A DNA stretch of 48,627 nt from Candidatus Tayloriibacteriota bacterium (GTDB taxonomy: Bacteria > Patescibacteriota > Minisyncoccia > Phycocordibacterales > SIBU01), in the NCBI GenBank assembly GCA_009695005.1, contig SIBU01000005.1:1-48627 (forward strand), written 5' to 3'. The notes under the pieces were generated by a model. The model saw only the letters and a program-made list of their open reading frames with translations. It did no database searches and was not told the DNA's origin. Shown here one piece after another: positions 1 through 48,627 of the stretch (the first letter of the stretch is position 1; every line of letters starts with the position of its first letter). A program made the translations under genes and the position numbers.

Positions 1-1
1 G

Positions 2-388
2 GGGGATGATCGGCCTAGACAATTGGACGTTTCGTCCATGTTGCAAAGTAGAGCTGTAGTAACTCTTAAAAAGGCTACAAAAACTAACTGCAAAAACAGT
101 TGCAAAAGCCAAGGGAATTCTCTCGCCATACATGGCGGGCTTCCCCGCTTTCGCTTACGCGCGAGCCTAAGCGACATTCGACCGGCTGACTTCCGATAAG
201 TCGTCTCGGGTGTTATACATTCGGAATAAGATTTGTGTCGTTCCGCCACAAATCCCAAACTAAGGAACTCGGTACATTTTGTATTTTGCTTGTTTAGAGC
301 AAAACGGCTTAAAAAAATAAACAACCTAGACTTTGTAGACGCATGAACACTCACCTTTTGCACGCGCGTTCGATTCGCGCCATCTCCA
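2..388 (+). ncRNA. ssrA: tmRNA (transfer-messenger RNA), one-piece
   Basis: Rescues stalled ribosomes by trans-translation with SmpB. The 5' end GGGGATG (2-8) pairs with CATCTCC (381-387), giving a 7-bp acceptor stem with a G3.U70 wobble, the alanine identity element; A388 is the discriminator. CCA is not encoded (CAA follows). The T arm is GCGCG-TTCGATT-CGCGC (364-380). Upstream, TTTGTAGACGC (about 334-344) matches the conserved tmRNA 3' region. The resume codon is probably GCA at 91, after ACTAACT. The tag frame runs 26 codons, starting AKTVAKAK and ending AFAYARA, with stop TAA near 169-171 inside a stem (CGCTTA/TAAGCG), as usual for tmRNA helix 5. The tag ends in ARA rather than the common LAA. 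A terminator follows. The RNA identity is solid; the exact tag frame is inferred. Confidence 0.92.
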
Positions 389-482
389 CAAAATTTTCAA
401 AAGCGCCCTCTAGGGCGTTTTTGATTTGAAAATTTTGTGGAGATGAGTAAGCCAACTACTTGGCTTACTTGCGCGAATCGAA
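381..482. repeat. Inverted duplication of the tmRNA 3' end
   Basis: The left arm 381-401 (tmRNA acceptor 3' strand plus flank) is perfectly complementary to 425-445 (21 nt). The T-arm part TTCGATTCGCGC (369-380) is also present in inverted form at 471-482. In the inverted copy a 25-nt hairpin (446-470, arms AGTAAGCCAA and TTGGCTTACT) separates the T-arm part from the acceptor part. A further imperfect inverted repeat, CCCTT..CCCAT..TTTTT against AAAAAATGGGAAAGGG, spans 484-534. Confidence 0.75.
402..422 (+). terminator. Rho-independent terminator after tmRNA
   Basis: The stem CGCCC/GGGCG (405-409 region and 413-417) with a short loop is followed by a run of T at 418-422. It lies directly downstream of the tmRNA and inside the larger inverted repeat at 381-445. 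Confidence 0.8.
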
Positions 483-571
483 GCCCTTCTCCCATATTTT
501 TGAGCAACTGGTGTCGTGAAAAAATGGGAAAGGGGTACTGACCCTGTAAGGGTCGATAAATGTACTCATGG

Positions 572-588
572 TCGCGCCATCTCCACCA
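572..588 (+). repeat. Direct copy of tmRNA acceptor end with intact CCA
   Basis: TCGCGCCATCTCCAC at 572-586 repeats 375-389 exactly. Here the sequence continues to ACCA, a complete tRNA-type 3' terminus that the functional tmRNA copy lacks. No T loop or tRNA body precedes it. It could be an attachment-site duplication left by an element inserted at the tmRNA 3' end; that reading is inference. Confidence 0.6.
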
Positions 589-719
589 AGAGAAACGTTT
601 GCAAAATTAGAAATTCGGGGCGTTTTTGCAATGCATCAAAAGCAGCCTGCTATCCGCGAATATGTTCTCGAATTTCTGAAAACTTCTTCTTCGGATTCTC
701 AAACCCCACGCTTTCATTG

Positions 720-725
720 TATAAT
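720..725 (+). promoter_or_regulatory. -10 element TATAAT for the 736 gene
   Basis: A perfect TATAAT lies 10 nt upstream of ATG 736. No clear -35 is seen. Transcription would begin only a few bases before the start codon, which supports ATG 736 over the more upstream in-frame ATGs at 568 and 631. Confidence 0.5.
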
Positions 726-735
726 TAAAATTGTC

Positions 736-2220
736 ATGAAATCAATGGAATCAGCCGGGGCAATAAGAGATTGGAAAGAAGAGATTCGTCGCAAGTTAAA
801 TCTCTCTGTCGAAACATTTTCAGCGATACAAGACCTATCTAGGCAGGTACAGGCACAACTTGAAAAGACAGGTGCAAGCATCACAGAAAAACAGGAACAA
901 GTCCTTCTCCACAAACTCGGATTATTTGTAAGGGCGAACCATACCGAAAGTGTGGAAACGATTGCGGAGGCCATCAGTATCTCTCCGCAAGTACTGGAAC
1001 AAAAAGGAAAACTGGACATTAGCGAAGTTGTCGGACAGACACAACAACACTTCAACAAAAAAGAAGTGCGGTTGTGGGAACGACTGTCCGAAAGAAAAGA
1101 TGCCGTGCCGATGATTGCTGAGACCTCGCTCGGCGATGGAACATATTATCTTGGCAGACTATTCACGCGCGGGCATTTTATTGCGAACAGTACCGTGTTG
1201 GAACACTGCTTGGGAAAGAAAAGCATTGAGCGGTATTTTACGAAATCGAAGAATAAGGATATCGAAGTGTATGCGGTAATGGAACAATCGGACAGCGAGC
1301 CAGTAGCAACAGTAATATATGACACCAAACTAAAAAGCATTCTTCAGATCAAACAGGCGGGAGATCGACATCTAACCGGAACAGAACCGTATTTCGAAGC
1401 CGTCATAGAGTCGTTGTCGCGGTTAACAACACAGGAGAGTATCAACGAATCAGGACGCGCTTACCAAAGGCCGATTGAATCGGTGCAAGACCTTGAAAAC
1501 GTTTTTCGCGGCTTTCCCGAGGTGTTCGTGCGGAGTGGAACGCTTGTATCTATAAGCGATGCGCTCACTATGGATGCGAAAGAAGTTCTCGGTGGGAGCG
1601 CTTTCCCCGTTGACGAGGATACAGATCCGGAACTTGTTGTCCAGATAGCAGAAAAGCTACCTCTTGCTATAGACATGACAAAAGCCACGGAGGAACAACG
1701 CCAAACTGTTATCAGTATTGCTGGTACTTTGATAGACAACAGAGACGCTATTAGTGGCTTTTCCAACCTTAAGATCGTCAATGGTCAAATTCTAGTGAAT
1801 AATGCAAAGGAGGTACGATTTGATGCCTTGGAGGAAGTCGGGCGCGGATTATACGCGACTCAAACGGAACAGTTGTCTCTGCCTGCGCTTCGGAAGGTTG
1901 GTGGCAGGGTTGACGCTCCAGTCGCGCGTGTGATTGCGGCCGAACAATTGACCGAAGTTACGGGTAATATTGATGCGTCGTCTGCGTCCCAACTAACAAT
2001 GCCCGCTCTTCGCAAAGTCGGTTGGCACATTGAAGCGGGTATGGCGGAGCGCATAGATTTGCCCAACTTGGTGCATGTGGGAGGGAAGGTATACGGAGAT
2101 TCTGCATCCGTTATCAACCTACCGAACCTTAAAGATGCCCTCCTAGTTCAATGCAACGAAAAAACCGAGACAATAATCGGCAATAAAAATATTCCGATTG
2201 AACGCACCACTAAAATATAG
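736..2220 (+). CDS. Hypothetical protein with C-terminal leucine-rich-like repeats
   Basis: A 494-residue protein when started at ATG 736, chosen because TATAAT lies just upstream; the frame is open back to 568. No signal peptide or membrane segment is visible, so it is probably cytoplasmic. The N-terminal two thirds are not recognised. From about residue 335 to 475 there are repeats of roughly 20-22 residues with the pattern LxxVGGxIxAxxAxxLxLPxLxxV (for example LPALRKVGG, MPALRKVGW, LPNLVHVGG). This resembles the solenoid repeats of leucine-rich-repeat or receptor-L-like proteins, suggesting a protein-binding surface. It converges on the minus-strand gene that ends at 2226. Function unknown. 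Confidence 0.75.
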   Translation: MKSMESAGAIRDWKEEIRRKLNLSVETFSAIQDLSRQVQAQLEKTGASITEKQEQVLLHKLGLFVRANHTESVETIAEAISISPQVLEQKGKLDISEVVGQTQQHFNKKEVRLWERLSERKDAVPMIAETSLGDGTYYLGRLFTRGHFIANSTVLEHCLGKKSIERYFTKSKNKDIEVYAVMEQSDSEPVATVIYDTKLKSILQIKQAGDRHLTGTEPYFEAVIESLSRLTTQESINESGRAYQRPIESVQDLENVFRGFPEVFVRSGTLVSISDALTMDAKEVLGGSAFPVDEDTDPELVVQIAEKLPLAIDMTKATEEQRQTVISIAGTLIDNRDAISGFSNLKIVNGQILVNNAKEVRFDALEEVGRGLYATQTEQLSLPALRKVGGRVDAPVARVIAAEQLTEVTGNIDASSASQLTMPALRKVGWHIEAGMAERIDLPNLVHVGGKVYGDSASVINLPNLKDALLVQCNEKTETIIGNKNIPIERTTKI

Positions 2221-2225
2221 AGGTG

Positions 2226-3212
2226 TTATTCGCGAGGTTTAAGATGTTTTTTCACAATCGTTATAACTTGTTCAGGAGAAAGTTCGGAACTTTTTCCCTG
2301 AGGGCTGCCGATAATGTTAGGCGACCCGCCCCACCCTTCTTCGAGTTGTGCCAGCTCATTTTTTGCGGCAACAAGGTCGGCCCACGTGCCTTCATACTGA
2401 CATACTGTATATTTTCTGTATGCTTCGCCCGGACCTTGCTTGAACGCAGGATTAAAGGCCACAACGACAGGAGCCTGAGAATAGCCTAGAGATGTTCCTG
2501 CCCGATGCGAACTCTCCACGTATGCGATATTTCCACCGGCAAACATCTCTATTTTTATAGCACCCTTTTCAAGAGCCGCCGCCATGTCCGCTCGTTCTGC
2601 TTCTACCTTTTCTCGATAACCCGCAGGCTCGGTGCCAGTGGTTAGATACTCTTCCACGGATTTCATTCTGTCAGCCAAAGGCGCTTTGAAATCCATCACT
2701 CGTGCAGCAATAGCGGCAAGCGATTCAGTTTCAGACGCGCTTCCAGATTTTGGCCATGGCTGTTCTTTGCTTGGGAGATCAGTTTTGCCTGGCCACCCGC
2801 CGCGGGCGAATTTATCTGATGACGCAATATTCTGAATGCGAGCGATCATCTCCGACGTTACCTCGCCTCCGCTTGCGCGATGTTTCAAAAGGGCCATCGC
2901 TCCAAGGGCGTCGATGTCCGCTCTCACTGTAACCATAGAAGCTCCGCTTGGCGGTACTTCAAGAGTCTGGGCAACTTCAATAGCCGCAAGGTCTACATTT
3001 CCATCCGAGTGTTGAGGATCGATATTTCCGAGCGTACACTTTTCTGCATAGGCAGGAATGGTGACTTCAATACCCAGAACTCCATAGGGATTTTCAAAAA
3101 GCTTTTCGTTTGCAACCTTTGCCTCAGGGATCGACCGAGGGTCGATCAGTCCGAATTGATAATCTTTAAATTGCTCTTGTGGTTCAAAGCTTCTTGTGGG
3201 TTGTTTTTCCAT
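2226..3212 (-). CDS. Hypothetical protein, weakly DHH/DHHA1-like
   Basis: 328 residues. TACATT (3226-3221) lies 8 nt upstream of ATG 3212, consistent with a leaderless start. Two stretches are suggestive. VTVRADIDALGAMALL near residue 95 resembles the HxDxDALGA motif of DHH-family phosphoesterases, but with Arg in place of the metal-ligand His. WGGSPNIIGSPQGKSS near the C-terminus resembles the GG-x-AAG nucleic-acid-binding motif of DHHA1 domains. The usual DHH triad is not visible, so it may be a degenerate or unrelated protein. It lies 60 nt downstream of, and on the same strand as, the kinase-NTase-HD fusion gene. The family assignment is tentative; the gene itself is well supported. Confidence 0.7.
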   Translation of the reverse strand: MEKQPTRSFEPQEQFKDYQFGLIDPRSIPEAKVANEKLFENPYGVLGIEVTIPAYAEKCTLGNIDPQHSDGNVDLAAIEVAQTLEVPPSGASMVTVRADIDALGAMALLKHRASGGEVTSEMIARIQNIASSDKFARGGWPGKTDLPSKEQPWPKSGSASETESLAAIAARVMDFKAPLADRMKSVEEYLTTGTEPAGYREKVEAERADMAAALEKGAIKIEMFAGGNIAYVESSHRAGTSLGYSQAPVVVAFNPAFKQGPGEAYRKYTVCQYEGTWADLVAAKNELAQLEEGWGGSPNIIGSPQGKSSELSPEQVITIVKKHLKPRE

Positions 3213-3272
3213 AAAATTTTAATGTAAAAAATTAACTAATAATAAAACGCTGCCGACGTACTGTTTTCTATA

Positions 3273-5672
3273 TTAAAGTTTAGCCTTTATCAAGGCGCTT
3301 AATTTATCAGCCGCCGGAAGTAGCCAGCGCAATGAGGCGACCGAAGCGACATCCGCTTTCCAAATTTCCCGCACCATCGCCAAAGCCGATTCGTCGTCGA
3401 AGGCGGTTTTTGTTTTGAGTGCACGTACTTTCTCGCGAACCTTTTCCGGATCTAGAGCACCTTTATAGGCGGGCTGGGCGGTAACATCGAAATTAGGATC
3501 GCCTAGCTTCGCAGTTGCTTTTTCGGTTATGCCACGCGCCAATCTACCGAAGAGATCGTGGTTGCTAATAAGAAACTGCGCAAGTTCGGCCACATCATCG
3601 GGGACCCACGCGGGCTTATACTTCAGAAACATTTTCGCACCGGCTCCCTCATGAGCGCCTGGGGTATCCAGGTTAAGTAGTTTACCCACATCATGATATA
3701 GAAGAGCGACCCTTGATGCCAAACGAACCAACTCCTTTGTTTTTACATCCTCGATACCTTGCAACAAGGAGTCCGTGTCTAACTGCAACATGCTTTGTTT
3801 GAGGTGCATATAAAGCGGCCATCCTGCATGAGTCGCTTTCTGTTCCGCTTCAAAATTTTTTATTCTCTTATCCTCGGCGAACTTATTGAATGTCAGTACA
3901 CTCTCAATTTCCGGGTCTCTCCCTCCGACTGGTTGACGTGAGCGGGTTTGGTTAATGAGCCACTCTCGAAACTCTGCATCCGGCGCGGTCGCAGAAACAT
4001 AATGAAGCCAGTTCTCATAACCATCTGGAATTTGTTCAGGTTTGCGGATTCCAGCCCTCACTTCTTCAACAAGCGCGGGTAATTTTGATTTACGAGGAAC
4101 TGGCGGGGCGCTCTCGTTCCGTTCAGCAGATACATAAAAATTCACGATACCATCGGCAATACGACGCTCCTCCGGAGTCCAATCAACATAATTCCACCGC
4201 TCCTTTCCACCCTTCTCCATTTTGAGCACTTTCTGTTCTACTTTTGCCCACGATTCTTCAATTTGTGCGGGAGCATGCGTATAGCCGTACGCTTCCTTAA
4301 AAAGGACCGCGAGTTCTGGATCAAGCGTAAGGCCTGGATACTCATCAAGAAGTTTTTTTAAGGTTCCGATAGTTTTGCTCAGATGATACTCTCTATTTTC
4401 CGGCGAAAGCCGGTCAATGGCCACTTGATCCATTCGTACAATGCCGTTGCGAAGGTCGCTCTCCGCCTGAGGAGTCAGCTTGACTACAAGTTTACCTTTC
4501 TCAATTTTTGCCGCCCCTTGTCGGAACGTCAGCACACGGCTCTTGAGATCGTCCGTGAAGCTCAATTCGCCCTCGGTATTGTATTTGTCTCCGGCATGTT
4601 CCTGCCATGAATATACCGACCATCGCCGGTCAGGAAAATATTTTTCCAGATACACTTCCAGCTTTTTTGCCTGTTCCGGTGTATCCACTGTTACGTCAAT
4701 ATCAAGGGATTCCTGCGTCGGACCGTACTTTTTATTCCAAAAAGCGCGATAGATACTGCCGCTCGTAGCCCAAGCTTCTATACCGGTTTCTTGAGCGGCG
4801 TACTGAAGCTCTTGTAAAATATCTAACCGCCAAGGCAATTGTTCAAAGCCGAGACCTAGCCTTTCTCGTATGGCATCCGCTATCTCGTCGGGAGACTGCT
4901 GAGCATCTATGGTCAACGGTGCTTTATCCCGCCCGCGCAATTCTTTCACAACAGCCATGTCTTGTGCTAACGCGCGTTCTATTTTTCCAACGTATTTTTC
5001 ATGATCAGGTTCGCGCCCGCTTTTTGCATCTCTTTCCAATTGGCGAACATACGACTGCCGCACCTGATCTGTGCCAGAGACGCGAGCGCGCTCATCCTCC
5101 GATGTGAAAATCATAACCTCTCCTTCAACGGAAGGAACAAAGTCAAGAAATATAAATTCCATGTCTGCGCCTGCCTTCTGGGCTTCCATCTCAAGCAAAC
5201 GAAGTTGTTCAAGGCTACGTGGAAAACCATCGAGCACAACGCGGGGCGAGCTATCCTTGGCGATGGTTACGAGAAAATCCTCGTCCAAACCTTGTATCAG
5301 CGATCCCTTTCCGCCTTTTTCTATATTCTTATCACTTTTTTTCGCGAAAGCGCCCATGTGATAAGCTGGCGGTGCGCCAATGACAGAAGTCAGACGCTCA
5401 ATCTGGGTACTCTTACCCGCTCCCGGCATCCCCAAAAAAGATATCCATGTTTTTGAGGCAGGCGCTTTTTCAGTTTCCCGCTCATTTTTACGTTCCGGAC
5501 GATACAAAAGAAGACAGTTGCCTCTTCTGGCAGCTTCGCAATGCTCAAAACATGCGGGAACTGCCACGCGCGAAGTGGTCGGTGTTTTAGAAGGAGCTGT
5601 CTCCTGACTTTCCAATCCTAGTTTTTCTTTCTCAATTACTTCCAACGGAACTGATTTCGACACTCTTTCCAT
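3273..5672 (-). CDS. Adenylate-kinase-like / nucleotidyltransferase-like / HD-domain fusion protein
   Basis: 799 residues with three recognisable parts. An adenylate-kinase-like P-loop domain (about 75-275) has Walker A GMPGAGKST (81-89), the NMP-site motif LDGFPRS (147-153) and a LID-like region. A minimal nucleotidyltransferase-like domain (about 280-420) has TSGS (303-306) followed by the acidic pair DID (324-326), the signature of pol-beta-type NTases. A C-terminal HD-type domain has His near 614, YHDVGK near 658-663 and SNHD near 703. The N-terminus carries Cys 41, 45 and 53 (CxxxCx7C), a possible metal site. ATG 5672 is preceded by TAAAAT (5684-5679), 6 nt away, so the start looks leaderless. 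NTase plus HD recalls CCA-adding and nucleotide-signalling enzymes, but I know of no family with all three parts. The substrate is unknown. Confidence 0.85.
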   Translation of the reverse strand: MERVSKSVPLEVIEKEKLGLESQETAPSKTPTTSRVAVPACFEHCEAARRGNCLLLYRPERKNERETEKAPASKTWISFLGMPGAGKSTQIERLTSVIGAPPAYHMGAFAKKSDKNIEKGGKGSLIQGLDEDFLVTIAKDSSPRVVLDGFPRSLEQLRLLEMEAQKAGADMEFIFLDFVPSVEGEVMIFTSEDERARVSGTDQVRQSYVRQLERDAKSGREPDHEKYVGKIERALAQDMAVVKELRGRDKAPLTIDAQQSPDEIADAIRERLGLGFEQLPWRLDILQELQYAAQETGIEAWATSGSIYRAFWNKKYGPTQESLDIDVTVDTPEQAKKLEVYLEKYFPDRRWSVYSWQEHAGDKYNTEGELSFTDDLKSRVLTFRQGAAKIEKGKLVVKLTPQAESDLRNGIVRMDQVAIDRLSPENREYHLSKTIGTLKKLLDEYPGLTLDPELAVLFKEAYGYTHAPAQIEESWAKVEQKVLKMEKGGKERWNYVDWTPEERRIADGIVNFYVSAERNESAPPVPRKSKLPALVEEVRAGIRKPEQIPDGYENWLHYVSATAPDAEFREWLINQTRSRQPVGGRDPEIESVLTFNKFAEDKRIKNFEAEQKATHAGWPLYMHLKQSMLQLDTDSLLQGIEDVKTKELVRLASRVALLYHDVGKLLNLDTPGAHEGAGAKMFLKYKPAWVPDDVAELAQFLISNHDLFGRLARGITEKATAKLGDPNFDVTAQPAYKGALDPEKVREKVRALKTKTAFDDESALAMVREIWKADVASVASLRWLLPAADKLSALIKAKL

Positions 5673-6055
5673 GACAATATTTTATCATATTTCTTAATGA
5701 GAGAACAACACACCCAGCAAAAATAAACTCCACCCATGATAAAGACATAATAGACTATCAAGCAAAACTCAGATTTTCTCCATACCTCTCCTCCCCCACA
5801 ATCACCCCAGACACCTCCAAAACCCAAGGATATAGTTGGTTCCAACTTTGACACACCATGTCCACAAAAATAACAAGCGGTATTCCTCGACTATATTTTT
5901 GTAGGATGCCGACAATTCTGATTGTCGTCGCCACAAACCAAAATCTGCCCTAATACTATATGCTTTTTTTTGCATAATATTAATATAAGAAGTGCGAAGA
6001 TGGAATTAAACTATAGAAAAGTGTAAACTTAAAGTATATAAATTATATTTTTAAT
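5673..6055. other. Divergent intergenic region with two promoters
   Basis: AT-rich stretch between divergent genes. The minus-strand promoter of the fusion gene lies at 5679-5684. A plus-strand -10 TATATT (6044-6049) lies 6 nt before ATG 6056. A 72-codon minus-strand frame (5636-5854) overlaps the fusion gene start and is not convincing as a gene. Nothing else was recognised. Confidence 0.4.
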
Positions 6056-6874
6056 ATGAATCCCTTTGAACAAAGGAGTAGAGAAGAATTAAAAACTCCT
6101 CCCGTTGATGATGCTGTTGAGCTCAAACTTGCTCAGGACAATTCAGGTGAGGACAGGAAAGCGATTGCCAAAAGATTAGGCCTTAACGAAAATGCTCGTT
6201 GGGTCGATATCTATAGAGTAAAAGACGAGGAAATTAAAAAAGAGAAAGCAACAGCTCTGGAATCTTTGAACTTACAAAATAGTCCTGACGCGAGTGTTAC
6301 AACAAGTGATAACGGCTCGAAGCATGAAGCTGTTAGAAGACATTTAGACAGTTTGATAGAGCGTAAACTCGATCAACAGCAACTCATAATAGAACACGTA
6401 GGGTATATTGAAACATCTTCACGGCAATTGAGAAAGCGCATTCAAGTGGTACTCGAGCAAGCGCAAGCTAATTTTCAAGGGCTTGCTACAGGTACACTTA
6501 TACAGAACCTTGAAGAAGGTTTTAATAAATTGGAAAAATCAAGCTCTGTTTTAAGGGCTGGCAGTTTGTTAGCTACGGAAAAAAGCAATCAAATACGAGA
6601 ATTCGCATTGAGTCGACCGGAAAATATATCCGCCCTTGTTGAGCATGGCCTCGTCAAGCAACTCGAGAGTGATGTCGACGATGCGGATGCTACTCTTCCT
6701 GGAACTATTGCTAAGATAAGAGGCAACGCGGACAAATTTTTTCAACAAGTGAATGACCAGATCACTAAAATTGATAACCTTCTTACAGAGCGAAAATTGC
6801 CTGCCGATGAGCGAAAATTGAAAGAAAAATTGGAAAAACTTCTTAAATTCAACCCGGGTTTTGAAAATAACTAA
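6056..6874 (+). CDS. Hypothetical coiled-coil protein
   Basis: 272 residues, very rich in Glu, Lys, Gln and Leu, with no signal peptide or membrane segment. Heptad-like stretches appear near residues 95-150 (HLDSLIERKLDQQQLIIEHV onward) and 200-265 (QVNDQITKIDNLLTERKL onward), so an elongated cytoplasmic helical protein is likely. A TATATT box ends 6 nt before ATG 6056, suggesting leaderless transcription. It stands alone between divergent and convergent neighbours. No family recognised. Confidence 0.7.
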   Translation: MNPFEQRSREELKTPPVDDAVELKLAQDNSGEDRKAIAKRLGLNENARWVDIYRVKDEEIKKEKATALESLNLQNSPDASVTTSDNGSKHEAVRRHLDSLIERKLDQQQLIIEHVGYIETSSRQLRKRIQVVLEQAQANFQGLATGTLIQNLEEGFNKLEKSSSVLRAGSLLATEKSNQIREFALSRPENISALVEHGLVKQLESDVDDADATLPGTIAKIRGNADKFFQQVNDQITKIDNLLTERKLPADERKLKEKLEKLLKFNPGFENN

Positions 6875-6998
6875 CTAGCAGGTTTGATGGTAAAGTACAT
6901 CCTACTGTCTGCCTCCCCAAATCCAGTATGTAAATATACCGATTCTCCTCTTAAAAAATAGTTCTGACGGCCGACACAGCGCTCCACAAAAACTTAAC

Positions 6999-8129
6999 CT
7001 ATTGATACTTTATATCACCATCTACAATAACCGCCGTATCAAAATATTTTTTAAGTAATTTAGGAGAATGAGTTATTCTAAAACCATCTATATTTGCCCT
7101 GTCCATGGCAACATTGTCCGGGAAATAATGTAAATATGAATCCATTCCAACACCGCAAAACATTTTAAAACCCTTTGAAACAAGATAAGCTCGTCTCGGA
7201 TCACTCGATTTGAATATATCCCCAAATGGTCCGACAAAGATATCCGTATCTCCAACCAAAGATTTAACTTCCCTATCCCACTGTTCGGTATCATTTTTCA
7301 AATTTTCTAAAGTAATCGAATCAGTCGAAAATGCTTTGCTGTGCGTATAACTATGACTGGCAAAACGCCAACCGGTAGCCTTTAGTTTATTAATCACAAC
7401 CTTTGCAAAAGCCAAGTCAAGAGGATATTTGGAAATGTCATCATAGTCCGTCCGATACCCAAGGATACCCTCAAAACCAGTAACGGCAATTACTCCTTTT
7501 GCACCTTTAAAAGAAAAATTCGGATGAGCCGACACGAAATCATCGAGAATTGGCACGACATCGCCATCTCTAGTTACTTGAGTAATACCCTCCGGAGTAA
7601 TAATTTGTGTAGAAACATTACCGTTTTTATCCAACACTAATTTGTCAGCAAAACCGTGACCTTTCATAGAAGAATAATAGGATTGATCGTCAAGTGAAAT
7701 GACCAAAGGTTTCTTATTGACAGGCAAATACAAAACCTTTCTTTCTACACTCCCATCATTACCGACATCGTACAGAGATTTTATATCTATCAATATATAA
7801 TTATTTTTATAGAGCTCTGGAAGAATTTTCTGAAAATCATCCCTAGTAATCATATAATCTTTATATACTTGATTGTTCGGACCCCCATCAAAAGCCAACT
7901 TAGGATAAACAATTAAACTATGAAAAAAAATGTGGCTGATTGCACCTTTATACAAAACATTCCCCAATTCATCCTTCTCCGGCAACATCACGTTCTGAAT
8001 ACTGGCAATCTGGTTTTTCAGATGCCAAGACACCAACTTATAATTGTTAGCGAACGAAAAAAATAAAACTGCCGACGTCACGACAGCCCCGAATACCGAA
8101 ATTAAATAAACTTTATTTTTCCTTTTCAC
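6999..8129 (-). CDS. Membrane-anchored polysaccharide deacetylase family protein
   Basis: Carbohydrate esterase 4 type fold, expected to remove acetyl groups from cell-wall or exopolysaccharide N-acetyl sugars outside the membrane. An N-terminal transmembrane anchor covers about residues 6-27. LDDQSYY near residue 145 supplies the catalytic and metal aspartates (motif 1), SHSYTHS near 257 the zinc-binding HxxxH (motif 2), and GPFGD later may stand in for the RxPxG motif. I chose GTG 8129 because it gives a clean KRKNK-plus-hydrophobic N-terminus and TATACT (8142-8137) ends 7 nt upstream; a TTG at 8171 in the same frame is the longer alternative. The N-terminal half, before the motifs, is larger than in minimal deacetylases. 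Confidence 0.85.
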   Translation of the reverse strand: MKRKNKVYLISVFGAVVTSAVLFFSFANNYKLVSWHLKNQIASIQNVMLPEKDELGNVLYKGAISHIFFHSLIVYPKLAFDGGPNNQVYKDYMITRDDFQKILPELYKNNYILIDIKSLYDVGNDGSVERKVLYLPVNKKPLVISLDDQSYYSSMKGHGFADKLVLDKNGNVSTQIITPEGITQVTRDGDVVPILDDFVSAHPNFSFKGAKGVIAVTGFEGILGYRTDYDDISKYPLDLAFAKVVINKLKATGWRFASHSYTHSKAFSTDSITLENLKNDTEQWDREVKSLVGDTDIFVGPFGDIFKSSDPRRAYLVSKGFKMFCGVGMDSYLHYFPDNVAMDRANIDGFRITHSPKLLKKYFDTAVIVDGDIKYQ

Positions 8130-8230
8130 AAAATGAAGTATATCAATATTGATATAAACTTCTAGGGACAACCAAGAAAATTTAGAAAATCATATGTTCA
8201 ATAAATATAAAATAGTGTATAGTAGCATTT

Positions 8231-8338
8231 ATGGCAAAAAGATTATCACAAGATGTAAAAAATAAGACATCGCGCTCAAGAAAGACCAAGAAACGACTGT
8301 CTACCAAGTACGCAATGTTGGCTTCAAGAAAGAAGTAG
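8231..8338 (+). CDS. Small very basic protein, 35 residues
   Basis: ATG 8231 to TAG 8338 encodes a 35-residue protein starting MAKRLSQDVKNK and ending AMLASRKK, with about 15 Lys/Arg. TATAGT (8218-8223) ends 7 nt before the ATG, the same leaderless spacing as at neighbouring genes. A weak hairpin (CAGAC/GTCTG) and a T-rich stretch follow near 8370-8400. Size and charge resemble small ribosomal proteins or RNA/DNA-binding peptides, and it lies just before a cold-shock gene. I do not recognise the family. It is too short for most gene finders. Confidence 0.6.
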   Translation: MAKRLSQDVKNKTSRSRKTKKRLSTKYAMLASRKK

Positions 8339-8405
8339 TCCGTCGGATACCTCTTATTTTAAAGTAAGTGAAACAGACACAACCGTCTGCTTTTAATTTT
8401 GTATG

Positions 8406-8434
8406 TTGACAAAAAATTCAATATATGATAGGCT
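8406..8434 (+). promoter_or_regulatory. Promoter of the cold-shock gene (TTGACA-17-TAGGCT)
   Basis: TTGACA (8406-8411), a 17-bp spacer, then TGATAGGCTA with the -10 at 8429-8434. It shares the extended TAGGCT -10 with the rplC promoter. Transcription from about 8441 leaves a leader of roughly 70 nt before ATG 8513; long leaders are typical of cold-shock genes. Confidence 0.6.
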
Positions 8435-8512
8435 ATCTGTACACAAAGAGTGTTGTTATATAGAGTCGATCTCAACTTATTTTTGTCTTAATCATCTAAA
8501 CCATAAACTAAA

Positions 8513-8710
8513 ATGACTGGTACCATCAAGAAGCTCACAGATAAGGGCTTCGGATTTATCACCGGAGAAGGGTTGGCGAAAGATTTGTTCTTTCACAGCA
8601 ATGCTCTAGTTGGAGTTTCATTCAATGAACTTCACGAAGGTGACGCCGTTTCATTTGACACTGAAGAGTCCCCAAAGGGCCTTAACGCTGTCAATGTGAA
8701 GCGAGCATAA
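8513..8710 (+). CDS. csp: Cold-shock domain protein, CspA family
   Basis: 65 residues, the full length of a single cold-shock domain. It has the RNP1-like KGFGFI (11-16) and RNP2-like DLFFH (24-28) motifs used to bind single-stranded RNA and DNA; the family acts as RNA chaperones. It begins MTGTIKKLTDKGFGFI, where the usual GTVKWFN has become GTIKKLT, so the aromatic Trp of the first strand is missing. It is transcribed alone from a TTGACA/TAGGCT promoter with a long leader and ends at a strong hairpin terminator. Confidence 0.95.
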   Translation: MTGTIKKLTDKGFGFITGEGLAKDLFFHSNALVGVSFNELHEGDAVSFDTEESPKGLNAVNVKRA

Positions 8711-8716
8711 TCTACC

Positions 8717-8754
8717 AAAACCGCCCCGACGCAAGTCGGGGCGGTTTTGTTTTG
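8717..8754 (+). terminator. Strong terminator after csp
   Basis: AAAACCGCCCCGAC (8717-8730), loop GCAA, and GTCGGGGCGGTTTT (8735-8748) form a perfect 14-bp stem ending in a T-rich tract. Confidence 0.92.
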
Positions 8755-9001
8755 GGAAAACCAGATTGACATTCGAATGGATCAGCACCCCAGACTACAA
8801 AAAGATTGTTCGCGAAGTGCTCTGCGTCAAGATCAAAAAACCGCCACTACTGTTGGTTCCTAACCAAGCCTAGATACCATGTCTCATAGACGATAAAGCG
8901 GAAAACCTAATTATTATTCGAAATGGAAACCTAAATCCATTTCCACCGGAAACGCTTACTTTTGTGCGTTTTTTATTTAAAAAAGCACACTCATCTCGTG
9001 C
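8755..9001. other. Intergenic stretch without a clear gene
   Basis: No start codon and frame of convincing length. An open stretch from about 8766 to 8871 reads like protein (FEWISTPDYKKIVREVL) and ends in TAG; it might be the tail of a decayed gene, but nothing supports translation. A small hairpin, AAATGGA/TCCATTT, lies near 8921-8942. Confidence 0.3.
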
Positions 9002-9007
9002 TACAAT
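8999..9007 (+). promoter_or_regulatory. Extended -10 for the desaturase gene
   Basis: TGCTACAAT (8999-9007) is an extended -10 about 42 nt before ATG 9050, implying a leader of about 35 nt. No strong -35 is seen. Confidence 0.45.
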
Positions 9008-9049
9008 TAAAATCGGTTAGTTCATCGTCAAACTCTCGCTTACACAAAT

Positions 9050-10036
9050 ATGAAAAATCTTCCTTTTGGTGCTTTCCGGAACGAAGAATCCGAGCAAGTA
9101 GAAACACTTTCATTCTTGAATAAATTCTTCACCTTCGCGGCGGTTTTTATACCGCCAACAGGAGTTCTCATAGCGATTATTCAGTGTTGGGGTTGGGGTG
9201 TTAATATCACCTGCCTCCTGCTTACCGGCCTCTTTTATTTCGTCACCGGTTTTGGCATCACGGTTGGATATCACCGCCTTTTCACTCACCGATCTTTTCA
9301 AGCCAAATCGTGGCTTCGTATTGCATTGGGTATTGCCGGTAGCATGGCTCTGGAAGGTTCGGTCTTTGACTGGACTACATGGCACGGCTGGCATCATGAT
9401 TACAGCGACACGGATAAGGACCAGCACTCCCCTCACCGAAACAGCAAGGGATTTCGGGGGAAGCTCAACGACTTCCTCCATGCTCATGTTGGATGGATAT
9501 TCCACACGTTACCGCCAAACGAAGTACTCAAACGCAAGTACATCCCACACCTCATCTCCGACCCTCTCATGGTATTTGTGAACAAATATTTTCCCCTGTG
9601 GGCTCTGCTTAGCTTGGCTCTGCCGACACTTCTGGGAGGACTTCTTGAGTGGTCATGGAAGGGGGCCTTTTTGGGATTTCTCTGGGGCGGACTGGTACGC
9701 ATCTTTCTTGTCCACCACATCACGTGGAGCATAAATTCAGTCTGTCACATATGGGGGAGACGTGAATACGGCACGGGAGACCAGAGCACAGATAACTGGT
9801 TTTGCAGAGTCTTTGGTCTGGGCGAAGGCGGACACTGTTACCATCATATGTGGCGTTACTCCGCGAGACACGGTTTCCGGTGGTGGGAATTCGACCCAAG
9901 TTACATCCTGATTAAAATTCTGGAAAAACTAGGTGCGGTTTCCAAACCACTCACTCCGAAACGCGAAGAAATTCTGAAAGAAATCGAGCGTTTCCGTTCC
10001 ATAAAAAACAAGCAATCGAACCGTCAACACAGATAA
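9050..10036 (+). CDS. Fatty-acid (acyl-CoA/acyl-lipid) desaturase, membrane di-iron type
   Basis: 328 residues. The family inserts a cis double bond into a fatty acyl chain using O2 and a di-iron centre held by three His boxes: HRLFTH (76-81), HGWHH (112-116) and HCYHH (262-266, in EGGHCYHHMW). Hydrophobic pairs near 27-70 and 178-222 would place the boxes on the cytoplasmic face. The order and spacing match the stearoyl-CoA/delta-9 desaturase family. It is a single-gene unit with its own extended -10 and a terminator overlapping its end. No fatty-acid synthesis gene is in the window, so it would act on acquired lipids if this is a CPR cell. No electron donor (ferredoxin or cytochrome b5) is visible nearby. 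Confidence 0.93.
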   Translation: MKNLPFGAFRNEESEQVETLSFLNKFFTFAAVFIPPTGVLIAIIQCWGWGVNITCLLLTGLFYFVTGFGITVGYHRLFTHRSFQAKSWLRIALGIAGSMALEGSVFDWTTWHGWHHDYSDTDKDQHSPHRNSKGFRGKLNDFLHAHVGWIFHTLPPNEVLKRKYIPHLISDPLMVFVNKYFPLWALLSLALPTLLGGLLEWSWKGAFLGFLWGGLVRIFLVHHITWSINSVCHIWGRREYGTGDQSTDNWFCRVFGLGEGGHCYHHMWRYSARHGFRWWEFDPSYILIKILEKLGAVSKPLTPKREEILKEIERFRSIKNKQSNRQHR

Positions 10037-10050
10037 TTGGCGGTTTTTTT
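10021..10050 (+). terminator. Terminator overlapping the desaturase stop codon
   Basis: CCGTCAA (10021-10027) pairs with TTGGCGG (10037-10043), followed by seven T (10044-10050). The TAA stop at 10034-10036 lies in the loop. Confidence 0.8.
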
Positions 10051-10059
10051 ATTGATTGG

Positions 10060-10065
10060 TACAAT
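10060..10065 (+). promoter_or_regulatory. Extended -10 for leaderless protease gene
   Basis: TGGTACAAT with TACAAT at 10060-10065 ends 6 nt before GTG 10072, so the transcript would start at or next to the start codon. It lies immediately after the desaturase terminator. Confidence 0.55.
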
Positions 10066-10071
10066 GCAAAT

Positions 10072-11091
10072 GTGAAAAAATATATTCCATTCAACAATAC
10101 GTACCAGAAAGGCGGGGCTGGCATTTTTGTCATTCTACTGCTCGTAATTATTTCAAGCATAGTTTTTATCGTAAAAAGAAATGGTCTGGAAGGTGAAAAA
10201 GCATATGATACTCTGAAACGTACTGTATCAGAAAGTGAACTAGGAAAATTGCTCGGTATCGATAGCGCCTGCCGTTTCCCCATTCTTTGGAGCGCGGGAA
10301 GGATCGATTCGGGATTTAACGTGACGAAAGGCGAACTTGAAACGGCCGTTGAAAAAGCTTCTCTTCTTTGGGAAAAGTCCGTCGGCACAAAACTTTTCGA
10401 GGAAACTCCGACTGGTCCTCTAAAAATCGGATTGATTTACGACGAAAGACAAAAGGAAACAACGATGCTGGCTAAGCTTGGTCTTACGATAGACCAAAGT
10501 AAAGAATCTTTTACACGCCTGCAACAAGCCTACGACAATATGAAATCCGCATATATTGTCAAAAAAACATCATTTGGCGAAAAAATTGCTCAATTCCAAA
10601 GCAGAAGATTTGCCCTGGAAAAAGCCGTGGGGAGTTGGAATAAAAAAGACGGAGCGCCTGAAACAGAATATTCACGTCTACAACAAGAACAAGCTTCTCT
10701 ACAATCTTTATCTAAACAGCTCGAACAAGAACAGGCTAAGCTTAATAATGAAATCTTGGACATAAACAAATTGGGCGCAATCATCAATCAAACGGCGAAG
10801 GAATTGAACATTAAAGTTTCAGAGTACAACAGCGGAGGAGAAACCGTGAGAAATGTTTTTGAAGCCGGAGTTTACGAATCCGACCAAGCGGGAAAAAGAA
10901 TTTTCGTATATCAATTTGACGACAAAGATAAACTTTCGGGAGTATTGACCCACGAATTCGGTCACGCACTAGGTCTGGATCACAACGATGATCCCAAATC
11001 AATAATGTACAAACTAAACCAAGGTCAAGTGCAAGCAATAACAAAAACCGACGTCGAGGCTCTTAAATTAAGATGCCCAAATCTTAAATAA
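10072..11091 (+). CDS. Membrane-anchored matrixin-like zinc metalloprotease
   Basis: 339 residues starting at GTG 10072. A transmembrane anchor (about 17-34, IFVILLLVIISSIVFIV) follows a short cytoplasmic tail, so the body is extracytoplasmic. The centre (about 145-255) is a long Gln/Glu/Lys-rich coiled coil. The C-terminus holds HEFGHALGLDH (294-304), the HExxHxxGxxH zinc motif of metzincins, followed by the Met-turn SIMY (310-313), as in matrixins (peptidase family M10). The coiled coil falls inside the region that would form the N-terminal part of the catalytic domain, which is unusual for this family. Substrate unknown. It is transcribed alone. Confidence 0.85.
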   Translation: MKKYIPFNNTYQKGGAGIFVILLLVIISSIVFIVKRNGLEGEKAYDTLKRTVSESELGKLLGIDSACRFPILWSAGRIDSGFNVTKGELETAVEKASLLWEKSVGTKLFEETPTGPLKIGLIYDERQKETTMLAKLGLTIDQSKESFTRLQQAYDNMKSAYIVKKTSFGEKIAQFQSRRFALEKAVGSWNKKDGAPETEYSRLQQEQASLQSLSKQLEQEQAKLNNEILDINKLGAIINQTAKELNIKVSEYNSGGETVRNVFEAGVYESDQAGKRIFVYQFDDKDKLSGVLTHEFGHALGLDHNDDPKSIMYKLNQGQVQAITKTDVEALKLRCPNLK

Positions 11092-11165
11092 TACAAATTG
11101 CTAATCTCTACAAATACGCAAATGGCGAAATACACAAAAGACTCTGCTTTGCATATTCGCAATCA

Positions 11166-12395
11166 TTAGTAATTCGTATTGAGCCGTGAAGCGGGAAATA
11201 CAACATCCCAAAGTTTTCCGGAGGGGTCGATTGGCTCGCCATACAAAGGCATGTGATGGAGATCAAGAAAAGGCAAGCTGTTACACTCTATAGCCCCACA
11301 AAGTTTTTGCTCAGTCCAAGGTTTTTCAATATCCTGCATTATAAAATCAACACCTACCAAAGGATCCCCTAATACCTTCACAAGCTTTTCAAACAACTTC
11401 ACATTTTCCGGATGTACATGTGGAAGCATTTCAGTGTTCGAACCACCCTGCCCTCTTCCAACTTTCTGATTAAGAGTTACAAACATGTTCTTCTCCGGCA
11501 CACTCTCCCATTTTAAACCCTGCCTTTTCAATTCTTCTACAGCTTCCGCATCCATCGGAATTTCATGAAAAACTCCATTATGTCTTTTAGGATTTTCATT
11601 TTCCTTTGTAACAAGTTCGCGAACAGTCGAAATACCGTTACCCATCACAAATGGTGGCTCTCGGCGAAGCGCTCCCGCCAGTTTTCCACCAATCAAAGTG
11701 ATTCTAAAAACAAATCCTTGGAGCTCTTCCTCAATCACTACCCATGGGCTAAGTTGTCGCGCCTTAAGAAAAGCCTTAAGGAAACTAACTTCGTCAGAGA
11801 GATGTGTTGTGGTGTGACGACTTCTTGATCCCAAGTTAGGTTTTGTAATCACGGGATGGTTCAAAAAATAAAACAATTTTTTTGCCCCAAGAATTGTCAT
11901 TGCCGTTCCACCTTTTGCCACAGGAATTCCACCTTTCTGGAATTTCTTCTTCATAATCCCTTTGTTATCCATCCACTCCAAGGACTCCCGACTTGCCCCC
12001 TTTGGTCTGGGCAATCCTTCGAAAATAATTTTTTGCCCACCAAACTCCGCCATAAAAATGATGGTTGGACGGTTAAAAATTCTAAATTGTTTCATCACAA
12101 TTCCCCGAGTAGTTGCCGCTTTCCAAATAAACTTGGTTCGGTCGATATTATCATCCTCCAACTTTTCTGTAATTCTACCCAATCGCAATAAAGATAAACC
12201 CTTAAAAAAATATGGCAAAAACGCCTCAAAGTGAGGCATAAAAACTGAAACTACGGCATCTTCCAGTTTAGCCAAAGGTCTGGTCATCACTCTAATCATG
12301 AAACCGATTATTAAAGTGGTTTTAGATACAACATGATTCACTGTGGCCGGCCCGCAGTCGGGACAGATTTTTTTATTTATTTGAGAATGAGACAT
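11166..12395 (-). CDS. ATP-grasp ligase, cyanophycin-synthetase-like domain
   Basis: 409 residues. ATP-grasp enzymes join a carboxylate to an amine or thiol through an acyl phosphate. Visible family features are the nucleotide-binding strand VITKPNLGSRSR, the adenine-contact region VIEEELQGFVFRITLIGGK, and the late metal-ligand part AIECNSLP. The RREPPFVMGNGISTVRELV segment closely resembles the ATP-grasp module of cyanophycin synthetase CphA and related amino-acid ligases. The Mur-ligase half of CphA is absent, so it is not a full CphA. The N-terminus has CPDCG, possibly a small metal site, and a hydrophobic stretch at about 27-40. TAGACT (12408-12403), preceded by TGC, ends 7 nt before ATG 12395. 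Substrate unknown. Confidence 0.8.
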   Translation of the reverse strand: MSHSQINKKICPDCGPATVNHVVSKTTLIIGFMIRVMTRPLAKLEDAVVSVFMPHFEAFLPYFFKGLSLLRLGRITEKLEDDNIDRTKFIWKAATTRGIVMKQFRIFNRPTIIFMAEFGGQKIIFEGLPRPKGASRESLEWMDNKGIMKKKFQKGGIPVAKGGTAMTILGAKKLFYFLNHPVITKPNLGSRSRHTTTHLSDEVSFLKAFLKARQLSPWVVIEEELQGFVFRITLIGGKLAGALRREPPFVMGNGISTVRELVTKENENPKRHNGVFHEIPMDAEAVEELKRQGLKWESVPEKNMFVTLNQKVGRGQGGSNTEMLPHVHPENVKLFEKLVKVLGDPLVGVDFIMQDIEKPWTEQKLCGAIECNSLPFLDLHHMPLYGEPIDPSGKLWDVVFPASRLNTNY

Positions 12396-12569
12396 GCAGT
12401 CTAGTCTAGCAAAAGTGACGAAAAAATCATAGGTATTCCCCTATCTTTTGGCCGTTATTTAAAGGAAATAATCATAAAACTGTTACAGAATCTGAATCCA
12501 GCTACCGAGTTGATTAAAAATTGACAATATGCTTAAATATAGCTTCACGAAGCGGTACCAAGTATAAAA

Positions 12570-13085
12570 GTGGCATACGAACCTAGAATACGAATAAATC
12601 ACCAAATCCGCTCAGCGGAACTTAGAGTTATTGGTGATGAGGGCCAAAACTATGGAGTTATAAACCTTCAAGAAGCTTTGAAAAAAGCCCAGGAGCTGGG
12701 CCTTGATTTGATAGAAATATCACCCAATGCCAAGCCTCCGGTAGCCAAAATAATGGATTTTGGCAAGTATCAGTACGCCGAAAACAAAAAGCAAAAGGCT
12801 GCAAAAGCCAAATCGCACGTCACTGAAGTAAAGAGTATTCAAGTGAAAGTGGGCACTGGCGAACATGACCTCGCCCTCAAGGCCAAACAGGCTTCAGAGT
12901 GGCTTAAGGACGGTCATCGAGTACGCGTCAACCTTTTTCTTACAGGTAGAGCAAAATACATGGAAATGAAATTTTTCCAGGAAAGAATCGAGAGGGTTTT
13001 AAAACTTATTACCGAACAATATAAAATTAGTGACACCGCAAAAAAAGGTCCAAAAGGAGTATCACTTATGATTGAGAAAGCTTAA
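12570..13085 (+). CDS. infC: Translation initiation factor IF-3
   Basis: 171 residues, normal IF-3 length. It binds the 30S subunit, prevents early 50S joining and checks the initiator tRNA. The N-terminal domain contains RINHQIRSAELRVIGDEGQ and the linker region VAKIMDFGKYQYAENKKQK, and the C-terminal domain follows. The start is GTG 12570 (V-A-Y-E-P); infC commonly uses a rare start codon. It heads the conserved order infC-rpmI-rplT, with rpmI starting 4 nt after its stop. A TTGACA occurs at 12521-12526, but no convincing -10 partner was found. Confidence 0.97.
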   Translation: MAYEPRIRINHQIRSAELRVIGDEGQNYGVINLQEALKKAQELGLDLIEISPNAKPPVAKIMDFGKYQYAENKKQKAAKAKSHVTEVKSIQVKVGTGEHDLALKAKQASEWLKDGHRVRVNLFLTGRAKYMEMKFFQERIERVLKLITEQYKISDTAKKGPKGVSLMIEKA

Positions 13086-13089
13086 ATTT

Positions 13090-13269
13090 ATGAAAACAAA
13101 CAAATCATTTTCAAAACGACTTAAAGTTAGCAAGAACGGTAAAATTACCGCTCGCAAAGCCGGACAAAACCATTTTAACGCCAAGGAGTCAGGACGTGGA
13201 CAGCAAAACAGGAACCGTTCGGTACCAATCCACATGACCAAAGGAGCGATAGCAAGATTTTTACCATAA
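13090..13269 (+). CDS. rpmI: 50S ribosomal protein L35
   Basis: 59 residues starting MKTNKSFSKRLKVSKNGKI, with the conserved basic core NHFNAKESGRGQQNRNR. L35 is a small 23S-rRNA-binding protein of the large subunit. ATG 13090 is chosen because family members begin with a K-T-x-K-S-type segment; an in-frame start at 13072 would overlap infC. It lies between infC and rplT, the usual order. Confidence 0.95.
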   Translation: MKTNKSFSKRLKVSKNGKITARKAGQNHFNAKESGRGQQNRNRSVPIHMTKGAIARFLP

Positions 13270-13366
13270 TTATTAAGAATAAAAGAGTACAGAAGTAAGA
13301 GTCTAGTATGATTCCGAAAATTTTGGAAAACTAAACCCTCCTCCCCGTACCTTAAACCCCAATCCC

Positions 13367-13708
13367 ATGACCCGAGTCAAAAAAGCAGTAAACGCATTAA
13401 AGTCTCGCAAGAATATGTTGCGAAAGGTGAAAGGCTACCGTTTCGGTCGCTCCACCAAAGAGAAGATGGCTCAAGAAGCTATCTTTCACGCTGGTTCTTA
13501 TTCTTTCGCACACAGACGAGATAAGAAAAATGACTTCCGCAAATTGTGGACCGTCAAAATCAATGCCGCCCTCGGTGACACCATTTCGTACAGCAAGTTC
13601 ATGGGTGCAATGAAAAAGAAAAACATCGCCATCGACCGCAAAATTCTCGCCGAATTTGCAGAACATTCTCCCGAAACATTTAAGAAAATCCTAGCTCAGG
13701 TAGCATAG
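13367..13708 (+). CDS. rplT: 50S ribosomal protein L20
   Basis: 113 residues, normal length. Begins MTRVKKAVNALKSRKNMLRK and carries the family motif GYRFGRSTKEKM and the FAHRRDKKNDFRKLW helix that binds 23S rRNA during large-subunit assembly. It is last in infC-rpmI-rplT, 97 nt after rpmI, and ends before a strong terminator. In many bacteria L20 represses this operon by binding its leader; no such site could be identified here by eye. Confidence 0.97.
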   Translation: MTRVKKAVNALKSRKNMLRKVKGYRFGRSTKEKMAQEAIFHAGSYSFAHRRDKKNDFRKLWTVKINAALGDTISYSKFMGAMKKKNIAIDRKILAEFAEHSPETFKKILAQVA

Positions 13709-13744
13709 ATAGATTTAAATGATAGATTCATGATTCAAGAAAAG

Positions 13745-13766
13745 GCCCCGAGATAGGGGCTTTTTT
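13745..13766 (+). terminator. Terminator after infC-rpmI-rplT
   Basis: GCCCC (13745-13749), loop GAGATA, GGGGC (13756-13760), then TTTTTT (13761-13766). Confidence 0.92.
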
Positions 13767-13909
13767 GATGTCTTACGAACATTAACAAACATATTGCTCC
13801 CACCGCTTTAACAGGCAAATAACGAATTGACTCTAAATTGTCTAGCTCTTGGTATTCCAAATCCCACATCACACCACTTGAAGATACGTAACTACCTTTT
13901 ATTTTCATT

Positions 13910-15286
13910 TTAAATAAGTTCCACTCTCTCCCCCAATTCCGGATGCCTTGCCTCTACACCAAGATATTCGCGTAAACGTTGAACCAAAAATAGAGCTGAT
14001 TTTGGCTCGCCCATAACGGCAAAAACTTTTATTTTTGGATTGCTCTTAGCAGCCGTTTCCACAAACTCCACAAGATGATCGGAATCTTTATGGGATGAGT
14101 AACCGGAAATCGTTTCAATATGAGCACGAACAGAGACTTTTTGGCCGTTTATATGAACCTCCTTAACACCATCCTGCAACTGACGTCCCAAAGTGCCAGC
14201 CGCTTGATAACCAACGAGAAGCAACGTGTTTTGAGCTCCAGGAAGGTAGTTTATTTCATGGTGCAACACTCGCCCGCCGTTGGACATCCCAGAACCTGCA
14301 ATTACAATCTTTGGCGGAGGAACGTGCAATATCGCTTTTGATTCTTCCGAATGAACAACATGTTTCAGTCTTGGAAATTTGAAAATGTTTGGACCTTCGG
14401 AAAGAGCGGCGGAATTAAAATCTTTTTTCATACTTTGATAAACTTTTGTAATTTCTATAGCCAGAGGTGAGTCCAAAAACACGGGCAAGCTTGGAATAGC
14501 ATGTTGCTCTTCCAATTCATGGAATTCGTACAAAAGCGTTTGAGTTTTCTCCAATGAAAATGTCGGGATAACCAAAGTGCCTTTACGATTTGCGGTTTCA
14601 ACGATAACATCTTTCAAATGCTTTCGTCGTGAATCCCTATCCTCATGATTTCTATCACCGTATACACTTTCCATAACCAAATAATCAGCATCCGTGATAG
14701 TTTCAGTATCTTTCAAAAGCGGAGTCGGTGAATTACCCAAATCACCTGTAAAAACAATTTTTCGCGTTTCAAAGTCAGAATCTAAGAATGATATTTCATA
14801 CATGGCCGAACCGAGAACATGTCCCGCATCCTTCAAATAAACACTGACTCCTTCTACCAACTGTCGATTTTCATGATAAGGAATGTCGCTCCAAAGAGCT
14901 AAAGTTGCTGACACATCCCTCCGTTCATATAAAGGGAGAGTACCGTTCTGACGACATTCATCTTCAATCAACTTAAGAGCATCCTCAAGCATAATACTAA
15001 CCAGTGCGTGAGTTTCAGGAGTGCTATGGATTTTCCCCTTAAAACCACCGGCCACAAGACGCGGAATTCGGCCAATATGATCAATGTGAGCATGAGTAAC
15101 CAAAAGAAAATCAATTGTAGAAGGATCATAAAGAAAAGATCTGCGATTTTCTTCATCAGCAAAACGAGAACCTTGGACCATACCACAGTCTATAAGAATT
15201 TTTTTACCTGAAGTTTCAAGCAGAAAATTTGCCCCAGTAACACTTCCCACCCCTCCGCAAAAAGTAAGTGCAGTAGAATTAGACAT
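13910..15286 (-). CDS. MBL-fold beta-CASP nuclease (CPSF73/YsgC-like RNA-processing exonuclease)
   Basis: 458 residues. The metallo-beta-lactamase core has the zinc motif THAHIDHIG (about 64-72), a GHVLGSA motif and FTGDLG, which supplies later metal ligands. The beta-CASP insertion follows: VIPTFSLEKTQTLLYEFHEL, then VIAGSGMSNGGRVLHH and the late His in YSSHKDSDHL. This motif set is typical of RNA endo/exonucleases related to CPSF73 and archaeal aCPSF2. No KH domains are present, so it is the short bacterial form. Its ATG at 15286 lies 5 nt after the stop of the membrane-protein gene, so the two are probably co-transcribed. Confidence 0.92.
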   Translation of the reverse strand: MSNSTALTFCGGVGSVTGANFLLETSGKKILIDCGMVQGSRFADEENRRSFLYDPSTIDFLLVTHAHIDHIGRIPRLVAGGFKGKIHSTPETHALVSIMLEDALKLIEDECRQNGTLPLYERRDVSATLALWSDIPYHENRQLVEGVSVYLKDAGHVLGSAMYEISFLDSDFETRKIVFTGDLGNSPTPLLKDTETITDADYLVMESVYGDRNHEDRDSRRKHLKDVIVETANRKGTLVIPTFSLEKTQTLLYEFHELEEQHAIPSLPVFLDSPLAIEITKVYQSMKKDFNSAALSEGPNIFKFPRLKHVVHSEESKAILHVPPPKIVIAGSGMSNGGRVLHHEINYLPGAQNTLLLVGYQAAGTLGRQLQDGVKEVHINGQKVSVRAHIETISGYSSHKDSDHLVEFVETAAKSNPKIKVFAVMGEPKSALFLVQRLREYLGVEARHPELGERVELI

Positions 15287-15291
15287 AATAT

Positions 15292-15699
15292 TTACATAGT
15301 TAATCTTTTATTTTTAATAGCAACCAAAACATGAGCTAAATATCCGCCCAGCATATCCACTATCAAATCTTTAACAGTATCTAAAGGATAACTTCCGATA
15401 GTGTTGAATGTAATTCCAGAAAAATACTCGAATATTTCCCAAGCAACCCCAAAAACAAAAGATCCTGCGACTGCCATAAAAAGAACAGTAGTTCTTCTCG
15501 GCACCCTTTTTCCAATCAAAATCAACGGATAAAATGACCACAGAGTCAGCGACGCCAAGCAAAAGCCACCAACAAAATGCAGGGGTATATCAAACCACCA
15601 ATAATATGAATACAAAAAAAGAGTCATAGCAGAAAAATGAAAAACGGCAATAAAAACAGCCGAGAGAAAGGTACATCGAAGTATGAATTGACGAATCAT
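15292..15699 (-). CDS. Small integral membrane protein (DUF2238-like)
   Basis: 135 residues with about four transmembrane segments (near 8-31, 40-62, 72-90 and 108-128). Conserved-looking residues within the membrane part, DIPLHFVGG, WEIFEY and DTVKDLIVDMLGG, resemble the DUF2238/YjdF-type membrane proteins, whose function is unknown. TATACT (15712-15707) ends 7 nt before ATG 15699, a leaderless arrangement. It is first in a two-gene unit with the beta-CASP nuclease. Confidence 0.8.
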   Translation of the reverse strand: MIRQFILRCTFLSAVFIAVFHFSAMTLFLYSYYWWFDIPLHFVGGFCLASLTLWSFYPLILIGKRVPRRTTVLFMAVAGSFVFGVAWEIFEYFSGITFNTIGSYPLDTVKDLIVDMLGGYLAHVLVAIKNKRLTM

Positions 15700-15782
15700 A
15701 ACTTAAAGTATACTAGATAAAAGATTAATTCGATACAAAATCCGCACTGATTCTGGAAACAAATTAGAATGGAAAAGAAATC

Positions 15783-16079
15783 TTAAAGCAAAAAACCGTC
15801 CAAGGAAGGATCGGTATTTTGCTTAGGGCTACCAAGATATTTCCCTAAGTAATACTTAGGTGGGTGACCGCAATTACATCTGTCAGAACGCTTCTCGCTG
15901 TCTCGAAATGTTAAAATATCGGGACATCGAGAAGCGCTCATCGTGACGTAACAATGTAAGTCTCCCTGTTTAAATGTTATAGAGTAAATATCAAAAGTAA
16001 CCCTACAATCAATTGTACGCCGAGGTTTTAGTTCCGCAATATGCACAACATACTCCGACACAAAAATGCTTTGATGCAC
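15783..16079 (-). CDS. Possible 98-residue Cys-containing protein, or a structured RNA
   Basis: A GTG at 16079 preceded by GGAGG (7-nt spacing) opens a 98-codon frame with Cys/His clusters (DLHCYV, SRCPD, RCNCGH) that could bind metal. The same DNA folds strongly: on the minus strand GCTTCTCG..TGTC..CGA pairs with TCG..GACA..CGAGAAGC (about 15892-15937) and is flanked by GTCA/TGAC and TTACAT/ATGTAA pairings. A perfect hairpin, CCTAAGT/ACTTAGG, lies near 15844-15860. The end overlaps a terminator-like stem (CCGATCC/GGACGG) with a T run near 15791-15815. Coding and non-coding readings are both open. No known RNA family was recognised. Confidence 0.4.
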   Translation of the reverse strand: MHQSIFVSEYVVHIAELKPRRTIDCRVTFDIYSITFKQGDLHCYVTMSASRCPDILTFRDSEKRSDRCNCGHPPKYYLGKYLGSPKQNTDPSLDGFLL

Positions 16080-16110
16080 AACTACGCCTCCGAAACGATT
16101 AGTAAACTAC

Positions 16111-16149
16111 AAGTAAAAACGCCATCCTCATAAAATAGCGTTTTTACTT
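16111..16149. terminator. Bidirectional hairpin terminator
   Basis: AAGTAAAAACGC (16111-16122) and GCGTTTTTACTT (16138-16149) form a perfect 12-bp stem with A- and T-rich flanks that would work on either strand. On the minus strand it separates ndk from the 98-codon locus. Confidence 0.65.
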
Positions 16150-16482
16150 ATCGGTCGCAGTAGCGAGTTGTGCCATACATTTAATATAGGTGGAACTGTA
16201 AGTGTAATCCAGAGATTACAACAATAACGGTGTTCCTTTTAAATTTATTTAATTTAAGATGGACAACCGCGAGTGAACCTTATACAAACAATACATCTGC
16301 AAGCCGATTTGTAAAGTTTAGAAGGTTTAAAAACCTGTTAGCAAGCTTCTAACAACCTGGGGAAAACGAGGGATAACTTTTGAACATGAACTTAAAGGCT
16401 GAAAAGTATTAACTTTGACTTTGACTTTGAAATATTTTCAATTACGTAACCTTGCTATTACTTTACTCCATTTAGTAAAAAA
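16150..16482. other. Non-coding stretch with stem-loops
   Basis: No gene of convincing length. A nested structure occurs at 16192-16240: outer GGAAC/GTTCC, inner GTAATC/GATTAC, then TTTT. Competing hairpins lie near 16319-16357 (AGGTTT/AAACCT, GTTAG/CTAAC, and TTAGAAG/CTTCTAA enclosing both). CTTTGA is repeated three times near 16412-16431. The ndk 3' end adjoins at 16483. Confidence 0.35.
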
Positions 16483-17088
16483 TTACTTCAATAAACCACC
16501 CAAGTTTACATCGTAGAGAATTCTTTCTTGAACCAAAGTATAATCGATAATTTCCTCTTTCTTGAACCAATGAGTAATTTCCATTTCTGCCTCTGCAGAA
16601 GAACCTGAAGCATGGATAAGGTTGCGCACCGCTCGTTTATCCGTATCCGCCATTTGATATGAGTCGAGCACAAAATCTCCTCGAATAGTTCCAACGCCTG
16701 AGGTCAGTGGTTCCGTGCCCCCGGTGATTTTTCTAGAAATTGCAACGGCATGAGCTCCCTCCCAAACCATAGCTATTACAGGTCCACTTGTCATGAATTT
16801 TCGGAGACTTTCCAAAACCACCTTACCCAATTTAACTGGATCATTTGATGGTGCTTTCAAACCTTTTTTCAAATACGCTTCAATGCTTTTCTCGCCAACA
16901 TTCCTGAGCCAGCTCGGATCGAGAGTGTAGTGTATTTCAACATGTTTATCTGTTGGAACAAGCATTTTAAGTGCCACAAGCTTAAGCCCTACGCGTTCAT
17001 AACGCTTTACAATTTCACCGACAAGGGTTCGCTGTATTCCGTCTGGCTTGATAACAACAAGAGTTCGTTCATTTTTTAAATGTTTCAT
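16483..17088 (-). CDS. ndk: Nucleoside diphosphate kinase with an internal insertion
   Basis: Transfers the gamma-phosphate of ATP to NDPs through a phospho-histidine. It starts with the family core TLVVIKPDGIQRTLVGEI; the catalytic His is in NLIHASGS (about residue 157), preceded by GTIRGDF. The protein has 201 residues against about 135-150 in most bacteria. The excess is an insertion at about residues 50-95 (TLDPSWLRNVGEKSIEAYLKKG and following) in the region between helices that normally closes over the nucleotide. All expected active-site motifs remain, so activity is likely. No clear promoter was identified upstream of ATG 17088. Confidence 0.93.
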   Translation of the reverse strand: MKHLKNERTLVVIKPDGIQRTLVGEIVKRYERVGLKLVALKMLVPTDKHVEIHYTLDPSWLRNVGEKSIEAYLKKGLKAPSNDPVKLGKVVLESLRKFMTSGPVIAMVWEGAHAVAISRKITGGTEPLTSGVGTIRGDFVLDSYQMADTDKRAVRNLIHASGSSAEAEMEITHWFKKEEIIDYTLVQERILYDVNLGGLLK

Positions 17089-17147
17089 ACTAATGTAATT
17101 AAGTTAATAGCCCACAGCTTATAGCTTTTGAAAGAAAAAAGCAATTT

Positions 17148-17474
17148 CTATAACCCTAATAATATTTTCAATTTTTTATCGACATCCTTAATAAAAACTG
17201 CCTCTACCATGCCGAGCTCACCAAGTATGATTTTCTTTTGCAAGGTTGCAAGGTGGTCAAGCTTAATTATCGAATCGACAACAAGTCCGTTCTGTTTTGA
17301 AAAGACGACCGGCACATCAAATTCATATGACTTCTCTCTCTGTGTTGAGGTGATAAACGCGACGACACAATTTTCACCTTTCAGGGAACTAAAAAGTATC
17401 AATGCAGGTCTTACTTTTTGGCCGGACAAATCGGTAAACGGAAAAGGAACAAGTACAATTACTCCCTTACGCAT
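17148..17474 (-). CDS. MazF/PemK-family toxin (endoribonuclease)
   Basis: 108 residues, normal MazF length. It begins MRKGVIVLVPFPFTDLSG followed by KVRPALILFS, the conserved first strands and the RPA motif; VAFITST matches the second conserved block. Family members cut mRNA at short sequences and are neutralised by a partner antitoxin. The start codon overlaps the upstream antitoxin gene by 8 nt, as in translationally coupled toxin-antitoxin operons. Confidence 0.85.
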   Translation of the reverse strand: MRKGVIVLVPFPFTDLSGQKVRPALILFSSLKGENCVVAFITSTQREKSYEFDVPVVFSKQNGLVVDSIIKLDHLATLQKKIILGELGMVEAVFIKDVDKKLKILLGL

Positions 17475-17718
17475 ATTTTTTCTTTAGATCAGACAACGAA
17501 TATAAATCGGGTTCACCTTTCAAAAAATCGAAGCTTTTTGAGTACGCATTGATATTGGTGATATCATTCACCGCGCTGTTATACATTTCCGGAAATTTAA
17601 GCACAACCGCATCAATCGAATCGCGACGACCGATGCCGAACACTTCGCCGTGGTATTTTACTCGGTCTATAATGGCACTTATGTTCTTTCGAGCATTTGT
17701 AGTGGTTACTATCTTCAT
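17467..17718 (-). CDS. Phd/YefM-like antitoxin
   Basis: 83 residues from ATG 17718, starting MKIVTTTNARKNISAIIDRV, the N-terminal DNA-binding fold typical of Phd/YefM antitoxins, with an acidic/aromatic C-terminal tail that would wrap the toxin. I chose ATG 17718 because ATTGTA (-10 TACAAT on the minus strand, 17732-17727) and a palindrome lie directly upstream; the frame is open to 17754. It is paired with a MazF-like toxin rather than the more usual Doc or YoeB. Confidence 0.78.
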   Translation of the reverse strand: MKIVTTTNARKNISAIIDRVKYHGEVFGIGRRDSIDAVVLKFPEMYNSAVNDITNINAYSKSFDFLKGEPDLYSLSDLKKKYA

Positions 17719-17719
17719 T

Positions 17720-17734
17720 TGTACATATTGTACA
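17720..17734 (-). promoter_or_regulatory. Palindromic operator overlapping the antitoxin -10
   Basis: TGTACATATTGTACA is symmetrical around its centre (TGTACA on each side) and contains the -10 TACAAT. It ends 1 nt before the antitoxin ATG. A site here would let antitoxin or toxin-antitoxin complex repress its own leaderless promoter; this is inferred from position. Confidence 0.5.
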
Positions 17735-17834
17735 CAATGTGACTTTTTATGCAAGCGATAGCATAAACCTCACTTCCTAGTTTTCTTTACCAAATATCAA
17801 AGCAAGTCAAAAAAACCTCGCCGTGCCTCATCAA

Positions 17835-18473
17835 CTAGAAATCCTTAAAATCCGGAGGGATGTATATCTTCTTCCTGCTTCCAGAGCTAGATCTTTCCAC
17901 CTTGTCTTTAAAAATCTTCTCCGCCATTGGACTAATTTTTTCACCATCTTTCTGATCAGAAGTTCGCCCTACAACACTTTCCCTTGACTCTGGAGTTCCC
18001 ACAACCATGCGCACAAGCCGCAATTCTTCTGCCGTATAGTCGTCCGGGCCAACCGGGATAAACTGCCCGTCAACTTTTATCTCAACTGGAACGGTACGGT
18101 ACGCTTTTGTTTCAATCGTGCTTCCTTTGTTTACCGACCCACCTTTCAAAATTATAATTTCTAACGCCCTCGCTACAATACGTTTATCCTGACCTTCCGC
18201 CGGAAAATTTCCTGTATGAATATTATGACGATACTCTGCAAGTAGAGCGCGATCTACAGACATGTAGCCTTTTTGCGCCTCAATTTGCTTATCCGGACCG
18301 CCTACTTGCTCCGCATCATTCCTATTGTCCTTCGAGCATGCCTCCCCCGCCAAAGCGGTAAATACTACGGCCCCGAGCATAGTGGCTTTTTGGAGCTTTT
18401 CTTTAAAACTCTCAGCCGATTTTTCGGCCAGCATACCACCATTCGACACTTTAAACTCTGGATTCTCAAGCAT
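17835..18473 (-). CDS. Hypothetical anchored or lipoprotein-like protein
   Basis: 212 residues. A hydrophobic stretch at about residues 30-44 (ATMLGAVVFTALAGEAC) ends with Cys 46 in LAGEAC, close to but not a canonical lipobox; about 30 residues precede it, longer than a normal signal peptide. The rest is charged and soluble-looking, with no recognised domain. Its start lies 13 nt downstream of the VirD4/TraG-like ATPase stop, so it is probably co-transcribed and extracytoplasmic. Confidence 0.65.
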   Translation of the reverse strand: MLENPEFKVSNGGMLAEKSAESFKEKLQKATMLGAVVFTALAGEACSKDNRNDAEQVGGPDKQIEAQKGYMSVDRALLAEYRHNIHTGNFPAEGQDKRIVARALEIIILKGGSVNKGSTIETKAYRTVPVEIKVDGQFIPVGPDDYTAEELRLVRMVVGTPESRESVVGRTSDQKDGEKISPMAEKIFKDKVERSSSGSRKKIYIPPDFKDF

Positions 18474-18486
18474 TTTTTTTATTAAG

Positions 18487-21240
18487 TTATTTCTGATACT
18501 TCTTCATTATCTCCCCCTCCACCTCACTTCGATCTCGGCCAAATTTAAGATATGAAAGTTCTTTCAAGTTCGCAATGATGTCCTTGTTACCTGGTGGTGG
18601 TGCCATAGTTTCAATATTGAAAGGCTTCACAGGACTACCGTTGACCAAAAGTTTGAGATAGGCGTTGCGGTTGTCCAAATTGACAATGTCATGCTCGGTA
18701 AACACCGGCTCAAGCTGCTTCGCCAAAAATTCTGCATCCTCTGAACCGACTCGGAACACCGCAAGAGAACCAACGTTACCGAACACAGCATCGCGAATCT
18801 TTTCTTCAAGTTGCTTAATAAATTGGTGAGCAACATGAAGAGAAAGTTTGTACTTGCGTGCCTCCGAAAGAATCGTTGAGATTGAGTCGGTGGTAATGTT
18901 CTGGAACTCATCGATATAGAGATAAAATGCCGGTAAGTCCTTACCATAGGAATCAACACGAGAAAGAGCGGCCATCAAAATTTTACCGACAAGAATAAGC
19001 CCAATCAAGTTTGCGTTTATATCACCAAGCCTTCCCTTAGCCAAATTGACCAGGAGAATTTTCTTACTGTCCATAATCTCGCGAAAATTGAAACTGGATT
19101 GCTCCTGAGCAATAATGGGCCGCATGATATCGTTTGCCAAAAAGTTATCGAACTTTGAAACGATGTACGGCACAATATTTGCAAGCGACGCTTCCCCACC
19201 TGCCTTATCCGCCACCTCACGCCAAAACTGAACAACAATAGGGTTTTTACATTTCGAAAGTTTCATTTCTCGAAATGTTTTGTTGGCTAGCACTCTTGAA
19301 ACATCTAAAAGTGTATTTCCCGTAGTAGGATCTTCGATAGTCAAAAGAACCGCATTTCTAAAATACTGCTCAAACATCGGACCACCTGCGGTTTTCATAT
19401 CAAACAACTTATTGAAAATCGAAAGTAACTCATTTACCACAAACGTCTTCTGCTCTGGGAATCGGACGTCGTATTCGAGCATATTGAGCGCCATAGGGCG
19501 CGCGGTATAAGATGGATCAAAATAAATCAAATCCTCATATCTTTCAGGAGGGATGGAGGCCAAGATATCTTGAATGTCGGCTCCGTGCGGATCAATCATG
19601 CACACACCTTCACCGTTTTGAATATCCTGAACAATCATATTTTTAAGAAGTGTAGTCTTACCGGTTCCGGTCTGACCAATGACATAAAAGTGTCGAAGAC
19701 GATCTTCTTTATTCATAAACACCTTTGTCTCGGTTGTGCGATTACGATTTACGCCAAGAAGAACACCTTGCTGAGGTAAATCAATCGGCGCGGCTGCGCT
19801 TCCGGCCTTGGCACTTTTAAGTTGTGGGGAAGATTGAATACGACTAGATGGAAAATGCATCATGGTGGTTACTTCTTTTATATTCAAAGGTATAGCTTCA
19901 TCTTCTTCAAAAATTCTAAAAGAGTAATCGTGAAGCAAACGCTTAAATTTTCTACCCCCAAAAAATCTCTCGAATTTCAATTTATTGCCATGGGTATTCT
20001 CAAATTGGTTAAAAGCCGCCTCCAGATCACCCAAAATGGCCAGAGCAGAAGATTTGTCTTCTGCCGACGCAATCACCCTAATTGACACCAAAAGCATCGG
20101 GCTACTCACTTTATTTTTCACTTGCTCAATCGCCACATCATCTGTTTTTGAAGGCTCAGGATCATCTTTTTTCTTTTTAGTATCGGAATGACGCCCAGAC
20201 AAGGCGTCTTTAAAACCCTTTGCGAATTCTCCAAAAAAAGTCATTCGAATATCAGTTGCCCTCCTGACTGATACACCCTTCTGCAACTTCTTTAAAGCTT
20301 CCTGGTATTTTTCATGATACTTTTCCGGCGCAGTCCTGAAAACAAACTGGACCGCTGCACCTTGTCCATTTTTTTTTATTTTAGAAAAACTGTTAAGTAA
20401 AACATTTAACGGGTCGATTTCAAACTCATCGTAAACCTTAATCGGAAAAATACAGTTACGCGACGATTCGGCAAGAGAACCGACAGACACGCCAGTCTCA
20501 TTAAAAACATTGTAATCGTTTTTTGCCTCGCGGATTTTTGCATTATGAAAAATCGACAGTATTTGTTTTTCAAACAGTGGCCGTTTGGAATTCGGAACAG
20601 AAGCGTAAAAAATAAACTCCTCGCTACCGTTACTGTTGGCAATCTCAATTGAAAAAGATTGCTCGCTTGTGTCGGACTCGTGGGAAATACTGAGCATGCC
20701 TGCATAAAACTGTTCCATACCAGAAATAAGTTTTTTAAGCTCCTTCTCACCTTCCTCTTTGTTAATTTCGGGCAGAGTAATCTCATAAAGAGTGCTATTT
20801 AGAGCTTTGCCGAGCAGGTTTTTTTCATTTAGTCCTTTAACGGCAAAACCCGCCTTTATGTACTGAACCAAAAAACGATGAAAATCGTCCTCAAGATGGA
20901 AATCATTGATTTTTTGAATGATACTTAAGGTATTTTTTATCCCCTTTTGCTCGAGGATGCCAATCAGCTCCTCGATTTTTTTATCATGCGTTTCCGGAGA
21001 CAGGTCCAAAACAATAGCGTCCTGATGAAAATGTCCCATTTCAAGACTTGGAGAAATTACCTCCTTGGCAGGTATTGCAGAATACTCCTTAATAACTTCT
21101 TTTACTGCCTTGTCCTGACTGATTTCGTTACCTCTGGAAATCGCTTCCGCCTGATGACGGGAAACTTCTTGACGCAAAAAATTCAGCTCTTCTTCGGGTG
21201 ACGAAAAACTTTTTTTCTCTCGGCTAAATTGTTGCTCCAT
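18487..21240 (-). CDS. VirD4/TraG/HerA-like DNA-translocase ATPase
   Basis: 917 residues. The N-terminal half (1-500) is poorly conserved. The ATPase domain has Walker A GQTGTGKTTLL (about 519-529), IDPHGADI after it, Walker B LYIDEFQN (about 770-777) and the sensor-like VAHQFIKQL. The segment from IDPHGAD to FRVGSEDAEFLAKQLEP is characteristic of type IV secretion coupling-protein-like (TraG/VirD4, TraD) ATPases that pump DNA or protein across membranes. No relaxase or VirB4/VirB6 partner is visible nearby. TATAAT (21252-21247) ends 6 nt before ATG 21240, suggesting a leaderless transcript that continues into the 17835 gene. Confidence 0.85.
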   Translation of the reverse strand: MEQQFSREKKSFSSPEEELNFLRQEVSRHQAEAISRGNEISQDKAVKEVIKEYSAIPAKEVISPSLEMGHFHQDAIVLDLSPETHDKKIEELIGILEQKGIKNTLSIIQKINDFHLEDDFHRFLVQYIKAGFAVKGLNEKNLLGKALNSTLYEITLPEINKEEGEKELKKLISGMEQFYAGMLSISHESDTSEQSFSIEIANSNGSEEFIFYASVPNSKRPLFEKQILSIFHNAKIREAKNDYNVFNETGVSVGSLAESSRNCIFPIKVYDEFEIDPLNVLLNSFSKIKKNGQGAAVQFVFRTAPEKYHEKYQEALKKLQKGVSVRRATDIRMTFFGEFAKGFKDALSGRHSDTKKKKDDPEPSKTDDVAIEQVKNKVSSPMLLVSIRVIASAEDKSSALAILGDLEAAFNQFENTHGNKLKFERFFGGRKFKRLLHDYSFRIFEEDEAIPLNIKEVTTMMHFPSSRIQSSPQLKSAKAGSAAAPIDLPQQGVLLGVNRNRTTETKVFMNKEDRLRHFYVIGQTGTGKTTLLKNMIVQDIQNGEGVCMIDPHGADIQDILASIPPERYEDLIYFDPSYTARPMALNMLEYDVRFPEQKTFVVNELLSIFNKLFDMKTAGGPMFEQYFRNAVLLTIEDPTTGNTLLDVSRVLANKTFREMKLSKCKNPIVVQFWREVADKAGGEASLANIVPYIVSKFDNFLANDIMRPIIAQEQSSFNFREIMDSKKILLVNLAKGRLGDINANLIGLILVGKILMAALSRVDSYGKDLPAFYLYIDEFQNITTDSISTILSEARKYKLSLHVAHQFIKQLEEKIRDAVFGNVGSLAVFRVGSEDAEFLAKQLEPVFTEHDIVNLDNRNAYLKLLVNGSPVKPFNIETMAPPPGNKDIIANLKELSYLKFGRDRSEVEGEIMKKYQK

Positions 21241-21306
21241 AATAAAAATTATACCCTATTACCGCTTTGGGTAACAGGGTTAATTTATAAATAAATTTGA
21301 AATACA

Positions 21307-22242
21307 TTACTTGCCTGGACGCCTCCCTTTTGATTCTGGTCTTGGCCCATTGTGATTGTCCCTTGATCCGCCCGGCCCTTTGGAGACTCCTCCGATTCCA
21401 AACGTAATAGTCTGAGATAGTTGAGGACCTGGAAAAATTTTTACTTTATGTACGACAGGGGCAGAATCAAAACCACCAACAACCTGACTGCTGTATCCAA
21501 TAGTTTGAGTTACAGCAGGTATTACCCTTATGCCTGGTTGCTGATTTGCTACCTCCACCTGAGGAACGGTGCTTTGATTAAAATTAGTAGCAGCTTGGAC
21601 AGAATAACCCGGTGTTTTCAATGCTTGAGATTCTGCTTGGGCTCGTTCCTCAAGCCATTTTCTAGCCTTTGCGGCATTTTCAAAATCTTTTTCAGTTGTT
21701 GGTTTCCACACACCAGCTTCTTCACCATACACAAACTTATTTGTACTAGCAGGCTGAGCCTCGGCTTGAAAAATCGGAACTTTATTCACTTGAGTCCCTG
21801 ATGGCACTTTATCACCAACCTTATAAATAGGTACACCTCCTGAACTATTTTTTGAGTGCGCCTTAACATCTTCCGCATGAAGCTCCTCACCTCCAATCAA
21901 ACCCAGAGTTGCAAGTCCTAAAACTGCCCACCTTCTAAATCTTGTTAGAAGAGTTTTATTTATCCTTTTACTTTCGAAAGATCCACTTTGCAAATCATTC
22001 TGCAGTGGTATAAATTCTTTCTCTGGTGGATAAAGAGGTACAAAACCTTTTTCCTTCAAATTTTTACGAACATTTCCAAGCAAAAGATCATCAACCTCTG
22101 ACTGGCCGACTAAACCTGACTCAGACTCCGCCTCAACCTCCTTTATTTGATTTAACGGTAAAACCTCTAATGGGATTTTCACTTCCTCAATCACTTCTCG
22201 AGCACCTGAATCAAAAGGTGAGACTTCCGATGAATTTTTCAT
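21307..22242 (-). CDS. Hypothetical single-pass membrane protein
   Basis: 311 residues with an acidic N-terminal region of about 105 residues, a hydrophobic segment near 110-127 (WAVLGLATLGLIGG) after basic residues, and a long outside part rich in Gln, Ala, Val and Pro. The C-terminus is a low-complexity Gly/Asn/Arg/Pro tail (SKGPGGSRDNHNGPRPESKG). No domain recognised. Like the 17835 product it has a cytoplasmic N-terminal extension before the membrane segment, so both may be anchored partners of the ATPase encoded between them; this is inference from context. Confidence 0.65.
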   Translation of the reverse strand: MKNSSEVSPFDSGAREVIEEVKIPLEVLPLNQIKEVEAESESGLVGQSEVDDLLLGNVRKNLKEKGFVPLYPPEKEFIPLQNDLQSGSFESKRINKTLLTRFRRWAVLGLATLGLIGGEELHAEDVKAHSKNSSGGVPIYKVGDKVPSGTQVNKVPIFQAEAQPASTNKFVYGEEAGVWKPTTEKDFENAAKARKWLEERAQAESQALKTPGYSVQAATNFNQSTVPQVEVANQQPGIRVIPAVTQTIGYSSQVVGGFDSAPVVHKVKIFPGPQLSQTITFGIGGVSKGPGGSRDNHNGPRPESKGRRPGK

Positions 22243-22276
22243 ATTACTAATATGATTATGAATATAGCATTAGAAT

Positions 22277-22368
22277 ATCACTATTTGGTCAAAACTTCAG
22301 CCCCTCCTTCGGTTATGAGGATGGTTTTCTTGAAATGAGCGTTAGTTTAGCGTCTGCTTTGCGGCATA
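22277..22368 (-). pseudogene. Remnant of the map 3' end (duplicate)
   Basis: About 85 bp closely match the 3' end of the intact map gene (25037-25127), for example ACTTCAGCCCCTCCTTCGG and CGGTTATGAGGATGG in both. The copy has about ten substitutions and lacks one base in the part encoding AKRSAHFEK, so its frame is broken, and its stop codon differs. With the intact map 3' end it flanks the two genes at 22422-25029 as a direct repeat. Confidence 0.85.
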
Positions 22369-22421
22369 AGTAGTCATTTACGATTAAAAGAACCCTCCTC
22401 TCGTCGCACAAAAAAAGAAAA

Positions 22422-22748
22422 TTATTTCGAGGATAGTGACAACCTTACCTTAGCTAAATTATACTTCTCATCAAAATTTTTACGCATCTCATCAAGTTTT
22501 TTCCACTCCCGCACCGTTTCCTCAAGAGACTGTTTGTAGTGAGCCAAAATATTATTCGTGACATCAAGATAAGCTTCCGCTATCGCAACATGGACCGCCC
22601 CAACTTCAGATTTTGAAAGCGGAGTTTGCCTGATATCAGCAATCAAGTCATCAATATTATTCCAATCAGCCACATCGCCCTCAACTTTATTTTTTGACTC
22701 TTTTTTACCAACAGGACTTATCGTCTTTATGTGATTATTTCTCTTCAT
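22422..22748 (-). CDS. Hypothetical helical protein
   Basis: 108 residues from ATG 22748, which starts 1 nt after the upstream stop (translational coupling); the frame extends back to 22844 inside the upstream gene. A basic N-terminus (MKRNNHIKT) is followed by a predicted all-helical part (VAIAEAYLDVTNNILAHY, then ETVREWKKLDEMRKNFDEKY). No family recognised. Second gene of a two-gene cassette between duplicated map ends. Confidence 0.6.
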   Translation of the reverse strand: MKRNNHIKTISPVGKKESKNKVEGDVADWNNIDDLIADIRQTPLSKSEVGAVHVAIAEAYLDVTNNILAHYKQSLEETVREWKKLDEMRKNFDEKYNLAKVRLSLSSK

Positions 22749-22749
22749 A

Positions 22750-25029
22750 TTATTTCTCTTGAACAATCGCCCTTTTCTGCTCCCCGACAAGAGCCTCCAA
22801 ATGAATCGCCTTCTGACGGGATTCTTGAGCTTGTTTTTTACCACTAATAGTTAATATATCAAATTTTACTTTGCTAATAACCCCTAACTCTTTCTCGAGT
22901 TTCATGACTATTAAACCCCTAACCTCCTCTCGCGATTTTGAACCCAATTTCTCCTTGGCAGTCAGCTTATCTAAGGCCTTCTGTAGGGTGCCAAATCGTC
23001 CTGAAGATAGCGCCATTGAGTGGCTAATGGCCTTTTCTACATCTCGTTCTATCCCACTATCCAGAGCCGTATCCAACCATTGTTTTAAAACACCTAAATC
23101 AACCGTCCCAGGCTCATCAAGATAATCTACACCTTTATCTAAACTTGCCTGAACAGCCCGCTCAAAAAGAGTGTGTGCCTCATCAATTTTTTCAGTATTC
23201 TCTGAACCACTTTTCACAGCAACAGTAATCTTTTCTCTAACCTTTGCACGAGCCAAACCGACGAGTTTTGCTTTCAATTCACTGTCTGCAAAAAGTTCAA
23301 TTTTCCCAGCATCTAATTTTCTACAAACTTCCACTCTTCTTGCCTCAAATTCCGCCATCTTCAGATTAGTGTTTTCAAAATTTTTAATTTCTTCAGCAAT
23401 CTGGATCTCAATCAGATTCAATCCAGTCCTAAGTTCCTTAGACGAAAGACCCTGACCAAAGGTGCTGATAAGCTCCAACCCACTCGAACGTGCCATTGTT
23501 TCTCTAACTTCTGAACGAATTCTTGCCTTTTCCGCGCTTGCCTCAGAACCGAAAAGAGCCGCGACGGAGTGCGTCCACCCAGCCCCAGTCCAAAAATCAT
23601 TTGTATCCAAAGCAACCTGAAAATTTCTTTGCCTTGCTCTAAGACATTGAACTGCCTGGTCATGTGCCTCTTGAGTTAGACAAGCCTTAAGAGCCGCTAC
23701 TTGGCTTTCCAATAAAGCAACCGAGTCTGAAAGTTCCTTGTTGGTTTTTAACTTCTCGCCGAGAACCCGTAGTGCTTCTGGATTATTATGTGCTTGTCGT
23801 TCTATATGCTCGCGTACAGCCTTCTTCCCTTCCCCATCAAGAGAAAGGCCTATATCCTTCGTAATGGCTTCCGCATACAAAGCGTGTACGCTATTCGCCA
23901 CAGCGTCTTTGGTCGCAAATACCTCAAACAATTTACGGACTGCTTCTTTGTCCTCCATATCTACATTTTTGCCAAACTTTTCCGACTCGATGATAAACGA
24001 ATCAAATCCTGGCACATCCATCGCCTTTCCAATATCAAAACCTGCCGGGTCTTCTAGGACAGCTTGGACAATTTCAACACTTGGTGAACTTATTATCTGA
24101 ATCGGCTGCTCGGTAGCTACTTTAGAAGCTTCAGGACGAGGAGGCGCATCAGGAGCAGGAGTTGATTTAGAATCAACTTTTGTTAGATACTCAACATAAA
24201 CCGAATGATTTTCCCTCATGCCAGGATCAACAGGATAAATTGGGTCATCCTCAAATCTCGCGGCTACTTTGCCATCACCGTCTTCCCAAAACGCAATAAT
24301 TTTCTTAGGACTTTTCCAAACAGGTAAACCTCCATTCTCAAGCACCATCACCTCATCCCCAACATTCAACCCCCTTCTCCTTTCCAGAGAAATTTCAGTT
24401 TTATTTTTTTCCTCTTCATTGGCTGGTTTAAGTACGGTTTCTTCGGAAGCCTTGATGGACATCAGGTATTCGATATACCCCTCAAATATTGTTACAGCTT
24501 TCAAATTAGCAATTCGCTCATCAATTTTCTTTAGGCTGTTTACAAAACTTTGTATTAAAATTGCCTTTTGGCCAGACTTCAATTTGCCGAAGTCGTCATT
24601 ATCAATATAAGCCAAATTCTTCTGAAGAGTATCCGCAACATCTTTACCTGGGTGCTTGCCAGATTCAAATGAAACCTCACTTAACTTCGAAATCTTAACA
24701 ATTAACTCCTGCATAGTTTCTGTCTCAGTAAGCTCGAGAGTCTCTGCATTATCAGTATTCCTATCAATCTTGCTTTCCATTAAAGTTCCAACTCCTTGAT
24801 TAAGTTGAAGTGCTTCTTCAAGACGTTTTATATCCGGTAAACCGGCAATTTTTGCATCAATGACTTCATCTACACTCAAATTATTAGGCAATTTTAATCC
24901 TTCAGCTGATGTGGGAACCTGGAGGTTAGGGTTTTCACCAACAATTTCCAACCTCTTCTCACGAAAAGCATCACTGACTTCATTTACACTTGGATTATTA
25001 TCAACTTTTTCAGAACTTTCCATGTGCAT
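22750..25029 (-). CDS. Large hypothetical, mostly helical protein
   Basis: 759 residues from ATG 25029; ATG 25023 is an alternative two codons later. No signal peptide or membrane segment. An acidic N-terminal third is helical; residues about 220-290 look beta-rich (GLNVGDEVMVLENGG, then KIIAFWEDGDGKVAARFEDD), like a small SH3/KOW-type barrel; a Pro-rich linker follows (PAPDAPPRPEAS); the C-terminal 400 residues are helical and coiled-coil-like. Function not recognised. It starts 7 nt after the map stop, so it may be read from the map transcript. Confidence 0.65.
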   Translation of the reverse strand: MHMESSEKVDNNPSVNEVSDAFREKRLEIVGENPNLQVPTSAEGLKLPNNLSVDEVIDAKIAGLPDIKRLEEALQLNQGVGTLMESKIDRNTDNAETLELTETETMQELIVKISKLSEVSFESGKHPGKDVADTLQKNLAYIDNDDFGKLKSGQKAILIQSFVNSLKKIDERIANLKAVTIFEGYIEYLMSIKASEETVLKPANEEEKNKTEISLERRRGLNVGDEVMVLENGGLPVWKSPKKIIAFWEDGDGKVAARFEDDPIYPVDPGMRENHSVYVEYLTKVDSKSTPAPDAPPRPEASKVATEQPIQIISSPSVEIVQAVLEDPAGFDIGKAMDVPGFDSFIIESEKFGKNVDMEDKEAVRKLFEVFATKDAVANSVHALYAEAITKDIGLSLDGEGKKAVREHIERQAHNNPEALRVLGEKLKTNKELSDSVALLESQVAALKACLTQEAHDQAVQCLRARQRNFQVALDTNDFWTGAGWTHSVAALFGSEASAEKARIRSEVRETMARSSGLELISTFGQGLSSKELRTGLNLIEIQIAEEIKNFENTNLKMAEFEARRVEVCRKLDAGKIELFADSELKAKLVGLARAKVREKITVAVKSGSENTEKIDEAHTLFERAVQASLDKGVDYLDEPGTVDLGVLKQWLDTALDSGIERDVEKAISHSMALSSGRFGTLQKALDKLTAKEKLGSKSREEVRGLIVMKLEKELGVISKVKFDILTISGKKQAQESRQKAIHLEALVGEQKRAIVQEK

Positions 25030-25036
25030 AATGTTA

Positions 25037-25127
25037 TCACAACTTGGTCAAAACTTCAGCCCCTCCTTCGGTTATGAGGATGGTTTTCTCGAAATGGGCG
25101 CTACGTTTAGCATCTGCTGTGCGGTAG
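25037..25127 (-). repeat. Source copy of the duplicated map 3' end
   Basis: This 3' part of the intact map gene is repeated in the same orientation at 22277-22368, separated by about 2.67 kb containing two genes. Confidence 0.85.
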
Positions 25128-25810
25128 GTATAACCATCCGCGTCCAAAATAACGTTTTTTGTGCCCTCATTTACCATAGGCTCTATAGCAATCACCATAC
25201 CAGGCTTTAGAACTGGGCCTTGATTCTTTTTGCCATAATTCGGAACGTAAGGATCTTCATGGACCTTGTATCCAACGCCGTGACCAGCAAGCTCTTCAAC
25301 AATACCAAAACTGTGAGGTCTAATATAAGATTCTATAGCGTAACTAATATCCCCCACCTTACCCCCACCTCGAGCAGCCTTAATACCGACATCAAGAGCT
25401 TCCATGGTAACTTTTAAAAGTTTAACCGCAATCTCATCAACTTTTCCGACAGCCACAGTGGTTGCCATATCGGTGTATAAACCATTATGAATAAGCCCCA
25501 TATCTAAAGATACGATGTCACCTTCCTTCAAAACCTTTTCGCTTTCGTTTGGAATGCCATGCACAACTTCGTCATTTACAGAAACACAAAGAGACGCCGG
25601 ATAAGGACGCAGTGCGCCATAAGGTTTGTAGTTAAAAAAAGCAGATTTGTCTCCTCCCGCAGCGACAAGCTTTTCTGCTAAGGAATTGAGTTCGGCTGCG
25701 GTTCGCCCTGGGCGAACCGCAGCTTCTAGTTCGCGCAAAATTTTTGCCAGCCTCTTTCCCCCCTCCCTTAAAATTTTTATTTCCGATTCTGTTTTGATAG
25801 TAATATTCAT
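25037..25810 (-). CDS. map: Methionine aminopeptidase, type I
   Basis: Removes N-terminal Met from new proteins. About 257 residues, the bacterial type I size. All five metal ligands are visible in order: Asp in SLDMGL, Asp in TDMATT, His in GHGVGY, Glu in IEPMVN and Glu in FEKTIL. ATG 25810 is chosen to match the usual MNITIKTESEI-type start; ATG 25825 is in frame. A possible promoter lies upstream: TTGTAA (25854-25849), 16 bp, TAGGAT (25832-25827). It is the last recognisable gene of the ribosomal cluster; infA, rpmJ and rpsM, which often follow map, are absent. Confidence 0.96.
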   Translation of the reverse strand: MNITIKTESEIKILREGGKRLAKILRELEAAVRPGRTAAELNSLAEKLVAAGGDKSAFFNYKPYGALRPYPASLCVSVNDEVVHGIPNESEKVLKEGDIVSLDMGLIHNGLYTDMATTVAVGKVDEIAVKLLKVTMEALDVGIKAARGGGKVGDISYAIESYIRPHSFGIVEELAGHGVGYKVHEDPYVPNYGKKNQGPVLKPGMVIAIEPMVNEGTKNVILDADGYTYRTADAKRSAHFEKTILITEGGAEVLTKL

Positions 25811-25942
25811 AAAATTGAAAACCAAAATCCTAAAAAACGATACTAAAGTTACAATACCAGAACCTCAAACAAATGCCAATCGTTTGTAATTTCTAATTTA
25901 TAACTCGTGATTTTTTTGGGTTTAGTGCTTGAATTTTGAGAT

Positions 25943-26632
25943 TTATCCTTTTATCACTGTTCCTTTAAACGGCGTACCTTCAATATAGTTTTTTAAATTA
26001 TCTATAGGTTTACCGTTCATCAAAGCAACTTCCAACCCAAGTTCTTGCGCTAATTTTGCAGCTATAGGATCAAACGGGGCATTAAGTCCCGGCTCCCATT
26101 TTTCCGGAATTATCTTTCTAAAATCACTCCATGATATTTTTTCAATTTTTTTGGCATCGGGATTATTTTTAGGATCCTTGTCATAAACGAAATCAATATT
26201 GGACAAATTTATAACCTGTTTAGCCCCAACTTCTTTGGCAAACAATACCGCAACATAATCCGTACTATGCCCAGGAGCTTGTGCACCGCCAACTACCAAT
26301 GGTTTAGTAGTCTTGGAAATATCCTTTGGATCAGTTACCACTTCTGGATGCGCAAGAGAGCCGAAAATAATACGGATAAACTCGGCATTCAAACGCAAGG
26401 AATAAATTCCCACCCAATCTAACTCGTCTGATGAAAGATTGGCAATTTCCTTACCTGCTGATTGGTAACGGCGCGCTGTCCTACCTCCTCCCGCAACCAA
26501 AATAAACTCTTTACCTTCCTTTATTTTAGATTCTAAAAAAACTTTTAAACAGGAAACAAAGTTAACATCCACAACGTCTGGAACAATCAGAGACCCACCA
26601 AGAGATATGACAATTTTTTGGTTACTAGCCAT
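25943..26632 (-). CDS. pyrH: UMP kinase, archaeal-type
   Basis: 229 residues of the amino-acid-kinase fold; phosphorylates UMP to UDP. It starts KIVISLGGSLIVP and has AGGGRTARRY, a GHSTD motif, NIDFVYDKDPKNNPDAKKI and DPIAAKLA. These match the archaeal UMP kinase pattern (GGSVLVP, GHTTD, DPLAAK) better than the E. coli-type hexameric enzyme regulated by GTP. The start overlaps the adk-like stop by 8 nt, so two nucleotide kinases are coupled between secY and map. Confidence 0.85.
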   Translation of the reverse strand: MASNQKIVISLGGSLIVPDVVDVNFVSCLKVFLESKIKEGKEFILVAGGGRTARRYQSAGKEIANLSSDELDWVGIYSLRLNAEFIRIIFGSLAHPEVVTDPKDISKTTKPLVVGGAQAPGHSTDYVAVLFAKEVGAKQVINLSNIDFVYDKDPKNNPDAKKIEKISWSDFRKIIPEKWEPGLNAPFDPIAAKLAQELGLEVALMNGKPIDNLKNYIEGTPFKGTVIKG

Positions 26633-27200
26633 TGTGTTCTGAAAGTTTTTTCAAAACTTCCTCGTGTATTTTTTCGGGAGTGCTCATTCCATCGATACCG
26701 ATCACCTTATTTATACTTTTAAAGAAATTGATGGCCTGTTCAGTGTAAGTACGATATTCATTCAAACGAACTTTTATTTTAGCTTCGTCATTGCTATCCA
26801 TTCGTCCGCGCAAAAGTTGACGCTTTATAACTTCTTCATCACTTACTACCAATTCGAAAACTATGTAATCGCGTTCAAGCCATTTGGCCACCTCATCAAA
26901 AAGTCTCGCCTCCGGCTCCTTCCTACCAATCCCCTCGCACACCAACCCCTTTGAAGGTTCTAGATTTAAAAATGCATTCTCAAAAAGATAAGATGCATAC
27001 CAATGAGGCATAAGAATTCCCTGATCATATTCACTGCGCACCCGCTCACCTAATGCATCTTTTCTGGCACGAAGTTTTCGAAATTCATCACCTGTGGAAA
27101 AAACCTCGAATCCAAGCTTTTTCGACAAAAGTTCGCTCTGTGTGCCCTTGCCCGAACCAGTCTTCCCCATCATTAAAATAGTGTTGACATTTGATTTCAT
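26625..27200 (-). CDS. adk: Adenylate-kinase-like nucleoside monophosphate kinase, divergent
   Basis: 191 residues. P-loop GKTGSGKGTQ (about 12-21), then FSTGDEFRKL, which corresponds to the NMP-binding STGDMLR motif. The usual DGFPR motif is replaced by CEGIGRKEPEA, and the LID is reduced to RGRMDSNDEAKIKVRLNEY, as in short-form kinases without a zinc lid. Position after secY is the classical adk position, so it probably supplies AMP kinase activity, but the altered NMP-site motif makes another NMP or dNMP substrate possible. TATAAA (27212-27207) ends 6 nt before ATG 27200. Confidence 0.8.
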   Translation of the reverse strand: MKSNVNTILMMGKTGSGKGTQSELLSKKLGFEVFSTGDEFRKLRARKDALGERVRSEYDQGILMPHWYASYLFENAFLNLEPSKGLVCEGIGRKEPEARLFDEVAKWLERDYIVFELVVSDEEVIKRQLLRGRMDSNDEAKIKVRLNEYRTYTEQAINFFKSINKVIGIDGMSTPEKIHEEVLKKLSEHNG

Positions 27201-27298
27201 GACAAATTTATAGCACAAATACTTATCTTTTACTAATAGTAAAAAACATCCGGAATAATTATTTTCTGGATGTTCTCTATTCCAAACCCTAAACTCTT

Positions 27299-28588
27299 CT
27301 AGTATTCCCTCATTGAAAGCTGAGCATCCACCTTTTTAACCAAATCAAGCACCACAGAAACAACGATAAGAAGTGCAGTACCTCCGATAGCTAAAGATTG
27401 GTCCTGAGTGAAACCTTGAACAATAAACGGCAATACTGCAATAAATCCCAGAAACAACGCGCCGACAAGCGTGATACGAGTCAAAACTTTTGAAATATAA
27501 TTAGAAGTTGCCTGCCCTGGTCTGACACCCGGAATAAAAGCTCCGCTCTTCTGCAAATTTGTAGCGATTGAATCAGGATCAAAAGTAACCGCGGTGTAAA
27601 AGTATGTAAACAAAAATACCAGAAGGAAATAGCTTACTGAATGGAACCAACCATTTGCAAGAAGACCGAGCATAAAGGAAGAGAAATCCTTAACAAAAGA
27701 AATTGACACGTTAGATGACAGGAAGGTGAAAATCAATTGCGGGAAAAGCAAGATTGAAAGTGCAAAGATAATAGGAATAACTCCAGCCTGATTTACGCGA
27801 AGTGGAAGGTACGTTGAAACCCCTCCGTACACTTTATTACCCCTGACACGTTTGGCATAAGTTACGGGAATCGGTCTCTCGGCTTCAGTCACCAACACCA
27901 CGCCAAACACCACCACAAAAGCCACGATGATAAAGCCGATAGTCGTCGGTAAAACACTTGGATCAAAAGATGGGTAAATATATTTATATATAAATTGACT
28001 AATCTCCGTTGGAATACGAGAAACGATACCGGCAAAAATGATCATTGATAAACCATTACCAACACCAAATTCTGTCATAAGTTCACCTAGCCACATCAAA
28101 AGCACAGAACCTCCAGTAATAACTGTGATATTTACGATTCTTCCGAAAAAAGTAATATCTCCCAAAATCCCCTGCTTTTCCAAAAGCAAAAGAAACCCAA
28201 ATGACTGAAGAAGCGCTAAAGGAATTGTAATAATGCGAGAATATTGTGCAAATCTAAGTCTGCCAGCTTCACCCTCTTCATGGTAAAGAGCCTTTAACTT
28301 TGGCGACATCATGGTGGCCAACTGCATAATAATTGAACCCGTAATATAAGGACCAACTCCTAGCATAACAATCGAAAGATTTCCCAACCCTCCACCGGAA
28401 AAAACATCCAAAAGACCAAGAAATTGTTGACTGGCAAGTAGAGCGTGCAACCTTATAGCATCTACTCCAGGAATCGGAATCGAGGCCAACAAACGGAATA
28501 TCACCAAAAGCAGGAGCATAAAAATCACCTTCTTTCTTAGAAGTTTATCTTGAAATACTAATTTGGTTTTAGTGAGAAAATCTTGCAT
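27299..28588 (-). CDS. secY: Protein translocase subunit SecY
   Basis: 429 residues with ten hydrophobic segments, the channel of the Sec translocon. Family landmarks: RLLASIPIPGVD in the first helix, LGVGPYITGSIIMQL in the second (plug and pore region), GNGLSMIIFAGI, the cytoplasmic loop VTYAKRVRGNKVYGG that contacts ribosome and SecA, and the late GIRPG-like FIPGVRPGQAT. ATG 28588 is preferred to 28603 by family starts. It lies in its usual place after rplO. Confidence 0.97.
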   Translation of the reverse strand: MQDFLTKTKLVFQDKLLRKKVIFMLLLLVIFRLLASIPIPGVDAIRLHALLASQQFLGLLDVFSGGGLGNLSIVMLGVGPYITGSIIMQLATMMSPKLKALYHEEGEAGRLRFAQYSRIITIPLALLQSFGFLLLLEKQGILGDITFFGRIVNITVITGGSVLLMWLGELMTEFGVGNGLSMIIFAGIVSRIPTEISQFIYKYIYPSFDPSVLPTTIGFIIVAFVVVFGVVLVTEAERPIPVTYAKRVRGNKVYGGVSTYLPLRVNQAGVIPIIFALSILLFPQLIFTFLSSNVSISFVKDFSSFMLGLLANGWFHSVSYFLLVFLFTYFYTAVTFDPDSIATNLQKSGAFIPGVRPGQATSNYISKVLTRITLVGALFLGFIAVLPFIVQGFTQDQSLAIGGTALLIVVSVVLDLVKKVDAQLSMREY

Positions 28589-28682
28589 GTCGGGTAAAAT
28601 CAAAAATTAAAATCGAAATCTGAAACAATATCTATTTTCTAATTTTTAAAATTCTAAACATTTCGGGATTTGGAATTCTTTT

Positions 28683-29150
28683 TTATTTCGTACTCAGAGC
28701 TTCTGACTTACCTTCAATGGTCCCTCCGGCCTTTTCAATCTTTGCCTTTGCTGTGGCGGATACGGAACATTTTGAAATTATAAGCTTCTTGGTAATTTCA
28801 CCGGTTGCGAGAATTTTTACAAAAAATTTTCCTCCGGTATTACCTTGAACTAAACCTTTCTCAACAAGAATTTCCGGACTGACAGTATCCCCTGCTGAAA
28901 AGTGCTTTTCAAGCATATCCACATTAACAGGAGAAGCCTTGATCTGGAAAGAACGAAAACTGTTTTTGCCGCGTCCGCGAAGTTTCGGGATACGCTTAAT
29001 CATGTCGCGAATTTCTGGACGAATTTTATGACCAGCGCGAGCTGTTTGACCCTTGCCTCCACGTCCGGAAGTTTTACCGCGAGTACCGCCGCGTCCAACT
29101 TGGACACTTTTCTTATTAGGATGAACTCTTTGTAAGTTGTTGATTTGCAT
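28683..29150 (-). CDS. rplO: 50S ribosomal protein L15
   Basis: 155 residues. Glycine-rich basic N-terminus GRGGTRGKTSGRGGKGQ, then RGFKS-like SFRSFQIKASPVN; the C-terminal globular part ends GGTIEGKSE. It follows rpsE by 9 nt. In most bacteria rpmD (L30) lies between rpsE and rplO, but there is no room for it here. Confidence 0.96.
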   Translation of the reverse strand: MQINNLQRVHPNKKSVQVGRGGTRGKTSGRGGKGQTARAGHKIRPEIRDMIKRIPKLRGRGKNSFRSFQIKASPVNVDMLEKHFSAGDTVSPEILVEKGLVQGNTGGKFFVKILATGEITKKLIISKCSVSATAKAKIEKAGGTIEGKSEALSTK

Positions 29151-29159
29151 AGTGGTAAA

Positions 29160-29810
29160 TTATTTTGTGACGGCTATTTGAGGTACACCCGCAACAGCTA
29201 TTTTTTGTTCAATTTGTCTTAATGCTGGGAATTGACTCAGCGCCTTTACAGCAGCACGGGCAATATTAAGTTTATTCTTGCTTCCCGAAAAAATCTTCCC
29301 GGCGATATCGTGAATACCAGCCAACTCAAATACATCTCGGAGTGCGCTTCCAGCGATAAGACCGCGGCCCTTTGCTGGCATAATCATAATGCGAGCACTA
29401 GAATACTTAACGGAAACCTCGTATGGAATTGATAAATTTTTTGTAAGTGCTATTTTCAAAAGATTCTTTCTAGCATTTTTTGTGGCCTTATCGATAGCCA
29501 AAGAAGTGTCACCGGCCTTGCCTGTGCCAACTCCAACTGAACCCTTGCGATTACCGATAACAATGGCAACACTAAAACTGAATCGGCGTCCACCAGAGGC
29601 AACTCGAGTTACTCTTCGAATATTTAAAATCTTTTGATCGAATTCTGACTTAACTCTCTCCTCTCGTGGTCGTTTTCTGTCAGGGCGAGAACTTCGAAAA
29701 CCTCCTCGTGCCGGTTGAGCATCCTTTGAGGCGCCGACAACAGGAACACTCTTACTTATAACAGTAGCGACTACAGAAGGTACAGATGATTGTTTTGTTT
29801 CGTTTTCCAT
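29160..29810 (-). CDS. rpsE: 30S ribosomal protein S5, N-terminally extended
   Basis: 216 residues. The S5 core starts near residue 55 (EFDQKILNIRRVTRVASGGRR) and includes GKAGDTSLAIDKATKNARKN and the C-terminal GSKNKLNIARAAVKAL. S5 helps decoding accuracy and mRNA unwinding at the 30S entry site. The first 55 residues are a Ser/Val then Arg/Pro-rich tail (PARGGFRSSRPDRKRPREER) not found in E. coli S5. It starts 2 nt after rplR. Confidence 0.96.
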   Translation of the reverse strand: MENETKQSSVPSVVATVISKSVPVVGASKDAQPARGGFRSSRPDRKRPREERVKSEFDQKILNIRRVTRVASGGRRFSFSVAIVIGNRKGSVGVGTGKAGDTSLAIDKATKNARKNLLKIALTKNLSIPYEVSVKYSSARIMIMPAKGRGLIAGSALRDVFELAGIHDIAGKIFSGSKNKLNIARAAVKALSQFPALRQIEQKIAVAGVPQIAVTK

Positions 29811-29812
29811 AA

Positions 29813-30163
29813 TTAAAATTTAAGACCCCCTTCTCTTGCGCCGTCAGCCATCGCCTTAATACGGCCGGTGTAAACGTAACCACCACGATCAAACACCACC
29901 TTTTGAATTTTCTGCTCTACAGCCTTTTTTGCGATAGCCTTTCCTGTCTCACGTGCAGCCTCAGTCTTATTGGAAGCCTTAATGCCAAGAGAGGAAGCGG
30001 CAACAATGGTCACAGCCTTTTCATCATTGATAAGTTGGGCGTAAATGTAGCCGTTGGACTTGAAAGCCGAAAAACGAGGTATCAATGCAGTACCAGAAAT
30101 ACGAGAACGGATTCTCTTATGTCGTCTTATCCTTTTTTCAATTTTGATTTTGTTTTTATCCAT
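29813..30163 (-). CDS. rplR: 50S ribosomal protein L18
   Basis: 116 residues, normal length. Basic N-terminus KIEKRIRRHKRIRSRISGT, then RFSAFKSNGYIYAQLIND, and the 5S-rRNA-binding KVVFDRGGYVYTGRIKAMADGARE. It lies between rplF and rpsE, as usual; 94 nt separate it from rplF. Confidence 0.96.
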   Translation of the reverse strand: MDKNKIKIEKRIRRHKRIRSRISGTALIPRFSAFKSNGYIYAQLINDEKAVTIVAASSLGIKASNKTEAARETGKAIAKKAVEQKIQKVVFDRGGYVYTGRIKAMADGAREGGLKF

Positions 30164-30257
30164 GTTTTTAGTTGAAAGTTGTTAGATTAAAGATTTAAGT
30201 TAAGATACGCAATTCTTGATTTTTCTCTTACTTTAATCTTTCAACTTTAATCCTGCT

Positions 30258-30791
30258 CTACGCTGTCTTCTTACCTTGCTTTCTTCTGATAACTTCATCG
30301 TGATATCTGATACCCTTACCTTTGTACGGCTCAGGCTTCTTCAAATCACGAATTTTAGCGGCAAATTGTCCAACCAATTCTGTATTAATTCCGGATATTA
30401 ACAAAGCACCTTTTTCAGCAACAACCTTAAGTCCCTCTGGAATTTTAACTTTTATCTGATGTGAAAAACCTAAGTTTAGCACCACTTCACTACCCTTCAC
30501 TTCGGCCTTAAAACCGATACCTTCAATAATCAATCTTTTCTGAAATGGTGTGGTAACACCTGCAATCATATTTGAAGCATGCGCAGAATAAGTTCCCCAT
30601 AGAGATTTAGACGCGCGGTCATTTTTTTGCAAAGAAACCTTAAGCGATCCATCTACAACTTCAAAGACCACAGCTGTACTGAAATCACGAGTGATTGTTC
30701 CTTGAGAACCTTTCACTGAAAGTGTCTGACCGGCTACTGTTACAGTAACGCCAGCTGGAATAGTTATTGGTTTTTTTCCAATTCGTGACAT
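30258..30791 (-). CDS. rplF: 50S ribosomal protein L6
   Basis: 177 residues in two similar domains. Begins MSRIGKKPITIPAGVTV and contains LIIEGIGFKAEVKG and the C-terminal EPYKGKGIRYHDE signature near the factor-binding site. ATG 30791 matches family starts; a further in-frame ATG at 30803 would overlap rpsH. It starts 5 nt after the rpsH stop. Confidence 0.97.
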   Translation of the reverse strand: MSRIGKKPITIPAGVTVTVAGQTLSVKGSQGTITRDFSTAVVFEVVDGSLKVSLQKNDRASKSLWGTYSAHASNMIAGVTTPFQKRLIIEGIGFKAEVKGSEVVLNLGFSHQIKVKIPEGLKVVAEKGALLISGINTELVGQFAAKIRDLKKPEPYKGKGIRYHDEVIRRKQGKKTA

Positions 30792-30796
30792 AAATT

Positions 30797-31192
30797 TTAC
30801 CAAATTAAAAACAAAGCTTCCCCACCAACATTCTCCTTGCGGGCTTCTTTATCGGTTAAAACACCCTTTGGTGTTGAAAGAATTAAACTACCAAAACCGC
30901 TCTTGATTGGCTTAACATCATCAATTTTCTTGTAGATTCTTTTTGAAGGCTTGGAAAGTCTTCGGGCACCCTTAAATCTTGGTGAGCCGTCAACAAGAAC
31001 AAGCTTTGCCTCAATTTGCTTGGTAACTTTTTTACCTTTCTTTGGAAGCACCTCAACGTACCCTGCTCTCTCCAAAGCAACGAGGACAGCCAAAACAAAC
31101 TTCGAGTGTTGAAAAACTACCTGCTCCTTGTTTGTAAGAGCGGCATTTTTGATCCGTACGATCATATCTGCAATTATATCTGTTGGTACCAT
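30797..31192 (-). CDS. rpsH: 30S ribosomal protein S8
   Basis: 131 residues, normal length. DIIADMIVRIKNAAL at the N-terminus and the C-terminal VLTDKEARKENVGGEALFLIW, matching the S8 signature STxxGxMTxxxARxxxxGGExL in a slightly altered form (LSTPKGVLTDKEARKENVGG). S8 binds central-domain 16S rRNA. It follows rpsN by 76 nt. Confidence 0.97.
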   Translation of the reverse strand: MVPTDIIADMIVRIKNAALTNKEQVVFQHSKFVLAVLVALERAGYVEVLPKKGKKVTKQIEAKLVLVDGSPRFKGARRLSKPSKRIYKKIDDVKPIKSGFGSLILSTPKGVLTDKEARKENVGGEALFLIW

Positions 31193-31268
31193 TGTTTTGA
31201 TTTTCTTATCTTTACCGCCGCGATTTCGACATTCAAATTATTAAATATCGGAATCGTGGCGAGAATTA

Positions 31269-31454
31269 CTACCATGACGATTTCTTAACTCCTGGAATCA
31301 TACCCTCGTTGGCATACTCTCTAAAACAAATACGGCACAAACCGAAATCTCTCATATATCCATGCTTTCGGCCACATCTAAAACAGCGTCGCACCAATCG
31401 TGTGCTAAATTTTGGTTTCTTCTGTGAACGCGCTATTACTGATGTTTTTGCCAT
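31269..31454 (-). CDS. rpsN: 30S ribosomal protein S14, zinc (type Z)
   Basis: 61 residues. The four zinc ligands are CFRCG and CRICF, followed by [17 protein letters not shown], the usual C-terminus. This is the short zinc-binding S14. A 142-nt gap precedes it after rplE, larger than most gaps in the cluster. Confidence 0.96.
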
Positions 31455-31596
31455 ATATATTTACTTTGAACTATATTTTTAGCTTTATTTTAACAAAGGT
31501 CGTCCCTTTAGAAAAAATAAAAGCTCTTCGAAAGCTTGGCCGTAATGCTATCAAAGGCCGAATGTCCTGTCAATCAAAAAACAAAGCAACTAAAGG

Positions 31597-32154
31597 TTAC
31601 TTTTTATCTTTTCCTACCGAAGCCTTCTTAAAAGGAAAGCCCAAGTGCTCAAAGAAAGCTTGCGCCTCTTTTCTGGATTTAGCGGTAGTAACTACGGTTA
31701 CGCCAATTCCAAAAACGTCCTTAAGTTCCTCATCGATAGTTTCAGGGAAAATAGTATGCTCCTTAAGTCCCAAGCTTATGTTTCCCATGTCATCAATAGA
31801 CGTAGTAGACAAACCTCGAAAGTCCTTTGTTCTTGGTAGAGCAATATTTAAAAGCTTATCCAAAAAACTAAACATCCGAGCTCCACGAAGAGTTACTTGA
31901 GTACCAACAGGGTCATTTTCACGAACCTTGAAAGAAGCGATAGATTTCTTGGCACCCTTAGTGGTGATTTTCTGGCCAGCAATTTTTGAAAGACGATCTT
32001 TAACAATTTCAATTTTTTTCTTATCTTTAAATGAACCTATACCAGAAGACAAGACAATCTTAACAAGCTTCGGTGCCTGCATAACATTGGTATAACTGAA
32101 ATCCTTTTTCAGTAGTTCAAATATTCCTTTTTCTATTTCTTTTACGGTTTTCAT
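31597..32154 (-). CDS. rplE: 50S ribosomal protein L5
   Basis: 185 residues. Contains VMQAPKLVKIVLSSGIG, ITTKGAKKSIASFKVRENDPVG and RGLSTTSIDDMGNISLGLKEH, the standard L5 landmarks for 5S rRNA and P-site tRNA contact. It lies after rplX with an 87-nt gap; start ATG 32154. Confidence 0.97.
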   Translation of the reverse strand: MKTVKEIEKGIFELLKKDFSYTNVMQAPKLVKIVLSSGIGSFKDKKKIEIVKDRLSKIAGQKITTKGAKKSIASFKVRENDPVGTQVTLRGARMFSFLDKLLNIALPRTKDFRGLSTTSIDDMGNISLGLKEHTIFPETIDEELKDVFGIGVTVVTTAKSRKEAQAFFEHLGFPFKKASVGKDKK

Positions 32155-32241
32155 AAATGTAGGGTTAGGGTGGGGAGTTTAGGGTTTAGTCTTTTCCGAA
32201 TCGGAGTAGATACTAGCCTCTCTCTCTTCCCTTCTGTAATC

Positions 32242-32547
32242 TTAAATTTCTTTTCCGCTCCTTCTGCTTATTCTGACAAATCGCTCTCCAACCAACTTCT
32301 TACCAACTCTCACTGCCTTTTTTGTATCCGGATCGGAAACCATCACGTTAGAAATATGAATCGGCATAGCCTTATCGATTATTTGCCCTTTCTCCCCTCC
32401 TTTTCTAGGCTTCTGATGTTTCTTGCGAAGATTAAGACCAGTTACAACAACCATATCCTTCTTTGGAATTGCAAGCGAAACCAAACCGGACTTTCCTTTG
32501 TCCTTACCTGCGATAATTATTACTTTGTCATTCTTTTTAATCTTCAT
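32242..32547 (-). CDS. rplX: 50S ribosomal protein L24
   Basis: 101 residues with a KOW motif at the N-terminus (KNDKVIIIAGKDKGKSGLV) and VTGLNLRKKHQKPRKGG after it. L24 is an early assembly initiator that binds 23S rRNA. It lies between rplN (14 nt) and rplE, as usual. Confidence 0.96.
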   Translation of the reverse strand: MKIKKNDKVIIIAGKDKGKSGLVSLAIPKKDMVVVTGLNLRKKHQKPRKGGEKGQIIDKAMPIHISNVMVSDPDTKKAVRVGKKLVGERFVRISRRSGKEI

Positions 32548-32561
32548 AAATCGTATGTTAT

Positions 32562-32933
32562 CTATACTATTTCAGGAGCTCTTGATGCAATCGTCTGGAA
32601 ACCAGCCTCACTTATCTCTCGTGGAATTGGACCGAAAACACGTCCAGCGATCGGTTCATTCTTTCCCTTTTCCAGAATCACAACCGCATTCTCGTCAAAG
32701 CGGATATAAGAACCATCCTTGCGCCTGTAAGCCTTTCTCTGTCGTACAACAACGGCATGGAGCACGTCCTTCTTCTTTACTGCCTTGCGTGGCTCAGCCT
32801 TTTGAACAGACAAAACAACAATCTCTCCTAACTCCGCATAGTGCTTCATTGAACCTCCAAGAACCTTGAAAATTCTTCCGATTTTTGCTCCGGAGTTATC
32901 AGCTATATTCACAATGGATCTTGGTTGAATCAT
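32562..32933 (-). CDS. rplN: 50S ribosomal protein L14
   Basis: 123 residues, starting MIQPRSIVNIADNSGAK; contains RRKDGSYIRFDENAVVIL and the C-terminal RVFGPIPREISEAGFQTIASRAPEIV. It is a highly conserved 50S protein at the subunit interface. It lies 17 nt after rpsQ. Confidence 0.97.
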   Translation of the reverse strand: MIQPRSIVNIADNSGAKIGRIFKVLGGSMKHYAELGEIVVLSVQKAEPRKAVKKKDVLHAVVVRQRKAYRRKDGSYIRFDENAVVILEKGKNEPIAGRVFGPIPREISEAGFQTIASRAPEIV

Positions 32934-32950
32934 ATATTTAAATTAAAAAT

Positions 32951-33205
32951 CTATACAACCGTAAAATGCTTATCTTTAGAAATTGGACGACATTCAACAA
33001 TCGAAACAAGCTCTCCTTCTTTTTTGGTATTACCCGCATCATGAGCCTTGAATCGTTTCGTAACCTTAAAATACTTATCGTATTTAGGATGCTTAATAAA
33101 ACGATCAATCGCCACAACGATCGTATCCTTCATCTTAGTAGAAACAACCTTGCCGCGAAGTGGTTTTTTTGATGGCTCTGATTTTGTTACTTTTTTTGGT
33201 TCCAT
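32951..33205 (-). CDS. rpsQ: 30S ribosomal protein S17
   Basis: 84 residues. The OB-fold core begins LRGKVVSTKMKDTIVVAIDR and includes the signature ending GNTKKEGELVSIVECRPISK. An early 16S-binding protein. The first 17 residues are a short Lys/Ser extension. It follows rpmC by 10 nt. Confidence 0.96.
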   Translation of the reverse strand: MEPKKVTKSEPSKKPLRGKVVSTKMKDTIVVAIDRFIKHPKYDKYFKVTKRFKAHDAGNTKKEGELVSIVECRPISKDKHFTVV

Positions 33206-33215
33206 ATATTTAAAA

Positions 33216-33401
33216 TTATTTTGTCTTCTGAATATTTAATTCAGTCAAAATCTGAGCAATGGCAGTGCGAATTGCCCGACCGGATTTCACATTTTTTATT
33301 TTGCCACCAGACATAGCAAAACGAAAAACACGAAGCTCTTCTCGCTTATCTGAAAGCACTTTGTTCAACTCATTTTCAGTTTTTCCTTTGAAATCTTTCA
33401 T
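33216..33401 (-). CDS. rpmC: 50S ribosomal protein L29
   Basis: 61 residues, two helices: ENELNKVLSDKREELRVFRF and VKSGRAIRTAIAQILTELN. L29 lies at the polypeptide exit tunnel. It sits between rplP (9 nt) and rpsQ, the canonical order. Confidence 0.95.
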   Translation of the reverse strand: MKDFKGKTENELNKVLSDKREELRVFRFAMSGGKIKNVKSGRAIRTAIAQILTELNIQKTK

Positions 33402-33410
33402 GTTGATAGT

Positions 33411-33836
33411 TTAAAATATCTCGCGACTTACTATCTTAATTTTCACGGGCAATTTAGTACCTGCCTTTCGCAAAGCCTCACGGGCGACAGCCTCAGGAAC
33501 TCCATCAATCTCGAAAATCATTCGCCCTGGTCTAACTTGTACACAGTAACCCTGGATATCACCCTTACCCTTTCCCATGCCTACTTCAGCGGCCTTTTGA
33601 GTAAATGGTCTATCGGGAAAAATACGAATCCAAATTTTACCGCCCTTACCGGCTGAACGTGACAAAACTTTTCGAGCGGCTTCTAATTGCTTTGACTCGA
33701 TACGCTCTGCAGCCATGGCTTTCACACCAAAAGAACCAAAACTTAATTCTGTTCCACGGGTTTCAACCCAAGCACGCTTGGCGTTTCGCCTTGAAGTGTG
33801 CCACTTTCTGTATTTTACTTTCTTTGGTACTAACAT
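33411..33836 (-). CDS. rplP: 50S ribosomal protein L16
   Basis: 141 residues. Starts MLVPKKVKYRKWHTSRRN; contains LSFGSFGVKAMAAERIESKQLEAARK, IFPDRPFTQKAAEVGMGKGKG and PGRMIFEIDGV, matching L16 throughout. It contacts A-site tRNA and 5S rRNA. It follows rpsC by 86 nt. Confidence 0.97.
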   Translation of the reverse strand: MLVPKKVKYRKWHTSRRNAKRAWVETRGTELSFGSFGVKAMAAERIESKQLEAARKVLSRSAGKGGKIWIRIFPDRPFTQKAAEVGMGKGKGDIQGYCVQVRPGRMIFEIDGVPEAVAREALRKAGTKLPVKIKIVSREIF

Positions 33837-33922
33837 GGTTTTTTACTTAAAACTGACAACCTGCAATCTCTAACAAAATATTCCTTTCGATTTTTTGTTA
33901 GTTGCAAGTCTTATGTCGTTGG

Positions 33923-34588
33923 TTATTTTTTATCTTTATCAAAAACATCGCCCTTATACACCCAAACCTTAATTCCGATATCGCCGTAGGTCATATGAGC
34001 CTTATCACGTGCAAAATCGATATCAGCGCGGAATGTTTGCAATGGAATTCTCCCTCTCTTGAGTTCCTCTGAACGTGCCATGTCGGCTCCTCCCAAACGA
34101 CCTCCAAGATAAATCTTCACTCCCTTAACGTCCCTGTTGGCCATAACCTTTTCAATGGTCTGCTTCATAACACGTCGGAAAGGCATACGCTTCTCCAAAC
34201 CTTCCGCCACCATCTGACAAACAATCGCGGAGTTAGACTCTGGTGAACGAACTTCCTCGATGTCGAGTTTAAGTTCTTGAGTCATTGGAACTTTTTCCTT
34301 ATTCAAAAGTTTTACTATTCCTGTCTTAAGTTTAGTTGCACCTTCGCCAACTTTGCCGATAATCATACCCGGTCTTGAAGTTTTAATGACAATTCTGTAG
34401 GTCTTCTGACTTCTCTCCAATTCAACACCAGCAACATACATGCCACGAAGTTTTTTATCCAAAAATTCTCGTACCAAAATATCAGCGCGAAGGAATTCCT
34501 TGTACTTCTTATCCATTGAAAACCAGCGGCTTTTCCAGTCGCGGATAATTCCTAGTCTATGTGAATATGGATGGACAGTGTGAGACAT
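33923..34588 (-). CDS. rpsC: 30S ribosomal protein S3
   Basis: 221 residues. Starts MSHTVHPYSHRLGIIRDWKSRW (family G-x-R-L-G-I-x-x-x-W-x-S-x-W), has the KH motif TSRPGMIIGKVGEGATKL and the C-terminal GRLGGADMARSE and TYGDIGIKVWVYKG. S3 forms part of the mRNA entry helicase. ATG 34588 is preferred over 34618, which would overlap rplV. Confidence 0.97.
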   Translation of the reverse strand: MSHTVHPYSHRLGIIRDWKSRWFSMDKKYKEFLRADILVREFLDKKLRGMYVAGVELERSQKTYRIVIKTSRPGMIIGKVGEGATKLKTGIVKLLNKEKVPMTQELKLDIEEVRSPESNSAIVCQMVAEGLEKRMPFRRVMKQTIEKVMANRDVKGVKIYLGGRLGGADMARSEELKRGRIPLQTFRADIDFARDKAHMTYGDIGIKVWVYKGDVFDKDKK

Positions 34589-34598
34589 AAAATTAACT

Positions 34599-35012
34599 TT
34601 ACGACTTACTACCAACAACTGATAAAGGTTTTGATTGCATCTTTTTATTTGACTTCACTGTTGACTGATTATTATCAACCGTTTGTCGTTCATCCAAAAC
34701 AAGCGATACATGGCAAGTTCTTTTTAAAATTGGAAATGCACTTCCTCGAGCTCGGGGCATAGAGCGTTTCAAAGTCGCTCCCGCATCAACGCGAAATTCT
34801 TTAATGAACAAAGTTTTCTCGTCGATACTGTAAGTGTTCTTTGCACTTTGAATGGCTGACTTTATAAGTTTAACCAAAGGAAGAGCGGCTGCTTTTGTGG
34901 TCACTGACAAAATTTCAATGGCCTTTTCCACAGATTTTCCTTTTACCAAATCGCTTACCAACCGAACTTTTCGGGGTGACTGGCGGTAAGTTTTAAGTTG
35001 GGCGGTAATCAT
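34599..35012 (-). CDS. rplV: 50S ribosomal protein L22 with C-terminal extension
   Basis: 137 residues. The core starts TAQLKTYRQSPRKVRLVSDLV and includes FRVDAGATLKRSMPRARG, the tunnel-lining hairpin end. About 25 residues beyond the usual end (RQTVDNNQSTVKSNKKMQSK onward) form a polar tail. It starts 5 nt after rpsS. Confidence 0.96.
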   Translation of the reverse strand: MITAQLKTYRQSPRKVRLVSDLVKGKSVEKAIEILSVTTKAAALPLVKLIKSAIQSAKNTYSIDEKTLFIKEFRVDAGATLKRSMPRARGSAFPILKRTCHVSLVLDERQTVDNNQSTVKSNKKMQSKPLSVVGSKS

Positions 35013-35017
35013 AAAAA

Positions 35018-35362
35018 TTATTTTTTAGCGTCCGAGGTGGCGGCTTTAGCTGCTTGAGCGGCGGCGATCTCACCTTCCTTGGCCTTGATTTCTATATCTT
35101 TTTGCATTTTACCTCCGTGCTTAATAAATTTTCGAGTCAAGGAAAATTCGCCCAAACGGTGTCCTACCATATCTTCCTCTACAAGCACTTCTGGAAAACT
35201 CTTGCCGTTATGTACTAAAAATTTAAAACCAACCATCTCAGGGGCAATCTGACAAGCTCTTGACCATGTCTTAATAGGCGCGGATTGTTCCGGTCTTTTG
35301 CCTGCAATCTTTTTCAAGAGTCGCGGGTCTACATATGGTCCTTTTGCGAGTGAACGTGTCAT
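35018..35362 (-). CDS. rpsS: 30S ribosomal protein S19
   Basis: 114 residues from ATG 35362, starting MTRSLAKGPYVDPRLLKKI; includes TWSRACQIAPEMVGFKFLVHNGK and the C-terminal HRLGEFSLTRKFIKHGGK. An Ala/Lys/Glu-rich tail of about 25 residues follows. The frame is open to 35500, but the promoter at 35400-35427 and family starts favour 35362. It is the first gene of the second half of the broken S10 operon, separated from rplB by about 1.4 kb. Confidence 0.96.
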   Translation of the reverse strand: MTRSLAKGPYVDPRLLKKIAGKRPEQSAPIKTWSRACQIAPEMVGFKFLVHNGKSFPEVLVEEDMVGHRLGEFSLTRKFIKHGGKMQKDIEIKAKEGEIAAAQAAKAATSDAKK

Positions 35363-35399
35363 TTTTAAATTAAAAAGCCCCGTAAAGAGCGTGGCTACT

Positions 35400-35427
35400 A
35401 TCCTAACAGAATGGCAATAAAAGTCAA
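35400..35427 (-). promoter_or_regulatory. Promoter of the rpsS-rplV-rpsC operon
   Basis: Minus strand: TTGACT (35427-35422), 16-bp spacer, TGTTAGGATA with -10 TAGGAT (35405-35400). The start site would be about 30 nt before ATG 35362. Sequence similarity to the rplC promoter continues downstream through a shared CTTTACGG. Confidence 0.65.
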
Positions 35428-35653
35428 ACTCCTTGCGACAACTCCGACCTATCAATTTTCCTCGTGATTTTTCCTCCCCTACAATGCGACAACACATCAA
35501 GATAGAAGACCAAATATTTAGGAGTTATTCTCACCAGTATTCGCCGTTTCGTCCTTGTCCGCAGTACCCGATAGTGCAGTAGTGTTGCACATCCCAGAAA
35601 ATCAACGTCTTACAGTAATTTTTTGACTTAAACTTCTAACCATTACCAACCGT

Positions 35654-35740
35654 TGCCCTGCTTCGCGGGGCCGACTGCACAGTCGTAAATTATTATATAA
35701 AGAAAATCCCCCTTCACAAATCCAAGAAGGGATTTTTGAA
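35654..35740 (-). terminator. Terminator of the GC-rich gene, with adjacent hairpins
   Basis: Minus-strand stem CTTCTTGG-side GAAGGG/CCCTTC (35726-35731 with 35710-35715), extended by ATTTTT/AAAAT across a two-base bulge, then TTTTC. Two further hairpins lie at about 35654-35690 (GCCCTGC/GCGGGGC and GACTG/CAGTC). The remaining 35430-35650 holds no gene I can support. Confidence 0.5.
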
Positions 35741-35768
35741 GAGGGATAGAAATCGAAGAAAATAAGGT

Positions 35769-36566
35769 TTAAGGTTTGAGGGAAAGGACAATTGCCTCAC
35801 GAAAAGCCATGTCGTCGGCCTCGTGGCCCGCGTCGTAGTCGCGGAACCACACATCGCCGTAAGTCGGACTGAAGAAGCCGTACGCGACGCGACCGTCGGG
35901 CAATGCGTTTTCCGGAAACCATGTCCGTGTCGGACCCGAGTCAAGAAGCTGCTCCTCAACCCCACGCCAGAGACTGGTACCGATGCCGTAGCCACGGAGG
36001 TGGAGCGGGTGAGTTTGCCTACCCGCAAACCAATGTTTGGCAAACTTAGGCGGAAGGCCCATGGTTGCCGGAGTCGGTGTGATAGAGCGCTCAACAAGAT
36101 ACAAACGTGGGGTGTCGAACGTACCCGAACCGCAGTACTTCATGACGTCCGTGCCTTCGTACACCGATAGCCCTCGCGATTTCAAAGCCTTGTCCACCAT
36201 GTCCCGATTTGTAAAACCAGGGTCAAAGATGGGCAAAACATGTTTCCATGGAAGCCGGGCCGGAAGCGGAAACTTATCACGGAGAATAATTTCCGTACCG
36301 AAGTGCTCCTTCGTGAACCGCTCCATATGATCAAACCACTGTATGCAATCGGTCTCTTCAATCGGGAAGCCTGTCGTTTCAACAGGAACTGCCGTGACAG
36401 GAATAGCCCCAGGAAGCGCGAAGGTCTGTTTTAGCCTTTGGGGAATCTGTGGCCGGTTTTCTCCCCGAAGATAATGTTTGCATTCTTCAGTGCCGGCCGC
36501 CCTAATGTGTGGAACAATCATAGCGAGCAGATCCACTTGCTCTTTCTGCAAGGTTGCCTCGTTCAT
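35769..36566 (-). CDS. Orphan gene of foreign composition, unknown function
   Basis: 265 residues, from ATG 36566. Its GC content is clearly higher than that of the AT-rich ribosomal genes on both sides, and codons such as GCC, CCG, GTC and GGC dominate. No membrane segment or signal peptide. Pro, Trp, His and Phe are frequent (DCIQWFDHMERFTKEHFGTE, DPGFTNRDMVDKALKSRG, GDVWFRDYDAGHEADDMAFR). No family recognised. It is bounded by its own hairpins and sits between rplB and rpsS, which are normally adjacent, so recent insertion by transfer is likely. Confidence 0.75.
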   Translation of the reverse strand: MNEATLQKEQVDLLAMIVPHIRAAGTEECKHYLRGENRPQIPQRLKQTFALPGAIPVTAVPVETTGFPIEETDCIQWFDHMERFTKEHFGTEIILRDKFPLPARLPWKHVLPIFDPGFTNRDMVDKALKSRGLSVYEGTDVMKYCGSGTFDTPRLYLVERSITPTPATMGLPPKFAKHWFAGRQTHPLHLRGYGIGTSLWRGVEEQLLDSGPTRTWFPENALPDGRVAYGFFSPTYGDVWFRDYDAGHEADDMAFREAIVLSLKP

Positions 36567-36621
36567 AATGAGGATGCCTTTCTTCCTTTTGGCGAGTCGC
36601 GTATACGACTACTTTGTTTAT

Positions 36622-36670
36622 GCCGGGGATTTTTGGCCCCGAGTCTCCTCGAGAGGCAAAAATCCCCGGC
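36622..36670 (-). other. Long perfect hairpin upstream of the orphan gene
   Basis: GCCGGGGATTTTTG (36622-36635) pairs exactly with CAAAAATCCCCGGC (36657-36670); the interior can fold again through GAG/CTC. It lies 56-104 nt upstream of ATG 36566, in the 5' leader or promoter zone. It could be an attenuator, an insulating terminator or the end of an inserted element. Confidence 0.55.
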
Positions 36671-36736
36671 CAAATTAATATTTAACCTTGTATTTGAAGG
36701 TACTTTTAGCTACCAATTTTTACCATATTTATAGTC

Positions 36737-36777
36737 AAAAGCAAGGCCGGTTCCGCTTTACGGAACCGGCCTTGCTT
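36737..36777 (-). terminator. Terminator after rplB
   Basis: A perfect 17-bp stem, AAGCAAGGCCGGTTCCG (36739-36755) with CGGAACCGGCCTTGCTT (36761-36777) and a five-base loop, followed on the minus strand by TTTT. It ends the rplC-rplD-rplW-rplB unit. Confidence 0.88.
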
Positions 36778-36785
36778 GATTAATT

Positions 36786-37640
36786 TTATTGATTACCCTT
36801 TCTTGACTTCCCAACCCTTCTTCTTGAAACAATAAACACGTTTGAGTATTTCTTCGGTGTTCGGGACTTTTGTCCTTTGCCGACATGCTTGCCCCAACGA
36901 GTTTTGGCAAAGCGAAGCCCACGACCTTGTTTACCTTCACCTCCTCCGTATGGGTGGTCAACAGGGTTTTGAGCGCTTGCTCGAACTGTCGGTCGGATAC
37001 CGAGCCATCGTGAACGCCCGGCCTTTCCGATGTTTACCAATCGATTTTCATCATTTGAAACTTCTCCGATTGATGCCCAAGCTGTATCTAAAATCTTTCG
37101 AACCTCAGTTGAAGGCATCTTAATATGAGTATAGCCGGCATCTTGAGCAATCACTTCAGCGTAATTCCCCGCCGAACGGCCAATCTTTGCGCCTCCAAAA
37201 GTTTTTAACTCAACGTTATAAACAAAAGTGTTGATTGGAATTTTTCTGAGTGGCAATCGGTTACCAGGGGTAAGAGGTGCATTTTCGGAAATTATAAATG
37301 AATCACCAACCTTGAGAGATTTCGGTAAAATAACATATCGTCTTTCACCGTCCTTATAACAAACAAGAGCGATAAAAGCAGTCCTATTAGGGTCATACTC
37401 AATGGTTTCAACTACGGCCGGAATATCTCGCTTTTCAAGAGTAAAATCAATTTCACGGAAAAGTCTTTTGTGACCGCCTCCTTTGTGACGTGTCGTCATT
37501 CTTCCACGATTGTTACGTCCTACATGGCGCTTAAAACCGCTGGTCAGAGACTTATGTGGCTCTGAAGCAGTCAGAATATCACCATACGAAATGGTGGTCA
37601 TGTGTCGGCGTGATTTACTTGTTGGTTTGTAGGATTTCAT
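36786..37640 (-). CDS. rplB: 50S ribosomal protein L2
   Basis: 284 residues. Contains GRNNRGRMTTRHKGGGHKR, TFVYNVEL, RSAGNYAEVIAQD and the NPVDHPYGGGEGKQGRG block with the peptidyl-transferase-associated His. The usual HPHGGGEG has become HPYGGGEG. Required for subunit association and peptidyl transfer. It is followed by a strong terminator instead of rpsS. Confidence 0.97.
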   Translation of the reverse strand: MKSYKPTSKSRRHMTTISYGDILTASEPHKSLTSGFKRHVGRNNRGRMTTRHKGGGHKRLFREIDFTLEKRDIPAVVETIEYDPNRTAFIALVCYKDGERRYVILPKSLKVGDSFIISENAPLTPGNRLPLRKIPINTFVYNVELKTFGGAKIGRSAGNYAEVIAQDAGYTHIKMPSTEVRKILDTAWASIGEVSNDENRLVNIGKAGRSRWLGIRPTVRASAQNPVDHPYGGGEGKQGRGLRFAKTRWGKHVGKGQKSRTPKKYSNVFIVSRRRVGKSRKGNQ

Positions 37641-37650
37641 AAAAAAATTA

Positions 37651-38073
37651 TTATGCCAATTCTATCTTATCTCCGGCTTGCAAATAGACATAAGCCTTGT
37701 AAGCGGTCTTGCCATAGGAAATATGACCGCGGACAAAAGATTTTTTAGGTGGTACTCTCAAAACTGCCACCTTTACCGGAACAACTTTATACAAAACCTG
37801 AACAGCTAATGAAACGTTTCGAGCGTTAGCTTTCTTTGTAACTTCAAAAACGCAAACCATTCTGCCTTGCTTCTCTGAAAGAATAGCTGGCTTTTCAGTA
37901 ATTCTTGGTCTTACGATAATGCTTGAAGCATCAACGTGTGATAAACCTAAACCCACAGCCATGTTAGTTTTAGGCTTCACTACTGATACTTTAGTCGCCT
38001 TAACAGCCTTGACTGTCTTCTTAGCAACTTTTTCAGAAGCGACTTTATTCTTTTTTAAATTGAGAATTGCCAT
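37651..38073 (-). CDS. rplW: 50S ribosomal protein L23, N-terminally extended
   Basis: 140 residues. The L23 core starts near residue 52 (IIVRPRITEKPAILSEKQG) and includes KKANARNVSLAVQVLYKVVP. L23 sits at the tunnel exit and docks SRP, trigger factor and SecY. The first 50 residues are a Lys/Ala/Val-rich extension (KKTVKAVKATKVSVVKPK). It lies between rplD (8 nt) and rplB (10 nt). Confidence 0.96.
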   Translation of the reverse strand: MAILNLKKNKVASEKVAKKTVKAVKATKVSVVKPKTNMAVGLGLSHVDASSIIVRPRITEKPAILSEKQGRMVCVFEVTKKANARNVSLAVQVLYKVVPVKVAVLRVPPKKSFVRGHISYGKTAYKAYVYLQAGDKIELA

Positions 38074-38081
38074 GATATTTA

Positions 38082-38744
38082 TTATGCAACTTTAGCTTCC
38101 AAAGTCTTAAGTGCCTCTTTTGGTCCGACGACTACAAGATACTTGGTCTTCATAAGATCGAGCACATTCAAATTGCGGAACTCTCCAACCGAAACAGACC
38201 CTAAGTTCGCAAAACTTCTCTCAACGGCCACATCCTTGGTAGACAATGATAAACAAAGAGCGTTAGTCTTCTTCTTTGTTAAATATTCAAAACCTTTTAT
38301 ATTAGCAAGAGCAAAAAGCACCTCCTTGGCTTCCTTAGTTTTTGGTTTCGACAAGGCTAAATTTTCAAGGAAAAGAACTTCTCCATCTTTAAATTTCTTA
38401 GACAATACAACTGACAAAGCTTTTGCTCTTGTTGATTTGTTAATCTTTCGCGCAAAGACTTTTTCATTCGAAGGACCGTGAGTTACACCTCCACCAACCC
38501 AGATAGGGCTGCGGATAGAACCGTGACGAGCTCGGCCGGTACCTTTCTGTCTCCAAGGCTTCTTACCTCCACCACGAACAGCACTTCTGTCTTTAACATG
38601 AGCCACGGTAGTTCGGAGATTTGCTTGCATCGAAACAACAACCTGATGAACCAAGTCTGCATTCCAAGGCAATCCGAAAATACTCTCGGGAAGCTTAAGC
38701 TTTCCTACCTCTTTGCCTGTTTGATTGTAAACTACAGTTTCCAT
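38082..38744 (-). CDS. rplD: 50S ribosomal protein L4
   Basis: 220 residues. Contains the tunnel-extension loop DRSAVRGGGKKPWRQKGTGRARHGSIRSPIWVGGG in two adjoining blocks and the C-terminal LNVLDLMKTKYLVVV. L4 lines the exit tunnel and in some bacteria autoregulates the S10 operon. It starts 18 nt after rplC. Confidence 0.97.
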   Translation of the reverse strand: METVVYNQTGKEVGKLKLPESIFGLPWNADLVHQVVVSMQANLRTTVAHVKDRSAVRGGGKKPWRQKGTGRARHGSIRSPIWVGGGVTHGPSNEKVFARKINKSTRAKALSVVLSKKFKDGEVLFLENLALSKPKTKEAKEVLFALANIKGFEYLTKKKTNALCLSLSTKDVAVERSFANLGSVSVGEFRNLNVLDLMKTKYLVVVGPKEALKTLEAKVA

Positions 38745-38762
38745 GGTAATTATTTATTTCGT

Positions 38763-39386
38763 TTAGGCATTTACACTTCGAATTTCAACAAACGTACCTC
38801 GTCGTCCCGGAACCGCTCCGCTAACCAATATAAGATTCTTTACTGGGTCAACTTGGACAATTCGAACACCTTTAATAGTTACTCGATCGCCTCCCATACG
38901 TCCTGCCATACGAATACCTTTCGCTACACGGCCTCCAGCTCGTCCTCCACCTCCGATACCTCCTGGTTCACGTTCTGAGTGCTTCTGACCGTGCGTACGT
39001 CGTCCTCCGTGGAAACCATGACGCTTTACACCTCCTTGGAAACCCTTACCTTTTGAAATTGAAGAAATGATAACATCGTCCCCCACTTTAAAAGCTGAGG
39101 CGTCGATCTTATCACCTAAAATTTGAGCTGGTGCGTCCTCCATTCTAAATTCTTTCAAAAGAGCAAAACTACCGAGAGTCTTTACGTGACCTTTGACAGC
39201 CTTACTTATGTTCTTAGCGTTTCGCTCTCCGAAACCTACCTGCAACGCGCAATAACCGTCTTTCTCGACAGTTCTAACCTGAGTAACAACATTCGGTCCT
39301 GCAGAGATAACAGTAACCGGAGTCACCTTTCCATCTTCGCCCCAAACTTGGGACATATTAATTTTTGTTCCTAGTATAAATCGCAT
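38763..39386 (-). CDS. rplC: 50S ribosomal protein L3
   Basis: 207 residues. MRFILGTKINMSQVWGEDGKV at the start (family G-x-K-x-G-M-T-x-x-F) and SKGKGFQGGVKRHGFHGGRRTHGQKHSEREPG, in adjoining blocks, the core that reaches the peptidyl transferase centre. It opens the rplC-rplD-rplW-rplB unit from its own promoter because rpsJ is displaced upstream. Confidence 0.97.
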   Translation of the reverse strand: MRFILGTKINMSQVWGEDGKVTPVTVISAGPNVVTQVRTVEKDGYCALQVGFGERNAKNISKAVKGHVKTLGSFALLKEFRMEDAPAQILGDKIDASAFKVGDDVIISSISKGKGFQGGVKRHGFHGGRRTHGQKHSEREPGGIGGGGRAGGRVAKGIRMAGRMGGDRVTIKGVRIVQVDPVKNLILVSGAVPGRRGTFVEIRSVNA

Positions 39387-39461
39387 ATGATTTTGAACTT
39401 AGCTCACGGCCAGAGGTTCCTTGTTCTTCCTTAAAACATCCGTAAAGTAGCAGTGGGTAGT

Positions 39462-39490
39462 AGCCTAACAAATAGTGATAAAAAAGTCAA
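39462..39490 (-). promoter_or_regulatory. Promoter of the rplC operon
   Basis: Minus strand: TTGACT (39490-39485), 17-bp spacer, TGTTAGGCTA with -10 TAGGCT (39467-39462). The start would be about 70 nt before ATG 39386. It is closely similar to the rpsS promoter and, in its -10, to the csp promoter. Confidence 0.65.
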
Positions 39491-39506
39491 AAGTCATTAC
39501 TTTTGT

Positions 39507-39512
39507 TATACT
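39507..39512 (+). promoter_or_regulatory. -10 element for leaderless APH-like gene
   Basis: TATACT ends 7 nt before ATG 39520. It diverges from the rplC promoter, which lies only about 20 bp away. Confidence 0.5.
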
Positions 39513-39519
39513 TCTACAA

Positions 39520-40521
39520 ATGGATCATTTTCCAAAAAATGAACTAAGTAACATAACTTTCACAAACGAACCCTTGATGTCTAAGCATGAGGTGGACAAA
39601 GGTCGTAACGAACGTAAGACTGCTCTCGTTCCACAAATTAGAGAACTTCTTAACACCCACAAAAAATTTAAGGGTGAAAATATTAGTGTAACTTTTTCTC
39701 ATCGAGGAGTATCGTCTCTTGTCGCCTTTTTGGAATCTAAGGAAGGAAAATTTGTTTTAAAAATTCCTATAAGAAATGATTTGCCTCAAGGCGAAGCAAA
39801 ATTCTTGCAGGAATGGGAAAAAACTGGCGTCGAAGTTCCTCATATTCTTGAGGAAGGACTTATCGACGACCGTCCCTATCTACTTATGGAACAAGTGACA
39901 GAGAAAACTCTTTTTGAAACATTTAGTGAAAGAGAGATGATTGACAGAGGAATTTATCTTGAGATGGGTAAAACCTTGCACTCTATGCACCAACCTAAAA
40001 CAACCGGTTACGGTCAAATATTCAACGGCAAACCCGAGTACGATGATTTTGCATCATGGCTAAAATATACTACTGACAAAAGTCGTTTGTATACGGAAGA
40101 AAATCAACTTTTAGACGAAAATGAACACGGCTCAATAGATTTGGCGATTACAATACTTGAAGATTACGGAAGGAAGCAAAACCAAAGTTCATATTGTCAT
40201 TATGATTTTCATACTGAAAATATTTTCGCCACAGAACCGATTACAGTTTTCGATCCAGATTGTGTATTGAACTTACCGTATATCGACCTTGGAAGGAGTA
40301 TCGTAATCGGCCCAGCAAAAAGTAAGAACAATGATACCGTAAAACAAATGATTGAAGGGTACGAATCTGAAGGTGAGAAAGTTGATTTGAGAGTGTTGCA
40401 AGCCTCAATTCTAATAAATAGCATCCAGAAATTTCAGTATTGGAACAAAAAGAAGAGTACAGAAGGTATTCAAAAAGTTAAGAAATATCTGGCAGAGAAC
40501 AAACACCTATTGGAGTGTTAG
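39520..40521 (+). CDS. Aminoglycoside-phosphotransferase-family kinase (APH/choline-kinase fold)
   Basis: 333 residues from ATG 39520, chosen for the -10 just upstream; the frame is open to 39475. Protein-kinase-like fold: the ATP-site Lys in FVLKIPI, the hinge in YLLMEQV, the catalytic loop CHYDFHTEN (226-234, HxDxxxxN) and the metal motif DPD (245-247). The family phosphorylates small molecules such as aminoglycosides, choline, sugars or homoserine; the substrate cannot be told here, and a resistance role should not be assumed. It is the only plus-strand gene in the ribosomal region and interrupts the S10 operon between rpsJ and rplC. Confidence 0.85.
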   Translation: MDHFPKNELSNITFTNEPLMSKHEVDKGRNERKTALVPQIRELLNTHKKFKGENISVTFSHRGVSSLVAFLESKEGKFVLKIPIRNDLPQGEAKFLQEWEKTGVEVPHILEEGLIDDRPYLLMEQVTEKTLFETFSEREMIDRGIYLEMGKTLHSMHQPKTTGYGQIFNGKPEYDDFASWLKYTTDKSRLYTEENQLLDENEHGSIDLAITILEDYGRKQNQSSYCHYDFHTENIFATEPITVFDPDCVLNLPYIDLGRSIVIGPAKSKNNDTVKQMIEGYESEGEKVDLRVLQASILINSIQKFQYWNKKKSTEGIQKVKKYLAENKHLLEC

Positions 40522-40563
40522 ATGTTTACTATCTCCCAACTTACCACAAAAATAATAAGAAAA

Positions 40564-40827
40564 TTATCTGTAAACATCGTGGTCGCCAATAGCGAGGAGC
40601 TCAACAAAATTTTTTGATACATGCCGAAATACAATCCGGATTTTATAGTTTACCGATAAACTCCAACGGCCAGAAAGTGCACCGTGCAATTTGTGAACCT
40701 TGAGAGCTTCGTGATTTTCGGGATTTTTAAACAACTCTATCTTTTCAAGAACTTCGGCAATCAATTCTTTCTCAAGATGCTTCATAGCCCGCACAAAAGA
40801 CGGCTTGAATCCGATTTCAAGTGCCAT
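40564..40827 (-). CDS. RelE/ParE-superfamily toxin
   Basis: 87 residues. The pattern matches RelE/YafQ/ParE toxins: KPSFVRAMKHLEKELIAEVLEKIELF helices, LHGALSGRWSLSVNYKIRIVF and a C-terminal strand ending in GDHDVYR. RelE-like members cut mRNA in the ribosome and ParE-like members poison gyrase; the final HDVYR is more RelE-like. Its ATG overlaps the antitoxin stop (TAATG), so the two are translationally coupled. Confidence 0.88.
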   Translation of the reverse strand: MALEIGFKPSFVRAMKHLEKELIAEVLEKIELFKNPENHEALKVHKLHGALSGRWSLSVNYKIRIVFRHVSKNFVELLAIGDHDVYR

Positions 40828-41033
40828 TATATTTTCTTCATTAAATCCCGCAAATTTCCTTTAAGAGTGGTTTCGGTCTCGGCACGAAGCACAGCATTCA
40901 CCGCCTCTTCTTCAGAAAGACGTTTAAGAGCCCGGCGAACAACGTCAGCCTTATTAGAACCATAGCCACTTTTTACAAGCCGGTTTACAGTTTCTTCAAG
41001 TTGCGGAGTCAAAGGTACGGATAGAGTACTCAT
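40827..41033 (-). CDS. Ribbon-helix-helix (ParD/CopG-like) antitoxin
   Basis: 68 residues from ATG 41033. MSTLSVPLTPQLEETVNRLV with SNKADVVRRALKRLSEEE is a ribbon-helix-helix DNA-binding domain; the charged C-terminal tail would bind the toxin. ATG 41033 lies 12 nt after a 32-bp palindrome, which favours this start over the longer frame that runs through the palindrome. Confidence 0.85.
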   Translation of the reverse strand: MSTLSVPLTPQLEETVNRLVKSGYGSNKADVVRRALKRLSEEEAVNAVLRAETETTLKGNLRDLMKKI

Positions 41034-41045
41034 AAAGTTTATGAT

Positions 41046-41077
41046 TATATGATAATATAATATTATATTATCATATA
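41046..41077 (-). promoter_or_regulatory. 32-bp perfect palindromic operator
   Basis: A perfectly symmetrical 32-bp AT-rich palindrome, half-site TATATGATAATATAAT, centred between 41061 and 41062. It contains TATAAT-like -10 sequences on both strands and ends 12 nt before the antitoxin ATG. It is probably the binding site for the ribbon-helix-helix antitoxin (autorepression), inferred from position and symmetry. Confidence 0.7.
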
Positions 41078-41220
41078 TATTTTTGCGACGCAAGACACTA
41101 TCCCCCACTCCGCGCGGGGTAGCAGAGCGAGAATATTTTCCTTGCAGAACACTCACAGAAAAATCTGAGCATCCTCTCGCCCCGAAGGAATCGGAATCTG
41201 TCGTAGTAAAGGTTTTGCTA

Positions 41221-41255
41221 CCACAAAAAAACCGCCAAGTGGCGGTTTTTTGTGG
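41221..41255 (-). terminator. Terminator after rpsJ
   Basis: CCACAAAAAAACCGCC (41221-41236), loop AAGT, GGCGGTTTTTTGTGG (41241-41255). A-rich on one side and T-rich on the other, so it can act in both directions; it ends the tuf-rpsJ unit. Confidence 0.88.
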
Positions 41256-41265
41256 GCAAAACCCT

Positions 41266-41667
41266 TTACATCATCTTGACATCAATATTCACTCCAGAGG
41301 GAAGCGAAAGATTGGTCAAAGATTCAATAATTTTCGCGTTAGGATTCACAATATCAATCAAACGTTTATGAACTCTCATCTCAAACTGTTCTCGTGCATT
41401 TTTGTAAACGAAAGCTGAACGATTAACTGTGTATTTCTTAATTTCTGTTGGCAATGGAATTGGTCCCAAAATTGTAGCGTCAAATCGAAGCGCTGTATCA
41501 ATAATCTGCTTCACTGAGGCGTCTAGAATTTTGTGCTCGTAAGCGCGAACCCGAATTCTAAGTTTGGCAACCACATCCTTTTTTGGAATGGTTACAACCT
41601 TAGGCTTAGTTTTTGCTGGAGCCTTTGGCTTAACTGATTTTTCTGCTATTGGTTTGATTGGCATCAT
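41266..41667 (-). CDS. rpsJ: 30S ribosomal protein S10, N-terminally extended
   Basis: 133 residues from ATG 41667 (ATG 41664 is the next codon). The S10 core starts near residue 34 ([22 protein letters not shown]) and includes [14 protein letters not shown] and [19 protein letters not shown]10 binds the 30S head and also acts as NusE in transcription antitermination. About 30 Lys/Pro/Ala-rich residues precede the core. It starts just after tuf and is followed by a terminator, so it is cut off from rplC. Confidence 0.96.
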
Positions 41668-41674
41668 AAACTGC

Positions 41675-42865
41675 TTAAGCAACAATCTTAGTAACAACCC
41701 CCGCTCCTACGGTCTTACCTCCCTCGCGGATAGCAAAACGCTGTTTCTCTTCCAGAGCTACTGGAGCTACAAGCTTAACTTTGAAAGTAATAGTGTCTCC
41801 TGGCATAACCATTTCAGTCTTTTCAGGCAAGGTAACATCACCGGTAACATCAGTGGTTCGAATGTAAAACTGCGGCTTATATCCTGAGAAGAATGGAGTG
41901 TGGCGACCACCTTCCTCTTTCTTCAAGATGTAAACTTCGGCTTCGAAATCAGTATGAGGAGTAACTGTACCAGTTTTAGCAAGAACCTGACCGCGGTGCA
42001 CATCTTCTTTCTTTGTACCTCGGAGCAAAATTCCTGCGTTATCCCCAGCCATACCTTCGGCAAGAGACTTATTGAACATTTCAATACCGGTGACAATTGT
42101 CTTACTTGTCGGCTTCAAACCAACAATTTCAATTTCCTCACCAACCTTAATCAAACCGCGTTCAATTCTACCAGTAACCACAGTACCACGGCCTTCAATA
42201 GAGAAGATGTCTTCGATTGGCATTAGAAACGGTTTGTCTGTCTCGCGAACAGGAACCGGAATATATGAATCAAGAGTATTAGTGAGTTCAAGTACTTTCT
42301 TAACCCATTCGTCATCCTTTGAAGTTGCCTCCAAAGCCTTTAGAGCGGATCCTCTGATAACTGGAGAGGCCTTACCGTCATAACCTTGCTTGGTCAAAAG
42401 TTCTCGAACTTCCTCCTCAACAAGATCAATCAACTCTGGATCTGGCACCATGTCCACCTTGTTCAAGAAAACAATGATTTTTGGAACACCAACTTGTTTT
42501 GCAAGCAAAACGTGTTCGCGAGTCTGAGGCATAACACCGTCGGTAGCTGCGATTACGAGAATAGCACCGTCCATCTGAGCGGCACCTGTAATCATGTTCT
42601 TAATGTAGTCAGCGTGACCTGGAGCATCGATGTGAGCGTAGTGACGATTGGCGGTCTCATACTCATTATGAGAAAGCGCAATAGTAATACCTCGAGCCTT
42701 TTCCTCTGGTGCGGAATCAATTTCGTCTACTTTTTTCAACTTAACAGTGAAACCGGCAAGATGAAGTGAATTCAAAATTGCGGCCGTTAAAGTTGTCTTG
42801 CCGTGGTCAACGTGGCCGATGGTGCCTACGTTTACGTGAGGCTTACTTCGATTAAATTCTGCCAT
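41675..42865 (-). CDS. tuf: Elongation factor Tu
   Basis: 396 residues, full length. G1 GHVDHGKT (19-26), G2 RGITI, G3 DAPGHADY, G4 NKVD and G5 SALKAL are all present. It delivers aminoacyl-tRNA to the ribosome. Compared with E. coli, switch-region residues differ: [13 protein letters not shown] instead of GITINTSHVEYDT, and DAPGH instead of DCPGH. It starts the unit tuf-rpsJ from the promoter at 43026-43053 with a leader of about 150 nt. Confidence 0.98.
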
Positions 42866-43025
42866 ATTATTTTTAGTTTACTTGTCTAAATCAAACGCGC
42901 GAGAACTTGCTTGAACAAGACAATTAAACCCTAATTAAACTTATAAATAATAAATTAACCTTTAGGCTGTCCTTCGCCTAGTGGCGAGCGGCAGAGCAAA
43001 AAGAACGCGAGAAGCGATAGCAACC

Positions 43026-43053
43026 ATATTATCAGAACATAATACAATGTCAA
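43026..43053 (-). promoter_or_regulatory. Promoter of tuf-rpsJ
   Basis: Minus strand: TTGACA (43053-43048), 16-bp spacer, TGATAATAT with -10 TAATAT (43031-43026). The -35 overlaps the foot of the upstream terminator hairpin. The region from here to ATG 42865 is an untranslated leader with no recognised riboswitch. Confidence 0.6.
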
Positions 43054-43086
43054 CGCCCCGGCTCGCAAAGCGAGTCGGGGCGTTGA
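43048..43086 (-). terminator. Terminator hairpin between the surface-protein gene and tuf
   Basis: GTCAACGCCCCGGCTCGC (43049-43066) pairs with GCGAGTCGGGGCGTTGAC (43070-43087 region) across an AAA loop, with one G.T pair: a stem of about 18 bp. The tail on the minus strand is ATTGTATT, less T-rich than the others. Confidence 0.78.
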
Positions 43087-43110
43087 CAAAATTAATCCCT
43101 AAATACCTTC

Positions 43111-46100
43111 CTATTTCAAGGAAGCCTTAATTCCCTCAAGCGCCACTCGAACACTTTCTAAGACACTCGCCATTTGAGTTGCCTTATCTTGCTTAAGTGA
43201 GGTAGATGATTTAATCACCTGGAATTCACTAGGTGATACACTTGAAACACCAGAGGAAATATCGGTAATGCGTATTTTCATTAAACCTTTTCCAACGTAT
43301 GCGTCGGCTGAATCAATAGCCCAATAATAACTTCCGCTAGAAGCGTTTGTACTGGAAGTAATAGTTGAACACTGACTCATGCTACTCCAGCATGCTTCTA
43401 TCTTAACCTGCGTCGCTCCGCTCGAAGTCCATGTTATTGAAGCGTTATATGGAGCGAAAAAGGAATTCAGAGGGCCAGTCACATTGATTGAAACACTTGA
43501 AGCTACTGGAGTGGCAATTTGAGCAGGAGTCACAGTAACATAAAGATTAGCTGAAATTTTTTCACCAACTACATTATGGCAAACAAGACCATAACTTGAG
43601 CTTACTGATGGTGTCAGAGTTAAACTACCGGACACACCTATACTGTTATTCCAATCACTCAAAGCAGTACAACTTGTTGTGTTTGAGCTACTCCATGTAA
43701 GAGCTACAGGGGTACCGGCGGTAACGCTAATAAAAGAAGCGGAACCATTAGCTCTAAAATAATTTATTGTTGGTGAAACTTGCACTGGTCTATTTTGAAC
43801 AGTCACATTACATGGCCATGACACAGAGCTGAACCCAGAGGTTACAGAAACGGAAGCGGTCTTGTATCCGGCAGTAGTGTAAGTAATAGTGGCGACAGGA
43901 CTGTTCCCCCCTGACAAGCCGTCACTACCTGTCCATGAGAACGTGTAAGAACCTGTTCCGCCTGAAGGATTAACTCCCCAGGTAACAACATCCCCAACGT
44001 AAGGACTTGAGGGAGCTGCGCTGCAAGAAACTGATAATGGAGCGGTTGTCTGGCTTGCTGGCAAATTTACCTGTTGGTTAGCTACTGCAGGAGCAGAAAC
44101 TACCACCGTGGTCGTCTGAACAACACTCCCCCCTTGTGTATCACTGGCTGTAAAGCTTAAAGCATAATTCCCTGCTGTTGAATAAGTATGACTAAAATTT
44201 CCGGGCAAATCTCCGCCATAATAACTGTACCCTACAGATCCTCCAGCGGAAGTTCCATCGCCCCAACTAACGGAGTAAAGAATGCTTGAACCGTCAGGAT
44301 CGTAGCTGTTTGTGCTCCAACTGCCACTTTGACCGGTGGTCAAAGTAGCTGGTCCAGTCGGAAAACCTCTAAAAATTGGTAACTTATTCGTAGTTGCCGA
44401 AGGGATAGTCGTTGTTGTAGTAACAGCAGCCACAGGTTTAACTGTCACAGGAATTAACAAATCCTTGGAATTAATTGCTCCTCTCGCATCAGTAACTGTT
44501 ATCCTTGTGGTGTAATTGTAATTTCCACTGACATAACTATGTGCAAAATCTGCACTCATTATCGAGTTCGCAGAAGATGTAGTAATCGTTCGAGTCTCCT
44601 CTGCAGTACCGTCACCCCAATTTACTTTTGCCGTGAGTATTGTTCCGTCAGGATCAGAAGCTGTTAAACTCCAAATTCCACTGACTCCAGCTTGGATCGT
44701 TGAGAGTCCATTCCATGTTCTTATTACTGGACTTTGATTTGCTACTACGGCTGTAGCTTGAGCAACATTCACCGTCACATCCCCACTTACTGAAGCTCCC
44801 GCACTATTGAAGCAGGTCACAGTAAAATGTTTAGTGCTGGTAATCGGGCCGTAAGTCGTTGCTCTGTTTGAAGTTACTCTATCTGGTGCGTTGAAATTGT
44901 TGGTGCAATAGGAAGCATTAGTTGAATTCCAACTTCCTGTGGCCCATTGACCACTTTGAATACTGAGTGGGCCTTTTGAACCGTCGACGGTTACATTGAC
45001 TGTGGGAGCAGGAACGGTTGCGGTAGTTGGTGCGGTAATGGTGAAATATGAATCGCTCCAATCAAAAATACCAATTTTCAGGTCACCTATTCTAATTTTA
45101 TAATTACCAGGACTCAAGGTGGTCTGCCCATTGCCATTAACTACACTACCTACATTCCACGAATAAGAATCAGGATAGACAGAATCTGACGGCAAACCAA
45201 CAATAGAAATGTCAGCGCCAGGACATAGGGTTGAGTATACACATGAACTATTTACGGGAGCAACAATGACGGACGTCCCCTCACCGCCAATTTTTTTCCA
45301 TCTAATTGACTGAACTGTGCCACTTTGCCATGACTCTCCTCCATTCGGACTGACAACAGTAACATCAACGGTGGGAGCAGGAACGGTTGCAACTGTTGGA
45401 TTAGAAAGTGTGAAGTAATTACTGTCCTTCCCCACTGCTCTACCGGCAATTGAATCCAACACTGCTTGACTGTAACTTGACGACTCGGAAAGAATTAAAC
45501 TGACCTTGTATGATCCTGAATCATTCACAGAGGCTGGAATGTTAGGACACTGATACCTACTAACGATACTTAACGTTGTTTGAAGATAAGAAGCCGGCAC
45601 AGAAGAAAGAAAACAACCTGAACCGTCAGCTAATTTCAGATACACATGAACGTAAGCACTTGAGGATATGCCACTGTATTGCCACCTTATCGGTACGGAG
45701 CCGTTAAAAGCAAAATTCTCTCCTCCGTTCGGTGACAATACCTTCAAAGTTAATTCCGGTCTTGTTGCAGTACAAACACCCGATGAATCCTGAACAAATC
45801 CAGAAATACAAGTTGAGGTTGAATGAGAAACGTTTTGATACTCTACACTTTCTAACATTGCCGATTTAATCTGATCAATGCTTGTACCTCCGTTGTAAAA
45901 ATAGTAGAAACCACTATTGTCAGGTTCACGATTTAAGATAGTTCTATAAAGCGAAATAATCTGTAGAGCGCGAGTATCGGATGGAAAAAGAGAAAAGGTA
46001 GTAGTGTTATTTACGGAAGAAACTGTAAAAGGTATAACTTTACTTCCTTGATCCCCCGGACCGTTTAAACCGTAACACGAACTACCTACCCTACTGCAAT

Positions 46101-47775
46101 AGAGACCTAGCTTTAAATTATATGAACCTGCGGCTGGAACATTCATGCTAACATTCCAATAACCTGTTGATGAGTTGTATGTTCCGTTGAATGAATCTCG
46201 AGGGTAAGGCACAACGTAATTGCCGGAAAAATTGGTGTCATTTACAGGAAATATATATGCTTGAATATTAAATCCTTTATCACTTGAGGCGATATTCCCC
46301 TTTCCATCTATCCCTTTAATCGTTAGATTGATTGTTGAACCTGGAGCGTAGTTAGACTGATTACCACTAACACTGGAAATAGTGAAGGGTGTAGTGGTGA
46401 TTGAATCGTTCTGAGTAGGAATTGTAGATTGGAATGTTAAAGTGTTTGTATAAACAACGGAACTATTGCCATTTTGGTCAATAAGAACTGTATTTAGTAT
46501 TTGCGACCCTGAGAAATTAAAGGTAAAAGCGTTTGGCACAGATACTGTTTTTTGAGCACCTGCTGCAAGCCCAGACACGACTACTGCAGTACCCTGTACA
46601 ACAACCCTAAATGGTGTATTTATGTCTACTGTACTTTTATTAAGCAAGACTACATCTGTTGTTATCCATTCATTTACTTTTGGAGAAGAGGGAGAATACT
46701 TCACGTCTGTTATAACCACACCTTGCAAGGAAGAAGAACTAGGATTACTAACTTGATTTTCCTTCTCTCGAACCTTAAAACCGTTCGAGCCAACCGAGAC
46801 ATATATTTTCTCGGTATCGGCGTTATTATTCTCCTTAGCACTCAAAATATACTCTTCTTGATTTAGCGGAAAATAAAAACTTCCGCTATTTGAGGTCAGA
46901 AGAATTGTTGTTCCAGATTTTTTGGTGACATCGAAAGAAAATTCGCTCCTATTGGCGCCTTCATTCACAACAGCTTTGACTTCATTACCATTTCTTGTAA
47001 GGAATACTTCTGCGTTAGCAGTTACACCATTTGAAATTAAGTTATAGAAATGATAACCGCTAGCTGAAACATCTGCCATCGCAGAAAGATTTTCAACACG
47101 ACTACCTTCTGTTTGAGAAATCAAAACCTTGTATCCAGAAAGAATAGGTAGATCTGGAAAACGTTGGGGATTTAACACGACAGGAGCTCCAGATGGAGTG
47201 AATACGGATATTTTAATTGTTGAATCAAGACTTCCATTTGAAGAATATACAGAAATTGAAAGGGGGTAATTTGCTTGATTTTTACCACAAGGGTACAAAC
47301 TATTTAGCTTAGCTCTCGTCATAGGTCCCACAGTACCGGTCTTTTTGATACCGTACTTTGCCTGAAAATCAATGACAGCAGAAGCAGTAGATTCGGTAAA
47401 ATTATACGTTTCCCTACCATCACCCGTAACAGAAGAAGATTCTAAAGGTTGGAAACCCTCTGAAAACAGAGCTTTGTGTAAAGCTTGAACATCAGCTCCG
47501 TAATCATCTAACTTTAAACTTTTATTCCACTTGTGACAAAAACCGTCTGAGGAAGATACAGAAGTTGTACCGGAATAGTCCCCAGTAGAACCACCCGAAG
47601 TAGCTGGAGTTCCTTGTGATGTATTAAGTTGTGCCTGAAGTCTCTGAATTTGCGCCATAATAGCACTTAATTGTGCCTGTAAATCCGAAGCAGTATCAGC
47701 GGATACTATTGGTACAAAAGGAGTAATTACAAAAGATAAAACCAACACACCAGCAAGGATAAATTTCTTAAACAT
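43111..47775 (-). CDS. Large secreted modular surface protein (PG-binding, DUF4214-like, Ig/PKD modules)
   Basis: 1554 residues. A signal peptide (1-26, FILAGVLVLSFVITPFVPIVSA) is followed by a short coiled coil (SDLQAQLSAIMAQIQRLQAQL, 30-50) and a peptidoglycan-binding-1-like domain (about 77-165: DDYGADVQALHKALF, AVIDFQAKYGIKKTGTVGPMTRAKLN). Beta-sandwich modules come next, then a DUF4214-like helical block (about 595-650, YRTILNREPDNSGFYYF), two SPNGGE-type Ig-like domains (near 678 and 800), PKD-like domains (DPDG...WGDGT, near 1030 and 1150) and further Ig-like domains. The last 25 residues (MASVLESVRVALEGIKASLK) form an amphipathic helix also present in the neighbouring gene. TAATAT (47788-47783) ends 7 nt before the ATG. 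Probably cell-surface adhesion or envelope; ligand unknown. Confidence 0.88.
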   Translation of the reverse strand: MFKKFILAGVLVLSFVITPFVPIVSADTASDLQAQLSAIMAQIQRLQAQLNTSQGTPATSGGSTGDYSGTTSVSSSDGFCHKWNKSLKLDDYGADVQALHKALFSEGFQPLESSSVTGDGRETYNFTESTASAVIDFQAKYGIKKTGTVGPMTRAKLNSLYPCGKNQANYPLSISVYSSNGSLDSTIKISVFTPSGAPVVLNPQRFPDLPILSGYKVLISQTEGSRVENLSAMADVSASGYHFYNLISNGVTANAEVFLTRNGNEVKAVVNEGANRSEFSFDVTKKSGTTILLTSNSGSFYFPLNQEEYILSAKENNNADTEKIYVSVGSNGFKVREKENQVSNPSSSSLQGVVITDVKYSPSSPKVNEWITTDVVLLNKSTVDINTPFRVVVQGTAVVVSGLAAGAQKTVSVPNAFTFNFSGSQILNTVLIDQNGNSSVVYTNTLTFQSTIPTQNDSITTTPFTISSVSGNQSNYAPGSTINLTIKGIDGKGNIASSDKGFNIQAYIFPVNDTNFSGNYVVPYPRDSFNGTYNSSTGYWNVSMNVPAAGSYNLKLGLYCSRVGSSCYGLNGPGDQGSKVIPFTVSSVNNTTTFSLFPSDTRALQIISLYRTILNREPDNSGFYYFYNGGTSIDQIKSAMLESVEYQNVSHSTSTCISGFVQDSSGVCTATRPELTLKVLSPNGGENFAFNGSVPIRWQYSGISSSAYVHVYLKLADGSGCFLSSVPASYLQTTLSIVSRYQCPNIPASVNDSGSYKVSLILSESSSYSQAVLDSIAGRAVGKDSNYFTLSNPTVATVPAPTVDVTVVSPNGGESWQSGTVQSIRWKKIGGEGTSVIVAPVNSSCVYSTLCPGADISIVGLPSDSVYPDSYSWNVGSVVNGNGQTTLSPGNYKIRIGDLKIGIFDWSDSYFTITAPTTATVPAPTVNVTVDGSKGPLSIQSGQWATGSWNSTNASYCTNNFNAPDRVTSNRATTYGPITSTKHFTVTCFNSAGASVSGDVTVNVAQATAVVANQSPVIRTWNGLSTIQAGVSGIWSLTASDPDGTILTAKVNWGDGTAEETRTITTSSANSIMSADFAHSYVSGNYNYTTRITVTDARGAINSKDLLIPVTVKPVAAVTTTTTIPSATTNKLPIFRGFPTGPATLTTGQSGSWSTNSYDPDGSSILYSVSWGDGTSAGGSVGYSYYGGDLPGNFSHTYSTAGNYALSFTASDTQGGSVVQTTTVVVSAPAVANQQVNLPASQTTAPLSVSCSAAPSSPYVGDVVTWGVNPSGGTGSYTFSWTGSDGLSGGNSPVATITYTTAGYKTASVSVTSGFSSVSWPCNVTVQNRPVQVSPTINYFRANGSASFISVTAGTPVALTWSSSNTTSCTALSDWNNSIGVSGSLTLTPSVSSSYGLVCHNVVGEKISANLYVTVTPAQIATPVASSVSINVTGPLNSFFAPYNASITWTSSGATQVKIEACWSSMSQCSTITSSTNASSGSYYWAIDSADAYVGKGLMKIRITDISSGVSSVSPSEFQVIKSSTSLKQDKATQMASVLESVRVALEGIKASLK

Positions 47776-47880
47776 ATAATAAATATTACTTATAATTTGG
47801 GCACATTAATAAACATTAGTAGAAGTTTAACATTTATTTTTTCTAAAATATACTGGGGGGATAGAAATGGGGATAAAACA

Positions 47881-47915
47881 AACTCGCCTCAGCAACGAAG
47901 TTGCTGAGGCGAGTT
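47881..47915 (-). terminator. Terminator after the partial surface-protein gene
   Basis: AACTCGCCTCAGCAAC (47881-47896), loop GAA, GTTGCTGAGGCGAGTT (47900-47915): a perfect 16-bp stem followed on the minus strand by TGTTTTATC. Confidence 0.85.
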
Positions 47916-47937
47916 TTAACTTTAATTCTTTAATCCC

Positions 47938-48627
47938 TTATCTCCCAATCGAAGCCTTGATACTCTCGAGGGTAGCTTTCAAACTTTCCAAAGCACTCGC
48001 CATTTGATTAACGGCTCCCGCACTACTTGTCGGGTGAAGAGCTCTGTACTCAGCCGTACTCATGAAAACCGTGCGAATGTAATCTACACTGCTTCCTGTA
48101 CTGTCCCAATACTGGAGTCCTCCTTGATCTGGGTCTCTATTGAGCAAGGTTTTATACAAATCTGCAATGGCCTTCTGTCTATCTGTGGTAACGAAAGAAG
48201 GATATGAAGAAGTGGTAACTACAGGCGCCACAACTGGAGTAGGAGCTATACACTGAGAACCGGATAATAAGTACCCACTGTTGCAAGTAATACTGGAAGT
48301 TTCTGTACCCGCTGTAAATGTGCCGTTATTACAAATGAAAGTATTTGAAGCCAAACGATTACCGTTAGATATTGAATTTGTAACACTCACAGTGGCACTC
48401 TCCCCACTGTTTTTTGATGGAACTGAATAACTGTTCAAAGTTGTCGCGGCACATGCAATAGAGACAGATGTTTGAACTGGCGCCACAACTGGAGCTGGAG
48501 CAGCGACTGGAGCAACTACAGGAGTGGTAGAAACTGGATTGGCATTTCGATATTCAGCGGTGCTCATGAAGATATTACGGATGTAATCTACACTGCTTCC
48601 TGTACTGTCCCAATACTGGAGTCCTCC
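47938..48627 (-). CDS. Surface protein with repeated DUF4214-like domains, 5' end outside window
   Basis: The reading frame is open to the window edge at 48627, so only the last 229 residues are seen; the ATG at 48567 is internal. It contains the end of one DUF4214-like block (GLQYWDSTGSSVDYIRNIF, MSTAEYRNANP), a Pro/Ala/Val linker (TPVVAPVAAPAPVVAP), a Cys-containing segment (IACAATTLNS to CNSGYLLSGSQC), and a second complete block (RQKAIADLYKTLLNRDPDQGG to MSTAEYRALHP). The C-terminal tail QMASALESLKATLESIKASIG closely matches that of the downstream 1554-residue protein. Probably secreted. Confidence 0.85.
   Translation of the reverse strand, partial: GGLQYWDSTGSSVDYIRNIFMSTAEYRNANPVSTTPVVAPVAAPAPVVAPVQTSVSIACAATTLNSYSVPSKNSGESATVSVTNSISNGNRLASNTFICNNGTFTAGTETSSITCNSGYLLSGSQCIAPTPVVAPVVTTSSYPSFVTTDRQKAIADLYKTLLNRDPDQGGLQYWDSTGSSVDYIRTVFMSTAEYRALHPTSSAGAVNQMASALESLKATLESIKASIGR
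48581..48627 (-). repeat. 47-nt exact direct repeat (copy of 48077-48123)
   Basis: 48077-48123 and 48581-48627 are identical and lie 504 bp (168 codons) apart, in frame. They encode the GLQYWDSTGSSVDYIR part of the DUF4214-like blocks. Exact identity at DNA level suggests recent duplication or gene conversion; the repeat probably continues past the window edge. Confidence 0.85.

Follow-up and report, generated by a model that had tools for sequence, protein, structure and literature searches.

One reading frame of a Tayloriibacteriota bacterium joins kinase-like, nucleotidyltransferase-like and HD phosphohydrolase-like domains

A long reading frame on contig SIBU01000005.1 of Candidatus Tayloriibacteriota bacterium (assembly GCA_009695005.1) carries motifs of three classes of nucleotide-handling enzymes. 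Do these motifs belong to one protein, to which families are its domains related, and which reactions could such a protein combine? We analysed the gene, P0001, within a stretch of 48,627 nucleotides of this contig, hereafter the window. P0001 is a single uninterrupted ATG frame, in agreement with a sequence-only reading that had described 799 residues without a frameshift. Its GC content by codon position (0.60/0.40/0.45) follows a coding-like pattern; along the segments of the protein, positions 1 and 2 remain similar throughout and position 3 ranges from 0.36 to 0.50. The kinase-like, nucleotidyltransferase and HD domains are truly joined in one protein, whose layout is given in Table 1.

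Table 1. Layout of P0001 and its downstream neighbour, in window coordinates
Feature	Position	Strand	Remarks
P0001, three-domain protein, 799 aa	3273..5672	(-)	Intact ORF
CxxxCx7C motif, residues 41-53	5514..5552	(-)	Motif read from sequence
P-loop NMP-kinase-like domain, residues 74-272	4857..5453	(-)	Walker A 81-89, DGFPR 148-152
Pol-beta-type nucleotidyltransferase, NTP_transf_6-like, residues 273-425	4398..4856	(-)	TSGS 303-306, DID 324-326
Helical neck and linker, residues 426-589	3906..4397	(-)	Long helix 424-444 (AF2 model)
HD phosphohydrolase-like domain, residues 590-799	3276..3905	(-)	H623, H660-D661, H674, H705, D774
P0002, 328-aa downstream gene	2226..3212	(-)	Possibly DHH/DHHA1-like

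The same reading had attributed Walker A and DGFPR to a kinase, TSGS and DID to a nucleotidyltransferase, and HDVGK with flanking histidines to an HD domain, and the profile comparisons below agree with all three attributions. P0001 keeps the catalytic motifs, namely the P-loop (GMPGAGKST, 81-89), the DxD pair (DID) and the H/HD/H/H/D set (H623, HD660-661, H674, H705 and D774), together with DGFPR and the sequence TSGSIYR (303-309). The Pfam scores of all its domains lie below the gathering cut-offs, so that they are to be regarded as distant relatives and not as members of the families. All three domains fall into known superfamilies, and the assignments are very probably correct, that of the middle domain being the least certain. 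The linker matched no family in the Pfam scan. The N-terminal cysteine motif (C41, C45 and C53) had also been proposed as a metal site; its residues matched no Pfam family and the proposal found no support.

The N-terminal domain is related to nucleoside monophosphate kinases. The NCBIfam adk model matched P0001 over residues 79-270 with E=1.1e-7, Pfam gave AAA_17 at 7e-5 and ADK at 4e-4, and adenylate kinases of the PDB matched the region with E values from 1e-5. With a small profile built from two CPR P-loop kinase proteins, P0001 ranked second in its own proteome, behind the true Adk only. It carries both motifs of the adenylate kinase signature, Walker A and DGFPR/DGYPR, and its weak profile match extends along the full length of the adenylate/UMP-CMP kinase family, while its scores stay below the curated values of this family (20.9 against 26.8 bits for PF00406, 31.7 against 168 for TIGR01351). 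The alignment further shows that the AMP-binding motif TGDxxR is absent, HMGAFAKK standing in its place, and that the NMP-binding region is shortened by a deletion. The domain is therefore best described as NMP-kinase-like and is not a safe adenylate kinase. The sequence-only reading had suggested that it makes NDP or NTP: the Walker A and DGFPR motifs behind this suggestion are present, but the suggestion is weakened by the loss of TGDxxR and of part of the NMP-binding region, and by a separate Adk gene in the same genome (window 26625-27218). The latter, near the ribosomal operon, is only 32-33% identical to the genes found at the same place in genus mates, compared with 55-80% for most of its neighbours; from these sequences, an in-place replacement or fast divergence of this Adk is possible.

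For the middle domain, the sole Pfam match was NTP_transf_6 (PF06042, formerly DUF925), with E=0.057 and 13.7 bits against a gathering score of 25. When the domain was aligned by hhalign to a PF06042 profile made of three clear CPR family members, a score of 35.7 over 129 columns was obtained, compared with a maximum of 24.3 in 150 shuffles. P0001 came first among 580 proteins of its own proteome against this profile, the runner-up scoring 28.4 over just 18 columns. The alignment includes the G(S)xxxR...W...DxD and W-S-V elements, with D324 and D326 as the metal-binding pair. An AlphaFold2 single-sequence model of the domain (pLDDT 54) places the elements in the expected order: helix, GS turn, helix, DxD strand, helix, strand and long neck helix. 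Submitted to Foldseek, this low-confidence model matched CCA-adding enzymes (E=9e-5, probability 1.0), and its top 12 PDB matches are CCA-adding or tRNA-processing enzymes, including 3h39 and 2la3; the latter, which represents PF06042, has the description of a CCA-adding head domain. A published comparison of HMMs found PF06042/DUF925 to be related to this head and its metal-binding Asp residues to be conserved (PMC3228556). The motifs RRDFTxN and EDxxR of CCA-adding enzymes are absent from the sequence and alignment of P0001, and neither PF01743 nor a profile of CPR CCA-adding enzymes matched its nucleotidyltransferase. Assignment as a true CCA enzyme was rejected, as the hhalign score fell from 23.1 to 18.9 with a fuller profile and P0001 ranked 108th in its own proteome. 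These data support a PF06042-like nucleotidyltransferase that is not CCA-adding. Its fusion to two more domains sets it apart from the three clear CPR members of PF06042, each of which has about 200 aa and stands alone.

The C-terminal domain matched Pfam HD (PF01966) with E=0.011 and 16.4 bits against a curated score of 22. Alignment to an RNase Y profile by hhalign gave a probability of 92 and E=6e-7, and in the own proteome RNase Y alone outscores P0001. The metal ligands H...HD...D are in place, H623 and D774 being assigned by eye, and a GxH motif follows HDxGK as in the HD domain of RNase Y. Unlike RNase Y, P0001 has an insertion of about 50 residues ahead of D774, and no KH domain or coiled coil was recognised in it. 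The comparisons support an RNase Y/HDIG-like domain and a predicted phosphohydrolase. An AlphaFold2 single-sequence model of residues 560-799 reached a pLDDT of 45 and was uninformative, its Foldseek matches being meaningless.

The architecture appears to be confined to this genome among those searched. About 1,700 genomes (overlapping samples), three genus mates included, yielded no relative of P0001: the full protein had none in 98 relatives, 384 genomes of the class and 397 of the order (again overlapping), and residues 273-799 had none in 380 genomes of the phylum. Phages, plasmids, genome contigs and viral contigs gave none either, the two contig collections being covered by two pattern scans each, which detect close relatives only; for the second pair of scans, the query alignment consisted of the window sequence and one conservatively altered copy, which steered the patterns to the motifs. 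A search for Adk fusions in 188 genomes of the class revealed no comparable long frame among the matches listed. Other matches were dismissed. Those to the HD region on L063 and L064 proved to be other genes, and an 812-aa frame of another CPR genome (G234, L003:9459-11897) joins an Adk-like segment to GatB and is no relative; this frame ends at the contig end and is either a fusion or a frame artefact. Literature searches for the trio found nothing, and the sequence-only reading had likewise pointed to no named family of this kind. The trio is new in that the searches met it neither in a named family nor in the genomes covered.

What might such a protein do? Its nucleotidyltransferase-then-HD order is that of HD-bearing CCA-adding enzymes, in which a phosphatase-active HDIG domain follows the nucleotidyltransferase and removes 2',3'-cyclic phosphates (PMC10673834), and of GlnD, which adds and removes UMP with such a pair (PMC3480911). 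In RelA/SpoT, by contrast, the HD domain lies N-terminal to the synthetase. We tentatively propose that P0001 is a bifunctional Pol-beta nucleotidyltransferase and HD phosphohydrolase carrying an N-terminal fusion to a P-loop NMP-kinase-like domain. The nucleotidyltransferase would add NMP from NTP onto an acceptor that is also the target of the HD domain, which would cleave a phosphodiester or phosphate on it. As acceptor, our first guess is an RNA 3' end, a protein or small molecule coming next; RNA ends are preferred since the folds closest to those of P0001, the CCA head and the HD domains of RNase Y and Cca, act on RNA. The kinase-like domain would bind ATP, and might phosphorylate a nucleotide or RNA-end substrate or sense nucleotides. 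We infer that all three domains may be active on one common substrate and that this substrate may be RNA. Such an add-and-cleave enzyme would be the most economical reading, one we nevertheless hold with considerable doubt: the lesions of the kinase domain and the lack of CCA-enzyme motifs and of a CCA-profile match count against it, as does the fact that P0001 is represented by one sequence in all genomes searched. Its fullest form, a one-chain enzyme whose kinase-like domain prepares the nucleotide or end, whose NTP_transf_6-type nucleotidyltransferase attaches it and whose HD domain removes it or heals the end, is unlikely. The sequence-only reading had suggested a self-contained cycle of nucleotide transfer and removal, which is a possible function of P0001. 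If true, the prepare-attach-remove chain would represent a writer/eraser architecture of a new kind and provide a first functional context for the poorly characterised PF06042-type nucleotidyltransferases, whose structure is solved and to which the literature searched assigns no reaction. The fusion to a kinase-like domain and an HD phosphoesterase hints at reactions to which they may couple.

The losses in the NMP-binding part of the kinase-like domain, together with Pfam scores that nowhere reach gathering, would also fit a degenerate or regulatory fusion in which at least one domain, the kinase-like one first, is an inactive nucleotide sensor and only the HD domain or the nucleotidyltransferase is catalytic. 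The retention of the P-loop, DGFPR, DxD and every HD ligand argues against such decay, which we consider rather improbable. In a GlnD-like modifier, the nucleotidyltransferase would nucleotidylate a partner protein, the HD domain would strip the nucleotide and the kinase-like domain would sense the nucleotide level. The domain assignments and their order would allow this add-and-remove logic, but GlnD has two C-terminal ACT domains, of which a Pfam scan of P0001 to E=10 found none, and it has no added kinase-like domain; moreover, the nucleotidyltransferase of P0001 is of another subfamily, with PF06042 as its closest relative, which makes a GlnD-like role quite unlikely. A small-molecule enzyme, in which nucleotidyl transfer would activate a metabolite and the by-product would be hydrolysed, as in antibiotic or cofactor nucleotidylation, is more doubtful still. 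PF06042 and Pol-beta nucleotidyltransferases do include families with small-molecule or unassigned specificity (PMC3228556 and general background on the superfamily), but the first 12 kb of the window showed no recognisable biosynthetic neighbours.

P0001 was also considered as a stand-in for the CCA-adding enzyme, since the own Cca seemed to be missing and most tRNA genes of the genome do not encode CCA. PF01743 is absent from the own assembly (89% complete) while present in 54 of the 60 genomes searched, and the Cca of a genus mate used as query matches nothing there. The likeness to enzymes such as E. coli Cca and M. tuberculosis Rv3907c covers the nucleotidyltransferase head, the helical neck, an HDIG-like HD domain and the Foldseek matches of the modelled middle domain; beyond its missing CCA signatures, P0001 differs by its extra kinase-like domain and longer linker. 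Synteny led us to reject this role, which is extremely improbable. Both genus mates carry cca between an RNase Y/HU/TrmB-like block and the NYN/pnp genes. These two flanks are on separate contigs of the own genome, the left one close to the end of C8 and the right one at base 126 of C4, and it is precisely at this junction that the block known from the genus mates (mutY, YraN-like, cca, xth and xerC) is lacking. The junction is a probable assembly gap, judging from this gene order; a seemingly absent cca gene can thus be a mere gap.

P0001 lies 60 nt upstream of the co-directional P0002. The C-terminal 40 residues of P0002 match a CPR protein with DHH and DxD motifs (L062:5966-6907; hhalign 45, shuffle maximum 20), both sharing the segment GWGGxxxIGxxP...LSPE(E/Q)V. 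On the basis of this common segment, P0002 may be a DHH-type phosphoesterase. The genome of the matched protein (G018) has two DHH-like genes of about 320 aa close together (L062:5966-6910 and 7334-8308); in these, DHH comes before DxD(G), whereas the two motifs usually occur the other way round.

By its sequence context, the P0001 gene sits in a GC-rich, lineage-specific stretch near the tmRNA gene. Three genes, at 568-2220, 2226-3212 and 3273-5672, stand out by their high GC content (94th to 98th percentile), and nothing in the syntenic region of genus mate G001 corresponds to the first 11 kb of the window, the contig of G003 ending early. The first of these genes is a 550-aa orphan with 'LPALRKVGG'-like segments repeated at even spacing, of LRR or beta-helix type. 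The 3' end of the tmRNA is repeated exactly as a 15 bp direct repeat at 375-389 and 572-586 (TCGCGCCATCTCCAC); only the second copy runs on into CCA, and the assembly contains no further copy. The direct repeat may be the remnant of an integration event at ssrA. A long inverted repeat (CATCTCCACAAAATTTT...AAAATTTTGTGGAGATG) spans the tmRNA 3' end and terminator at 380-444. Further along the window, at 18487-21240, a TraG/VirD4-like T4SS ATPase lies near ribosomal-protein genes and is 77-80% identical in genus mates.
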